A stretch of DNA of 44,451 nucleotides from Polyangiaceae bacterium (lineage in GTDB: Bacteria; Myxococcota_A; Polyangia; Polyangiales; Polyangiaceae), in contig JAPYTK010000006.1 of the NCBI GenBank assembly GCA_029941785.1, forward strand, positions 1-44,451. Reading direction: 5' to 3'. Numbering within the stretch: position 1 is the first letter of the stretch; the number at the start of each line of letters is the position of its first letter. This document shows, piece after piece, positions 1 to 44,451 of this stretch. The notes below the pieces were generated by a model that saw nothing but the letters and a program-made list of their open reading frames with translations, was not told the DNA's origin and searched no databases. A program made the position numbers and the translations under genes.

Positions 1-3000
1 TGAACACGCTCGGTCGCGCCACTTTGCGCCGAGAGACGCCATTTCATCGTTTGGAGAAGTTCGTCGAAACGTCCGAGTTCGGACAGGATCGGTTCGAGCA
101 ATGCAGCGACCGCGAGTCGTTGCTCTTCATGGTCGGCTGCGATTCGCTTCACCGCGCCGAGCGCGTGAGCTTCATCGTTCTTCTCCTCGAGGACCAAGCG
201 GTATTGCTCAAGCGCGTCGAATGAATTGTCGAATTTCGAGAGGTAGAGATCACCAATCTTGTTCCGAAGCGCGAGTCGCTCCTCGGCGTCCGACGACACC
301 GATGCCTGCATCTTCAGGTTCTCGAGTAGCTCGTCTTCCCGGCTGTCGATCAGATACAGACCTTCGAGCTTCTTCAACACCGCGATGTCGTCGGGGTGGT
401 CATCGAGGGCAAGCTGAAGCATGCGGATGGCATCGCTAGGCTGGTCGAGCGCCTCGTGACAGGCCGCCGCCTCGAGAATGAATTCCCGCCGCCCTTCTGC
501 GTCGGCAGCGGTGATGTCCACACGCTGCTCGAGCAGAACAACGAGACGAGCTTGCTGCCCTGGCTCACGATGGAGTGCGATCAGGCGATCGACAGCCAAG
601 ACCGCGTTCGGGTCGTGATCGAGCGCTCGATTGAAGGCCGCGATGGCGCTCTCACGCTCCTCGAGCATGTCGGACCGAATGCTACCGATGCGCTGCCACA
701 TTGCAGCGGCCTCTTCTTCGTTGATGGCGACGTCGGCCTTCTTCTCCAGGACCTCCGTCAGAGCTCTCCAATCACTGAGCAGGCTACACAAATTCTCCAT
801 GCGCTCGAGCGATTCGACATCATCAGGCGCGAGTGTGGTCAACTCCGAGAGGGCCTTGAGCGCCGCCCGCGGATCGTCGAGCAACTCGTCATAGACGGCC
901 GCCAAGGTAAACAACAGCTCGCGTTTGACGGCATGATCGTCCAGCGTCTCGAGCACCTTCGTGTAGCTTGTGGCCACTTCCGACCAACCGTCGATCTCGT
1001 CGGCCAAGCGCTGAAACTCCTCGCGGGTCGCCTCGTCTTCGGGAACGAGCTGGAACGCCTCGCGCAACAAGGCGAAGGCCCGGTTTTCGTCTTCGCCCTC
1101 CGACTCCCACAATCGCGCCGTCTCGTTGAGCAGAGCGAGCTTATCTTCTGGCGAATCGAGTAGCGTCACCGCCACTTCATTGACTTCGACGAGGCCCTTC
1201 CAGTCTCCCGCCTGCTCGAACAGAGGCCGCAACATATCGATAATTCGTTGCTTGCGATCAGTCTGCGCCTCTTCTTCGAGCATGCCCTCGAGATCGTCAA
1301 TCGCCTCCGCGTGGTCCGGCTGTGCATCGACGATGACTTGCCACTGATCCAAGGCTTCGTCCCTGGCATCGACATCCTCGGCGAGCAGTCGCGCAAGGTT
1401 GAGCTGATGAGGCGCAGCCTCGATCGGATCGTCACAGTGTTCGCTGCGATGGCTATACAGATCGATGAGATCTTCGCGACGCTTCTGCTTCTTGTAGAGT
1501 TCGGTTAGCGCATCGAGCGTGCCGGGTTCGGACGGATCGACATCGAGCACCTCGCGGAAGGTGTCGATCGCCCCGTCGAGATTCTCAAGCTCGTCACGTT
1601 GAATCTCAGCGATGATCCCAAGTGCGGCCACACGAAAGTCATCGTCGAGCGAACGATCGATAGCGGTGCGGTAGTGAACCACTCGCTCCTCGTGCCGGCC
1701 AAGTTCAGTCAACAGTTCGTCGATGCCCCCGAACAGCTCGTCGGAATCCTGGTCGAACTCGAAGGCACGGCCATACCACTTGAGTGCTTGAGCCTTGTCG
1801 TCGACGATGTCGAAAAGCTCAGCCGTTCGCCGGCACATGCCGGCTGTCTCCGGGTCGTCCGCACCCACCTCTTCGAGCGCAGCCACGAAAATCTCTGCTA
1901 CGCGCCGCTCGTAATCGTCCCCGGTAAGAGGCCCGAGCCGCTCGACTTCGCGCCACAAGACGGCATCGCCCGGCTCGTGCTGAAGCAGGGAGGCCACGGT
2001 GTCGAGCGCGGCGCTGTAGTCCTCGAGTTGCTCCTCGTACAAGGTGCCCAACCGTCGTAGAAGCTGCCCTCGTTCGTCCGGATCCTGGCAACTGGCGACC
2101 CGCGCCGCCAAGACATGTTGGAGCTTTTCCCAGGAGCCGGCTCGAAGGTAGACCGGCTCGAGCATCTCGGCCACCATCGCTCGCTCGTCGGCTTCGGAGC
2201 TCGTAGCAAGCACCTTCTCAATCACAGCGATGGCGTCCTCGTTGTCACGATCCGACTCAAGCACCTCGGCCAGTTCGTCGAGAGCCCGCGGCGTGTCGTC
2301 GAGCTGGTCGAGAAGAAGCTTCGCAAAACGAATGCGCAAATCACGTTTAGCCTGTCCGACGGCGTCATCGAGCTGCCGTTCCAACAGGGAAGCGACGGCG
2401 TCGTGACGCCCTGCAGCCCGGTAGAGTCCCTCCAGTTCGCCGGCGGCCTCCTCCGACATCGTCAAGTCGAGAAGCTCTTCATAGGTATCGATAGCGTCGC
2501 TCGGCCGTTCCAATGGTCCGGCCTGCAAAGCCGCGATCTGGCCCAAGAGTGAAGCTCGGTCACGATCCTCGGCGCCCTCTGCCAACCGGCGCAGCACGCG
2601 CAGAAGCGCTTCATGATCTTCCGCAGCCTCGTAGAGAACCTCCAGGGCTTCCATGGCTCGACGGTCGTCACCCTCGGACTCGAGCGCGGCTTCGAATAAG
2701 CGAACCGCTCGCTCGGAGTCCTCGAGTTGATCCCGCGCCAACTCGGCCGCCGCGATACGCAGGGATTGCTGGACCTCGGAATCGAGAATGTCGTCGACGG
2801 TCGACTCGTACAAGTCGACCAACTCGTCCCACGAGTTCGTCGACCCAGCGAGCCTCTCGGCTTGCTCGATCCAGTCCGCGAGGCTCTCCTCCTCGACCGC
2901 CTCCCGCACGCCGCGGCAAGCATAAGCGAAAGCGCGCTCATCACTCTCCGCAACCTCTTCAGCGGTTTGCATCATTTCGTGGAGTACCGCCAGCTTCAGC

Positions 3001-6000
3001 ACCGGGTCCTCGGTGCAATCGACCTCGATCTCACGGACCTTCAACAACTTCTCGGCGTCACCGTCTGCTTCGTAGAGTGGACCGAGGATTTCCGCCGCAT
3101 GGCGCTTGATATCGGCGTCCTCGTGGGAAAGCAGTTCGGCCATCGATTGGCGAACGCCTTCGTTGTCCGGTTCGCCGCTCAACACTTCCCGGAAAGCCGC
3201 GAGGGCGCCGTCCGGCTCGTCGAGGCGGTTCAAGCGCACGTCGCCCAAACTGGTAAGAAGATCCAGGCGCTCGGGCTCATCCTCGCTCAGGTCGATCCAA
3301 ACTTCGATCGTCTCTGCGACCTCATTCCATGCCTCAGCCAATTCGTACAAATCGACCAGGGCGCCCAACACCGCGCCATCGGGACCAAAATCGTCGAGCA
3401 CTCCCCGCCATGCTGCGATCCCCTCGGTGTGGTCACCGATTTCGTCGGACAACAACTCCGCGACCTTCACCATGCAACGACGGCGCTCGACGCCATCCTC
3501 AGCCTCAGCCTCAATCTGGCGAAGCACCTCAACCAGGTCTTTCCACGACTCGGTCTGCTCGTACAACCGTTCGAGTGCGCGCAGAGCTTCACCATCGCGC
3601 GGGTCGTCGTCCAGCTGGGCCCGATACGCTTCGATAGCATCGCCAGGCTTCTCGAGTTGTTCCTCGCAAATCTGGCCCACCTGGAGATGTATCCGACGAC
3701 GAATGTCATGATCGGACTCGAGTCGGACGCGTTTCCAGAGCACCTCCGCAAGCTCCGCGAAGGCGTCGCGGTCTTCGTAGATACTCGCCAGGGCCTTGCA
3801 TGCAGGTAGTACAAGATCCGGATCGTCTTCGCCGATGCTCAGTACCCGGAGGTAAACATCTTCTGCGTCCTTGGCCCGATCGAGACGGTCGAACAAGAGG
3901 TTGGCCGCATCGGTCAACACTTCACCTCGGGTCGACTCCACGGTGCACGCGTCGGCCGTCTTCAACAAGGCTTCGACCATGTCCTCGTGCCGCCCGAGTC
4001 GGTGACCAATCTTCATGAGCTGCGCGCGCAAACCCAAATCTTCAGCCTCGAGAGGCAACAAGTCGCACAAAGCATCAAAGGCACCACAATCGTCTTTGAG
4101 GCGTTCGTCGCGTAAACGTGCGATGCGGCCGAGAAGCTCTCGACGATCCGCATCCGATGCCGAAGCCGCGAGACGAATTTCGAGTACCGCCACCAAGGCG
4201 CGCACGTCGTCAGCGGCCTCGTAAACACCATCGAGGAGCGTCGCCGCCGCCGTCTTCAAGGAATCGATTTCCAGACACTCTTCTGCCAACTCACGCGCAT
4301 CGTCGTCGTCTGGTCGAATCAGCAAGGCCTGCTCTAGGTGCGGGATCGCCTTCTCGGGTTTCTCGAGCGCATGCAAATGAAGGTCGACGAGCTGAAGATG
4401 GATGGCCATCGCTTCTTCGTCACTGCAGGTGTCCACCCGTCCAGCGAGCAAACCCGCCAAGTCGGAAAACTTCTCCTGCTGGGTGTAAAGTCTCTCGAGC
4501 GCATCGAGCGCCACTTCGTGGTGGCGATCGAGCTCGACGACTTGTCGATAATAGCCAATCGCGCGCGCCGGATCCTCCATCACCTCTTCGGCAATGGTCG
4601 CCACCTCGCCGAGTCGATCGATACGACCGGCATCGTCGTCCATGTCGGCGATCGCGTCGGCATAGAGCTCTTCGACATCGTCCCAGCGCTCGAGCGATAT
4701 GAGAGTCTTTTTGAGGCCGTCGAACGCACCCTTATGGCTCGGGTCGAGTCCGAGAATGCGCCTGAGGTAGGGGATCGCACCGTCGGCATCGCCGAGTTGT
4801 TCTTCATGCAGCTCCGCCGCCCGTTCGCACAGTTGGAGCTGAAGCGACTCGCCGAGTTCGCCAACCTGATCGCCACCAACATGTGTACGATACGCCTCTG
4901 CGAGATCGGTTGGGCGGCCCGTCGACCTCCCCAGCTCGGCGACGCGGTCCCAAAGCGGAGCCTCGGTTGGAGCTTCCATCAATGTGTTGAGAAGAACATC
5001 GAGGGCGGCATCCGGATCTTGTAGTTCACGTTCTTGCACGTCCGCGAGTCGTTGACACAGAATGAGCCGCTCGCCCGAATCCTTCTCGGTCTCCAAAATC
5101 GCGCGCAAGGCGACGACCTGTTTCTCCGGCATCGCTTTCGATGCATAAATTTGCTCGAGGGTCAGGGCGACATCGGCACGCGTCTCAGCCTGCTCGAGCA
5201 GATCCTCGAGAAGACCTACAATGAGAACGTGCTGCTCGTCGACATCGAGAGCGCGGACACAGGCCTCGTAGGCGTCTCGCGGTTCCTTCAGTTCGTGAAG
5301 GCTGATCTCTGCAAGCCTTACCTCGAGTCGCAGGCGGTCGTCACCATAGGACACATTGCGTTGAGCCTTGAGCGCTGCGATGGCTTCGGCGTGCTGTCCG
5401 GCAACGATGAGTAAGCGACTCAAGGCTGAAAGGGCCGACACCCGTCCGGGTTCGACGTCAACGATGCGCTGCAACAGCTCCGTGGCGCGCTCCGCCTCGC
5501 CGAAACACTCTTCCTCGACGATGGCCCATTCCTCCAGGGCGGCGAAGCGCTCCTCGCCCGCGAGGCGCTCGACTTTCAAACCAAATAGCCATCGCAAGTC
5601 CTCGCGTCGATCGGCGGACCGCAACAGCTCCTCGAACTCGGTCATGACCTCGACATCGTCGGGGTCAACTTCCACCAGCTGCCGGTAGATTTCCACCGCT
5701 TCGTCGACCTTGTCGACCTCGTTGGCGTACACCTGGGCCAGCATCAAGCGGAGCTCACGATAGCGCTCGGCGTCGGGCGGGGCCGCAGCCCCTGAATCGG
5801 CGTCACTCAGCTGCTGCCGGACGACATCCACGAACGCCGACCAGTCACCGGACTTCTGCGACCAGGCGCGCAGATGGTCCAGGCCCTCGGCGTCCGACTT
5901 CAACTCGTAGGCCTGACGGGCATGGCTCAGTGCCGCACCCCTGTTGGCCAAGGGGCCGCCCATCACATCCGCGATCTTGTGCAAGATAACGATCTTGTCG

Positions 6001-8432
6001 TCGACGTTCTGCGTAACCTCGAGCAAGATCGTGTAGAGCCCCGGTAAACGCGACCACTTATCTTCCTTCTCGTACAGCGGCAACAGCGACTCGGCCGCGC
6101 GCACATTCGACGGCTCCACAGAAAGCACGCGCTCATACGAGCGAACGGCTCGCTCAGGTGAGTGGAGATCGTCGGTGTACACGGCCGCGGCTAGGAAGGA
6201 GAGTTCCTTCTTCTGTTCCTGATCCTTGTTCCGATCCGCCGTCGTCGACAGGAAGTCGGCCAAGCCTTCAACGTCATCTTGAGACCGATACAGATCGTCG
6301 AGGCCTTCCCAGTCTTTTTCCGCGACGTAGGACTTGCGCAACACGCGCAGCGCTCGTTTGTGACCGGGCGAGACATCGAGTACGCGACGCCATGCACGGT
6401 TGGAGGACGCGGGATCCCCGAGCTTGTCAGCGTGTAGCACGCCGAGCTTCTGCAACAAGGTAAGCTTGTTCTTCTCGTCAGCGGCGTCGTCGAAGCGACG
6501 TTCGAGAACCTCCGCGACGGTGGCGTAGTCCTTTTGACGCTCGGCTTGGCGCTCGAGTTGGTCAAGAACGCCCTCGGCTGCAGGGTCGAACTCGAGCACT
6601 TCCTTGAGAAGTCGCACCGCATCGGACCCCCGATCCAATCGCTCCGCCGCAAGCTTCGCCATATCGACCATCAACTCGGCGCGAGCCTCGTCCTCGACGC
6701 GGTCCAGCTGAGTCTCGTACAAGTCGTAGAGTTTCGCCCACGCTCGACGCTTACGGTAAAGCTCGATGAGCTTCTCCCTCGCTTCGTCGTCGTCACCCGT
6801 CGCCTCGATCAAACACTCGTAGGCACGGATCGCATTTTGAACGTTTGAAAACTGCTCGAGCCAACGGCGAGCGACAGCACGCAGAAGCTTGACGCGCTCG
6901 GTGTCGCTGCTCGTCAGCTCGGCCAGACGCTGCTGCATGTTGAGCAGGTCTCGCCAGCGATTGAGCGACTCGTAGACGCGGATCAATCCACGCACTGCGT
7001 CCTCGTCCGAGTCATCGATTTGCAGGATCTGCGACAGCACCGTCAACAGCGCGGTGTCGCTATGCATGTGCCGCTCGTAGATCGTCTTGATCTCATTCAA
7101 GATGCCTAGACGGCTTTCCTTCTCGCTTTCATCGGTACGCTGCAGGTCGTGCCGATACATTTCGACCAACGCATTGTAAGACTCGGTCTGCAGGTAAAGC
7201 CGTTTTAGCTTGGCCCGTGCGTTGTCGTCCGACGGGTTCTTGCGGAGCATGCTCTTGTATTGATCGATCGCCCGCCGCGCATTTTCCTGCGACTCGGCCA
7301 AGTTCGCGATCTCTTCCATCACGGCACTCTTCGCTTCGCCGTCGTCGAGTGACTGCTCGGCGTCCGTCAAGATGCTAATGAGACGAGCCGAATCGTCTCG
7401 CTCTGTACAAAGCTCACGAAAGAAACCGAGCATGCCGGCATGACTGGGCTGGGCTCGACGCACCTTCTCGAAATACGGCTCCGCCGCATCAGAGTTCTCC
7501 AGGGCCTTCCAATTGAGCATCGCGACCTGCACCCAGACACCGAACTCATCGTCTCGAGGAATTCCGCCCGCATGAAGTTGGTCTTCGTACAGCGCGATGA
7601 GCTGTTCCCAGTTTTCGTCGGTCGAGTGCAGATCGACCAGGTAAGCGAGAGCAGCGGAATTGTGCGGATCGAGTTCGAGCAGCTGTCGAAAAGCTCGAGC
7701 GCCCCGCTTCGAGTCAGAGAGGTGGCACAAGCACACCTGTGCCAAACGATGCGCCGAAGCCACCTTGTCGTCACGTCCGGCTCCATGAGCAGCTCGGCAC
7801 TCAAGCACGTCGGCGAGAGACGCCCACTGCTTTTGGCTGGCATAGACGACAGTGGCCAAGCTCAGTGCAGAACGACACCGTTCGTCTGCCGACAAGGCAC
7901 GCTCCAAATACTCGAGGACCTTGGACAGGTTCCCTTCGCCCTCACCGCCAAAGCGAAACTGTGCGTCAGCCGCTGCCGCGAGCTTGCGCGCCGACACCAT
8001 CGAGTCCTCGGCCGCCTCGGCATCTTGAAGTCGATGGTCCACCGTATCCGCCCAACGCTCCTGAAATTGGCGGATACCGGCTATCGCTTGCTCGATTTTC
8101 TCGTCTGCTTCGCCGTGCGCGGCAACGCGCTCATAGGCCTTGAGTGCGTCGACCGACCTTCGCAAATCTTCGTCGTAGACCCGCGCAAGCTCGCGCAGTC
8201 TTGCTGCCTCCTCAGCTGCATCATCGATGACGGCAAGCTCAAGTTCGAGCAAGCGCGCGACGGTCTCCCAATCGTGGATTTCGGCGTGACGTCGTCGAGC
8301 GGCTTCGAGAATGCGCAGCAGTTCCTCTCCGCTGTCACTCGTCACAACCTCCTCGACGTCTTCCCAAGCAGACTCGTTGTCCGGATCTTCGACCAACGTC
8401 CCAAGGGCACCTTGGATTTTATCAGCGTTCAT
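1..8432 (-). CDS. Giant TPR-like repeat protein, partial (C-terminus beyond left edge)
   Basis: Reading the minus strand from the ATG at 8432 gives 2810 sense codons plus 2 nt with no stop, so the gene continues past position 1. The start follows a GGGGTGA-like ribosome site. The N-terminus (MNADKIQGALGTLVEDPDN) has no signal peptide and I saw no membrane segment, so a cytoplasmic protein is likely. The protein is a helical solenoid: a unit of about 72 residues (two TPR-like hairpins) recurs with the pattern W..L..LY, then R...L...A, then L.D...AI..Y..VL..DP....AL..L..LY. By spacing there should be close to 39 units. It is strongly acidic. TPR solenoids are protein-protein scaffolds; the client is unknown. 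Myxobacterial genomes often carry multi-thousand-residue TPR proteins, some annotated as gliding-motility proteins, but nothing here proves that role. Divergent from a secreted TPR/PEGA-like gene. Confidence 0.88.
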   Translation of the reverse strand, partial: MNADKIQGALGTLVEDPDNESAWEDVEEVVTSDSGEELLRILEAARRRHAEIHDWETVARLLELELAVIDDAAEEAARLRELARVYDEDLRRSVDALKAYERVAAHGEADEKIEQAIAGIRQFQERWADTVDHRLQDAEAAEDSMVSARKLAAAADAQFRFGGEGEGNLSKVLEYLERALSADERCRSALSLATVVYASQKQWASLADVLECRAAHGAGRDDKVASAHRLAQVCLCHLSDSKRGARAFRQLLELDPHNSAALAYLVDLHSTDENWEQLIALYEDQLHAGGIPRDDEFGVWVQVAMLNWKALENSDAAEPYFEKVRRAQPSHAGMLGFFRELCTERDDSARLISILTDAEQSLDDGEAKSAVMEEIANLAESQENARRAIDQYKSMLRKNPSDDNARAKLKRLYLQTESYNALVEMYRHDLQRTDESEKESRLGILNEIKTIYERHMHSDTALLTVLSQILQIDDSDEDAVRGLIRVYESLNRWRDLLNMQQRLAELTSSDTERVKLLRAVARRWLEQFSNVQNAIRAYECLIEATGDDDEAREKLIELYRKRRAWAKLYDLYETQLDRVEDEARAELMVDMAKLAAERLDRGSDAVRLLKEVLEFDPAAEGVLDQLERQAERQKDYATVAEVLERRFDDAADEKNKLTLLQKLGVLHADKLGDPASSNRAWRRVLDVSPGHKRALRVLRKSYVAEKDWEGLDDLYRSQDDVEGLADFLSTTADRNKDQEQKKELSFLAAAVYTDDLHSPERAVRSYERVLSVEPSNVRAAESLLPLYEKEDKWSRLPGLYTILLEVTQNVDDKIVILHKIADVMGGPLANRGAALSHARQAYELKSDAEGLDHLRAWSQKSGDWSAFVDVVRQQLSDADSGAAAPPDAERYRELRLMLAQVYANEVDKVDEAVEIYRQLVEVDPDDVEVMTEFEELLRSADRREDLRWLFGLKVERLAGEERFAALEEWAIVEEECFGEAERATELLQRIVDVEPGRVSALSALSRLLIVAGQHAEAIAALKAQRNVSYGDDRLRLEVRLAEISLHELKEPRDAYEACVRALDVDEQHVLIVGLLEDLLEQAETRADVALTLEQIYASKAMPEKQVVALRAILETEKDSGERLILCQRLADVQERELQDPDAALDVLLNTLMEAPTEAPLWDRVAELGRSTGRPTDLAEAYRTHVGGDQVGELGESLQLQLCERAAELHEEQLGDADGAIPYLRRILGLDPSHKGAFDGLKKTLISLERWDDVEELYADAIADMDDDAGRIDRLGEVATIAEEVMEDPARAIGYYRQVVELDRHHEVALDALERLYTQQEKFSDLAGLLAGRVDTCSDEEAMAIHLQLVDLHLHALEKPEKAIPHLEQALLIRPDDDDARELAEECLEIDSLKTAAATLLDGVYEAADDVRALVAVLEIRLAASASDADRRELLGRIARLRDERLKDDCGAFDALCDLLPLEAEDLGLRAQLMKIGHRLGRHEDMVEALLKTADACTVESTRGEVLTDAANLLFDRLDRAKDAEDVYLRVLSIGEDDPDLVLPACKALASIYEDRDAFAELAEVLWKRVRLESDHDIRRRIHLQVGQICEEQLEKPGDAIEAYRAQLDDDPRDGEALRALERLYEQTESWKDLVEVLRQIEAEAEDGVERRRCMVKVAELLSDEIGDHTEGIAAWRGVLDDFGPDGAVLGALVDLYELAEAWNEVAETIEVWIDLSEDEPERLDLLTSLGDVRLNRLDEPDGALAAFREVLSGEPDNEGVRQSMAELLSHEDADIKRHAAEILGPLYEADGDAEKLLKVREIEVDCTEDPVLKLAVLHEMMQTAEEVAESDERAFAYACRGVREAVEEESLADWIEQAERLAGSTNSWDELVDLYESTVDDILDSEVQQSLRIAAAELARDQLEDSERAVRLFEAALESEGDDRRAMEALEVLYEAAEDHEALLRVLRRLAEGAEDRDRASLLGQIAALQAGPLERPSDAIDTYEELLDLTMSEEAAGELEGLYRAAGRHDAVASLLERQLDDAVGQAKRDLRIRFAKLLLDQLDDTPRALDELAEVLESDRDNEDAIAVIEKVLATSSEADERAMVAEMLEPVYLRAGSWEKLQHVLAARVASCQDPDERGQLLRRLGTLYEEQLEDYSAALDTVASLLQHEPGDAVLWREVERLGPLTGDDYERRVAEIFVAALEEVGADDPETAGMCRRTAELFDIVDDKAQALKWYGRAFEFDQDSDELFGGIDELLTELGRHEERVVHYRTAIDRSLDDDFRVAALGIIAEIQRDELENLDGAIDTFREVLDVDPSEPGTLDALTELYKKQKRREDLIDLYSHRSEHCDDPIEAAPHQLNLARLLAEDVDARDEALDQWQVIVDAQPDHAEAIDDLEGMLEEEAQTDRKQRIIDMLRPLFEQAGDWKGLVEVNEVAVTLLDSPEDKLALLNETARLWESEGEDENRAFALLREAFQLVPEDEATREEFQRLADEIDGWSEVATSYTKVLETLDDHAVKRELLFTLAAVYDELLDDPRAALKALSELTTLAPDDVESLERMENLCSLLSDWRALTEVLEKKADVAINEEEAAAMWQRIGSIRSDMLEERESAIAAFNRALDHDPNAVLAVDRLIALHREPGQQARLVVLLEQRVDITAADAEGRREFILEAAACHEALDQPSDAIRMLQLALDDHPDDIAVLKKLEGLYLIDSREDELLENLKMQASVSSDAEERLALRNKIGDLYLSKFDNSFDALEQYRLVLEEKNDEAHALGAVKRIAADHEEQRLAVAALLEPILSELGRFDELLQTMKWRLSAQSGATERV

Positions 8433-8672
8433 CTTCACCCCGCCCTACGATGGTTGCTGACAAAAAACGTAGCAAAGCCGTGCTCATAGGGACGAGCAAT
8501 GTAAGCTTTACTCGCAGGCGGATTCAAGGGCTCATCGCCACGAAGAGGCATCTCTTTGGCGCTGACAGCCAAACGCTGCAGCGTGGCTGAAATTTATCCA
8601 GAAATCTTGCGCGATTGAGAGCAATTTCGGCGAAAGCTTCACGGCAGCGGCTGGTCGGGCTAGCCTCCCGTT
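8433..8672. promoter_or_regulatory. Divergent intergenic region between giant TPR gene and TPR/PEGA gene
   Basis: This 240-bp stretch separates two divergent starts and must hold both promoters. I found no convincing sigma-70 boxes. It contains two overlapping inverted repeats at 8555-8589 (separate entry). No small gene with a ribosome site was seen. Confidence 0.5.
8555..8589. promoter_or_regulatory. Two overlapping, mutually exclusive inverted repeats
   Basis: Hairpin A pairs TTTGGC (8555-8560) with GCCAAA (8568-8573) across a 7-nt loop. Hairpin B pairs CAGCC (8566-8570) with GGCTG (8585-8589) and encloses a perfect 12-bp palindrome ACGCTGCAGCGT (8573-8584). The two share 8566-8573, so they cannot form together in RNA. 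They could be a switch in the leader of the gene at 8673 or overlapping protein-binding operators. No U-tract follows, so a classical terminator is unlikely. Confidence 0.4.
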
Positions 8673-9764
8673 ATGTGTCGCCTAGCGAGAATTCTGGGAA
8701 CAGTCATCTTGATGACTGCCGTATTGATGCCAAGTCTCGGCCACGCGCAAGATGAGCCTACCGATGCACCGGACCCCAAAATTGAAGCCGCAAAAAAACA
8801 CTTTGCGGCCTGCATCGCGTTCCTCAACGATCCAGAAGGCAAAAGGTGGGAGGAAGCGTATCCAGAGTGCAAGAAAGCCTACGAGCTTTCAGGCTCGCTC
8901 AACGCCCTCAACAACCTCGCTCTTTGCGCCACGAATCTCGAGCTCGATGGTGAAGCGGTTCGTCACTACGAGACACTACTCAAAGACGAAGAGGGGCTCC
9001 GGAGCAAGACCAACCTCAGCGATGAGGACATCGAGCAACTTCGGTCGGACTTGGCGCGGCTCCAGAACACGGTCTCGTGGGTGCGTATCTCCACCGATCA
9101 GGCTGGCGTCACGTTGACCGACGAGCGCACACCCAGCCGCGGATTTGCGGTCCGCAACACTTACAAAGCTTCCCTCCAGGGAACCCGGATTGGCATGCAC
9201 CCGGGCGCGCACGTGCTCACGGCATCCACGGACGGCTTTCCCGATCAGACGTGGAAGATCCGCTTCGAAAACGGCAAACAATACTCGCACGAGTTCATCT
9301 TCGATAAGAATGCGCCCGTAACAGCCGACGGATTTACCGAAGCCGATCAGAAAGAGCTCGCCGGTGGCAAGCCCGACGATACGACCGCCAAAGACGGCTC
9401 GCGTCCGGTACCGGCCTACGTCTGGGCGACGGCAGGCCTCACGCTCGCAGCGGGGGGCACGATGACCGGCATGATGCTGGTGGCCAAGGGCAAGAAGTCC
9501 GATTACGAGGCGCTTCGAGGTGTGGCACCGGTCGCCGATCAGCAAAAGGCCTTCGATGACGTCAAGCAAGCCAACCTCCTCGCCGACATCTTCTTGGGCG
9601 TCACGGCCGCCAGCGCAGTGACGACCATCATCTTGTTTGCTACCCGCCCAGACGCGGAAACCAAAGAAGAGCCGACGTCAGGTATACGCTTCGGTCACGA
9701 CTGGACCCTCACACCTAGCATCACCCCTCGAGGCGCGGGCGCTTGGATGACCGCGCGCTTCTAA
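8673..9764 (+). CDS. Secreted/membrane TPR and PEGA-like protein
   Basis: A 363-residue protein with an N-terminal signal peptide, probably cut after residue 25 (GHA-QD). Residues 35-110 form a TPR-like pair of hairpins that includes cysteines at 47, 66 and 85. Residues about 136-212 look like a PEGA-type beta domain (VTL, then PG.H.L.A...GF). Two hydrophobic segments, about 249-270 and 302-323, flank a short charged loop. This arrangement is common in myxobacteria next to Ser/Thr kinases, and here the kinase gene follows after 19 bp, so the two are probably one transcription unit. Role inferred: an envelope protein whose state is linked to the kinase. Exact function unknown. Confidence 0.8.
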   Translation: MCRLARILGTVILMTAVLMPSLGHAQDEPTDAPDPKIEAAKKHFAACIAFLNDPEGKRWEEAYPECKKAYELSGSLNALNNLALCATNLELDGEAVRHYETLLKDEEGLRSKTNLSDEDIEQLRSDLARLQNTVSWVRISTDQAGVTLTDERTPSRGFAVRNTYKASLQGTRIGMHPGAHVLTASTDGFPDQTWKIRFENGKQYSHEFIFDKNAPVTADGFTEADQKELAGGKPDDTTAKDGSRPVPAYVWATAGLTLAAGGTMTGMMLVAKGKKSDYEALRGVAPVADQQKAFDDVKQANLLADIFLGVTAASAVTTIILFATRPDAETKEEPTSGIRFGHDWTLTPSITPRGAGAWMTARF

Positions 9765-9783
9765 ACCTCTTAGGCACACGGCG

Positions 9784-11010
9784 ATGGAGCCGGAAACACT
9801 GATCGCCAATCGCTTCCGGATCGATCGACGGATCGGCAAGGGGGGCATGGGCGAGGTGTTCGCAGCCACCAATGTGCAAACGGGCGAAGCCGTCGCGCTC
9901 AAGCTCCTTCGTGCCGAAGTCAAAGCCCGGCGGGTCGCGATGGAGCGTTTTCGGCGCGAAGCGCGTGCCGGCGGCTTCATCAAGAGCGCCTACGTCACGG
10001 AGATCCTCGAGGTCGACCAAGATCCGGAACGGGGCATCGTCCTGGTGTTCGAGTTGCTCGAGGGTGAATCACTGATCGAGCGGCTCAAGCGAACCGGTCC
10101 CATCAGCTTCACAGAACTTTGGAGCATCGTCGAGTGCGTATGGATCGGACTGCACGACGCGCACACCGCGGGCATCATTCACCGTGATCTCAAGCCTTCC
10201 AACGTCTTTCTAACGCCGCGTGCCGCGCCCTTGCCACCCACCGTGAAACTCCTCGATTTCGGTATTTCGAAGCTGCCCCGGGAGGTCATGGTGGAAACCC
10301 TCACCCGTGTGGGCCAGAGCCTCGGCACCTTCTCCTTCATGCCCCCCGAACAAATCGGGAAAGCCAAAGAAGTCGATGAACGAGCCGATATCTATTCGGC
10401 CGCCACCTTGATCTTTCAATCCATGAGCGGCCAATTGCCATACAAAGCGCGTTCGGCCGTGCAAATGATGGATCTGAAGAGCCGCCAGGAACCGCGACGG
10501 CTCTCCGATGCGATGGATAGTCCAATCAGCCAAGCGCTCGACGATTTCGTCGCAAAGGGTCTGGCCCGCGATCCCAACGATCGCTTTCAAACCGCCTACG
10601 AGGCCCTCGAAAGATGGCGCGAACTGCGTCCCGACGGCGCAGTATCCGATTTGGAGCTCCGGCCCAGACCGTCGGCGCCCGCGGAGTCGATGATTGATTC
10701 CGACTCGCTGCCTGCCGAGACTCAAGTGTACAAGGCGAGTGAACTCCCGCCGCCAGCGCAGCCACGAGATGTGCCTTCTCAGTCGGAATCCGACGCCTCA
10801 CATCCACCAGCGCCGGACGTCGCCGGACGGACTCCGACCCCGCCGTTGACCACGACGGACAATCTCACCACGCGAGCTCTTCCGCGATCCCCGAAGAGGA
10901 GATCTTCGATCACGACCGCGCTCATCTACCTACTGACGGCCGTCGCGCTCATGGCGATGGGCTTCGGCGTGGTGAGTTTGCTACTGAGGTGGCTCGGCAA
11001 TCGCGGATGA
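9784..11010 (+). CDS. Membrane-anchored Ser/Thr protein kinase
   Basis: A 408-residue Hanks-type kinase. The glycine loop is GKGGMGEVF (18-26), the ATP lysine is K40, the helix-C glutamate lies in FRREA (E59), the catalytic loop is HRDLKPSN (D135, N140) and the metal-binding motif is DFG (D158). A PPEQ substrate motif and ERADIYSAA follow. All catalytic residues are present, so it should be active. After the kinase domain comes a proline-rich linker (about 300-370), then one transmembrane helix (about 376-400) close to the C-terminus, so the kinase faces the cytoplasm and there is almost no external domain. It probably works with the TPR/PEGA-like protein encoded just upstream. Substrates are unknown. 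Confidence 0.93.
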   Translation: MEPETLIANRFRIDRRIGKGGMGEVFAATNVQTGEAVALKLLRAEVKARRVAMERFRREARAGGFIKSAYVTEILEVDQDPERGIVLVFELLEGESLIERLKRTGPISFTELWSIVECVWIGLHDAHTAGIIHRDLKPSNVFLTPRAAPLPPTVKLLDFGISKLPREVMVETLTRVGQSLGTFSFMPPEQIGKAKEVDERADIYSAATLIFQSMSGQLPYKARSAVQMMDLKSRQEPRRLSDAMDSPISQALDDFVAKGLARDPNDRFQTAYEALERWRELRPDGAVSDLELRPRPSAPAESMIDSDSLPAETQVYKASELPPPAQPRDVPSQSESDASHPPAPDVAGRTPTPPLTTTDNLTTRALPRSPKRRSSITTALIYLLTAVALMAMGFGVVSLLLRWLGNRG

Positions 11011-11034
11011 CGGAAGCCCTATCCCCGGCCGGCA

Positions 11035-12543
11035 TCAACCAGGCAGCGTCATCACGAAAACGCTGCCTCCACCATCCCGAGGAAAATAACGGATCCGACC
11101 ACCGTGTGACTCCACGATCGCACGAGTCACGGCCAGGCCGAGTCCCGTTCCGCCGGATTTGGTCGTGAAGAATGGATCGAAACAATGTTCGCGGTCATCG
11201 ACATCGACACCCGGGCCATCGTCTTCGACTCGAATGGCGAAGTCCTGACCGTCGCGGCCAACGTGAATCCATACCTCTCCATCGGGGGCCGCCGCCTGAC
11301 ACGCATTGCGGAGCATGTTGACCAGAGCCTGCCGGAATTGCGTTTCGTCAACCTGCACGAGGCTATCCTCGACGTCGGCTTGGACCGAGGAACAGACGCC
11401 AGCGCGACGCAATTCTGGCTCCATGAACGTGTGGCATTCGCGAACCAAGTCGCCGAGGTTTTCTTGCGACAAGTTGAGCTGCGGCTCACGAACGACGGCT
11501 AGGTATTTCTCGGCGATTTCCGCGAGGCGGTCGACCTCCGACTGAATGGCAGACAGGAGCTGCCGTCCCTCACCCGAGGTCTCGACTTCGTCTTCGAGCA
11601 TTTCGAGATTCAAGCCGATGGACGACAATGGGTTTCGCACTTCATGCGTAATTTGAGCAGCCATCTTTCCGATGGTCGCCAATCGCTCGGCTCGAACGAG
11701 TTCCGCACGCGTCTGCCGTATCGCTGCGACCATGTCTTCGAAGGTCTCGGCCAATTCGCCGATTTCGTCTGGCGTGGCGAGAACATCTCGCGGCGTCAAG
11801 TCACCGGCCGCCACGGCACGTGCACGACCGCTCACCTGAGACAAGGGCTTGAGCACGCGGCGTGCATAGACCGACGTCACGAGACCTACGAGCAAGGTCA
11901 ACACGCTTAATGCGATCAGCAAATGCATGGACCAACGTTCCCGCTCGCGCATGGCATGGATACGCGTCCGGATCGCCCGATCGACAACCTGGCGGAGCAA
12001 GCGCAACCGTTTGGCAACTTCCGCTTCGATCGCGACGAGTTCATCCCGTATACGCTCGGCATCCGCACGACGACTGTCCGCCAAAGCCTGAAACAAGCTG
12101 TCGACCTTCACCCCCTGCCCTTGCGACAACGATTCGACGTCCGCGATTTTCCGTAGAACCTCCACGCGCAAACCGATGTCGATCTTCCCCGAACCGAGCC
12201 CGTCCCGAGCATCGCCTCGAATGCGCGCAAAGCTCAGCGGTCGCAAGCGACGCGCAGTCGATATCCACGTGCGCACATCGTCCGGGTTACGGGCAGAGGT
12301 CACGTGATTGAGCTGCGCATTCATGACGTTCTGTCCCGCGAGAGCATCGCCAATCGAAGTCATCAACGGTAGATAGGCGTGACCCAAACTATGCGCGTCC
12401 TGCGCAGCCGATCGCAATGCGTGAAAACACCAGGCCAGGGTGATCGCGAAGGCGAGAAACACGATGACGAACGACGCCAACAGACGGCCAGACACGCTCC
12501 GACGACGTCGGCCTCTCGCACGTTGACTCAGCTCAGCTGTCAT
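11035..12543 (-). CDS. HAMP-domain sensor histidine kinase
   Basis: A 502-residue membrane kinase. Transmembrane helix 1 spans about 20-42, a periplasmic sensor of about 160 residues follows, transmembrane helix 2 is about 206-226, and HAMP is about 228-280. The HisKA motif ITHEVRNPLSS carries H300. The ATPase domain shows the N box around N413, DDGPGV (442-446), FDPFFTTK and GGTGLGLAV, all intact. The start overlaps the end of the upstream Fe-S protein gene by 11 nt, so the two are translationally coupled. No response regulator gene is in the window. The gene ends 24 bp from the convergent Ser/Thr kinase gene. Confidence 0.93.
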   Translation of the reverse strand: MTAELSQRARGRRRRSVSGRLLASFVIVFLAFAITLAWCFHALRSAAQDAHSLGHAYLPLMTSIGDALAGQNVMNAQLNHVTSARNPDDVRTWISTARRLRPLSFARIRGDARDGLGSGKIDIGLRVEVLRKIADVESLSQGQGVKVDSLFQALADSRRADAERIRDELVAIEAEVAKRLRLLRQVVDRAIRTRIHAMRERERWSMHLLIALSVLTLLVGLVTSVYARRVLKPLSQVSGRARAVAAGDLTPRDVLATPDEIGELAETFEDMVAAIRQTRAELVRAERLATIGKMAAQITHEVRNPLSSIGLNLEMLEDEVETSGEGRQLLSAIQSEVDRLAEIAEKYLAVVREPQLNLSQENLGDLVRECHTFMEPELRRAGVCSSVQADVEDSLVQVDETQFRQALVNMLRNACQAAAPDGEVWIHVGRDGQDFAIRVEDDGPGVDVDDREHCFDPFFTTKSGGTGLGLAVTRAIVESHGGRIRYFPRDGGGSVFVMTLPG

Positions 12544-13633
12544 CCTTGCCTACGCTCTGGGCAACGAGATCCAACCAATCGGCCACAGACTGTCCGCGGC
12601 TGCGAAAACGACGCAAGCTTTCGCCGCAGCCCGTCACCAACAGAGAATCCGTCCCGGCGCGATGTTCCGCCAGCCGTGCATCAGCCATCGATCGAGCAGT
12701 CTCGGGTCGGGTTACTGACAACAAGCCACCGCCACCGCTGCATTCGGCCTGCTCGCGGCAACGCTGAAATTCCAACGGTGCTTCGCCACAAAGTCGGGCC
12801 AAGATGGCCCGTGGTTCCTCATAGCGGCCAAGCCCCCGCCCAAGCTGACAGGGATCATGGTAGCGGAGCGGTTTCCCTTCGAAACCCATCGGCCGAATGT
12901 CATCCAAGTTGGCGAATGCCACGTCCACCATTGGCCGTACGCTGCGCCCGTCCAGACGGTCACCGTAGGCCTCGATCAACGTGTGGGCGCACCCCGGATC
13001 GGCTACGACGATCTCTTCGATGGGCCCGAGGTCGGCGACAAAATCGCGAGCCGCCCGCTCGAAGCCATTTTGGTCACCGGCATACCGAAGGGGCAATCCG
13101 CAGCAGCGTCGCATCGGCCGAAGCGACTCGCCCAACCAGCGTCGGCCAAGCTGCAGCGCCGCTTTCGCGGTGTCGGGAGCGTTTCGGACGTAGGAACATC
13201 CGATGAGCAGGCCGCGCTTCGCTTCGCTATGAGACTCGGGAGCCATACGGTCGAGCGCCCTCTTGTTGGCGCGCTCTCCATCGGCGTAGCGCTCGGCAGC
13301 CCGTTTCGCGCCCTCCGGAGCAAGACCTCGGGCAAACATCTCGGCCCGGTTCTCGGTCAACACCTCAGCGACTTCGTTACGATGATCACACTGCTCTCGA
13401 CAGGCAAGACACGCACTGCAGGCCCAGCTCGTCTCGGCAGTGTCCGCCGATGGCTTCAAGTCGCCCCGTCCAACGAAATACGCCAACGACATCTTCCCCC
13501 ATGGCGTGACCGTCTCGCTGGCCTCGGCATTCGAAACCGGGCACGCGGCGCGCGACAACTTCGGGCAATAGACGCATTTCTCCAACGCATCACGGTGCGG
13601 TTCTAAAACGGGAAGCAATGGTCGCTCGGCCAT
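12533..13633 (-). CDS. (Fe-S)-binding protein with two CCG domains (GlcF/HdrB-like)
   Basis: A 366-residue protein counted from the ATG at 13633, which gives MAERPLLPVL and lies 25 nt after the preceding stop. An earlier in-frame start would overlap that gene. The N-terminal ferredoxin-like part has C20, C23 and C31 followed by P (the third Cys of CxxCxxCxxxCP is missing) and a complete C72-C75-C78-C82 set. Two cysteine-rich CCG-type domains follow: one with RRCCGLPL, the other with YHDPCQLGRG and ECSGGGG (Ser replaces the second Cys). GlcF, LutA and HdrB share this layout and pass electrons for glycolate, lactate or heterodisulfide chemistry. No flavin oxidase partner is nearby; instead it sits between two histidine kinases, which suggests a redox-linked signalling role. 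That is inference. Confidence 0.85.
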   Translation of the reverse strand: MAERPLLPVLEPHRDALEKCVYCPKLSRAACPVSNAEASETVTPWGKMSLAYFVGRGDLKPSADTAETSWACSACLACREQCDHRNEVAEVLTENRAEMFARGLAPEGAKRAAERYADGERANKRALDRMAPESHSEAKRGLLIGCSYVRNAPDTAKAALQLGRRWLGESLRPMRRCCGLPLRYAGDQNGFERAARDFVADLGPIEEIVVADPGCAHTLIEAYGDRLDGRSVRPMVDVAFANLDDIRPMGFEGKPLRYHDPCQLGRGLGRYEEPRAILARLCGEAPLEFQRCREQAECSGGGGLLSVTRPETARSMADARLAEHRAGTDSLLVTGCGESLRRFRSRGQSVADWLDLVAQSVGKDDS

Positions 13634-13658
13634 GAGGCGAAGACTAGAAGAGGCAGCC

Positions 13659-15467
13659 CTAGGAACCAAGTGCTGGTGGTGGGCGGCGGCTCTGAAGGCG
13701 CACCGCATGGGGCAGGCGCAGGATGAAACTCGTTCCGTCGGCGCTCGAACTCATTTCAACGCTACCGCCATGCTCTTCGGCGATCCGCTTCACGATGGAC
13801 AGGCCCAGACCGGTCCCCGTCTCCTTGCCCGCCGTGACGAAGGGCTCGAAGAGCTTGTCGCGGATTTCCTTCGGGATTCCCGGCCCGCTATCCGTCACAC
13901 AGAACTCGATGTCGTCTCCCCGTTCCTCGCATTCGATACGAAGCTTCCCCCCATCAGGATCCATGGCCTCGATGGCATTGTTCACGAGATTATTGAGCGC
14001 ACGCAGTATCTTGGCCTCATCGAAGAACGCTATCGCTTTGCGGTCGAAATCGATCTGAAACTCGACGTTCTTCCCGCGTAGCCCCGACACGACCTGTTCA
14101 CGAAACTGATCGAGGAAGCGCTTGAGTATGATCTTCCGAATCCACACCTTCCTTTCGCCACGTGCATAGGCGAGCAACTCTTGTTGCATCGCCCCGATCA
14201 ACTCAAACTGCTCGCTCACCGTTTGTGCATAGCTCGCCCTCGAATCCTTGTCGTCGGTGACTTCCATGAGCTGCACGTAGCCGCTGATGATCGTCAACGG
14301 TGTGCGCAAATCGTGCATCACACCTGATAGCAGTCGCCCGAGTGTGCCGAGCCGCTCGGCCCGCTCCCGCTCGTGACGTTCCTCGAACACGCGAAGCTCT
14401 GTCGAGACATTCGCCGACACGAGCCGCAACAAGGACGCGTCATCCTCGGAAAAGGAGGAGGGCTGAGCGTCCCGATTATAAAGAGCGATGGCCCCACACA
14501 CCCGCTTGCCTTCCGCAAGCGGCGAAGCCAGGGCCGAACGCACGTCTATCCCCAGCAACTCACGTACGCGCCCAGGGTCCCGGATGAGTTCAGGATCGTC
14601 GATTTGGATACTCTCGTTCTGGGCCATCGCGCGTCCGGCGATCCCCTCTCCGTGCTGAACGCAGACCTCGCGGACTTCTTCGACATCGCTCGTATTGACG
14701 ACGTACAGGGTCAATACGCCGTCCCGTGACTCGAACAACAGCGCCCCGGCCTCGGCTCGACACGCTTCAGCCGTCAGTTTGATCACCTGGCGCGCGAGTT
14801 GCTCCACCGATGAAGAACGACTGAGGGCCGTCTCCAGCTCGTAAAGCAAGGCCAGGTCGCTGACGCTACGTTCGAGGCGAATCTTGTGATCGGTCAACCG
14901 CTGAAACAGTTGGCTCTTCTCGAAGGACACAGCCGCTTGGGTTGCCAGCGCATTGAGCAGCTCGGTGTCGTAGGGTGTGAAAACCGTTGGCCGGTCGTCA
15001 GCGCTAATCTTGTTCAAGGCCTGGATGACGCCGATCACCTTGCCCGTATGGTCTTTGAGCGGCACGGCGAGTATCGCACGGGTTCGGTAACCACTCATTT
15101 TGTCCCAGCTCGGATCGAAGCGGGCATCCTTGTAGGCATCACGGATCCGAATCGGACGACCCGTCTCAGCGACTTGACCCGCAACTCCCTTTCCCAAGGG
15201 CACCGTGATAAGCTCGAGGGCATCGTCATTCTTGACGCGCGAAATCAACGAATCGCCATCGCGAACGTAAATGGTGGCTCGATCCGCCTGAAGTACATGA
15301 GTCGCGGCATTCAGAACGATGGTCAACAGCTCATCGAGATCGACGGCATTCCCAACCGCCATGCCGACCTCGCGGAGCGACTCGCTGACACCGCGAGCAC
15401 GCACGAGTGCTGCCTCGAGTTCAGCGACTCGAGCGCTCAACTTCGTTTCGCGGGAGACAGCATCCAC
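13659..15467 (-). CDS. Cytoplasmic GAF-GAF sensor histidine kinase
   Basis: A 602-residue kinase without membrane segments. An N-terminal coiled coil (about 5-30) leads into GAF1 (about 45-185) and GAF2 (about 218-358). The HisKA motif GVMHDLRTPLTIISGY carries H385. The ATPase domain has NNLVNNAIEAM (N496/N497), DSGPGI, FEPFVT and GTGLGLSI, so it looks catalytically complete. The start is a GTG at 15467; an in-frame stop at 15482-15480 excludes anything much longer. It is first of three genes, followed by the Fe-S protein (25-nt gap) and the HAMP kinase. GAF domains bind small ligands or sense redox or gas through cofactors; no cofactor motif is obvious here. Confidence 0.93.
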   Translation of the reverse strand: MDAVSRETKLSARVAELEAALVRARGVSESLREVGMAVGNAVDLDELLTIVLNAATHVLQADRATIYVRDGDSLISRVKNDDALELITVPLGKGVAGQVAETGRPIRIRDAYKDARFDPSWDKMSGYRTRAILAVPLKDHTGKVIGVIQALNKISADDRPTVFTPYDTELLNALATQAAVSFEKSQLFQRLTDHKIRLERSVSDLALLYELETALSRSSSVEQLARQVIKLTAEACRAEAGALLFESRDGVLTLYVVNTSDVEEVREVCVQHGEGIAGRAMAQNESIQIDDPELIRDPGRVRELLGIDVRSALASPLAEGKRVCGAIALYNRDAQPSSFSEDDASLLRLVSANVSTELRVFEERHERERAERLGTLGRLLSGVMHDLRTPLTIISGYVQLMEVTDDKDSRASYAQTVSEQFELIGAMQQELLAYARGERKVWIRKIILKRFLDQFREQVVSGLRGKNVEFQIDFDRKAIAFFDEAKILRALNNLVNNAIEAMDPDGGKLRIECEERGDDIEFCVTDSGPGIPKEIRDKLFEPFVTAGKETGTGLGLSIVKRIAEEHGGSVEMSSSADGTSFILRLPHAVRLQSRRPPPALGS

Positions 15468-15509
15468 CCTAAGAAAATATCACGGCGGCGAGGCAAAGTA
15501 TCGCTCGAC

Positions 15510-15538
15510 TTGTCCTTATCCAATCACGGCAATATAAG
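15510..15538 (+). promoter_or_regulatory. Sigma-70-type promoter upstream of acylphosphatase
   Basis: TTGTCC (15510-15515) and TATAAG (15533-15538) are separated by exactly 17 bp and match the -35 and -10 consensus at 4/6 and 5/6. The transcription start should fall near 15545, about 10 nt before the ATG at 15556. Confidence 0.55.
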
Positions 15539-15555
15539 ACACCTGGGATGGATTC

Positions 15556-15834
15556 ATGGCGCTAAAACAAGTTCAAGTCCGGGTGAGAGGGCGCGTTCAA
15601 GGCGTATTTTTTCGTGCTGCAGCCCAACGCGAAGCCAAACGCTTGGGACTTTCCGGCTGGGTGAGAAACCGAACGGATAATTCCCTCGAGATCCTGGCGG
15701 AGGGCGAAGAAGGCGGGATCAAGGACCTCATCAATTGGGCTCAAAACGGACCGAGCGCCGCCAGAGTAGACAACGTCGATGTTCGGTGGCGGAGCTTTGT
15801 CGGTGATTTCTACGACTTCCGCATTGTTGACTGA
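15556..15834 (+). CDS. acyP: Acylphosphatase
   Basis: A 92-residue protein of the usual acylphosphatase length. It has the phosphate-binding loop GRVQGVFFR with catalytic R20 and the GWVRN motif with catalytic N38. The enzyme hydrolyses acyl phosphates such as acetyl phosphate and carbamoyl phosphate in the cytoplasm. A good sigma-70-like promoter lies just upstream. The downstream HEAT/TPR gene overlaps its 3' end, so the pair is probably co-transcribed. It is divergent from the GAF histidine kinase. Confidence 0.95.
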   Translation: MALKQVQVRVRGRVQGVFFRAAAQREAKRLGLSGWVRNRTDNSLEILAEGEEGGIKDLINWAQNGPSAARVDNVDVRWRSFVGDFYDFRIVD

Positions 15835-17458
15835 CCATAACGGCCGGCGGCGACGGCGGGGCCATCTGCTAGCGCTTTCCCTGATCGGCCTGCTCATGGG
15901 GCTGCTGCCCCCCCCCGCCCGGGCCGACACGGTTGCGCCTGCCGCCAGTGTCTCGGCCGCCAGTGTCTCGGCGAGCACATCCCCGGACAGCTGGAGCCTG
16001 AGGGTCCCTCTGGCGCCACTTCCCAAGCTCCCGTCCACCAAACTTCCGCCGCTTCACCAGGCAGCCTCCGACGAGCTCGACGTGCGCATGGCTCGGCTCC
16101 TGACGCTGAAGGCCGCCAGCCCACTCGATCAGCCGGAGCTTCGATTCCTTCTCGACGGTGTCGACGCGAAGCTCGTGGTTGCGATAGCGACTCGCCTCAG
16201 CGAGCTGCGCGAGTCGCTATCTGGCAAGAACGTGCGGCGCTTGCTCGAGCGATCCCGCAAAGACGGCCGACGAGCTATCCGCAAGGCGAAAAAGAAGACA
16301 GGCAAGGAGCCGGCCGGCGACTGGTTGGTCTTCATGTTGGCGCGACCGCGTCCGAACAAGACCGCTTGGCGCGATGGCGTCAGGTTGTTCGGAATGCTCC
16401 GAATGCTCGAGCAGCGGGCCACGACGACAGCGGTGCGCGTGATGTTGGCGGCCTACGGGTACTTCGGTGAGATCGTGCGAATTGACGTGCAACGGACGCT
16501 GGAGCGACTCGGGGACAAGGCGGTCGCAGCTCTGATCGAGAGCAAGAAGCACAAGGTGAAGCGCGTGCGGCGATTGGCGCGGCGCCGACTCGACAACATG
16601 GGACGCGCCATCGCTGGCGAAGCAGTCGCCATCAAGGATCCAGCCATATTGGTCGACGTTCTTCGAGCCTTCGGTCGCGTGCGAGACGTGGATGCGAGCC
16701 GCGTCCTGCTCAGTTATGCCAGCAGCGAGCGTGTCCAGTTGCGTCAGGCCGCGCAGGCAGCCATTGCCGCGATCGGCGAACCGGGACGCTGGCATCTCCG
16801 GGACGCGTACCAATCCCAAACCGGGAAGCGAGCTCCCCGTGGCTGGTCGTGGGAACGTACGGCACAAGAGCTGTTTCGGCTGCATCAACAGGCCACGCTG
16901 AGGCCGGTAAACAGCTTGCTCCAAGCGGGGGACAAGGCGCTCCGTGAGAAGAACTACCGCGCCGCCACCGCGGCCTTCGACGAAGTGCTTAGGCAGATCC
17001 CGCGACTCCCAGCCACCGCTACCATGGCCCCCGCCTATCTCGGCCGTGCCCAACAATGGCTCGATGACGACAAACCGGCCGAGGCCCTCGCGGCGCTCCG
17101 GAAGGCCGTCATGCTCGCCCCCCATGCGCCACAACACGAACAAACGGTGTCGAAGATTGCAGAGATCGAAGCTCGCCTTCGATCCTCGGCGGGGCAACCC
17201 GACCGCTACCTCCTCAAGCGGGCCGTGCGGATCGACCCGGCCAATAGCAGCGCCAAGAGCTTGCTCGCGGCAGCGAAAGCCGATCCGGGGACTTCCAGCA
17301 CCATCACGACCCGGCAAATCGGCGCCGCTGTCCTGCTCTTTCTCGGCTTGCTCGGCAGCGGCCTACTCGTACGCCGTACCCGTCCGTCCCAAGAGAAGAA
17401 GCGTGACGGAGAAGCAATCGACGCGAGCGATGGAGCGGCCCCTCCCACCAGCGAGTGA
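15779..17458 (+). CDS. HEAT/TPR-repeat membrane protein
   Basis: Up to 559 residues. The ATG at 15779 overlaps acyP by 56 nt; a TTG at 15827 would leave only an 8-nt overlap and places the signal sequence (RRRRRGHLLALSLIGLL, cleavage near ARA-D) nearer the N-terminus, so the start is uncertain. The middle (about 110-370) is alpha-helical with HEAT-like repeats rich in Arg/Lys. A TPR region (about 385-470) follows, then a C-terminal transmembrane helix (about 515-535) and a short charged tail. Most of the protein would be outside the cytoplasm. I do not recognise a named family. The gene ends at a terminator shared with rplQ. Confidence 0.8.
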   Translation: MFGGGALSVISTTSALLTDHNGRRRRRGHLLALSLIGLLMGLLPPPARADTVAPAASVSAASVSASTSPDSWSLRVPLAPLPKLPSTKLPPLHQAASDELDVRMARLLTLKAASPLDQPELRFLLDGVDAKLVVAIATRLSELRESLSGKNVRRLLERSRKDGRRAIRKAKKKTGKEPAGDWLVFMLARPRPNKTAWRDGVRLFGMLRMLEQRATTTAVRVMLAAYGYFGEIVRIDVQRTLERLGDKAVAALIESKKHKVKRVRRLARRRLDNMGRAIAGEAVAIKDPAILVDVLRAFGRVRDVDASRVLLSYASSERVQLRQAAQAAIAAIGEPGRWHLRDAYQSQTGKRAPRGWSWERTAQELFRLHQQATLRPVNSLLQAGDKALREKNYRAATAAFDEVLRQIPRLPATATMAPAYLGRAQQWLDDDKPAEALAALRKAVMLAPHAPQHEQTVSKIAEIEARLRSSAGQPDRYLLKRAVRIDPANSSAKSLLAAAKADPGTSSTITTRQIGAAVLLFLGLLGSGLLVRRTRPSQEKKRDGEAIDASDGAAPPTSE

Positions 17459-17481
17459 CCGATCGGAGTCGACAAAATGCC

Positions 17482-17508
17482 ACGCGGCGCACCCGAGGCA
17501 CGCCGCGT
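17482..17508. terminator. Bidirectional terminator between HEAT/TPR gene and rplQ
   Basis: A perfect 8-bp inverted repeat, ACGCGGCG (17482-17489) and CGCCGCGT (17501-17508), with an 11-nt loop, sits in the 74-bp gap between convergent genes. T's follow on the plus strand (TTT) and A-rich bases precede (AAAA), so on the minus strand the stem is followed by a short T-run too. Confidence 0.6.
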
Positions 17509-17532
17509 TTCGACAGTCGAAGTGAAGACGGA

Positions 17533-18168
17533 TTATTCGTCCGCTTTTTCTTCGTCGTCTTCGTCATCCGCTGCTTCTGCTTTCGCTTCAGCGTCAGTCG
17601 ACTTCTCGTCTGTGACTTCTTCGGCTGCCTCTTCTTCGGCTGCCTCTTCTTCGGCTACCTCTTCTTCGGCTGGAGCAGGCGCGGCGTTCGTCGCGCTCTC
17701 CTTCTCCGGCTTGCGAGCCGCTTCCGTTTCGGCATCGGCGAGTAGCTCGATCACGCTCATGTCTGCACCGTCGCCCCGGCGCGGCCCGAGCTTGATGATA
17801 CGTGTGTAGCCACCCTGACGACCGTCGTAGCGCTTCGCGAGATCAAGCATCACCTTCTCAATCAAGTCTTGCTTGGTACCGTCCTTGGTCACACCCCACC
17901 GAGGGAGGTACGACGCAAGAAGACGATGCACGTGCAAACGCTTGGCTTTGTCGGCATCACTCAGATCGGCTTGCGGCGTGTATGCCACCGGCCCGAGTCG
18001 CTTGGCCTTCGTGATGAGCTTCTCCGTGACCCGGCGAAGTTCCTTCGCTTTGGCGGCGGTCGTAACGATCCGCTCGTGGGTGACCAAGTTTGCGGCCATG
18101 TTTCGAAACATTGCTCGTCGATGCGAGGTGTTGCGACCAAATTGTCTTCCGTCTTTACGATGACGCAT
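17533..18168 (-). CDS. rplQ: 50S ribosomal protein L17 with acidic C-terminal tail
   Basis: A 211-residue protein starting at the ATG at 18168 (MRHRKDGRQFGRNTSHRRAM), with AAGGTGG as ribosome site. The first 120 or so residues are a standard L17, including the MFRNMAANLVTHERI segment. The remaining 75-90 residues form an acidic Glu/Ala tail not found in the usual 120-130-residue L17. Part of that tail is encoded by 15-bp tandem repeats at 17616-17672. It is the last gene of the ribosomal cluster, 36 nt after rpoA. Confidence 0.95.
   Translation of the reverse strand: MRHRKDGRQFGRNTSHRRAMFRNMAANLVTHERIVTTAAKAKELRRVTEKLITKAKRLGPVAYTPQADLSDADKAKRLHVHRLLASYLPRWGVTKDGTKQDLIEKVMLDLAKRYDGRQGGYTRIIKLGPRRGDGADMSVIELLADAETEAARKPEKESATNAAPAPAEEEVAEEEAAEEEAAEEVTDEKSTDAEAKAEAADDEDDEEKADE
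17616..17672. repeat. 15-bp in-frame tandem repeat in rplQ tail
   Basis: Three adjacent copies of CTTCTTCGGCTGCCT (17616-17630, 17631-17645, 17646-17660 with one mismatch) plus a 12-nt partial copy. On the coding strand they give an EEEAA-type repeat in the L17 tail. Copy number could vary without breaking the frame. Confidence 0.85.
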
Positions 18169-18203
18169 GTTGCCACCTTTACGAGAATCTGATTTCTCGC
18201 GGC

Positions 18204-19247
18204 TTACTGGGCTTTCTGAGCATTCCAACGCTCAACAAGCTGATTCCAGTTGTCAATCTTCATTCCAAGGTTCAACCCCATGCCCGACAAGATCTCTTTG
18301 ATCTCCTTGAGGGACTTGCGGCCAAAGTTCTTCGTCTTGAGCATATCCTGCTCGCTACGCTGTACAAGCTCACCAATAAGCTGAATGTTGGCGTTCTGAA
18401 GGCAGTTCGCCGAGCGCACGCTGAGTTCCAACTCCTCGACCGAGCGGAAGAGGTTCTCGTTGAGCGGCTCCTCTTCTTCGCCGGGCATCGGGTAGGCCTC
18501 TTCGATCTCCTCGAAGTTGATCCAGATGTTGAGCTGCTCCTTGATGATCTTGGCGGCGAAGGCCACCGCATCAGCCGGCGCGACGGAACCGTCGGTCCAG
18601 ACCTCGAGCGAGAGCTTGTCGTAGTCAGTGATCTGACCGACGCGCGCGTTGGTCACCTGATAGTTGACCTTGCGGATCGGCGAGAAGAGCGCGTCGACAG
18701 GAATGCTACCTAGCGCCATGGTCGGGGTTTTGTTCCGCTCCGCGGTGACATAACCGCGACTCACACCAACGTTGAGTTCGGCGGCAAAGGGGCCCTTCTT
18801 GTCGAGCACCGCGATGAGATGATCGGGGTTGAGTACCTGAAGGCCATCCACCAGCTGGATGTCTCCCGCGAGGACCGGTCCCGGACCTTCCTTCTGGACG
18901 CGGACGGTGTAGTTCTTGGCCGTCTCGGCCTTGAACACCACCTCTTTCAGGTTGAGTACGACGTCCGACACATCTTCGACAACGTCGGGCACAGTCGTAA
19001 ACTCGTGAAGCGCACCCTCGATGCGAACCGTAGTCACGGCAGCACCCTGAAGCGAGGAGAGCAGCACGCGACGCAGCGAGTTGCCAATCGTCGTACCAAA
19101 ACCGCGCTCGAGCGGCTCGCAGACGAACTTCGCATACGAGCCCGTCGCGCTGTCCTGGTCAATGTTCACACCGCGCGGGCGGATGAGCTCACGCCAGTTG
19201 CGGGCAACGAAGTTGGGATCGTTTTGTGGAATCATCTCTTCTGACAT
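18204..19247 (-). CDS. rpoA: RNA polymerase alpha subunit
   Basis: A 347-residue alpha subunit from the ATG at 19247 ([18 protein letters not shown]), with AGGA six nt upstream. The N-terminal assembly domain has [18 protein letters not shown], used for dimerisation and binding of beta and beta'. The C-terminal domain, with [16 protein letters not shown] and [16 protein letters not shown], binds UP elements and activators. Length is normal for the family (about 330-350). Position between rpsD and rplQ is the classical alpha-operon order. The 234-bp leader is unusually long and structured. Confidence 0.97.
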
Positions 19248-19481
19248 TTTTTTCCTACTGCCCGCGTGGGGTCTGTTCATCCCCTTTGGGATGGATTTTG
19301 CGCGAAGATCACGTGATTCTCGCCGCACTCAGCTACAAATCACCGTCTCCTGCCCGCACTTCACACTGCTGTAGACCTACAAGAGGCCGGTTTCGAAGAA
19401 AGTGAATCCCCGAGGGGTCACTTTTCGCGCTCGAATGACCGCTCCCATACTCCGGAGAGCAAGGAACCGGCCAGCCGTCGA
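19248..19481 (-). promoter_or_regulatory. Structured rpsD-rpoA intergenic leader
   Basis: This is the only gap of more than 60 nt inside the ribosomal cluster. It contains, in transcription order, a stem with AAAGTGA/TCACTTT arms plus a GC core (19399-19424), a 10-bp palindrome ATCACGTGAT (19308-19317) and a hairpin CATCCC/GGGATG with a 4-nt loop (19278-19293) about 30 nt before the rpoA start. No open frame with a ribosome site was seen. It may hold an internal promoter, attenuator or RNA-processing site for rpoA-rplQ. Confidence 0.5.
19399..19424 (-). terminator. Stem-loop between rpsD and rpoA
   Basis: Arms AAAGTGA (19399-19405) and TCACTTT (19418-19424) enclose a second stem CCCC/GGGG, with an AT bulge and a 2-nt loop. 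On the minus strand the stem is followed by CTTCTTC rather than a U-run, so it may be a partial terminator, attenuator or RNase processing site. Confidence 0.45.
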
Positions 19482-20111
19482 TCAGCGCGAGTAATACTCG
19501 ACGACCAATTGCTCGTCGATTTCGGGCTCGTTGAGTTCGTCCCGAACCGGCGCGCTCGAAAGCGAACCGGCGAAATTTTCGCGGTCAATGTCGATCCAAC
19601 TCAGGACCGGACGTTTGTCTGCGCTAGCGATCGCGAGCTGAACGCGGACGAAGGTGCGAGCCTTCTCGACCAACTGGATCTTCTCGCCGACCTTCACGAC
19701 ATACGAAGGAATGTCGACGCGCTTGCCGTTGATCAGAACATGCCCATGGCGAAGAAGCTGGCGCGCATCGGTCCGCGAACCAGCGAAGCCCAAGCGATAC
19801 ACGACGTTGTCGAGACGACGCTCGAGCAAGGAGAGCATTTCCTCACCGGTACGACCCTTGCGACGGGAAGCCGCCGTGTAATACCCGCGAAACTGCTTCT
19901 CGAGCACGCCGTATACCCGACGCACCTTTTGCTTCTCGCGGAGCCGAATCGCATACTCGCTCAGCTTGATGCGGCCTTGGCCATGCTGACCCGGCGGGTA
20001 AGGCCGACGAGTAAAAGAACACTTTTCAGAATAGCAACGCTCGCCCTTGAGATAGAGCTTCATGCCCTCTCGACGACAGAGTTTGCAGACCGGTCCGATA
20101 TAACGAGCCAT
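19482..20111 (-). CDS. rpsD: 30S ribosomal protein S4 (zinc-binding form)
   Basis: A 209-residue S4, the normal length. N-terminal cysteines C9, C12, C26 and C31 make the zinc-binding form. The S4 RNA-binding domain includes RLDNVVYRLGFAGSRTDARQ and the HGHVLINGKRVDIPS segment. S4 nucleates assembly of the small subunit and in some bacteria represses its own operon. It starts 11 nt after rpsK and is followed by a long structured gap before rpoA. Confidence 0.97.
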   Translation of the reverse strand: MARYIGPVCKLCRREGMKLYLKGERCYSEKCSFTRRPYPPGQHGQGRIKLSEYAIRLREKQKVRRVYGVLEKQFRGYYTAASRRKGRTGEEMLSLLERRLDNVVYRLGFAGSRTDARQLLRHGHVLINGKRVDIPSYVVKVGEKIQLVEKARTFVRVQLAIASADKRPVLSWIDIDRENFAGSLSSAPVRDELNEPEIDEQLVVEYYSR

Positions 20112-20122
20112 CTTTCAAATCC

Positions 20123-20512
20123 TCAAACGCGGCGACGCTTAGGCGGCCGACAACCATTGTGGGGAATAGGGGTAACGTCACGAATCAGAGTGACTCGCAA
20201 TCCTACGGACTGCAGGGCACGCAGCGCACTCTCGCGCCCCGCGCCGGGGCCCTTCACGAACACCGCCAAGGTGCGCATGCCGTGGTCTTGGGCAGCTCGC
20301 GCCGCCTGCTCGGCAGCGACCTGAGCCGCGAACGGGGTCGATTTGCGCGAACCCTTGAATCCGCGCGCACCAGACGAGCACTGAGAAATCGTATTCCCCT
20401 TTGTGTCCGTAATGGTGATCATCGTGTTGTTGAACGTCGAGTGAATATGGGCGATTCCCGCCGCGATATTCTTCTTGACGCGCTTCTTGCCTTTGCCTTT
20501 TGAGGTAGCCAT
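20123..20512 (-). CDS. rpsK: 30S ribosomal protein S11
   Basis: A 129-residue S11 with the conserved [19 protein letters not shown] segment, [15 protein letters not shown] and the basic C-terminus ending [12 protein letters not shown]. It lies on the platform of the 30S subunit near the mRNA exit. It begins 6 nt after the rpsM stop and has the usual alpha-operon position. Confidence 0.97.
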
Positions 20513-20518
20513 GTGTCC

Positions 20519-20890
20519 TTATCCTCGCTTACGCTGAACCATACGCTTCCGCGGTCCCTTGCGGGTGCGGGCGTTCGTGTGAGTGCGCTGCCCGCGAGCT
20601 GGCAGACCACGTCGATGTCGTAGACCGCGGTAACAACCGAGGTCCATCAGGCGCTTGATGCTCATCTGAATCTCGCGGCGAAGATCACCCTCGACGCGGT
20701 AATCACTCTCGAGGATGTCGCGAATCTTCTTCACTTCACCGTCGGTGAGATCGTCCACCTTGGTCGCCGGGTCGAGCTTCGCCTTGGCGCAAATCGCCTC
20801 AGCGGTAGTCCGTCCCACGCCATAGATATATGGAAGGGCGTAAACAATGTGCTTCCTACGCGGAAGGTCAACTCCTGAAATTCGTGCCAT
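20519..20890 (-). CDS. rpsM: 30S ribosomal protein S13
   Basis: A 123-residue S13 starting [19 protein letters not shown], with the helix-two-turn-helix region [14 protein letters not shown] and the C-terminal motif [19 protein letters not shown], which contacts tRNA. It sits at the head of the 30S subunit. It begins 3 nt after rpmJ. Confidence 0.97.
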
Positions 20891-20893
20891 GGC

Positions 20894-21010
20894 TCAGCTT
20901 CCTTGCCGCTGCTTGTGACGAGGGTTGTCGCAAATGACTCGGACCACGCCGCGGCGGCGGATCACTTTGCACTTGTCACAGATTTTTTTGACGCTTGGTC
21001 GGACCTTCAT
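20894..21010 (-). CDS. rpmJ: 50S ribosomal protein L36 (zinc-binding form)
   Basis: A 38-residue protein from the ATG at 21010 to the TGA at 20896-20894: it begins [20 protein letters not shown] and ends [10 protein letters not shown]. Ligands C11, C14, C27 and H32 make it the zinc-containing type. It sits 27 nt after adk and 3 nt before rpsM. Neither infA nor map lies between adk and this gene. Confidence 0.96.
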
Positions 21011-21037
21011 GATGCCTCTGATTCTGGGCTGGGGTAC

Positions 21038-21664
21038 TTACACCGAGAGAGCGCTCAACATGCGCTCCGTTACTTCTGCTGGCTTGCCGACGCCGTTCAC
21101 TCGGCGAAGAAGCTGAATATTTTCGTAGAATGGAAGAAGCGCGGCCGTCATGGTCTCATACGCTTCGAGGCGCCTGCCCACGGCCTCAGGTCGGTCGTCG
21201 TCTCGATGAACGAGCTGAGCCTCCGCGGGCGGCGGATTATAGACAAGATGGTAAATCTGTCCAGTCGCTTTGTCAGTCCGACGGTTAACTAACCGTTCTT
21301 CAAGTAGTTCACGAGGGACATCGAGCTGTATGACAGCCTCGATCGGTGTCTTTCGCTCGCCCAAGATGCGGGCCAGGCCCTCGGCCTGTGGCACCGTCCG
21401 AGGGAAGCCGTCGAGAAGAAAACCACCCGCGCAATCGTCGTTGGCCACCCGTTGCTCGATGAGCCCGATGACCGTTTCGTCCGGCAGCAAACCACCGGAG
21501 GCCATCAGATCCACCCAGCCTTGCTCGAGGTTCCCGGCCGTTTTGGCGGCGCGAAGCATATCGCCGGTCGACAAATGCGGAACACCTCCCAAGTGCTCAC
21601 AGACCGCTTTGGCCTGCGTGCCCTTGCCCGATCCGGGCGGTCCAACGAGTACGACAATCGCCAT
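21038..21664 (-). CDS. adk: Adenylate kinase
   Basis: A 208-residue adenylate kinase that interconverts AMP plus ATP with 2 ADP. The P-loop is GPPGSGKGTQ (8-17), the AMP-binding part has STGDMLR, and the DGFPRT motif is present. The lid starts with NRRTDKATGQIYH and lacks the four cysteines of zinc-lid forms. Located 9 nt after secY, as in many spc operons. Confidence 0.97.
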   Translation of the reverse strand: MAIVVLVGPPGSGKGTQAKAVCEHLGGVPHLSTGDMLRAAKTAGNLEQGWVDLMASGGLLPDETVIGLIEQRVANDDCAGGFLLDGFPRTVPQAEGLARILGERKTPIEAVIQLDVPRELLEERLVNRRTDKATGQIYHLVYNPPPAEAQLVHRDDDRPEAVGRRLEAYETMTAALLPFYENIQLLRRVNGVGKPAEVTERMLSALSV

Positions 21665-21673
21665 GGTCGTCCC

Positions 21674-23005
21674 TCAGCCCGTCTGGGGCACCCGACGCCC
21701 GCGCACGCGACTGCCACCGGGTCCCGTGAGACCTTCGTAACTTCGCTTGATGAGATGACCTTCTATTTGCTGGACGGTGTCCAGCGCGACGCCGACAACG
21801 ATCATGACCGTGGTGCCACCAAAGGTGATGGGCACGCGAATCGCCGTACCAATCATCGCCGGAACCACGCAGATGAACGCCACGTAGGTCGCACCAACAG
21901 CGGTGATCCGCTGCATCACGTGGTCGATGAATTCAGCCGTCTGCTTGCCCGGTCGCAAGCCTGGGATATTGGCCTGCTGCTTCTTCAGATTCTCGGCCAC
22001 ATCGACCGGTTGAAACACGACGTTGGTGTAGAAGAAGCAGAAGAAGAGGATCAGGATGGCAAAGCCGGTGTTGAACACCCAGCCGCCCTGGTTGATGATC
22101 GACTGAAGGCCGTCCATGCCAGGCACGTCCATGCTCGCCAAGGTGGCGGGAAACATCAGCAGCGACGACGCGAAGATGGGCGGGATAACCCCCGCGGTGT
22201 TCACCTTCAAAGGCAAGTGCGCGCTCTGTCCGCCATAGACACGCCGGCCGACTTGGCGTCGCGAGTACACGATCGGAATGAGGCGGCGTCCGTTCTCGAA
22301 GAAAGCGCACACCCCAACACTCACCACGAACACAGCCACCACAGTGGCCATGGTCAGGGGTCGGGGATCACTCTGATTGGCGCGGAAGTAATCCACCACG
22401 GCACCCGGTGCACCCGAGATGATGCTAGCCATGATCAGCAAGGAAATGCCGTTGCCAATGCCCCGCTCGGTGATTTGCTCGCCGAGCCACATCAGGAACG
22501 CGGTTCCGGTGGTGAGCGTAAGGACCGTCATCAGCTCGAAGCCCAGTCCGGGCTGGTTGACGATGCCCGCGCCGGCCTCGCCGGCAGACAAGCTCTCGAT
22601 AAACTTGGCGATGCCGAAGCCTTGAAAAGCGCTCAACGCGATCGTGCCGTAACGGGTGTACTGCTCGATCTTCCGCCGACCGCTCTCGCCTTCCTTCTTC
22701 AACTCTTCGATGGGCTGATAGACCATGCCCATCAGCTGCAAAATAATCGATGCCGAAATGTAGGGCATGATGCCCAAGGCGAAGATCGAGAGGTTCTCGA
22801 GAGCTCCCCCCGAGAACATGTTGAAGAAGCCCAGCAAGTTGCCCGACTGCGAAGCCACGAACTGACGCATGGCGTTGCGGTCAACACCAGGCGTCGTCAC
22901 AAACACCCCAACGCGATACACCGCGAGCATACCCATGGTGAAGAAGATGCGGCGACGCAGCTCCGGCACCTTGTGCCAATTGGCGAGATTCGCGAGAGTC
23001 GTCAT
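21674..23005 (-). CDS. secY: Protein translocase subunit SecY
   Basis: A 443-residue polytopic membrane protein with the ten-helix SecY layout. The N-terminus reads MTTLANLANWHKVPELRRRI; the plug and helix-2 region has NLSIFALGIMPYISASIILQ, and the cytoplasmic loop SRRQVGRRVYGGQSAHLPLK is the typical SecA/ribosome-binding basic loop. It forms the inner-membrane channel with SecE and SecG. Located between rplO and adk. Confidence 0.97.
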   Translation of the reverse strand: MTTLANLANWHKVPELRRRIFFTMGMLAVYRVGVFVTTPGVDRNAMRQFVASQSGNLLGFFNMFSGGALENLSIFALGIMPYISASIILQLMGMVYQPIEELKKEGESGRRKIEQYTRYGTIALSAFQGFGIAKFIESLSAGEAGAGIVNQPGLGFELMTVLTLTTGTAFLMWLGEQITERGIGNGISLLIMASIISGAPGAVVDYFRANQSDPRPLTMATVVAVFVVSVGVCAFFENGRRLIPIVYSRRQVGRRVYGGQSAHLPLKVNTAGVIPPIFASSLLMFPATLASMDVPGMDGLQSIINQGGWVFNTGFAILILFFCFFYTNVVFQPVDVAENLKKQQANIPGLRPGKQTAEFIDHVMQRITAVGATYVAFICVVPAMIGTAIRVPITFGGTTVMIVVGVALDTVQQIEGHLIKRSYEGLTGPGGSRVRGRRVPQTG

Positions 23006-23021
23006 GGTTCAGACTTCGTAT

Positions 23022-23504
23022 CTAGTCGGTCTCGGCCGCCTCAACCTTGGGGAGCCGACGAGCGACGGTCTCCACGGTGCCGCCAGCCTTCTCGATCTTG
23101 CTCGCAGCGCCAGACGAGAAGGCATGAGCCTTCACGGTGAGCTTCTTGCTGAGATCGCCATTGCCTAGAATCTTGAGCAGGTCGAACGTGCCCTTGATGA
23201 GACGACGCTCCTGAAGCAACGCGATGGTCACCTCGGTGCCATCATCGAAGACGTCGAGTTCACCAACGTTGACGTTGACGACGCGATTGCTGAACAGATT
23301 AGTGAAACCGCGCTTGGGTAAACGACGCATCAGGGGCATCTGACCACCCTCGAAGTAGCGACGTCCGCCAGATCCCGATCGGGAGTTCTGACCGTTCATA
23401 CCGCGCCCGGCCGTCTTGCCATTACCCGATCCGGGGCCACGACCCACGCGGTTCGCCGCGCGCTTCGCACCCTTCGGGGGCTTGAGTTTCGATAGAATCG
23501 ACAT
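23022..23504 (-). CDS. rplO: 50S ribosomal protein L15
   Basis: A 160-residue L15. The N-terminal extended arm has the conserved RVGRGPGSGNGKTAGRG and GRRYFEGGQMPLMRRLPKRG segments; the globular part follows with LIKGTFDLLKILGNGDL. The length is slightly above the usual 145-150 residues. Located between rpmD and secY, its classical place. Confidence 0.96.
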   Translation of the reverse strand: MSILSKLKPPKGAKRAANRVGRGPGSGNGKTAGRGMNGQNSRSGSGGRRYFEGGQMPLMRRLPKRGFTNLFSNRVVNVNVGELDVFDDGTEVTIALLQERRLIKGTFDLLKILGNGDLSKKLTVKAHAFSSGAASKIEKAGGTVETVARRLPKVEAAETD

Positions 23505-23520
23505 AACTATTCCTCACGCC

Positions 23521-23709
23521 TCAGGCGTCGATCTCCTCGACCGACACCAAATGGATGACCTTCTTGACCATGCCGCGAAAGGACGGCGTGTTGTCGACAG
23601 TGGCCGTGTGACCGATACGGCGTAGACCGAGACCGTGCAGTACCGCGCGGGTGGTCCGCGGGTGGCCGATCTGGCTGCGCGTCTGTCTGACGAAGAGCTT
23701 CTTTTTCAT
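23521..23709 (-). CDS. rpmD: 50S ribosomal protein L30
   Basis: A 62-residue L30, the normal bacterial length, starting [20 protein letters not shown]. Its ATG overlaps the rpsE stop by 4 nt (ATGA), so translation is coupled. The next gene, rplO, starts 16 nt downstream. Confidence 0.95.
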
Positions 23710-24455
23710 GATTCACCACCTTCGGTCGTCGCGGCAGCCTTGGGCGCCTCGGGAGCAGCGGCAGCGGCCTCGGGAGCAGCAGCGGCCTCGGGGGGAGCAG
23801 CCTTGGGCGCCTCGGGAGCAGCAGCCTTGGGCGCCTCGGGAGCAGCAGCCTTGGGCGCCTCGGGAGCAGCGGCAGCGGCCTCGGGAGCAGCGGCAGCGGC
23901 CTTGGGCGCCTCGGGCAACTTCATCTGCCGGCGCTGGACCTTGGCCCGCGATTGATGGTCGATCCGATCCATAGAGATTTCCCGCTTCTTCGCGAACGCC
24001 GCCGGCGGGCGCAGGCCCTGAAGAGCGTTCACCGTCGCGGTGACGATGTTTTGTTTGTTGCTCGAGCCGAGCGACTTGGTGAGCACATCGTGGATCCCCG
24101 CAGAAGAGACGACCGCACGAACCGGCCCGCCAGCGATAACGCCAGTACCCGGACCGGCAGGCTTGAGCAGAACTCGTCCTGCGCCGGCACGACCAACGAT
24201 CTCGTGCGGAATGGTCACCCCATCAAGGGGCACCTTGAACATATTCTTGCGCGCGCGGTCATTGCCCTTGCGAATGGCTTCCGGGACCTCGTTGGCCTTA
24301 CCGAGGCCAACGCCGACATGACCGGCTTCATCACCCACGACGACGAGCGCCGAAAAGCTGAAGCGGCGGCCGCCTTTGACCACCTTGGAGACGCGGTTGA
24401 TGTAGATGACGCGCTCCTTCAAGCGCTCTTCGTCAATAGGATAATTCAGAGACAT
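23706..24455 (-). CDS. rpsE: 30S ribosomal protein S5 with Ala/Pro/Glu-rich tail
   Basis: A 249-residue protein. Residues about 10-175 are a full S5, with [33 protein letters not shown] and the C-terminal domain motif [19 protein letters not shown]. The last 70 or so residues (from about position 183) are a low-complexity Ala/Pro/Glu/Lys tail with APEAPKAA units, encoded by 24-bp repeats. Normal S5 is about 165-170 residues. The tail could extend from the ribosome surface near the mRNA entry site. Confidence 0.95.
23733..23915. repeat. 24-bp tandem repeats and low-complexity DNA in rpsE tail
   Basis: Three contiguous near-identical 24-bp units start at 23802, 23826 and 23850, each encoding APEAPKAA on the minus strand; degenerate GCAGCGGCC-type copies flank them on both sides. 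All units are multiples of three, so expansion or loss keeps the frame. Confidence 0.85.
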
Positions 24456-24487
24456 AATGTGTACCTAGCTGGGAGCCTTAAACCCCG

Positions 24488-24844
24488 TCAAAAGTCGAGG
24501 CCTGCCCCGCGTGCCGCGTCGGCGAGAGCCTTGATGCGGCCGTGATACAGGTAGCCGTTGCGGTCGAAAACGACCTTGGTGATGTTCTGTGTCTTGCACC
24601 GTTCGGCAATGAGCGCGCCCACCTTCTGGGCTGCATCGCTCTTGTTGCCATCGGTTTGCCCAGCGAGGTCTTTCGCCATCGTCGACGCGCTCGCGAGCGT
24701 TTTGCCGGTCACGTCGTCGATGACCTGCGCATAGATGTGCTTGGCCGAGCGAAAAACCGTCATCCGCGGGCGCTCGGTGGTCCCGGTGGTCTTTTTACGA
24801 ATGCGGAACTTGCGCTTCTGCTTACCTGTGAGTTTCTTCGCCAT
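24488..24844 (-). CDS. rplR: 50S ribosomal protein L18
   Basis: A 118-residue L18, which binds 5S rRNA in the central protuberance. It has [20 protein letters not shown] and the family's C-terminal signature [20 protein letters not shown]. Length is normal. It lies 17 nt after rplF and 32 nt before rpsE. Confidence 0.97.
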
Positions 24845-24861
24845 GTTCTTGTCCTCAGCGA

Positions 24862-25431
24862 TTAAGCGCTGCCAGCCTTGCCGGCCTTGGCACGCACGTG
24901 CTCTCCCTGGTAACGAACACCTTTGCCGCCGTAGGGGCTGGGCGGTCGATAGCCGCGAATGGTCGCCGCCGCTTGGCCCACGACGCCCTTGTCGACACCT
25001 TGAATGATGATCTTCGTCCCCTTCGAGTCTTTCGGAATTTCGATACTCAGTCCAGCGGGAACCTTGAATTGAACAATATGCGACAAGCCTAGACTCAGGT
25101 GCAAGACCTGGCCTTTGAGTTCGCCTCGGTAACCGGTGCCCTGAAGCTCGAGCCGCTTCTCATAGCCCTCGGTCACTCCCGTGACCATCGTCCCGATGAG
25201 GGCTCGCATGAGGCCTTGAAGACGCGGGCCGTCGCTGCGAGTCGCCGTCGAGCTGACGAGGATCCGTTCACCCTCTTGCTTGACGATGACCTGAGCCGGA
25301 ATGGCGCGCCACAGCGAGCCCTTCGGGCCCTTGATTTCCACCTTGTCGGTGCCGATCGTTGCCGCGACACCCTTGGGAAGGATGACCGGTCGTTTGCCGA
25401 CCCGTGACGTGCGTGTTGCTATTTGCGACAT
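24862..25431 (-). CDS. rplF: 50S ribosomal protein L6
   Basis: An L6 of 189 residues from the ATG at 25431, giving [24 protein letters not shown] two codons earlier is possible, but the ATG forms a TGATG stop-start overlap with rpsH and has GAGGTG spaced correctly inside the rpsH end. The C-terminal signature [18 protein letters not shown] is present. L6 lies near the GTPase centre. Confidence 0.96.
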
Positions 25432-25826
25432 CACCACACCTCACAGAGGATTTCGCCGCCTACTTTGCGACGACGGGCTTCGCCATCACTCATCAAACCG
25501 TTCGACGTACTGAGGATCGAGACACCGAGCCCCGAGTACACGAAGGGAATTTTGTCGTGGCGCACGTAAACGCGACGGCCAGGCTTCGACACGCGCCGAA
25601 TACCATCGATGGCACTCGTTCGGTCGCCACCGTACTTCAACACGATGGTCAGGTTCTTCCGCCCAGCCTCTTCGGTCGCGCTCACATCGGAGATGAAACC
25701 CTCACGTTTGAGGATCTCCGCCAAGCGCAACTTCAGTCGACTAGCCGGAACCAGAGTCGTGCGGTGCCTTGCCTTCATGGCATTGCGGATCCGCGCCAAC
25801 ATATCGGAAATGGGATCGCTCAACAT
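25431..25826 (-). CDS. rpsH: 30S ribosomal protein S8
   Basis: A 131-residue S8 beginning MLSDPISDMLARIRNAMKAR and containing the C-terminal STSNGLMSDGEARRRKVGGE signature. It binds 16S rRNA in the central domain. The stop overlaps the rplF start in TGATG. Confidence 0.97.
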   Translation of the reverse strand: MLSDPISDMLARIRNAMKARHRTTLVPASRLKLRLAEILKREGFISDVSATEEAGRKNLTIVLKYGGDRTSAIDGIRRVSKPGRRVYVRHDKIPFVYSGLGVSILSTSNGLMSDGEARRRKVGGEILCEVW

Positions 25827-25830
25827 ACCG

Positions 25831-26016
25831 TCACCAACTCGCTTTGATTACACCCGGCAATTCACCACGAAGGGCAAATGTGCGCAGACAGATTCGGCAA
25901 AGTTCGAAGTCGCGGTAGTAGCCGCGTGCGCGACCACATACCTTGCATCGGTTACGATGACGGGTGCTGAACTTCGGAGGCCGGTTCATTTTCGCGAAAG
26001 CTTGTGCTTTAGCCAT
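25831..26016 (-). CDS. rpsN: 30S ribosomal protein S14, type Z (zinc-binding)
   Basis: A 61-residue short S14 with zinc ligands C24, C27, C40 and C43 ([20 protein letters not shown]). This is the compact zinc type rather than the roughly 100-residue zinc-free type of E. coli. It lies 14 nt after rplE and 4 nt before rpsH. Confidence 0.96.
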
Positions 26017-26030
26017 ATCTTATTGTTCTC

Positions 26031-26666
26031 CTAGCGACTTGCGCGTCCCTCGGACATTTTTCGGAAAGGCATGCCGAGACTACGAAGGAGCTCTCGCCCT
26101 TCGTCATTCGTCTTGGCACTTGTGACGAAACAAATATTAAGTCCGCGGGTTGCGTCGATATTGTCGTAGTCAATTTCGGGGAAAACGATTTGCTCTTTGA
26201 TCCCCATGGTGAAGTTACCCTGGCCGTCGAAACCCTTTGGGTTGATCCCCTTGAAGTCGCGAACGCGGGGCAACGCAATGCTGAAGAGCCGGTCAGCAAA
26301 CTCCCACATACGGCAGCTGCGTAGGGTCACTTTGACACCGATGGGCATACCTTCACGGAGCTTGAATCCGGCGATCGACTTGCGTGCGCGGCGGATGATC
26401 GGCTTCTGACCCGTGATGGCCGTCAACTCTGCGACCGCAGCGTCGATGATCTTGGGGTTTTGAACCGCTTCGCCCAAGCCCATGTTGACAACGATCTTCT
26501 TGAGGCGCGGGACCTCCATTTCGTTGCCGTACTTGAACTGCTCTTTCAGGGCAGCGCGAGCCTTGCCGCTGTACGTCGCCTGAAGGCGCGGCGTGTAATC
26601 TGCGCTGGGACGCTGCACAGCCTTTTCGCTTACCGCGACATCTTTGCTTTTATCTTTCCTGGCCAT
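26031..26666 (-). CDS. rplE: 50S ribosomal protein L5
   Basis: A 211-residue L5, longer than the usual 178-180 because of an N-terminal lysine-rich extension of about 25 residues before [19 protein letters not shown]. The core is complete: [30 protein letters not shown], and the [18 protein letters not shown] segment. L5 binds 5S rRNA and contacts the 30S head. Confidence 0.96.
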
Positions 26667-26716
26667 TTTCTTATCGCCTCGAAATTCCTACCACCGCAAT
26701 CACAGTGTGCGGGCCG

Positions 26717-27043
26717 TCAGCCCTGCTTGAGTTCAGCTCCACCGACAGCCACCCGTCGCTTCGACTGTTTTCCGTCTTCCTCGGTGTAGCCGGCCTTGAC
26801 GCGCGTCGGCTTTCCGCTGTCCGCGTCGAGGGGCATCACGTTGGACATGTGGATGGACGCTTCTTTCTCGATGCGGCCACCTTCCACGTTCTGTTGATTG
26901 GGGCGAGTGTGACGCACCACCTTGTTCAAGCCTTCGACGATCACGCGCCCATCGTTGGAGAGAAGGCGCGAAATGCGTCCGGTTTTTCCGCGTTCACGAC
27001 CAGTGATGACCTGAACGAGATCGCCTACGTGCAAGCGCTGCAT
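26717..27043 (-). CDS. rplX: 50S ribosomal protein L24
   Basis: A 108-residue L24 with the N-terminal KOW motif HVGDLVQVITGRERGKTG and the VEGLNKVVRHTRPNQQ segment. It initiates 50S assembly. The ATG overlaps the rplN stop by one nt (TGATG). A 50-nt gap separates it from rplE. Confidence 0.96.
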   Translation of the reverse strand: MQRLHVGDLVQVITGRERGKTGRISRLLSNDGRVIVEGLNKVVRHTRPNQQNVEGGRIEKEASIHMSNVMPLDADSGKPTRVKAGYTEEDGKQSKRRVAVGGAELKQG

Positions 27044-27411
27044 CAGAGAACCTCCGGAGCCAAAGACACGATACGCATGAAACGACGGGCGCGAAGTTCA
27101 CGAGCGACTGGCCCGAAGATACGCGTGCCGATCGGCTCGTTTTCCTTGCTGATAAGGACGGCGCTGTTCCTGTCGAATTTGATGTAGCTGCCGTCGGCGC
27201 GACGCTGCTCTTGCTTCGTTCGGACGATCACCGCGCGAGCGATGTCGCCCTTTTTCACCTTGGTGTTCGGCATGCATTCTTTGACCGACACGACGACGAC
27301 GTCGCCGAGGCCAGCGTAACGGCGGCGCGAGCCCCCCAGCACCTTGATGCAACGGACGATCTTCGCGCCGGAGTTGTCGGCGACCTCGAGATCCGTTTGT
27401 ACCTGGATCAT
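27043..27411 (-). CDS. rplN: 50S ribosomal protein L14
   Basis: A 122-residue L14, the exact family length, starting [19 protein letters not shown] and containing the signature [20 protein letters not shown]. It contacts 16S rRNA in the intersubunit bridge. The start overlaps the rpsQ stop by 4 nt (ATGA). Confidence 0.97.
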
Positions 27412-27686
27412 TGGTAACGCCTTTCCTTCGAGGGGGCGATCATCTTGGTGACCACCCAGCGCTTGGTCTTTGAGATCGGCTGGTGCTCCGTGATCTCGAC
27501 CCGGTCACCTGTGACGTATTCGTTCGTCTCGTCATGAGCGTGGTAGCGACGGCGCTCGCGAAGGTACTTTTTGTACTTCGGGGCAAGCTTGCTACGGATG
27601 ACCTCGACCGTGACGGTCTTGTCCATCTTGTCACTAATGATGGTGCCGCTCAGCGTGCGACGGAATTTTGCTTTAGGCTCACCCAT
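27408..27686 (-). CDS. rpsQ: 30S ribosomal protein S17
   Basis: A 92-residue S17 with [35 protein letters not shown] and the [12 protein letters not shown] signature. It binds the 5' domain of 16S rRNA. It starts 3 nt after rpmC and overlaps rplN by 4 nt. Confidence 0.96.
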
Positions 27687-27689
27687 GAT

Positions 27690-27920
27690 CTAGGCCTCTC
27701 CCGCTTCGGCAGTGACAGCGATCGCTGCCTCTTCGCGAAAGCGCTCGTTGATGATCGTCTTGACGCGCGCCAAGTCGCGGCGCGCGCGGCGAATCGAATC
27801 CGTATCGTCGAGCTGGTTGGTGAAATTCTTGATGCGAGCCTCGAAGATCTGCCGACGCAGATTGGTTTCGAGATCGTTCAGACGTTCGACGGTGCAATCA
27901 CGCAGTTCGTTAATTTCCAC
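27690..27920 (-). CDS. rpmC: 50S ribosomal protein L29
   Basis: A 76-residue L29, a two-helix protein near the exit tunnel. The start is a GTG at 27920 preceded by AGAGGTGATGAC. Conserved features are ELRD, the LETNLRRQIFEARIKNFTNQ helix and RRDLARVKTIINER. A short Ala-rich C-terminal extension follows. Confidence 0.93.
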   Translation of the reverse strand: MEINELRDCTVERLNDLETNLRRQIFEARIKNFTNQLDDTDSIRRARRDLARVKTIINERFREEAAIAVTAEAGEA

Positions 27921-27931
27921 GTCATCACCTC

Positions 27932-28348
27932 TCAGTTAATTTGGCCACGAACCGCGAAGCGGCAAGCCAATGGAAGTTTGTGTGCAGCGATGCGAAAGGC
28001 CTCACGTGCGGTGACCTCGGGCACGCCGGCCAATTCGTAGATGACCCGACCGGGGCGGACACGCGCGACCCACTCTTCGGGCGAACCCTTACCCTTGCCC
28101 ATTCGGACCTCGAGCGGCTTCTTCGTCACGGGCACGTCGGGAAAGACGCGGATCCAGAGCTTGCCAGCTCGCTTGCAGTGGCGCTGGATGGCCATACGAG
28201 CAGCTTCAATCTGTCGCGCCGAGAGCCGACCCGGCTGGAGAACCTGCAAACCAAAGTCGCCAAAGGACACGTTCGATCCGCGATGAGCAAGTCCTCGGGT
28301 ACGACCCTTTTGGGCCTTGCGAAATTTCGTTTTCTTGGGGGAAAGCAT
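27932..28348 (-). CDS. rplP: 50S ribosomal protein L16
   Basis: A 138-residue L16 beginning [19 protein letters not shown], with [20 protein letters not shown] and [20 protein letters not shown], the family signature. It helps build the A-site region of the 50S subunit. It lies 33 nt after rpsC and 11 nt before rpmC. Confidence 0.97.
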
Positions 28349-28381
28349 TGTTCCTTACCTCTTCCAGGAAGAGCCAATCGA

Positions 28382-29077
28382 TCAGGTGCCGATGACCTTG
28401 CCCTTGCGCGGCAAAACCTCGCCTTTGAAGATCCACACTTTGATGCCGATCATGCCGGTCTTCGTACGAGCCTCGGCGAGGCCGAACTCGATGTCCGCGC
28501 GCAGCGTGTGAAGAGGCACGCGACCCTCGCGGTAGGTCTCGATGCGGGACATGTCCGAACCGCCGAGACGCCCGGCACAGCGAATGCGAATGCCCTTCGC
28601 GCCAAACTTCATGGCAATCGCGACGGCCTTCTTCATCGCCCGACGGAAAGCGATACGACGCTCGAGCTGAGCACCGACGTTCTCCGCGACGAGCTGAGCA
28701 TTGGTCTCGGCTTTGCGCACTTCCTGAACGTCGATGAGCACCTCGTTCTCCGTGAAGGAGCTGACGCCTGGGAACTTCTTCTCGTCCCCAGTGGCCGAGG
28801 TCATGTTGCCCGTTTGAAGCGTCTCGATGCCTTTGCCACCTTTGCCGATGACCATGCCCGGTCGTGCGGTGTAGACGAGCACTTTGGCACGATTAGCAGC
28901 ACGCTCAATTTCAACACTGGCGATGCTAGCGTTGTAGAGGTACTTCTTGATCGCGCGTTTGATACGAATGTCCTCGTGCAGCCACTTACGATACTGCGGA
29001 CCACTCTCGTACCACTTGCTGTTCCACGTCTTGATGACGCCGAGGCGGAAGCCGATGGGGTGGGTCTTCTGTCCCAT
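28382..29077 (-). CDS. rpsC: 30S ribosomal protein S3
   Basis: A 231-residue S3. It begins [20 protein letters not shown], has the KH-domain motif [16 protein letters not shown], and the C-terminal domain with [21 protein letters not shown]3 forms part of the mRNA entry site. It starts 39 nt after rplV. Confidence 0.97.
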
Positions 29078-29116
29078 AGAATCTAATGATCTCCAGAAAG
29101 GTGAGGACGCTGAGCG

Positions 29117-29461
29117 CTAGGCTCGGGTGTCCAACTCGATAGCGATGTGTGAAACGCCCTTGACGATGCGTGTGGCGCGTCCCATGGCGCGGGGGCGCCA
29201 GCGACGAAAGAAACGATCCGGGGCCTTGTCTACCGTCGCCTTGCTGATGAACAACGCGTCGACGTCGACGTTCGGATCCAAGTTGCGCGCGTTGGCCAAT
29301 GCGCTGTCGAGCAGCTGACGAACAATTCGTGCTGCGCTCTTGTTGGTAAACTGCAGAATCTGAATCGCCTCGGCCACGTCGCGACCGCGAACGAGGTTGG
29401 CAATGACCCGCGCCTTGCGGGGGGCGATTCTGCTGAATTTAGCGTTAGCCTTGCTGACCAT
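29117..29461 (-). CDS. rplV: 50S ribosomal protein L22 (first gene of the cluster)
   Basis: A 114-residue L22, whose beta-hairpin lines the exit tunnel. Conserved parts are RIAPRKARVIANLVRGRDV, LLDSALANARN and KAPDRFFRRWRPRAMGRAT. It starts at the ATG at 29461. In most bacteria rpsS precedes rplV in the S10 operon; here there is a 447-bp non-coding stretch instead, so transcription of this part must start just upstream. Confidence 0.97.
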   Translation of the reverse strand: MVSKANAKFSRIAPRKARVIANLVRGRDVAEAIQILQFTNKSAARIVRQLLDSALANARNLDPNVDVDALFISKATVDKAPDRFFRRWRPRAMGRATRIVKGVSHIAIELDTRA

Positions 29462-29908
29462 GATTGCTACCTGAAAGAGCTGTGCGAACCTTCATCCGGA
29501 AGCTCGCTTCGAGCCCCGCCGCTTTGGATGGGGCCTTGCGGCAAAGTCACCGTCTGGTTGTGCGCGAAACACGTTTTGTTTTGTCGTACGCCCCGTACAC
29601 CGCTTGGGAAACTCGCGTTTCCGAACCTTCGTCGCGTCACTGGCGGTTACCCGCAAGAAACCTTTTAAGAACAAGGCCTCAGTGGCCGACGAAGCAAGCG
29701 ACGCCCGAAGACGCCGTTACAAGTTGTGGCCGGTTGTCCAGATGGACGGGTGGCCACGGGGAGCGCGGTCTTACCAGTCGGTTTCGCACTACGCAAGAGC
29801 CAAACCGATATTTTTGGTCGTAAAAACGCTCGCTTCGCCCTCGATGAGAGCCAAGCCTGAGCATACGTACAGGGATTGTCGTCGCCCGAGCAATGCTAGA
29901 CACATGAG
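29462..29908. promoter_or_regulatory. Divergent non-coding region upstream of rplV and FGE-like gene
   Basis: No protein with a plausible ribosome site is encoded in these 447 bp, and rpsS is not present in any frame. The stretch must hold the promoter and leader of the ribosomal cluster on the minus strand and the promoter of the plus-strand lipoprotein gene. A hairpin at 29726-29757 (GTGGCC/GGCCAC with an inner GTCC/GGAC stem) is the only structure I could see. I found no convincing promoter boxes. Confidence 0.5.
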
Positions 29909-30850
29909 GTGGCTAGGCAATGGACTCAAGCTCTGTGCTTATCGATGACCGCGCTCGGGTGTGCGAGTGGCCCGGCGACCCGCCATAAAACGGCAAAATA
30001 CAGCATAGTTTCAAATACTTACGAAAAACCAGCTGCTCGTGAGGCGATCGCGCCGAGTCCGCAGCGCGCGCCCACGAAAGCCTATTCACCGAACACGAAG
30101 CCGCAGCCCGAAGGCACCGCGTCTACCACAGCCGTCGATCCCAAGACCCCTGACGAGCCCGCCCTCGAGGCCATTCGGCAGTGCCCCCAAGACATGGCCC
30201 TCGTGCGTGGCGCGGTCTGTGTCGATCGCTGGGAAGCCTCCTTGGTTCAGGTCTCGCCTGACGGTCGCGAACACCCTTGGTCGCCCTTCGAGAAAGTCCG
30301 CGGTTCAAAACGGAAGCTACGTGCCGTGTCCCGGCCGAACGTGAGCCCGCAGGGCTACATCAGTGGCGTCGCAGCCGCGCAAAGTTGCCGCGCCGCCGGC
30401 AAGCGGCTCTGTTTGGCCGCCGAATGGCAGACAGCGTGCCGTGGCCCAGAGGACACGACCTATCCCTATGGCCCGGAGCGCCGCGCTGGGATGTGCAACG
30501 ACGACGGACGGCGAATTCACCCAGTAGCCGAGGTCACGGGCAGGCTCGGCCTTTCGCGAGACCGTATGTGGTACCAAGGTATGGAGCACCCCCTCATCAA
30601 CCAACTGCCCAATACAGTCTCGAAAACAGGACAGCGGAGCGCGTGCACCAACAGCTACGGCATGTTCGACATGGTTGGCAACCTCCACGAGTGGATCGAC
30701 GACCCCGAGGGGACCTTTCGCGGAGGCTTCTATATGGATACGGTCCGCAACGGTGAGGGTTGCGATTACACGACGCGCGCTCACGCCGCCCACTACCACG
30801 ATTACTCAACCGGCTTCCGATGCTGCAAAGACCCCGAGCCCGTAGAATGA
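29909..30850 (+). CDS. FGE-sulfatase-domain (SUMF1/PvdO-like) lipoprotein
   Basis: A 313-residue protein from a GTG at 29909. A short signal sequence ends in TALGC (C18), suggesting a lipoprotein. A low-complexity linker (about 25-85) leads to a formylglycine-generating-enzyme-like domain from about 90: CPQDMALVRGAVCVDRWEAS, LCLAAEWQTACRG, SYGMFDMVGNLHEWIDD, RGGFYMD and a GFRCC ending. Cu-dependent FGE needs two cysteines in the CxxxxC region; only one (GEGC) aligns here, so oxidase activity on sulfatases is doubtful. Such domains in myxobacteria occur in secreted proteins of unknown role. The stop overlaps the next start (ATGA), so the next lipoprotein is co-translated. Confidence 0.85.
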   Translation: MARQWTQALCLSMTALGCASGPATRHKTAKYSIVSNTYEKPAAREAIAPSPQRAPTKAYSPNTKPQPEGTASTTAVDPKTPDEPALEAIRQCPQDMALVRGAVCVDRWEASLVQVSPDGREHPWSPFEKVRGSKRKLRAVSRPNVSPQGYISGVAAAQSCRAAGKRLCLAAEWQTACRGPEDTTYPYGPERRAGMCNDDGRRIHPVAEVTGRLGLSRDRMWYQGMEHPLINQLPNTVSKTGQRSACTNSYGMFDMVGNLHEWIDDPEGTFRGGFYMDTVRNGEGCDYTTRAHAAHYHDYSTGFRCCKDPEPVE

Positions 30851-32217
30851 AACCGTACCGATCACGCTTCGGACTGATGGTCGTCGCTTGGCTGGCGCTG
30901 AGTCTGAACTCGGGCTGCAAGAAGGACAAGGCCGCCGCCGATGAAGAGACCGACGAAGGCACGCCAACCGGGAGCAGCGGCCGGTCCGACACCTTGACGA
31001 CGAACATCGGGTCAGCGGTAGCCATCGAGATTGTCATCGCGCCGACGAGTGCCAAGTGGGACCAGATCGTCGTGCTCGACGATCAAACGCTCGTTCTCGC
31101 CGGACGCGCGCACAACAAGGCGGTGGCGATCAAGACAACGAACGGAGGCAAATCGTGGAGCGGTTTGTCCCAAACCGTAACGGGGTGGTCGGCCTGGGGC
31201 TTCGGATCCAACGGGGCCACTGTGCTGCTCAGTGGAAAGGTCAAGAAGGGCACCGTCCGCGGGGCCAACGCCACCATCGGGGACATCAGCATCTCATTCG
31301 CGACGAGCGGAGCGAGCGCCTTGCGCGGGCCCTTGAGCCTACCGGTTGTCAAGCCGCTATGGGTCGAACGGCTGACCCGACCCACCGTCGTCTCGGCAGA
31401 CGCCGCTTCGGTCTTGTTGAAGCGTCCCAAACAGCAAGTTTTAACCAGTGGCAGCCCAGGCGTACTGTCGAAGACACTCCCCAACCGAGATTGGATCGCC
31501 GCGCCATACGGCGTGCCCCCCCAACTCGTGAATGTCCACGCAGGTCAAATCAAAGTGCGCCCGTGGCCCGAAGCGGGCAAGTTGCCGGTCGTGGCGACGA
31601 GCGTACCGAAGTTTCGGGCCGGTGCGGCGACCACGCAAGCGCTCGCCTCTGCGCCACGCTGTTCCTACGGCGGCATCACTTTCCAACCGGTCGTCGATGC
31701 AAGCCGGCGGCCTCACGCTGTAGGCATCTCGGAGCAACGCCTGCTCGCCATCAAGCTGCCGATCAAGCGAGGCAAGGTATTCGGCTGCGGCCCGGGCGGT
31801 GTCGTCGTCGACACCTTCGATGCCGCCGCCAGGAAGCTCTCGCTCATTCGATGCGGTCGTACGGGCGCGTGCGCAACCCCAAAGAACTCACCCTTCGACC
31901 TATGGCCAGAGGCACACGACCGCACCGTCTGGGCCGTCACAACAACACGGGGCGTGGTCTCGGTCTTGGAAGCCACCGGAGGAAATCGGTGGGGCCTGTA
32001 TTTGGGCCACTCCTCGGATGAGGGCAAGACCTTCGAACTCGCGCGGGAGATCGCGACCGGAGATGGTCCCAATCGCTTCCGGATGGGCACGCTCGTCGCG
32101 CTCGGCAAGCGCGTGCTCATGTTCTTCACGGCGGATACGCCCGATCCATCCAATTCTCAGCGTAGCTGGTACGTCATGGCCTCCGACAATGCGGGGGAAA
32201 CCTGGGCCGCTCCCTGA
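30847..32217 (+). CDS. Asp-box (BNR-repeat) lipoprotein
   Basis: A 456-residue protein from the ATG at 30847 (MKPYRSRFGLMVVAWLALSL), coupled by ATGA to the FGE-like gene. The signal sequence ends SLNSGC, a probable lipidation site. At least three Asp-box motifs are seen (TTNGGKSW, SSDEGKTF and SDNAGETW near the C-terminus), which mark beta-propeller folds such as sialidases and Ycf48-like proteins. I see no catalytic sialidase residues beyond these. Role unknown; the pairing with an FGE-like lipoprotein suggests both act together at the cell surface. Confidence 0.82.
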   Translation: MKPYRSRFGLMVVAWLALSLNSGCKKDKAAADEETDEGTPTGSSGRSDTLTTNIGSAVAIEIVIAPTSAKWDQIVVLDDQTLVLAGRAHNKAVAIKTTNGGKSWSGLSQTVTGWSAWGFGSNGATVLLSGKVKKGTVRGANATIGDISISFATSGASALRGPLSLPVVKPLWVERLTRPTVVSADAASVLLKRPKQQVLTSGSPGVLSKTLPNRDWIAAPYGVPPQLVNVHAGQIKVRPWPEAGKLPVVATSVPKFRAGAATTQALASAPRCSYGGITFQPVVDASRRPHAVGISEQRLLAIKLPIKRGKVFGCGPGGVVVDTFDAAARKLSLIRCGRTGACATPKNSPFDLWPEAHDRTVWAVTTTRGVVSVLEATGGNRWGLYLGHSSDEGKTFELAREIATGDGPNRFRMGTLVALGKRVLMFFTADTPDPSNSQRSWYVMASDNAGETWAAP

Positions 32218-32275
32218 GTGAGCACGCCAGGGCTCGTGTTGCCCAAGGACACCGCGGGACCCTCGCCCCGCTTGA

Positions 32276-33940
32276 TCAGGGGCACTGGTTGAGAAACTGA
32301 CCGCAGGACGGCGGGGGCTGGCGACGGCGAACCCTCACGAGCGCCACCTTCTTTTCGAAGGGCGTGCCAGCCTCGATGTTCACCTTGATCTTCTTCGACC
32401 TGAAGCCGCCGCGAACGAGCACGACGGTGTGCTCGCCAGGCGACAACATGAAAGAATCGTCTTTGTCGGGACGAACTTTTTTGCCGTCGACGGTGATCGC
32501 GCCACATCTCGGAATACACGTGATGCTCACTTTGACATCCTCGGCCGGAGCAGCCCCGCCAGTCCCGTCCGGAGCCGCGCCGCCTGTCGCAGCCTCGGCG
32601 CTCCCGCTTGGCACTGCGGCAACCCCACCCCCGGCCTCGCTCGACTTCGTCGCGTCGGTGGAGGCTGCTGGCGCCGCGCCGCCGACCCCGCCGCTCGCCG
32701 CTGGCGCTGCCTTGGCATGGGCATCATCTTCGGTAACGGAGCCTGATTGCATCACGAAAAAGCCTGCGACCCCGCCCCCCAACAGGAGCGTCGCTACAAT
32801 GACGAAAATCACGGGCAATAGCGCCTTATTGGGCTTCTTCGCTTGCGCTGTGGGGAAATTAGGTAGCCCTGGAGTCGCGTGGCCGCCCGACACATCCGCC
32901 CCCGGCGGGTGAGGTGTGCCCGTGGCGGGATAGCCGTGCTGAGCAAAGGCATGCGCCGCTGGCGCTTGGCCTCCTCCCTGTGGATGGGCGGCCTGGGCCG
33001 GAGCCGCCGAACCTCCCGCCAACATCGCCGGATCGAACTCCTCTGGCAGGGCGAGCGTCCTGGCCGAGTCGCCCACGGGTGTACCCCCGAGCGCCGCGAG
33101 GGCCTGGACCAACTCGTCTGCTTGGCCGGCCCGATCGCCGATGCTAACCGCGAGACTCCTCAAGAAAACCGTGTCGAGCGCGGCATGGAGATTCATCCCG
33201 AATTCCTCGGCCCGCAAGGAAACTGGCGTGCGAGGCCCTAGCAATTCCTGCTGCCATGCGTTGAGATCGATGGGCGATTGATGACACGAGCGCCAGTAGG
33301 ACTGGCCCGTCAGAGCGAAAAAAGCCACGAGCGCGGACGCGAAGACATCCGTTGCTGCCCCGCCCTGCTCCGACGCCTGAAGCTGCTCGGGCGCCCACCA
33401 GGGAGCGCAGGCCGCATAAGCTTCGTGCGTTGGGCTGGTGCCACGAACAATGCTCACACCAAAGTCCATCAACCTCACCGAGTAGCTCGGCGCCGGTCCC
33501 ACAAAGATGTTGGTCGGCTTCAAACCATGGTGAAACAGTTGGTATTGCTGAGCCGCCGCAAGCGAACGCCCCACGCCCGTCATGATCTTGGCCACGACAT
33601 CAACGGACAGGGCGCCCGTGGATACGAGCTTCGCGAGCGAAGGCTGACTCAGCTGGGGCGTCACGCTAAATGGTGCAGCCGTGGAGGCGTCGTACCCTGC
33701 ATCGACGACATGGACGACCATGTCCTCTGGCAGAGCAGCGATCACCTGACGCACGCGGTCGAGCTTCGCCATCACGTCCGCGCGCTGTGCGATTGCCGAA
33801 TCGTAGAGCTTGACCACGACGTCGTTGCCCTGATGATCGCGAGCCGCATAGCTCGCCATCTCGCGGGTGAAAGCCAACAGGCTCGAAATCGTGTATTTGC
33901 CCGCGATCGTATGGCCGGCGGACAGGTGGGGCGCGGTCAC
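32276..33940 (-). CDS. Membrane pseudokinase with C-terminal PEGA domain
   Basis: A 554-residue protein from a GTG at 33940. The N-terminal 280 residues have a Ser/Thr-kinase fold, but key residues are lost: no glycine loop (LAFTREMASYAARD) and the catalytic motif reads HHGLKPTN, with G139 in place of the catalytic Asp. The ATP lysine (K44) and DFG (D159) remain. A low-complexity linker (about 300-375), a transmembrane helix (about 380-402), an Ala/Gly-rich periplasmic stretch and a PEGA domain (about 470-530, VDGKKVRPDKDDSF then PGEHTVVL) follow. Probably a catalytically dead signalling or scaffold protein. It is co-translated with the upstream lipoprotein (4-nt GTGA overlap). Confidence 0.88.
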   Translation of the reverse strand: MTAPHLSAGHTIAGKYTISSLLAFTREMASYAARDHQGNDVVVKLYDSAIAQRADVMAKLDRVRQVIAALPEDMVVHVVDAGYDASTAAPFSVTPQLSQPSLAKLVSTGALSVDVVAKIMTGVGRSLAAAQQYQLFHHGLKPTNIFVGPAPSYSVRLMDFGVSIVRGTSPTHEAYAACAPWWAPEQLQASEQGGAATDVFASALVAFFALTGQSYWRSCHQSPIDLNAWQQELLGPRTPVSLRAEEFGMNLHAALDTVFLRSLAVSIGDRAGQADELVQALAALGGTPVGDSARTLALPEEFDPAMLAGGSAAPAQAAHPQGGGQAPAAHAFAQHGYPATGTPHPPGADVSGGHATPGLPNFPTAQAKKPNKALLPVIFVIVATLLLGGGVAGFFVMQSGSVTEDDAHAKAAPAASGGVGGAAPAASTDATKSSEAGGGVAAVPSGSAEAATGGAAPDGTGGAAPAEDVKVSITCIPRCGAITVDGKKVRPDKDDSFMLSPGEHTVVLVRGGFRSKKIKVNIEAGTPFEKKVALVRVRRRQPPPSCGQFLNQCP

Positions 33941-34632
33941 TGCGAACTCGCCTCGCTGTCGTCCGCCTCTTCCGGCGTATCTTCCGATTGGGCAGACTCA
34001 GCCTTACCTTCGCGGATCGACAGAATCGCTGCGAAGACCGCCTTGGTGCTGTCTCCGTCGTCCTTGCCGGCAAAACCAAATCCGAAGATGTTCTTTTCTT
34101 CGAGCGGGATGGATACAACGAGGATGGCTCCCCGCACGTCATCACCGTCCTCGACCGGACGCGTCGCGCCAGGCCGCTGCCACAGCGACGCCTCCACACC
34201 CACGATCTCTTTTCGGATAGTCGGCACGGACAACAACACTTGTCGGCGTCTCGGCTTCACGGACACCAGTTCAGCGAGCTCTTTGATCTTGTCGGCCCGC
34301 TGCTTGGTGAGCTTGAAAGCCGGCTCCACGGGGGTGATCGCGGTCAAGACGACCACCCCGCCACTCGCTGAGGTGGCGATCAACGCCGCGTCCGTCTGCG
34401 CGTACGTCCAGCCCGGCGGCGGGGTCGCTACATAGGGAACCCCTGGAATGCGGGCCTTGGTCGACGATGTCGCCTTGCAATTCTCCTCCAACGACTCGCA
34501 CTTCGGCGGCGGAGGTGGCGGAGGTGGTGGCTCAGGCGCCTCCACCGGTTTGGGTTTCCGGGGAGGAGGGCCGCACGCGAGGAAAGCGTTGGCTACAAGG
34601 CCCAGCGTCAAGATGGCAGAGATGCGTCGCAT
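33937..34632 (-). CDS. Proline-rich lipoprotein coupled to pseudokinase
   Basis: A 231-residue protein starting MRRISAILTLGLVANAFLAC, which looks like a lipoprotein signal ending at C20. A polyproline stretch (36-43) is followed by a compact domain (about 60-205) with GVPYVATPPPGWTYAQ; the C-terminus is very acidic. I do not recognise a family. Its stop overlaps the pseudokinase GTG, so the two are made together. Confidence 0.75.
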   Translation of the reverse strand: MRRISAILTLGLVANAFLACGPPPRKPKPVEAPEPPPPPPPPPKCESLEENCKATSSTKARIPGVPYVATPPPGWTYAQTDAALIATSASGGVVVLTAITPVEPAFKLTKQRADKIKELAELVSVKPRRRQVLLSVPTIRKEIVGVEASLWQRPGATRPVEDGDDVRGAILVVSIPLEEKNIFGFGFAGKDDGDSTKAVFAAILSIREGKAESAQSEDTPEEADDSEASSQ

Positions 34633-34703
34633 CGAATCGTTCGCTTGTAACTCAGGTTTCCCCCGCGGGCCAGCAGAGGTGCAAGCCGCCGGCCGACGCC
34701 AGA

Positions 34704-36089
34704 TTACTCCATGTCGATGCGGTAGACCGTTCCAGAATAGGCGATCAAGTACATCTCGCCTTGCGCATCTTGACCAAACGACGAAATATTGAGGCCCTTG
34801 GACTGAAGATCCGCCGTCAAATCGACCGGTTCACTCGCCTGGCCATTTGTCCAGCGCAGCATCCAGACATCTCCGGTGCAGTAATCACCATACAAATAGG
34901 CTCCGCGAAGCCACGGAATAGCGCTTCCGCGGTACACATAGCCGCCAGTGACGGAGCACTTGCCCTGCCCGTGGTTGTACTCCGCTGCCGGAGGAATGGT
35001 GAGGTTGTTGGGATCGCAATTGCTCGAGGGATTGAAACAGTGATCCCCCTCCTTCAGGCGCCAGCCCCAGTTCTTGTTGCCGTCGCCGGCGGCCGCGATG
35101 TCGATTTCCTCCCATTTGTTCTGGCCGACATCACCGATGTACAGATCGGCGGTGCACGCGTCGAAACTGAAACGATAGGGATTGCGCAGGCCGTAATCCC
35201 AAATCTCGGAGCACGGTCCGGTGGCGGTGGGATCCTGGCCGCACGGGTTGCCCGTCGAAATGTTTCCGGCAGGAATGGTGTAGGGCTGTGAGCTGACATC
35301 GAGGCGCAAGATCGCCCCGAGCAGGGTGTTCGTCTGCTGACCATGGTCGAGAGGATCGTTTGCATCGCCGCCATCGCCTAAACCGAAATAGAGCATCCCA
35401 TCCACGGGGCTAAACTCGATCGAGCCGCCGTTGTGGTTGCCGTAGGGCTGGTCCACGCTCAAGATCGTGGAGCCCACCGGATTGGGATCGGCAACGTCCG
35501 GATCGTTCGCTGATCGGCGGTACTCCGCGAGGGTCGAATCTCCCGAATTGTCACTATAGTGTACGAAGAAGCGGCCGTTCGTCTCGTAGTCGGGGTGGAA
35601 AGCCAAACCGAGCAAGCCTCTCTCTCCGCCCGTTCCAACGAGGTTGTCGATGTCCAAGAACACGGATTGTTGACCATTTTTGAGCAATTGGATGACCCCG
35701 GTCTGCTCGACGATGAAGATCCGATCCGTATCACCACGGGGTGCGGTGACGAGCACCGGCTTGTTCAATCCCTGGACGAGCGCGGTCAGCTTCAACTGTC
35801 CCGCCATGCCCGTCGCGTCGGTACAATCGACGGTGCCGGGATCGACGCCACCGGTGCCAGTGCTCGTCGCACCGCCCATGCCGCCGACGCTCGTCGCGCC
35901 ACCCACTGCGGCGCCGCCTACCCCACCGGCACCACTGCCGCCCGCCCCAGATCCGGAGTTGCTTGACGTCGTGGTGACCGCCGAGGAAGAGTCTGCCGTG
36001 GTGTCGTCGGAACAGGCCCCGATGGTGAAAGCGAGGCCGAGCACCGAGCCGAGACCGACAAGCGCGTAAGAGGAAAATCGTTGGTACAT
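34704..36089 (-). CDS. PQQ-type glucose/sorbosone dehydrogenase-like lipoprotein
   Basis: A 461-residue protein from the ATG at 36089. Its signal ends FTIGAC (C26, lipoprotein). A Ser/Gly-rich linker (28-85) leads to a six-bladed propeller of the soluble PQQ glucose dehydrogenase / aldose sugar dehydrogenase family: GERGLLGLAFHPDY, GNHNGGSIEFSP (H219, matching the catalytic His), FGLGDGGDANDP and GLRNPYRFSFD. It would oxidise sugars outside the cytoplasm with PQQ, but no pqq genes are in the window. Its start is only 8 bp from the divergent gene at 36098. Confidence 0.88.
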   Translation of the reverse strand: MYQRFSSYALVGLGSVLGLAFTIGACSDDTTADSSSAVTTTSSNSGSGAGGSGAGGVGGAAVGGATSVGGMGGATSTGTGGVDPGTVDCTDATGMAGQLKLTALVQGLNKPVLVTAPRGDTDRIFIVEQTGVIQLLKNGQQSVFLDIDNLVGTGGERGLLGLAFHPDYETNGRFFVHYSDNSGDSTLAEYRRSANDPDVADPNPVGSTILSVDQPYGNHNGGSIEFSPVDGMLYFGLGDGGDANDPLDHGQQTNTLLGAILRLDVSSQPYTIPAGNISTGNPCGQDPTATGPCSEIWDYGLRNPYRFSFDACTADLYIGDVGQNKWEEIDIAAAGDGNKNWGWRLKEGDHCFNPSSNCDPNNLTIPPAAEYNHGQGKCSVTGGYVYRGSAIPWLRGAYLYGDYCTGDVWMLRWTNGQASEPVDLTADLQSKGLNISSFGQDAQGEMYLIAYSGTVYRIDME

Positions 36090-36097
36090 GGTCAAGA

Positions 36098-36670
36098 ATG
36101 CCGCAAAAGATGTCGATTAAAGAAGTCCTCAGAACCCTAGCACCGATTGGCATCATCACCGCCAGCGTACTTGCCGGGGCATGCAAAACCCGCGAATCGG
36201 GCAACGCGGCGGCGGCGCCATCGACCTCCCAGAATTCCGCCCCCGCACCGCCACAACGCCCCCGGTCAGCGGCACCTCACCCCTTGGCCGGAAATTGGCG
36301 GAGCACCCTTGCGGTCGAGAAACGAACGGTTCGCCTTCCGAGTGACGCCTCGACAACAACCTGGTCAAGCGACAAAGGAAAGCGCGCGACGGGCGACGTT
36401 GTGTTGACACTCCGCGTATCGACGACTGGAGAGATACGCGGCGAAGGCAAGGGCGCGCTGGGCGCGCTCACGCTAACCGGCAAAGTGACGGACAAGGACC
36501 TGCGGGCCACGATTACGGCAACCGACCCAAATGATCCGCTCGGCATGCATGGCGTGTTGTTGGGAGCGGCGAAGGGAGCGGTCATGGAGGTGCGCCTGCG
36601 GACTTCGGGACATGACGCGAGTTTGGTTCGGGGCGGCGAGGGAGTCTTGGAGCGAATCGGCACCCCATGA
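36098..36670 (+). CDS. Small lipoprotein of unknown function
   Basis: A 190-residue protein with a signal ending SVLAGAC, then a Pro/Ala/Ser linker and a beta-rich domain from about 62 (PLAGNWRSTLAVEKRTVRLP). An alternative ATG at 36110 would shorten it by four residues and keep the signal intact. No family recognised. It is divergent from the sugar dehydrogenase with almost no space between the starts. Confidence 0.75.
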   Translation: MPQKMSIKEVLRTLAPIGIITASVLAGACKTRESGNAAAAPSTSQNSAPAPPQRPRSAAPHPLAGNWRSTLAVEKRTVRLPSDASTTTWSSDKGKRATGDVVLTLRVSTTGEIRGEGKGALGALTLTGKVTDKDLRATITATDPNDPLGMHGVLLGAAKGAVMEVRLRTSGHDASLVRGGEGVLERIGTP

Positions 36671-36759
36671 GGCCATCTCAATGCTCAAACCGCACTTCGT
36701 CCTTTAGGTCCAGCGCACCATGGGGTAAAAGGTAGGTCTACCGAGGGGCGAAGGGGTCT

Positions 36760-36972
36760 ATGGCCGACACGAACATCAATCAACCACGTAGCGACAAGCG
36801 CAAGCAGAGCCTCTACTTCCCGGAGACGATGCTCGCCGAAATCAAGGACGAAGCGGCACGTCTCGACCGATCCCTTTCGTGGGTCGTTCAGCGCGCTTGG
36901 AAACTCGCCCGCAACGACATCCGAAAGATCCCCAGTGTCAACGACATCGGGGACGACGGCAGCGAAACCTGA
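36760..36972 (+). CDS. Ribbon-helix-helix protein, TIGR04563-like
   Basis: A 70-residue protein with AAGGGG as ribosome site. KQSLYFPETMLAEIKDEAAR and LDRSLSWVVQRAWKLAR form the strand-helix-helix typical of the small myxobacterial family TIGR04563. Ribbon-helix-helix proteins bind DNA as dimers. The target is unknown. No toxin gene is adjacent, so an antitoxin role is not indicated. Confidence 0.88.
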   Translation: MADTNINQPRSDKRKQSLYFPETMLAEIKDEAARLDRSLSWVVQRAWKLARNDIRKIPSVNDIGDDGSET

Positions 36973-37010
36973 GCCAACCCGCTTCGAGGCTACGGTGGTA
37001 GGGTAAAACC

Positions 37011-37928
37011 ATGGCGCAGAGAGACACTGCGGCGTGGGCACAGACCTTCGTCGAAGCCCGTGATGGCACGCGCTTATTTGCTCGTCATCGCGAGGGGAAA
37101 AGCGGCATCACGGCCGTCTTGTGTGATGGCATTGCTTGCGACGGTTTCATCTGGCGATTTCTGTACGAGGATCTCCTCGAGGTCGCAAACGTCCTGCATT
37201 GGAATTACCGCGGCCATGGCCGAAGTGCCGCGCCTGCCGATGACGCTCACGTCGACATGAGCGTCATCATCGACGACCTCAACGCCGTTCGCGAACAGTT
37301 GGTCGACGAGCCCTGCGTGTTGTTCGGACACTCGATGGGTTGCCAAGTGGCTCTCGAGGGCTATCACGCCAATCCAAGCCAGGTCGTGGGTCTGGTGCTC
37401 ATCTGCGGCGCAGCTGGCCGGATCACGCACAACTTCAAGGGCACCAATGCGCTCGCCCAGGCGCTGCCCCGCCTGATCGGTGGCGCCCGCAAGTTCCCTC
37501 AGCTGACGCGCGCTCTGTGGAGCCACGTGCCGCCCGAACTCGCCACCCGCGTCGCCTTGGCCGCCGGCGAAGTGGACGTGGAGAACATCGATCCCGACGA
37601 TCTGACGAAATACACCGAGCACGTCACCAACATGGACCCCTTGCTCTTCATGCGAATGCTCCAATCGGTCGGAGAGCAATCCGCCGAAGAGTGGTTGCCC
37701 ACGATCGATGTTCCGGTGCTCGTCATCGCCGGTGAACAAGATTCCTTCACCCCTCCCCACCTCGCCGAAAAAATGGCGGCCCGTATTCCCGACAGCGAAC
37801 TGATGATTGTGCCCGGGGCAACCCACGTGGTTCCAATCGAGAGACGCACATTGACACAGGAACGAATCGCCAACTTCATCGAAACGCGCGCCCGAGCGGC
37901 GCTCAATGAGTCGGGACCGCAATCGTGA
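37011..37928 (+). CDS. Alpha/beta-hydrolase
   Basis: A 305-residue hydrolase with the nucleophile elbow GHSMG (S108), acid D244 in AGEQDSFTPP and H272 in GATHVVPIE, a complete catalytic triad. An RGHGRSAAP loop supports the oxyanion side. The fold is that of epoxide hydrolase / esterase-type enzymes; the substrate cannot be told. Its stop overlaps the GTG of the following histidine-kinase-like gene, so they are co-translated. Confidence 0.9.
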   Translation: MAQRDTAAWAQTFVEARDGTRLFARHREGKSGITAVLCDGIACDGFIWRFLYEDLLEVANVLHWNYRGHGRSAAPADDAHVDMSVIIDDLNAVREQLVDEPCVLFGHSMGCQVALEGYHANPSQVVGLVLICGAAGRITHNFKGTNALAQALPRLIGGARKFPQLTRALWSHVPPELATRVALAAGEVDVENIDPDDLTKYTEHVTNMDPLLFMRMLQSVGEQSAEEWLPTIDVPVLVIAGEQDSFTPPHLAEKMAARIPDSELMIVPGATHVVPIERRTLTQERIANFIETRARAALNESGPQS

Positions 37929-38647
37929 CGCCATCCGACGATGGTCCGACACCCACTCCCGATGTGCTTTTCGGCGTGTTGCGTGCGCTATGCCACGATC
38001 TTCGCAGCCCGCTGACGGCCGTCATGACCAACCTCGAATTTGCACGCCGACAGCTGCAGGGGACGAGTCGGGATGCCCAGCTCCTCGAGTCGCTGGACGA
38101 CTCGGTCTTGTCCTGCGACGCAATACGGCGGATGGTCGCCAACCTCGACGTCTTGACGCGACCGGACACGCTCAGCACGACCTTGGAGTACCACAGCATC
38201 GAAGACATCCTCGCTACGATAACCTCGACCTATCGTAGCCACGCCGCGCTCTGCGACATGATCCTAAGAACACCAACGACAGATAACGCCACTCGCGTTT
38301 TCGTCGATCGTCGCCTCATTCGTTTGGCGATCGAGAACTTGCTCGCCAACGCCGTGCAACACGGTCCACGCGGAACGACGATCGAAGTGCATGTCGACAC
38401 GAACGACCACGCCGTCATCCTTCGTATCGAAGACGACGGCACGCCGATTCAAGCCGGCCATGCCGACGAGGCGACAAGCCTCGAGGCACAAACTCAACAT
38501 GGCCGCGATGAGCACACCCGGTACAGCAGCGGACTGGCCCTGTTCGCAGCAGCGGCATCCGCGCGCATGGCTGGCGCGGCGCTCGAGTTCACGTCAACGG
38601 GCGACAAGAACCGCATGAGTCTGCACCTCCCCACGGCTCCGAAATAA
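37925..38647 (+). CDS. Short degenerate histidine kinase
   Basis: A 240-residue cytoplasmic protein with only HisKA and HATPase parts and no sensor. The phosphoacceptor motif CHDLRSPLTAV has H24; the N box IENLLANAVQHGP has N138 and N142. The ATP lid is poor: G1 reads EDDGTPI with Pro where Gly is usual, the F box is absent, and G2 is reduced to SSGLALF. It may phosphotransfer rather than autophosphorylate, or be inactive. The start GTG overlaps the hydrolase stop by 4 nt. It ends 6 bp from the convergent FGE-like gene. Confidence 0.85.
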   Translation: MTPSDDGPTPTPDVLFGVLRALCHDLRSPLTAVMTNLEFARRQLQGTSRDAQLLESLDDSVLSCDAIRRMVANLDVLTRPDTLSTTLEYHSIEDILATITSTYRSHAALCDMILRTPTTDNATRVFVDRRLIRLAIENLLANAVQHGPRGTTIEVHVDTNDHAVILRIEDDGTPIQAGHADEATSLEAQTQHGRDEHTRYSSGLALFAAAASARMAGAALEFTSTGDKNRMSLHLPTAPK

Positions 38648-38653
38648 GCGCTG

Positions 38654-39895
38654 TCATTGTTGGGTGATCACGACGCGAAAGTCGTCACGATAGGTGATGT
38701 TGCCCGTGTCGCCGTAGCACTTCCAGCAGGTCGTCCAGTTCAGCTTGCGCCGCACAAACTTGTTCTTCACGAAGACAACCGGTCCCAGCTCCCGCTTCAA
38801 CCACAGCGTCGAGGCCACACGGTAACGCTCCCCTCCAAGGTGGAAAAATGCCACGATGAAAGAGTCTTTGCCGGCTCGACCAGTGACCAGCAGGATCTCT
38901 TCGCCAGGGACGGGACTCCACAGGACGGGCGCCGTGCCCATCTCAAGGTGCGGAGGATCGGCGTCTTCGTCTTCCGGTGGGGATCGCCGCAGTTTGGCCC
39001 GTCTCAACACCGTGCGTACGGCTTCTTCTTCGCGAAAATATTTGATGTCTTTGGACAGGGGCTTGAGTCGCTCGATGCCCGCAAACATCGTTTCCAACCG
39101 ACTCGGTGGCATCTGGGCGGCACGGAACGTGGCGAGCCACGACGGCGACGGGATGGTGGTGGCGTTCACCTTGCCATAGCAACACCGGAAACCGAGATCG
39201 TTCGCTTCGACCTCCGCACTCAGCGCCGTGCGCCGAGCACAACGATGATCGACGCCAGCGGCCTTGACAGGCGCACCTCGGACGGCGGCCGCCTTGCGCT
39301 GTACGCGCTTGATGGGCATGACATCGCTCGCGGTCCACTCGCGCATCGCGCTCCCCATGGCGAGAACACCAAAGCCGGACGCGCAGGTTTGCGGCGCCTT
39401 GCCGCAGCTCTCATCAAATCGACGCGAACCAGAATAGGGGGTCATCTTCGGTCCCTTGCAGGCACGCTCCCATTCAACCTCCGTGCACAGACGCCCTCCT
39501 TTTTCGGCGCAGAGTGAGGCAGCCTTTTTCCGCGAGACCGACGTCAGCGGGGTTTTTTTCGGGTCATTCGGATAGGGGAGCCGAGCGATCGAAAACCCCT
39601 CGAGCGTCACTTCGGCGAGACGCGGCTCTAAAGTGGGGTCCCGGCCCACGTCGCCAGGAATGCTCCCCATTTGAAAAGAACCAGCCGGTACCGCGATGCG
39701 TTCGTCTGCGCGGAGTGCACTGCCTCGGTCTTGGGCCGCAGCGCTCGCCACTGTCTCTGTCTCCTCGGTTGCAGCCTCGAGCACAGCCCGCTTCGCCGAG
39801 GAGCTCCCCACGCCTTGGCTAGCGCCCGGTGAGCCCGACTGGCACGCAAGAGGAGCCAGGAGCAGGCACATCATGAGCAAAAGAGAACTTCGCAC
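38654..39895 (-). CDS. Second FGE-sulfatase-domain lipoprotein
   Basis: A protein of about 413 residues if started at the GTG at 39895 (two ATGs at 39874 and 39871 are alternatives). The signal ends APLACQSG. An FGE-like domain follows: ADERIAVPAGSFQMGS, GGRLCTEVEWERACKGP, and the GFRCCYG ending. The motif region corresponding to the FGE active site has one Cys (DHRC). A C-terminal extension of about 150 residues has no match I recognise. It is a paralogue of the lipoprotein at 29909, sharing the LC.EWERAC-type block. Confidence 0.83.
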   Translation of the reverse strand: MRSSLLLMMCLLLAPLACQSGSPGASQGVGSSSAKRAVLEAATEETETVASAAAQDRGSALRADERIAVPAGSFQMGSIPGDVGRDPTLEPRLAEVTLEGFSIARLPYPNDPKKTPLTSVSRKKAASLCAEKGGRLCTEVEWERACKGPKMTPYSGSRRFDESCGKAPQTCASGFGVLAMGSAMREWTASDVMPIKRVQRKAAAVRGAPVKAAGVDHRCARRTALSAEVEANDLGFRCCYGKVNATTIPSPSWLATFRAAQMPPSRLETMFAGIERLKPLSKDIKYFREEEAVRTVLRRAKLRRSPPEDEDADPPHLEMGTAPVLWSPVPGEEILLVTGRAGKDSFIVAFFHLGGERYRVASTLWLKRELGPVVFVKNKFVRRKLNWTTCWKCYGDTGNITYRDDFRVVITQQ

Positions 39896-39979
39896 GTTAG
39901 AGATGGCGTAGCAGCTCGCGGGGCAGGCGTAGAGTGCGTGATCCTTTGAGCCGGGGGCGCGGTTCGCTAAGCTGATCCG

Positions 39980-40264
39980 GTGGTCGACCTGAGCGCACCT
40001 CATCCCATGGCGGCCCAAATGGCCCAACTGCTGACGGGCAGCGACCTGCTGGAGCTGAAAGAAGTCGTGCGACGATGGGTAGCCGAAGCGCCCACGACGC
40101 GGCTGGCCGAGCAGTACCAAGTATTTGGAGACAAGCTCGTGGAGTTCAAGCGCACCTTGGCCGACGCCCCTACCGAGCCGACACGCGAAGAACTGGAGCT
40201 CGCGTTGACCATGATGCTCAAGCTTGCGGCACAGCATGGTGGCGGCGGGATGTTCGGAACGTGA
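39980..40264 (+). CDS. Small conserved-looking protein upstream of prepilin peptidase
   Basis: A 94-residue mostly helical protein from a GTG at 39980 (MVDLSAPHPMAAQMAQLLTG). No signal or membrane segment. I do not recognise a family. Its stop overlaps the prepilin peptidase GTG by 4 nt (GTGA), which supports that it is a real, co-translated gene. Confidence 0.7.
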   Translation: MVDLSAPHPMAAQMAQLLTGSDLLELKEVVRRWVAEAPTTRLAEQYQVFGDKLVEFKRTLADAPTEPTREELELALTMMLKLAAQHGGGGMFGT

Positions 40265-41211
40265 TTCTGGCTGAACTTCCGCCCTTGCTGCTGCGCGTGG
40301 TGGCGCTCGTCTTCGGCCTCGTCTGGGGGAGCTTCCTCAACGTGGTGATCTATCGGCTCCCCCGAGGGATGAGCGTGTCCGTGCCGGCCTCGCACTGCCC
40401 ATCCTGCGAGCAGCCCATTGAAGCCTGGCGCAACATCCCGGTATTCAGCTGGCTGATGCAGGGCGGGCGGGCCGCGTGTTGCGGCGTACAGATCTCGCCG
40501 CGCTACGTGATCGTGGAGCTATTGGGTGGCGCCTTGTCTTTGGCCATCCTTAGCGCACTCGTGCTGCACTTGCCCTACGGAACCACGCTCCTTCACGCCT
40601 CCGCTATCTACGTTTCCTCGTTCGCGCTGGCGCTCGGCCTTACCGCTGCCGTGTTCATCGATCTGAGCCACATGATCATTCCCGATCGCATCAGCCTGGG
40701 AGGGGCCGTGCTCGGGCTCGTGACGGTGAGTCTGCGCTCGATGAGCTACACCGAGTCCCTCATCGGCGCGGCCGTGGGGTTTTTGATCGTGTGGCTCCCT
40801 TTTGGTGTCCTCTACCCCTTGGTCCGCGGACAGGTAGGGATGGGTATGGGTGATGCGAAGCTCACCATGCTAGCGGGCGCTTGGTTTGGATGGAGCGGGG
40901 CTCTCTTCGTGCTCGGCGCCGGCGCCATCCAAGGAACGGTCATCGTCATGCTGATGCTCGCCACCGGGCAATCCCTCGACGAACCCGAGGCGGTCAAGCT
41001 GGAGCGAGAAGAACTGCGAAGCGAGCTGGCCAAGCTGCCTGAAGAGGAGCGCGCCGCCCTGGAGGAAGAATTGGGCCGCGATCCACTCGCCGAAGAGCCC
41101 GGTGAAGGCGTAGGTCGCATGCGAATCGCCTTCGGCCCTTTTCTGATCCTGGCGATCCTCGAGTGCTTGTTGGTCGGCCACGAGCGGATCTTCAACTATT
41201 TGCTGGGCTAA
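40261..41211 (+). CDS. pilD: Prepilin peptidase / N-methyltransferase (A24 family)
   Basis: A 316-residue membrane enzyme from the GTG at 40261, which gives MILAELPPLLLRVVALVFGL. It cleaves and methylates type IV prepilin-like proteins. The catalytic aspartates are D134 (FIDLSHMIIPD) and D198 (GMGD). The N-terminal zinc motif is C46-P-S-C49, but the second pair is C73-C74 instead of CxxC. Residues about 236-288 are an acidic, charged insert before the last helices, not typical of PilD. No pilin genes are adjacent. Confidence 0.92.
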   Translation: MILAELPPLLLRVVALVFGLVWGSFLNVVIYRLPRGMSVSVPASHCPSCEQPIEAWRNIPVFSWLMQGGRAACCGVQISPRYVIVELLGGALSLAILSALVLHLPYGTTLLHASAIYVSSFALALGLTAAVFIDLSHMIIPDRISLGGAVLGLVTVSLRSMSYTESLIGAAVGFLIVWLPFGVLYPLVRGQVGMGMGDAKLTMLAGAWFGWSGALFVLGAGAIQGTVIVMLMLATGQSLDEPEAVKLEREELRSELAKLPEEERAALEEELGRDPLAEEPGEGVGRMRIAFGPFLILAILECLLVGHERIFNYLLG

Positions 41212-41305
41212 CGACGTAAAACAAAAGGGTCACCGGGCGAACAGAGTTGAGGAAGATCGTACAGAGCTTCTTGATCGCGCACAGACCTCAGCCTAAACCG
41301 GAGCC

Positions 41306-42697
41306 ATGCAAGTCCCGGAACACGCGTTTCGAGAATACGACATCCGCGGCATCGCAGAGCGCGATCTCAGCGACGAGTTGGCTGCCGCCATCGGGCGCGC
41401 TCTGGTCACTGCGGTCGCCCCGGCCGATGTTTCGAAACCGGTGCGCGTCGCCGTCGCCCGAGATTGCCGCGAATCGAGCGACCGCCTCTTCGCCGCATTG
41501 ACCACCGGTCTGCGAGCATCAGGCGCCGACGTCGTGGACGTTGGACTCGGCCCCTCGCCCCTACTTTACTTCGCCGCTCACCACCTCGGGACGGATGCCG
41601 CCGTCATGATCACGGGAAGTCACAACCCGGCTCAAGACAATGGCTTCAAGATGATGCGTGGCCGCAGCAGCTTTTTCGGCCAAGACATCCAAAACCTGCG
41701 GGAATGCATCGAGACAGAAGCTTTCCGCGAGGCAGACCGCGGCTCGATGAGCAGCACAGACATCACAGCGGCCTACATCGAAGCGGTCGCGCAAGCCCTG
41801 AAGCCCGTCACTGTGCCGGCCGAACTGCGGGTGACCGTTGACGCCGGAAACGGCTCGGCCGGTCCTCTCGCCCTCCGAACGCTCGAAACACTGGGATACA
41901 CCATCGACCCTCTGTTTTGCGAAATGGACGGCCGCTTCCCGAATCACCATCCCGATCCTACCGTCGAAGAGAACTTGCAGCATCTCAAGGCGCGCGTGGC
42001 CGAGACGAAGGCCAGCGTCGGCATCGCTTTTGACGGAGATGGCGATCGCATCGGCGTCGTCGACGCAGACGGCCAGGTGATTTGGGGAGACAAGCTGATG
42101 ATCTTGTTTTCGCGCGCCGTGTTGAGCGAACACCCGGGGGCCACCATTCTCGGCGAGGTCAAATGCTCAGAGACGCTGTTCCACGCCATTCGAGAAGCCG
42201 GCGGTCGCGCCATCGTGTGCCGAACCGGACACTCACTGATCAAGGCGCGGATGAAACAGGAGAAAGCGCTACTTGCTGGCGAAATGAGCGGACACATTTT
42301 TTTTGCTGACCGCTACTTCGGCTTCGACGACGCGATCTACGCCGCCGCGCGTCTCCTCGAGATCCTGGTCGACGAGGACAAGAGCCTCAGCGAGCTACTC
42401 GGCGACGTGCCGCTCACGTACGTCACACCGGAAATCCGGATGCCCTGCCCGGACGACGCGAAATTTGCAGTGGTCGATCGCGTGCGGCGTCATTACGAAA
42501 CCGACCATGATGTCTCATCAGTGGACGGTGCCCGGGTCGATTTCGGTGAAGGGGCGTGGGGCCTTTGTAGGGCCTCCAACACCGGCCCCGTACTCGTCTT
42601 GCGCTTCGAGGCACTCACGGCCGAGCGCCGAGACGCCCTGCGCGCCGACTTCGAAAGAGTCGTCGAGAACGCAAAAAAGGAACTGAGCGTCGCGTGA
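41306..42697 (+). CDS. Phosphomannomutase/phosphoglucomutase
   Basis: A 463-residue alpha-D-phosphohexomutase of normal length. The active-site loop TGSHNPAQDNGFKM holds phospho-serine S105, the metal loop is FDGDGDR (D243, D245, D247), the sugar-binding loop is GEMSGH (325-330) and the phosphate-binding loop is RASNTGP near the C-terminus. It interconverts hexose 1- and 6-phosphates for cell-surface polysaccharide precursors. The prmC start overlaps its stop (GTGA). Confidence 0.95.
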   Translation: MQVPEHAFREYDIRGIAERDLSDELAAAIGRALVTAVAPADVSKPVRVAVARDCRESSDRLFAALTTGLRASGADVVDVGLGPSPLLYFAAHHLGTDAAVMITGSHNPAQDNGFKMMRGRSSFFGQDIQNLRECIETEAFREADRGSMSSTDITAAYIEAVAQALKPVTVPAELRVTVDAGNGSAGPLALRTLETLGYTIDPLFCEMDGRFPNHHPDPTVEENLQHLKARVAETKASVGIAFDGDGDRIGVVDADGQVIWGDKLMILFSRAVLSEHPGATILGEVKCSETLFHAIREAGGRAIVCRTGHSLIKARMKQEKALLAGEMSGHIFFADRYFGFDDAIYAAARLLEILVDEDKSLSELLGDVPLTYVTPEIRMPCPDDAKFAVVDRVRRHYETDHDVSSVDGARVDFGEGAWGLCRASNTGPVLVLRFEALTAERRDALRADFERVVENAKKELSVA

Positions 42698-43575
42698 CCG
42701 AACCCTGGACGATTGGACGCGTCCTCGCCTGGGCGCGCGACGACCTGAAGGGCCGAGGCTCCGCATCGCCCCGACTCGATGCCGAACTGATGCTCGCCCA
42801 GATCCTCGAGTGCGATCGCATCAAGTTGATCACGGATTCGGGCCGTCCAATGCAAGACCCAGAACTCGCCGCGTACCGGCAACTTCACAAGCGAAGGCGG
42901 CGGGGTGAACCCGTGGCGTACCTACGCGGTTTTCGTGAGTTCTTTGGGCGCAGTTTTCGTGTCGATACACGCGTCCTCGTTCCGCGGCCGGAAACCGAGA
43001 TCTTGGTTGAGGTCGCGCTGAAACGCAGCCGGCGCGTGAGCCTCTGCGCACGGATACTCGACGTCTGCACCGGATCGGGCTGCGTCGCCATCACGCTGGC
43101 GAAGGAGCGCCCAACGACGCGCGTCACCGGTAGCGACATCAGCTCCGAGGCCCTCGATGTTGCCCGGGACAACATGCATCGACTCGGTGGCCGCGTGAGC
43201 TTCGTCCGGTCCGACCTCTTCGATGCATTCGCCGCCCGACGCGATCGCTTCGACTTGGTCACCGCCAATCCGCCGTACATCGACGACGAGGACATGACCA
43301 AACTCCCCGTCGACATCCGCGATTTCGAACCAGCCGTGGCGTTGAGTGCGGGGGCCGATGGCCTTCGGCTCATCCGCCGACTCATCGCAGAGGTTCCGGC
43401 CGTCTTGGCTCCGGCCGGCGTCCTCGCCATGGAAATTGGTGCAGGACAAGCCGAGCAGGTACGAACGCTGTTTGAGGCTGGAGGCTTCACAGATATCGAG
43501 ACATCCCTCGACTACCAAGGCCATGAGAGAATCGTCTCGGCGAAGCTGGACGCCCAGACTCGGGGCACAGAATGA
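42694..43575 (+). CDS. prmC: Release factor glutamine methyltransferase
   Basis: A 293-residue enzyme from a GTG at 42694. It has the N-terminal helical domain, SAM-binding DVCTGSGCVAITLA and the catalytic NPPY motif (N192) in TANPPYIDDEDM. It methylates the GGQ glutamine of release factors RF1 and RF2. Often next to prfA; here it follows the phosphohexomutase with a 4-nt overlap. Confidence 0.95.
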   Translation: MTEPWTIGRVLAWARDDLKGRGSASPRLDAELMLAQILECDRIKLITDSGRPMQDPELAAYRQLHKRRRRGEPVAYLRGFREFFGRSFRVDTRVLVPRPETEILVEVALKRSRRVSLCARILDVCTGSGCVAITLAKERPTTRVTGSDISSEALDVARDNMHRLGGRVSFVRSDLFDAFAARRDRFDLVTANPPYIDDEDMTKLPVDIRDFEPAVALSAGADGLRLIRRLIAEVPAVLAPAGVLAMEIGAGQAEQVRTLFEAGGFTDIETSLDYQGHERIVSAKLDAQTRGTE

Positions 43576-43634
43576 ATCCGTAGCTTTACGTCTCGCACCG
43601 AAGAGCGCTAGTTTAGGAGACAGGTGGGCCGAGT

Positions 43635-44451
43635 ATGGCTGAACGCAAACGTCGTCGGCGACGAATCGATCTACGCAAAACGCTGTTTTTATTGCCAAAC
43701 ATGGTGACGCTCTCGAGCGTCTTCTGTGGTTTGTTTGCCATGACACTGGCCGCACGGGCAGATGGCGAAGACGATTTTTACCGCGCAGCCCTGCTCATCA
43801 TCTTCGCCATGTTCTTCGACATGCTCGACGGGCGTGTCGCACGCATGACCAAAACCCAGAGCGCCTTCGGCCTTCAACTCGACTCGCTCGCCGACGTGCT
43901 TTCGTTTGGAGCGGCCCCGGCGTTGCTCATTTATCACTGGTCCCTGGACCAATACGGCATGATGGGTCTCGGAGCCTGCTTCGTTTACGTCGGTTGCGGC
44001 GCCATCCGTTTGGCGCGATTCAACGTGCTCGCGATGGATCCCAACGGAGCGCCGCTCGCGCCCCCGAAATACATCGTCGGCCTGCCGATCCCGGGCGCCG
44101 CCGGGATCCTCGTATCCATTGTCGTCGCCAATAAGGCTGCCGACGCCGCGATTTCAGAACGAGGTCCTTTGATCTTCGGAGTGACGCTGCTCCTGGCGAC
44201 ACTGATGGTTTCGAATGTTCGCTTTCGTAGCTTCAAGGACATCAAGCTCAACGCGCGGACCTTGTTGGCCGTGACCATGGTGTTGTCATCAAGCGTACTG
44301 ATCTCGACCCAGTTCAAACCCGCCTTCGTGTTGGTCTGGTTGTTGAGCTGTTACATCGCCATCGGGATTCTGGAGTGGTTGTGGCAATTTCCCAAGCGCT
44401 TCATGCCGAAAACCGAAGCGGAAGCGGAAGCGGAAGCGGAAGCGGAAGCGG
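43635..44451 (+). CDS. pssA: CDP-diacylglycerol-serine phosphatidyltransferase, partial (runs off right edge)
   Basis: The ATG at 43635 opens a frame of 272 codons to the edge with no stop. After a basic N-terminus (AERKRRRRRIDLRKTLF) and a first helix comes the CDP-alcohol phosphatidyltransferase signature DGRVAR then G..LDSLAD (D-G-x2-A-R-x8-G-x3-D-x3-D), followed by about six membrane helices. The usual product is phosphatidylserine in the inner membrane, en route to phosphatidylethanolamine. From codon 261 the frame enters a (Glu-Ala) repeat encoded by a hexanucleotide repeat, so the C-terminal tail is low-complexity. Confidence 0.92.
   Translation, partial: MAERKRRRRRIDLRKTLFLLPNMVTLSSVFCGLFAMTLAARADGEDDFYRAALLIIFAMFFDMLDGRVARMTKTQSAFGLQLDSLADVLSFGAAPALLIYHWSLDQYGMMGLGACFVYVGCGAIRLARFNVLAMDPNGAPLAPPKYIVGLPIPGAAGILVSIVVANKAADAAISERGPLIFGVTLLLATLMVSNVRFRSFKDIKLNARTLLAVTMVLSSSVLISTQFKPAFVLVWLLSCYIAIGILEWLWQFPKRFMPKTEAEAEAEAEAEA
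44415..44451. repeat. GAAGCG hexanucleotide tandem repeat at right edge
   Basis: Six full copies of GAAGCG (44415-44450) and the first base of a seventh reach the window end. In frame they encode Glu-Ala. Copy number can change without shifting the frame, so it would vary tail length only. Confidence 0.95.

Follow-up and report, generated by a model that had tools for sequence, protein, structure and literature searches.

A lipoprotein gene and the kinase-like gene that it overlaps form a conserved two-gene module on the stretch of DNA that we analyzed (44,451 nucleotides of a Polyangiaceae bacterium, contig JAPYTK010000006.1; hereafter the window), and their products, a pair that evolution has kept intact, probably relay a signal or form a tether across the envelope without enzymatic activity. 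The positions of both genes and of the features discussed here are collected in Table 1. AlphaFold2 (AF2) lays out the 554-aa kinase-like protein as a confidently modeled kinase domain, a disordered linker, one transmembrane (TM) helix (residues 372–397) and a beta domain (residues 468–534). Lysines precede the TM helix on the kinase side, which suggests a cytoplasmic location for the kinase domain and a periplasmic one for the beta domain.

Table 1 Features of the pseudokinase–lipoprotein module in the window.
Feature	Position	Strand	Basis and remarks
PEGA pseudokinase gene	32276..33940	(-)	554 aa, GTG start; ORF and translation; V/M-[TS]-A-P start common to 30 orthologs
Protein-kinase-like domain, residues 10-289	33074..33913	(-)	Pfam Pkinase 52.9 bits; AF2 model; PknA similarity
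Catalytic loop HHGLKPTN	33509..33532	(-)	G139 codon at 33524-33526, the HRD Asp position
Transmembrane helix, residues 372-397	32750..32827	(-)	AF2 helix and sequence
PEGA-like domain (probably periplasmic), residues 468-534, with C475 and C479	32339..32539	(-)	PF08308 in 20/30 orthologs; model
C-terminal Cys tail CGQFLNQC (C546, C553)	32282..32305	(-)	Both Cys invariant
Lipoprotein gene	33937..34632	(-)	231 aa, lipobox Cys20; 4-bp overlap with pseudokinase gene
C45-x6-C52 acidic loop of lipoprotein	34477..34500	(-)	Both loop Cys invariant in 29 members
Lipoprotein globular domain, residues 55-209	34006..34470	(-)	PsbP/Mog1-like fold, AF2

Catalytic residues of the kinase-like domain

The score of the kinase-like domain against Pfam Pkinase (PF00069) exceeds the cut-off of 31.7 bits and lies near the bottom among the 125 kinase matches of its own genome. 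The AF2 model of the domain, with pLDDT above 90 at most positions through residue 280, has a bilobal kinase fold that resembles PknA (4ow8; Z 28.0 over 263 residues, rmsd 3.1). Its catalytic loop reads H137-H-G139-L-K141-P-T-N144, with G139 at the position of the HRD Asp. The G139 codon (GGT) is one base away from an Asp codon (GAT); a sequencing error or recent decay was considered as the source of this residue and rejected, since 43 of the 46 modules described below (42 besides that of the window) have Ala, Gly or Ser here. All 30 close orthologs are among these 43, and the 30 tier-1 sequences (window included) have Ala in 22 cases and Gly in 8, never Asp. The three modules that retain the Asp (L130 and L133 with HRDLKPQN, L136 with HLDLKPTN together with DAG) are atypical in their P+1 and activation segments too.

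The residues that bind nucleotide and metal are for the most part conserved. H137, N144 and the DFG Asp (D159) are invariant in the 30 orthologs, K141 of the catalytic loop is Lys in 29 of them, and the beta3 position is Lys in 24 (K44 in the window protein) and Arg in 6, all of the latter in one genus. The P+1 Thr (GT.xY.APE) is replaced by Ala in 29/30, the window included, and the position of the alphaC Glu holds V, I, T, Y or A in two profile alignments; loss of this Glu is less certain than loss of the HRD Asp, as E61 (E in 19/30) lies only two residues away. Measured by the residues of a competent Ser/Thr kinase, then, the HRD Asp and the P+1 Thr/Ser are absent, and the Lys of beta3, the Asn of the catalytic loop and the Asp of DFG are present. 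The preliminary description of this locus, which had reported replacement of the catalytic Asp by Gly with retention of Lys and DFG, is upheld on both points by the translation and by the family. It had also reported loss of the glycine loop; this holds for the window protein, in which the loop is degenerate (LLAFTREMAS), and fails as a family trait: because the orthologs of Sorangium and Polyangium keep GYGG or GNGG, the loss is lineage-specific. Among 20 weaker kinase matches that were sampled in the window's genome, L144, L146, L147 and L154 are also without the HRD Asp (HGALSADC, HGFLSPEV, HGSLNPSS and HGAIKLEN, respectively).

A missing HRD Asp is no proof of inactivity, as the pseudokinases SelO and SidJ, which according to the review of bacterial families catalyze other reactions, illustrate (PMC12599244). 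The domain might accordingly be active by an unconventional route that uses the three pocket residues still present (Lys, Asn and the Asp of DFG), be it as a slow kinase, by AMPylation like SelO or by glutamylation like SidJ, and K44, N144 and D159 are indeed under purifying selection in most members. We nevertheless consider such activity unlikely. A conserved alternative catalytic residue, which the preliminary description had named as an observation that would speak against a pseudokinase, was looked for in the aligned family and not found; no acid or base takes the place of the Asp at position 139, where only Ala, Gly and Ser stand in for it. Moreover, the alignment lacks the beta3 Lys in L126, L200 and L201 and the DFG Asp in L128, L200 and L201, and in L202 the whole domain is gone. 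What the pocket residues kept in most members would point to is nucleotide binding as part of the pseudokinase's mechanism.

Pairing and descent of the two genes

Relatives were found with an alignment as query; a query with the single protein returned none. Of 183 genomes in the order, 47 match the lipoprotein profile, with few exceptions once each, and a phylum-wide sample of 377 genomes contained no such lipoprotein outside families f1 and f6. In these scans the family occurred in no order other than that of the window. Named hosts include Sorangium cellulosum So0157-2, So ce26 and So ceGT47, Polyangium fumosum and Minicystis rosea, from which we infer that f1 corresponds to the Polyangiaceae and the order to the Polyangiales. 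One of the 47 genomes is cut by a contig end at this locus and was left out; in each of the 46 modules of the other 46 genomes a kinase-like gene lies directly downstream of the lipoprotein gene; in most cases the two overlap by 4 bp (GTGA) or are separated by a few bases. Two families and over 20 genera show this adjacency, with flanking genes that vary. Genes for a GSDH-like protein, an alpha/beta hydrolase, a histidine kinase and ribosomal proteins were considered as further parts of the module and rejected, being common to some relatives only. Ribosomal genes of the rpsC/rplV type lie downstream of the module at 28382–29461 of the window. Some other genera have shared genes at similar distances, which suggests that the location of the module is old. 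At one further locus (L204; G474:C715), two lipoprotein-like ORFs in tandem weakly resemble the family lipoprotein, and neither the Cys loop nor a kinase is present.

In a tree of kinase domains from which the Asp column had been removed, the family forms one clade (49 rows, SH-aLRT 99) whose neighbors are canonical kinases with HRDLKPEN. The presence of the Asp changes at least four times over the whole tree, with one change possibly outside the clade (L108), a count that is silent on direction. The kinase at L108:5252-6625 is a separate Asp-less one (HGALKPSN, DFA) that keeps the beta3 Lys, lies outside the module clade and has no lipoprotein. Within the module, dN/dS of the kinase domain is 0.05–0.50 over 11 pairs and below that of the linker in 10 of the 11; because of this purifying selection, we regard the domain as kept for function and not as decaying.

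One genome (G389) has a second lipoprotein copy and, directly downstream and overlapping it by ATGA, a gene for a protein without a kinase domain (L202:1775-2970; G389:C353, minus strand), an arrangement seen once and in a draft genome. This protein has the TM helix, the PEGA-like Cys domain and a tail (CGTFINPCE), and a repeat (GVQGTMQLSxENMAEVQARxAAAIQQK) occurs twice in its cytoplasmic part. Also in G389 is a module (L201) whose kinase domain is without beta3 Lys, Asn and DFG Asp. Canonical sister kinases, Asp-less domains with an intact pocket (as in the window), heavily degenerate domains and absent ones form a series. The kinase-less version therefore identifies the lipoprotein together with the TM–PEGA–tail part as the core of the module. 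Phosphotransfer appears to be dispensable for the module, and the kinase domain, judged by its residues, most likely acts without it.

The claim of the preliminary description that a pseudokinase is coupled to a lipoprotein is well supported by all of this, namely by the absent HRD Asp, the purifying selection, the kinase-less version and the gene order, whose conservation had been suggested as a check. Adjacency by itself is, however, no proof of binding, and the two products could be merely co-transcribed envelope proteins that do not bind each other. Here the distance correlations are of note: the partial correlation (mirror-tree partial r) between lipoprotein and PEGA domain given the kinase domain is weak, at 0.15, as against 0.69 between lipoprotein and kinase domain given the PEGA domain, so that co-variation of lipoprotein and PEGA domain is not favored over that of lipoprotein and kinase domain. 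Set against mere co-transcription are the unbroken adjacency of the pair across genera and families while its flanks vary, and its persistence where the kinase domain is gone (L202). We judge that explanation, too, to be improbable.

Probable periplasmic parts of the two proteins

The Pfam PEGA family (PF08308) finds its matches in the orthologs with a best E value of 1.4e-6, and the window protein itself falls below threshold; the ortholog matches and the modeled beta domain together sustain the PEGA domain that had been proposed from the window alone. C475 and C479 of this domain are invariant in a 26-row alignment, and both Cys of the C-terminal tail are invariant in 35 aligned family members, the kinase-less one included. 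In distant members (L125-L129 and L198-L202) the PEGA-like domain contains two additional Cys (CDxK...HxC). A profile of PEGA domain plus tail has strong full-length matches almost only in module genomes; alignments with the many other PEGA domains in these genomes mostly stop at about position 81–87 of the profile and score lower. The few strong matches on contigs without a detected lipoprotein (e.g. G437:C12) probably reflect split contigs.

By sequence, a signal peptide and lipobox (LACG), with a Cys20 that is invariant in 29 members, mark the 231-aa protein as a bacterial lipoprotein. Pfam has no family for it. Its AF2 model (pLDDT 86.4 overall) resembles PsbP (2vu4; Z 10.4, rmsd 3.7, 134 residues) and, further, Apa (Z 9.0), LpqN (Z 8.9) and DcrB (Z 7.1). 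The Cx6C loop is placed ahead of the globular domain, and pseudokinase and lipoprotein both have conserved cysteines in their probably periplasmic parts. The mean charge is +2.9 for the Cys tail of the receptor and −1.9 for the loop of the lipoprotein, with a neutral tail in the window's own protein; charge complementarity of tail and loop is only a lead. It would fit a mechanical or spacing sensor in which the acidic Cx6C loop docks on the generally basic Cys tail and bridges two envelope layers, the ATP-loaded pseudokinase signals engagement inward, and the kinase-less version is a tether only. We regard this sensor as a rather doubtful reading.

Proposed role and comparison with known systems

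We favor, with moderate confidence, the explanation that the two genes specify one dedicated envelope complex in which the pseudokinase is a non-phosphotransferring scaffold that reports the periplasmic state. The lipoprotein would hold its PsbP/LpqN-like domain on a Pro-rich stalk at the periplasmic face of some membrane and would bind a single-pass receptor of the inner membrane at the latter's Cys-stabilized PEGA-like domain and tail. The cytoplasmic kinase domain of this receptor would transfer no phosphate, lacking the catalytic base and the P+1 Thr and probably also the alphaC Glu; ATP would probably still be bound, as K44, N144 and D159 are kept in most members. As a conformational scaffold, ATP-dependent or ATP-stabilized, the pseudokinase may then signal the bound state of the periplasmic side to cytoplasmic partners, possibly canonical kinases, with the signal presumably running inward. 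On the sequences, signaling or tethering across the envelope by the pair is plausible; the Asp-retaining modules (L130, L133 and L136, 3/46) count against the scaffold.

The pseudokinase could instead regulate one particular canonical Hanks kinase allosterically, as activator or as inhibitor, through the back-to-back N-lobe interface. The genome offers more than 100 Hanks-type kinase matches, and a charge pair of the orthologs (K/R at position 15 in 30/30, D/E at position 80 in 30/30) aligns with R10/D76 of PknB, which we take to be a dimer contact. The pair may, however, be an inheritance from ordinary kinases, and no partner was identified. Dimerization is also described for the MviN pseudokinase (PMC12599244), and we still consider a regulator of this kind quite improbable. 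A decaying kinase heading for loss, as the graded degeneration (L201) and the kinase-less copy (L202) might suggest, is very improbable given that in most members the domain is open and well folded and its dN/dS is low.

A 2025 review, drawing on a classification of more than 300,000 sequences, counts among 42 Ser/Thr kinase families seven bacterial ones that are rich in pseudokinases or consist of them, and describes their functions as largely unknown (PMC12599244). Compared by the family marks given there, the module kinase matches none of the described families that we checked; it could sit unnamed within one of the 42. Our search, confined to one literature library, found no description of the pair. 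ActPs3 (M. tuberculosis MviN) is similar in being a membrane protein in which a TM region comes after the pseudokinase domain, and in its scaffold role (PMC12599244). In ActPs3 proteins, however, all three catalytic motifs are lost and the activation loop carries a deletion, whereas module members mostly keep the Lys, the Asn and DFG; ActPs3 proteins belong to another phylum, and the account of them describes no dedicated lipoprotein. EssB/YukC of T7SSb is likewise a pseudokinase that spans the membrane once and serves a structural rather than a catalytic role (PMC12599244), but has all three motifs degraded, is bound to a secretion system of Firmicutes and is described there without a PEGA domain and without a lipoprotein partner.

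The other families differ in the marks that the review gives. GLW pseudokinases have GLW for HRD and Leu/Trp for the beta3 Lys, where the window protein has HHG and K44; DLHK pseudokinases keep the HRD Asp, have a degraded beta3 Lys and DFG and lack a TM helix, the opposite of the window protein with its predicted helix; and DYD kinases combine a DYD motif with a beta3 Arg, as against DFG and K44. CP1 pseudokinases are soluble, COG3899-linked and without a TM helix, whereas the window protein has a predicted TM helix and, by Pfam, no COG3899 domain. ActPs1 and ActPs2, judged by their group heading only, diverge in all three motifs, whereas K44 and DFG of the window protein are canonical.

PknB-type receptor kinases share the order of kinase domain, linker, one TM helix and extracytoplasmic domain and, with PknA, the closest kinase fold, but PknB is active and has PASTA repeats, whereas the module protein is without the HRD Asp and P+1 Thr and has a PEGA-like outer domain with a Cys tail. 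The canonical sister kinases (L132 and L135) resemble it in N-terminus, linker–TM–outer-domain layout, C-x-P/S-x-C-D motif and cysteines near the C-terminus; they differ in having HRDLKPEN, GSPLWVAPEQ and an intact alphaC Glu, and the family lipoprotein is not adjacent. The module lipoprotein has the fold of PsbP/Mog1-like proteins (LpqN, DcrB, Apa) at about 8–21% identity, with the invariant Cx6C loop and the Pro-rich stalk as extras. EcpK of Myxococcus xanthus is also a myxobacterial pseudokinase proposed to be a scaffold that acts by binding (PMC12004946), but is of the bacterial tyrosine kinase type, not the Hanks type, and has another partner. No family that we checked, as marked in these sources, combines loss of the Asp, kept ATP and metal motifs and a fixed lipoprotein partner. 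With its gene partner, Asp-retaining relatives, canonical sister kinases and kinase-less version, the module offers a comparison set for the role of a pseudokinase domain.
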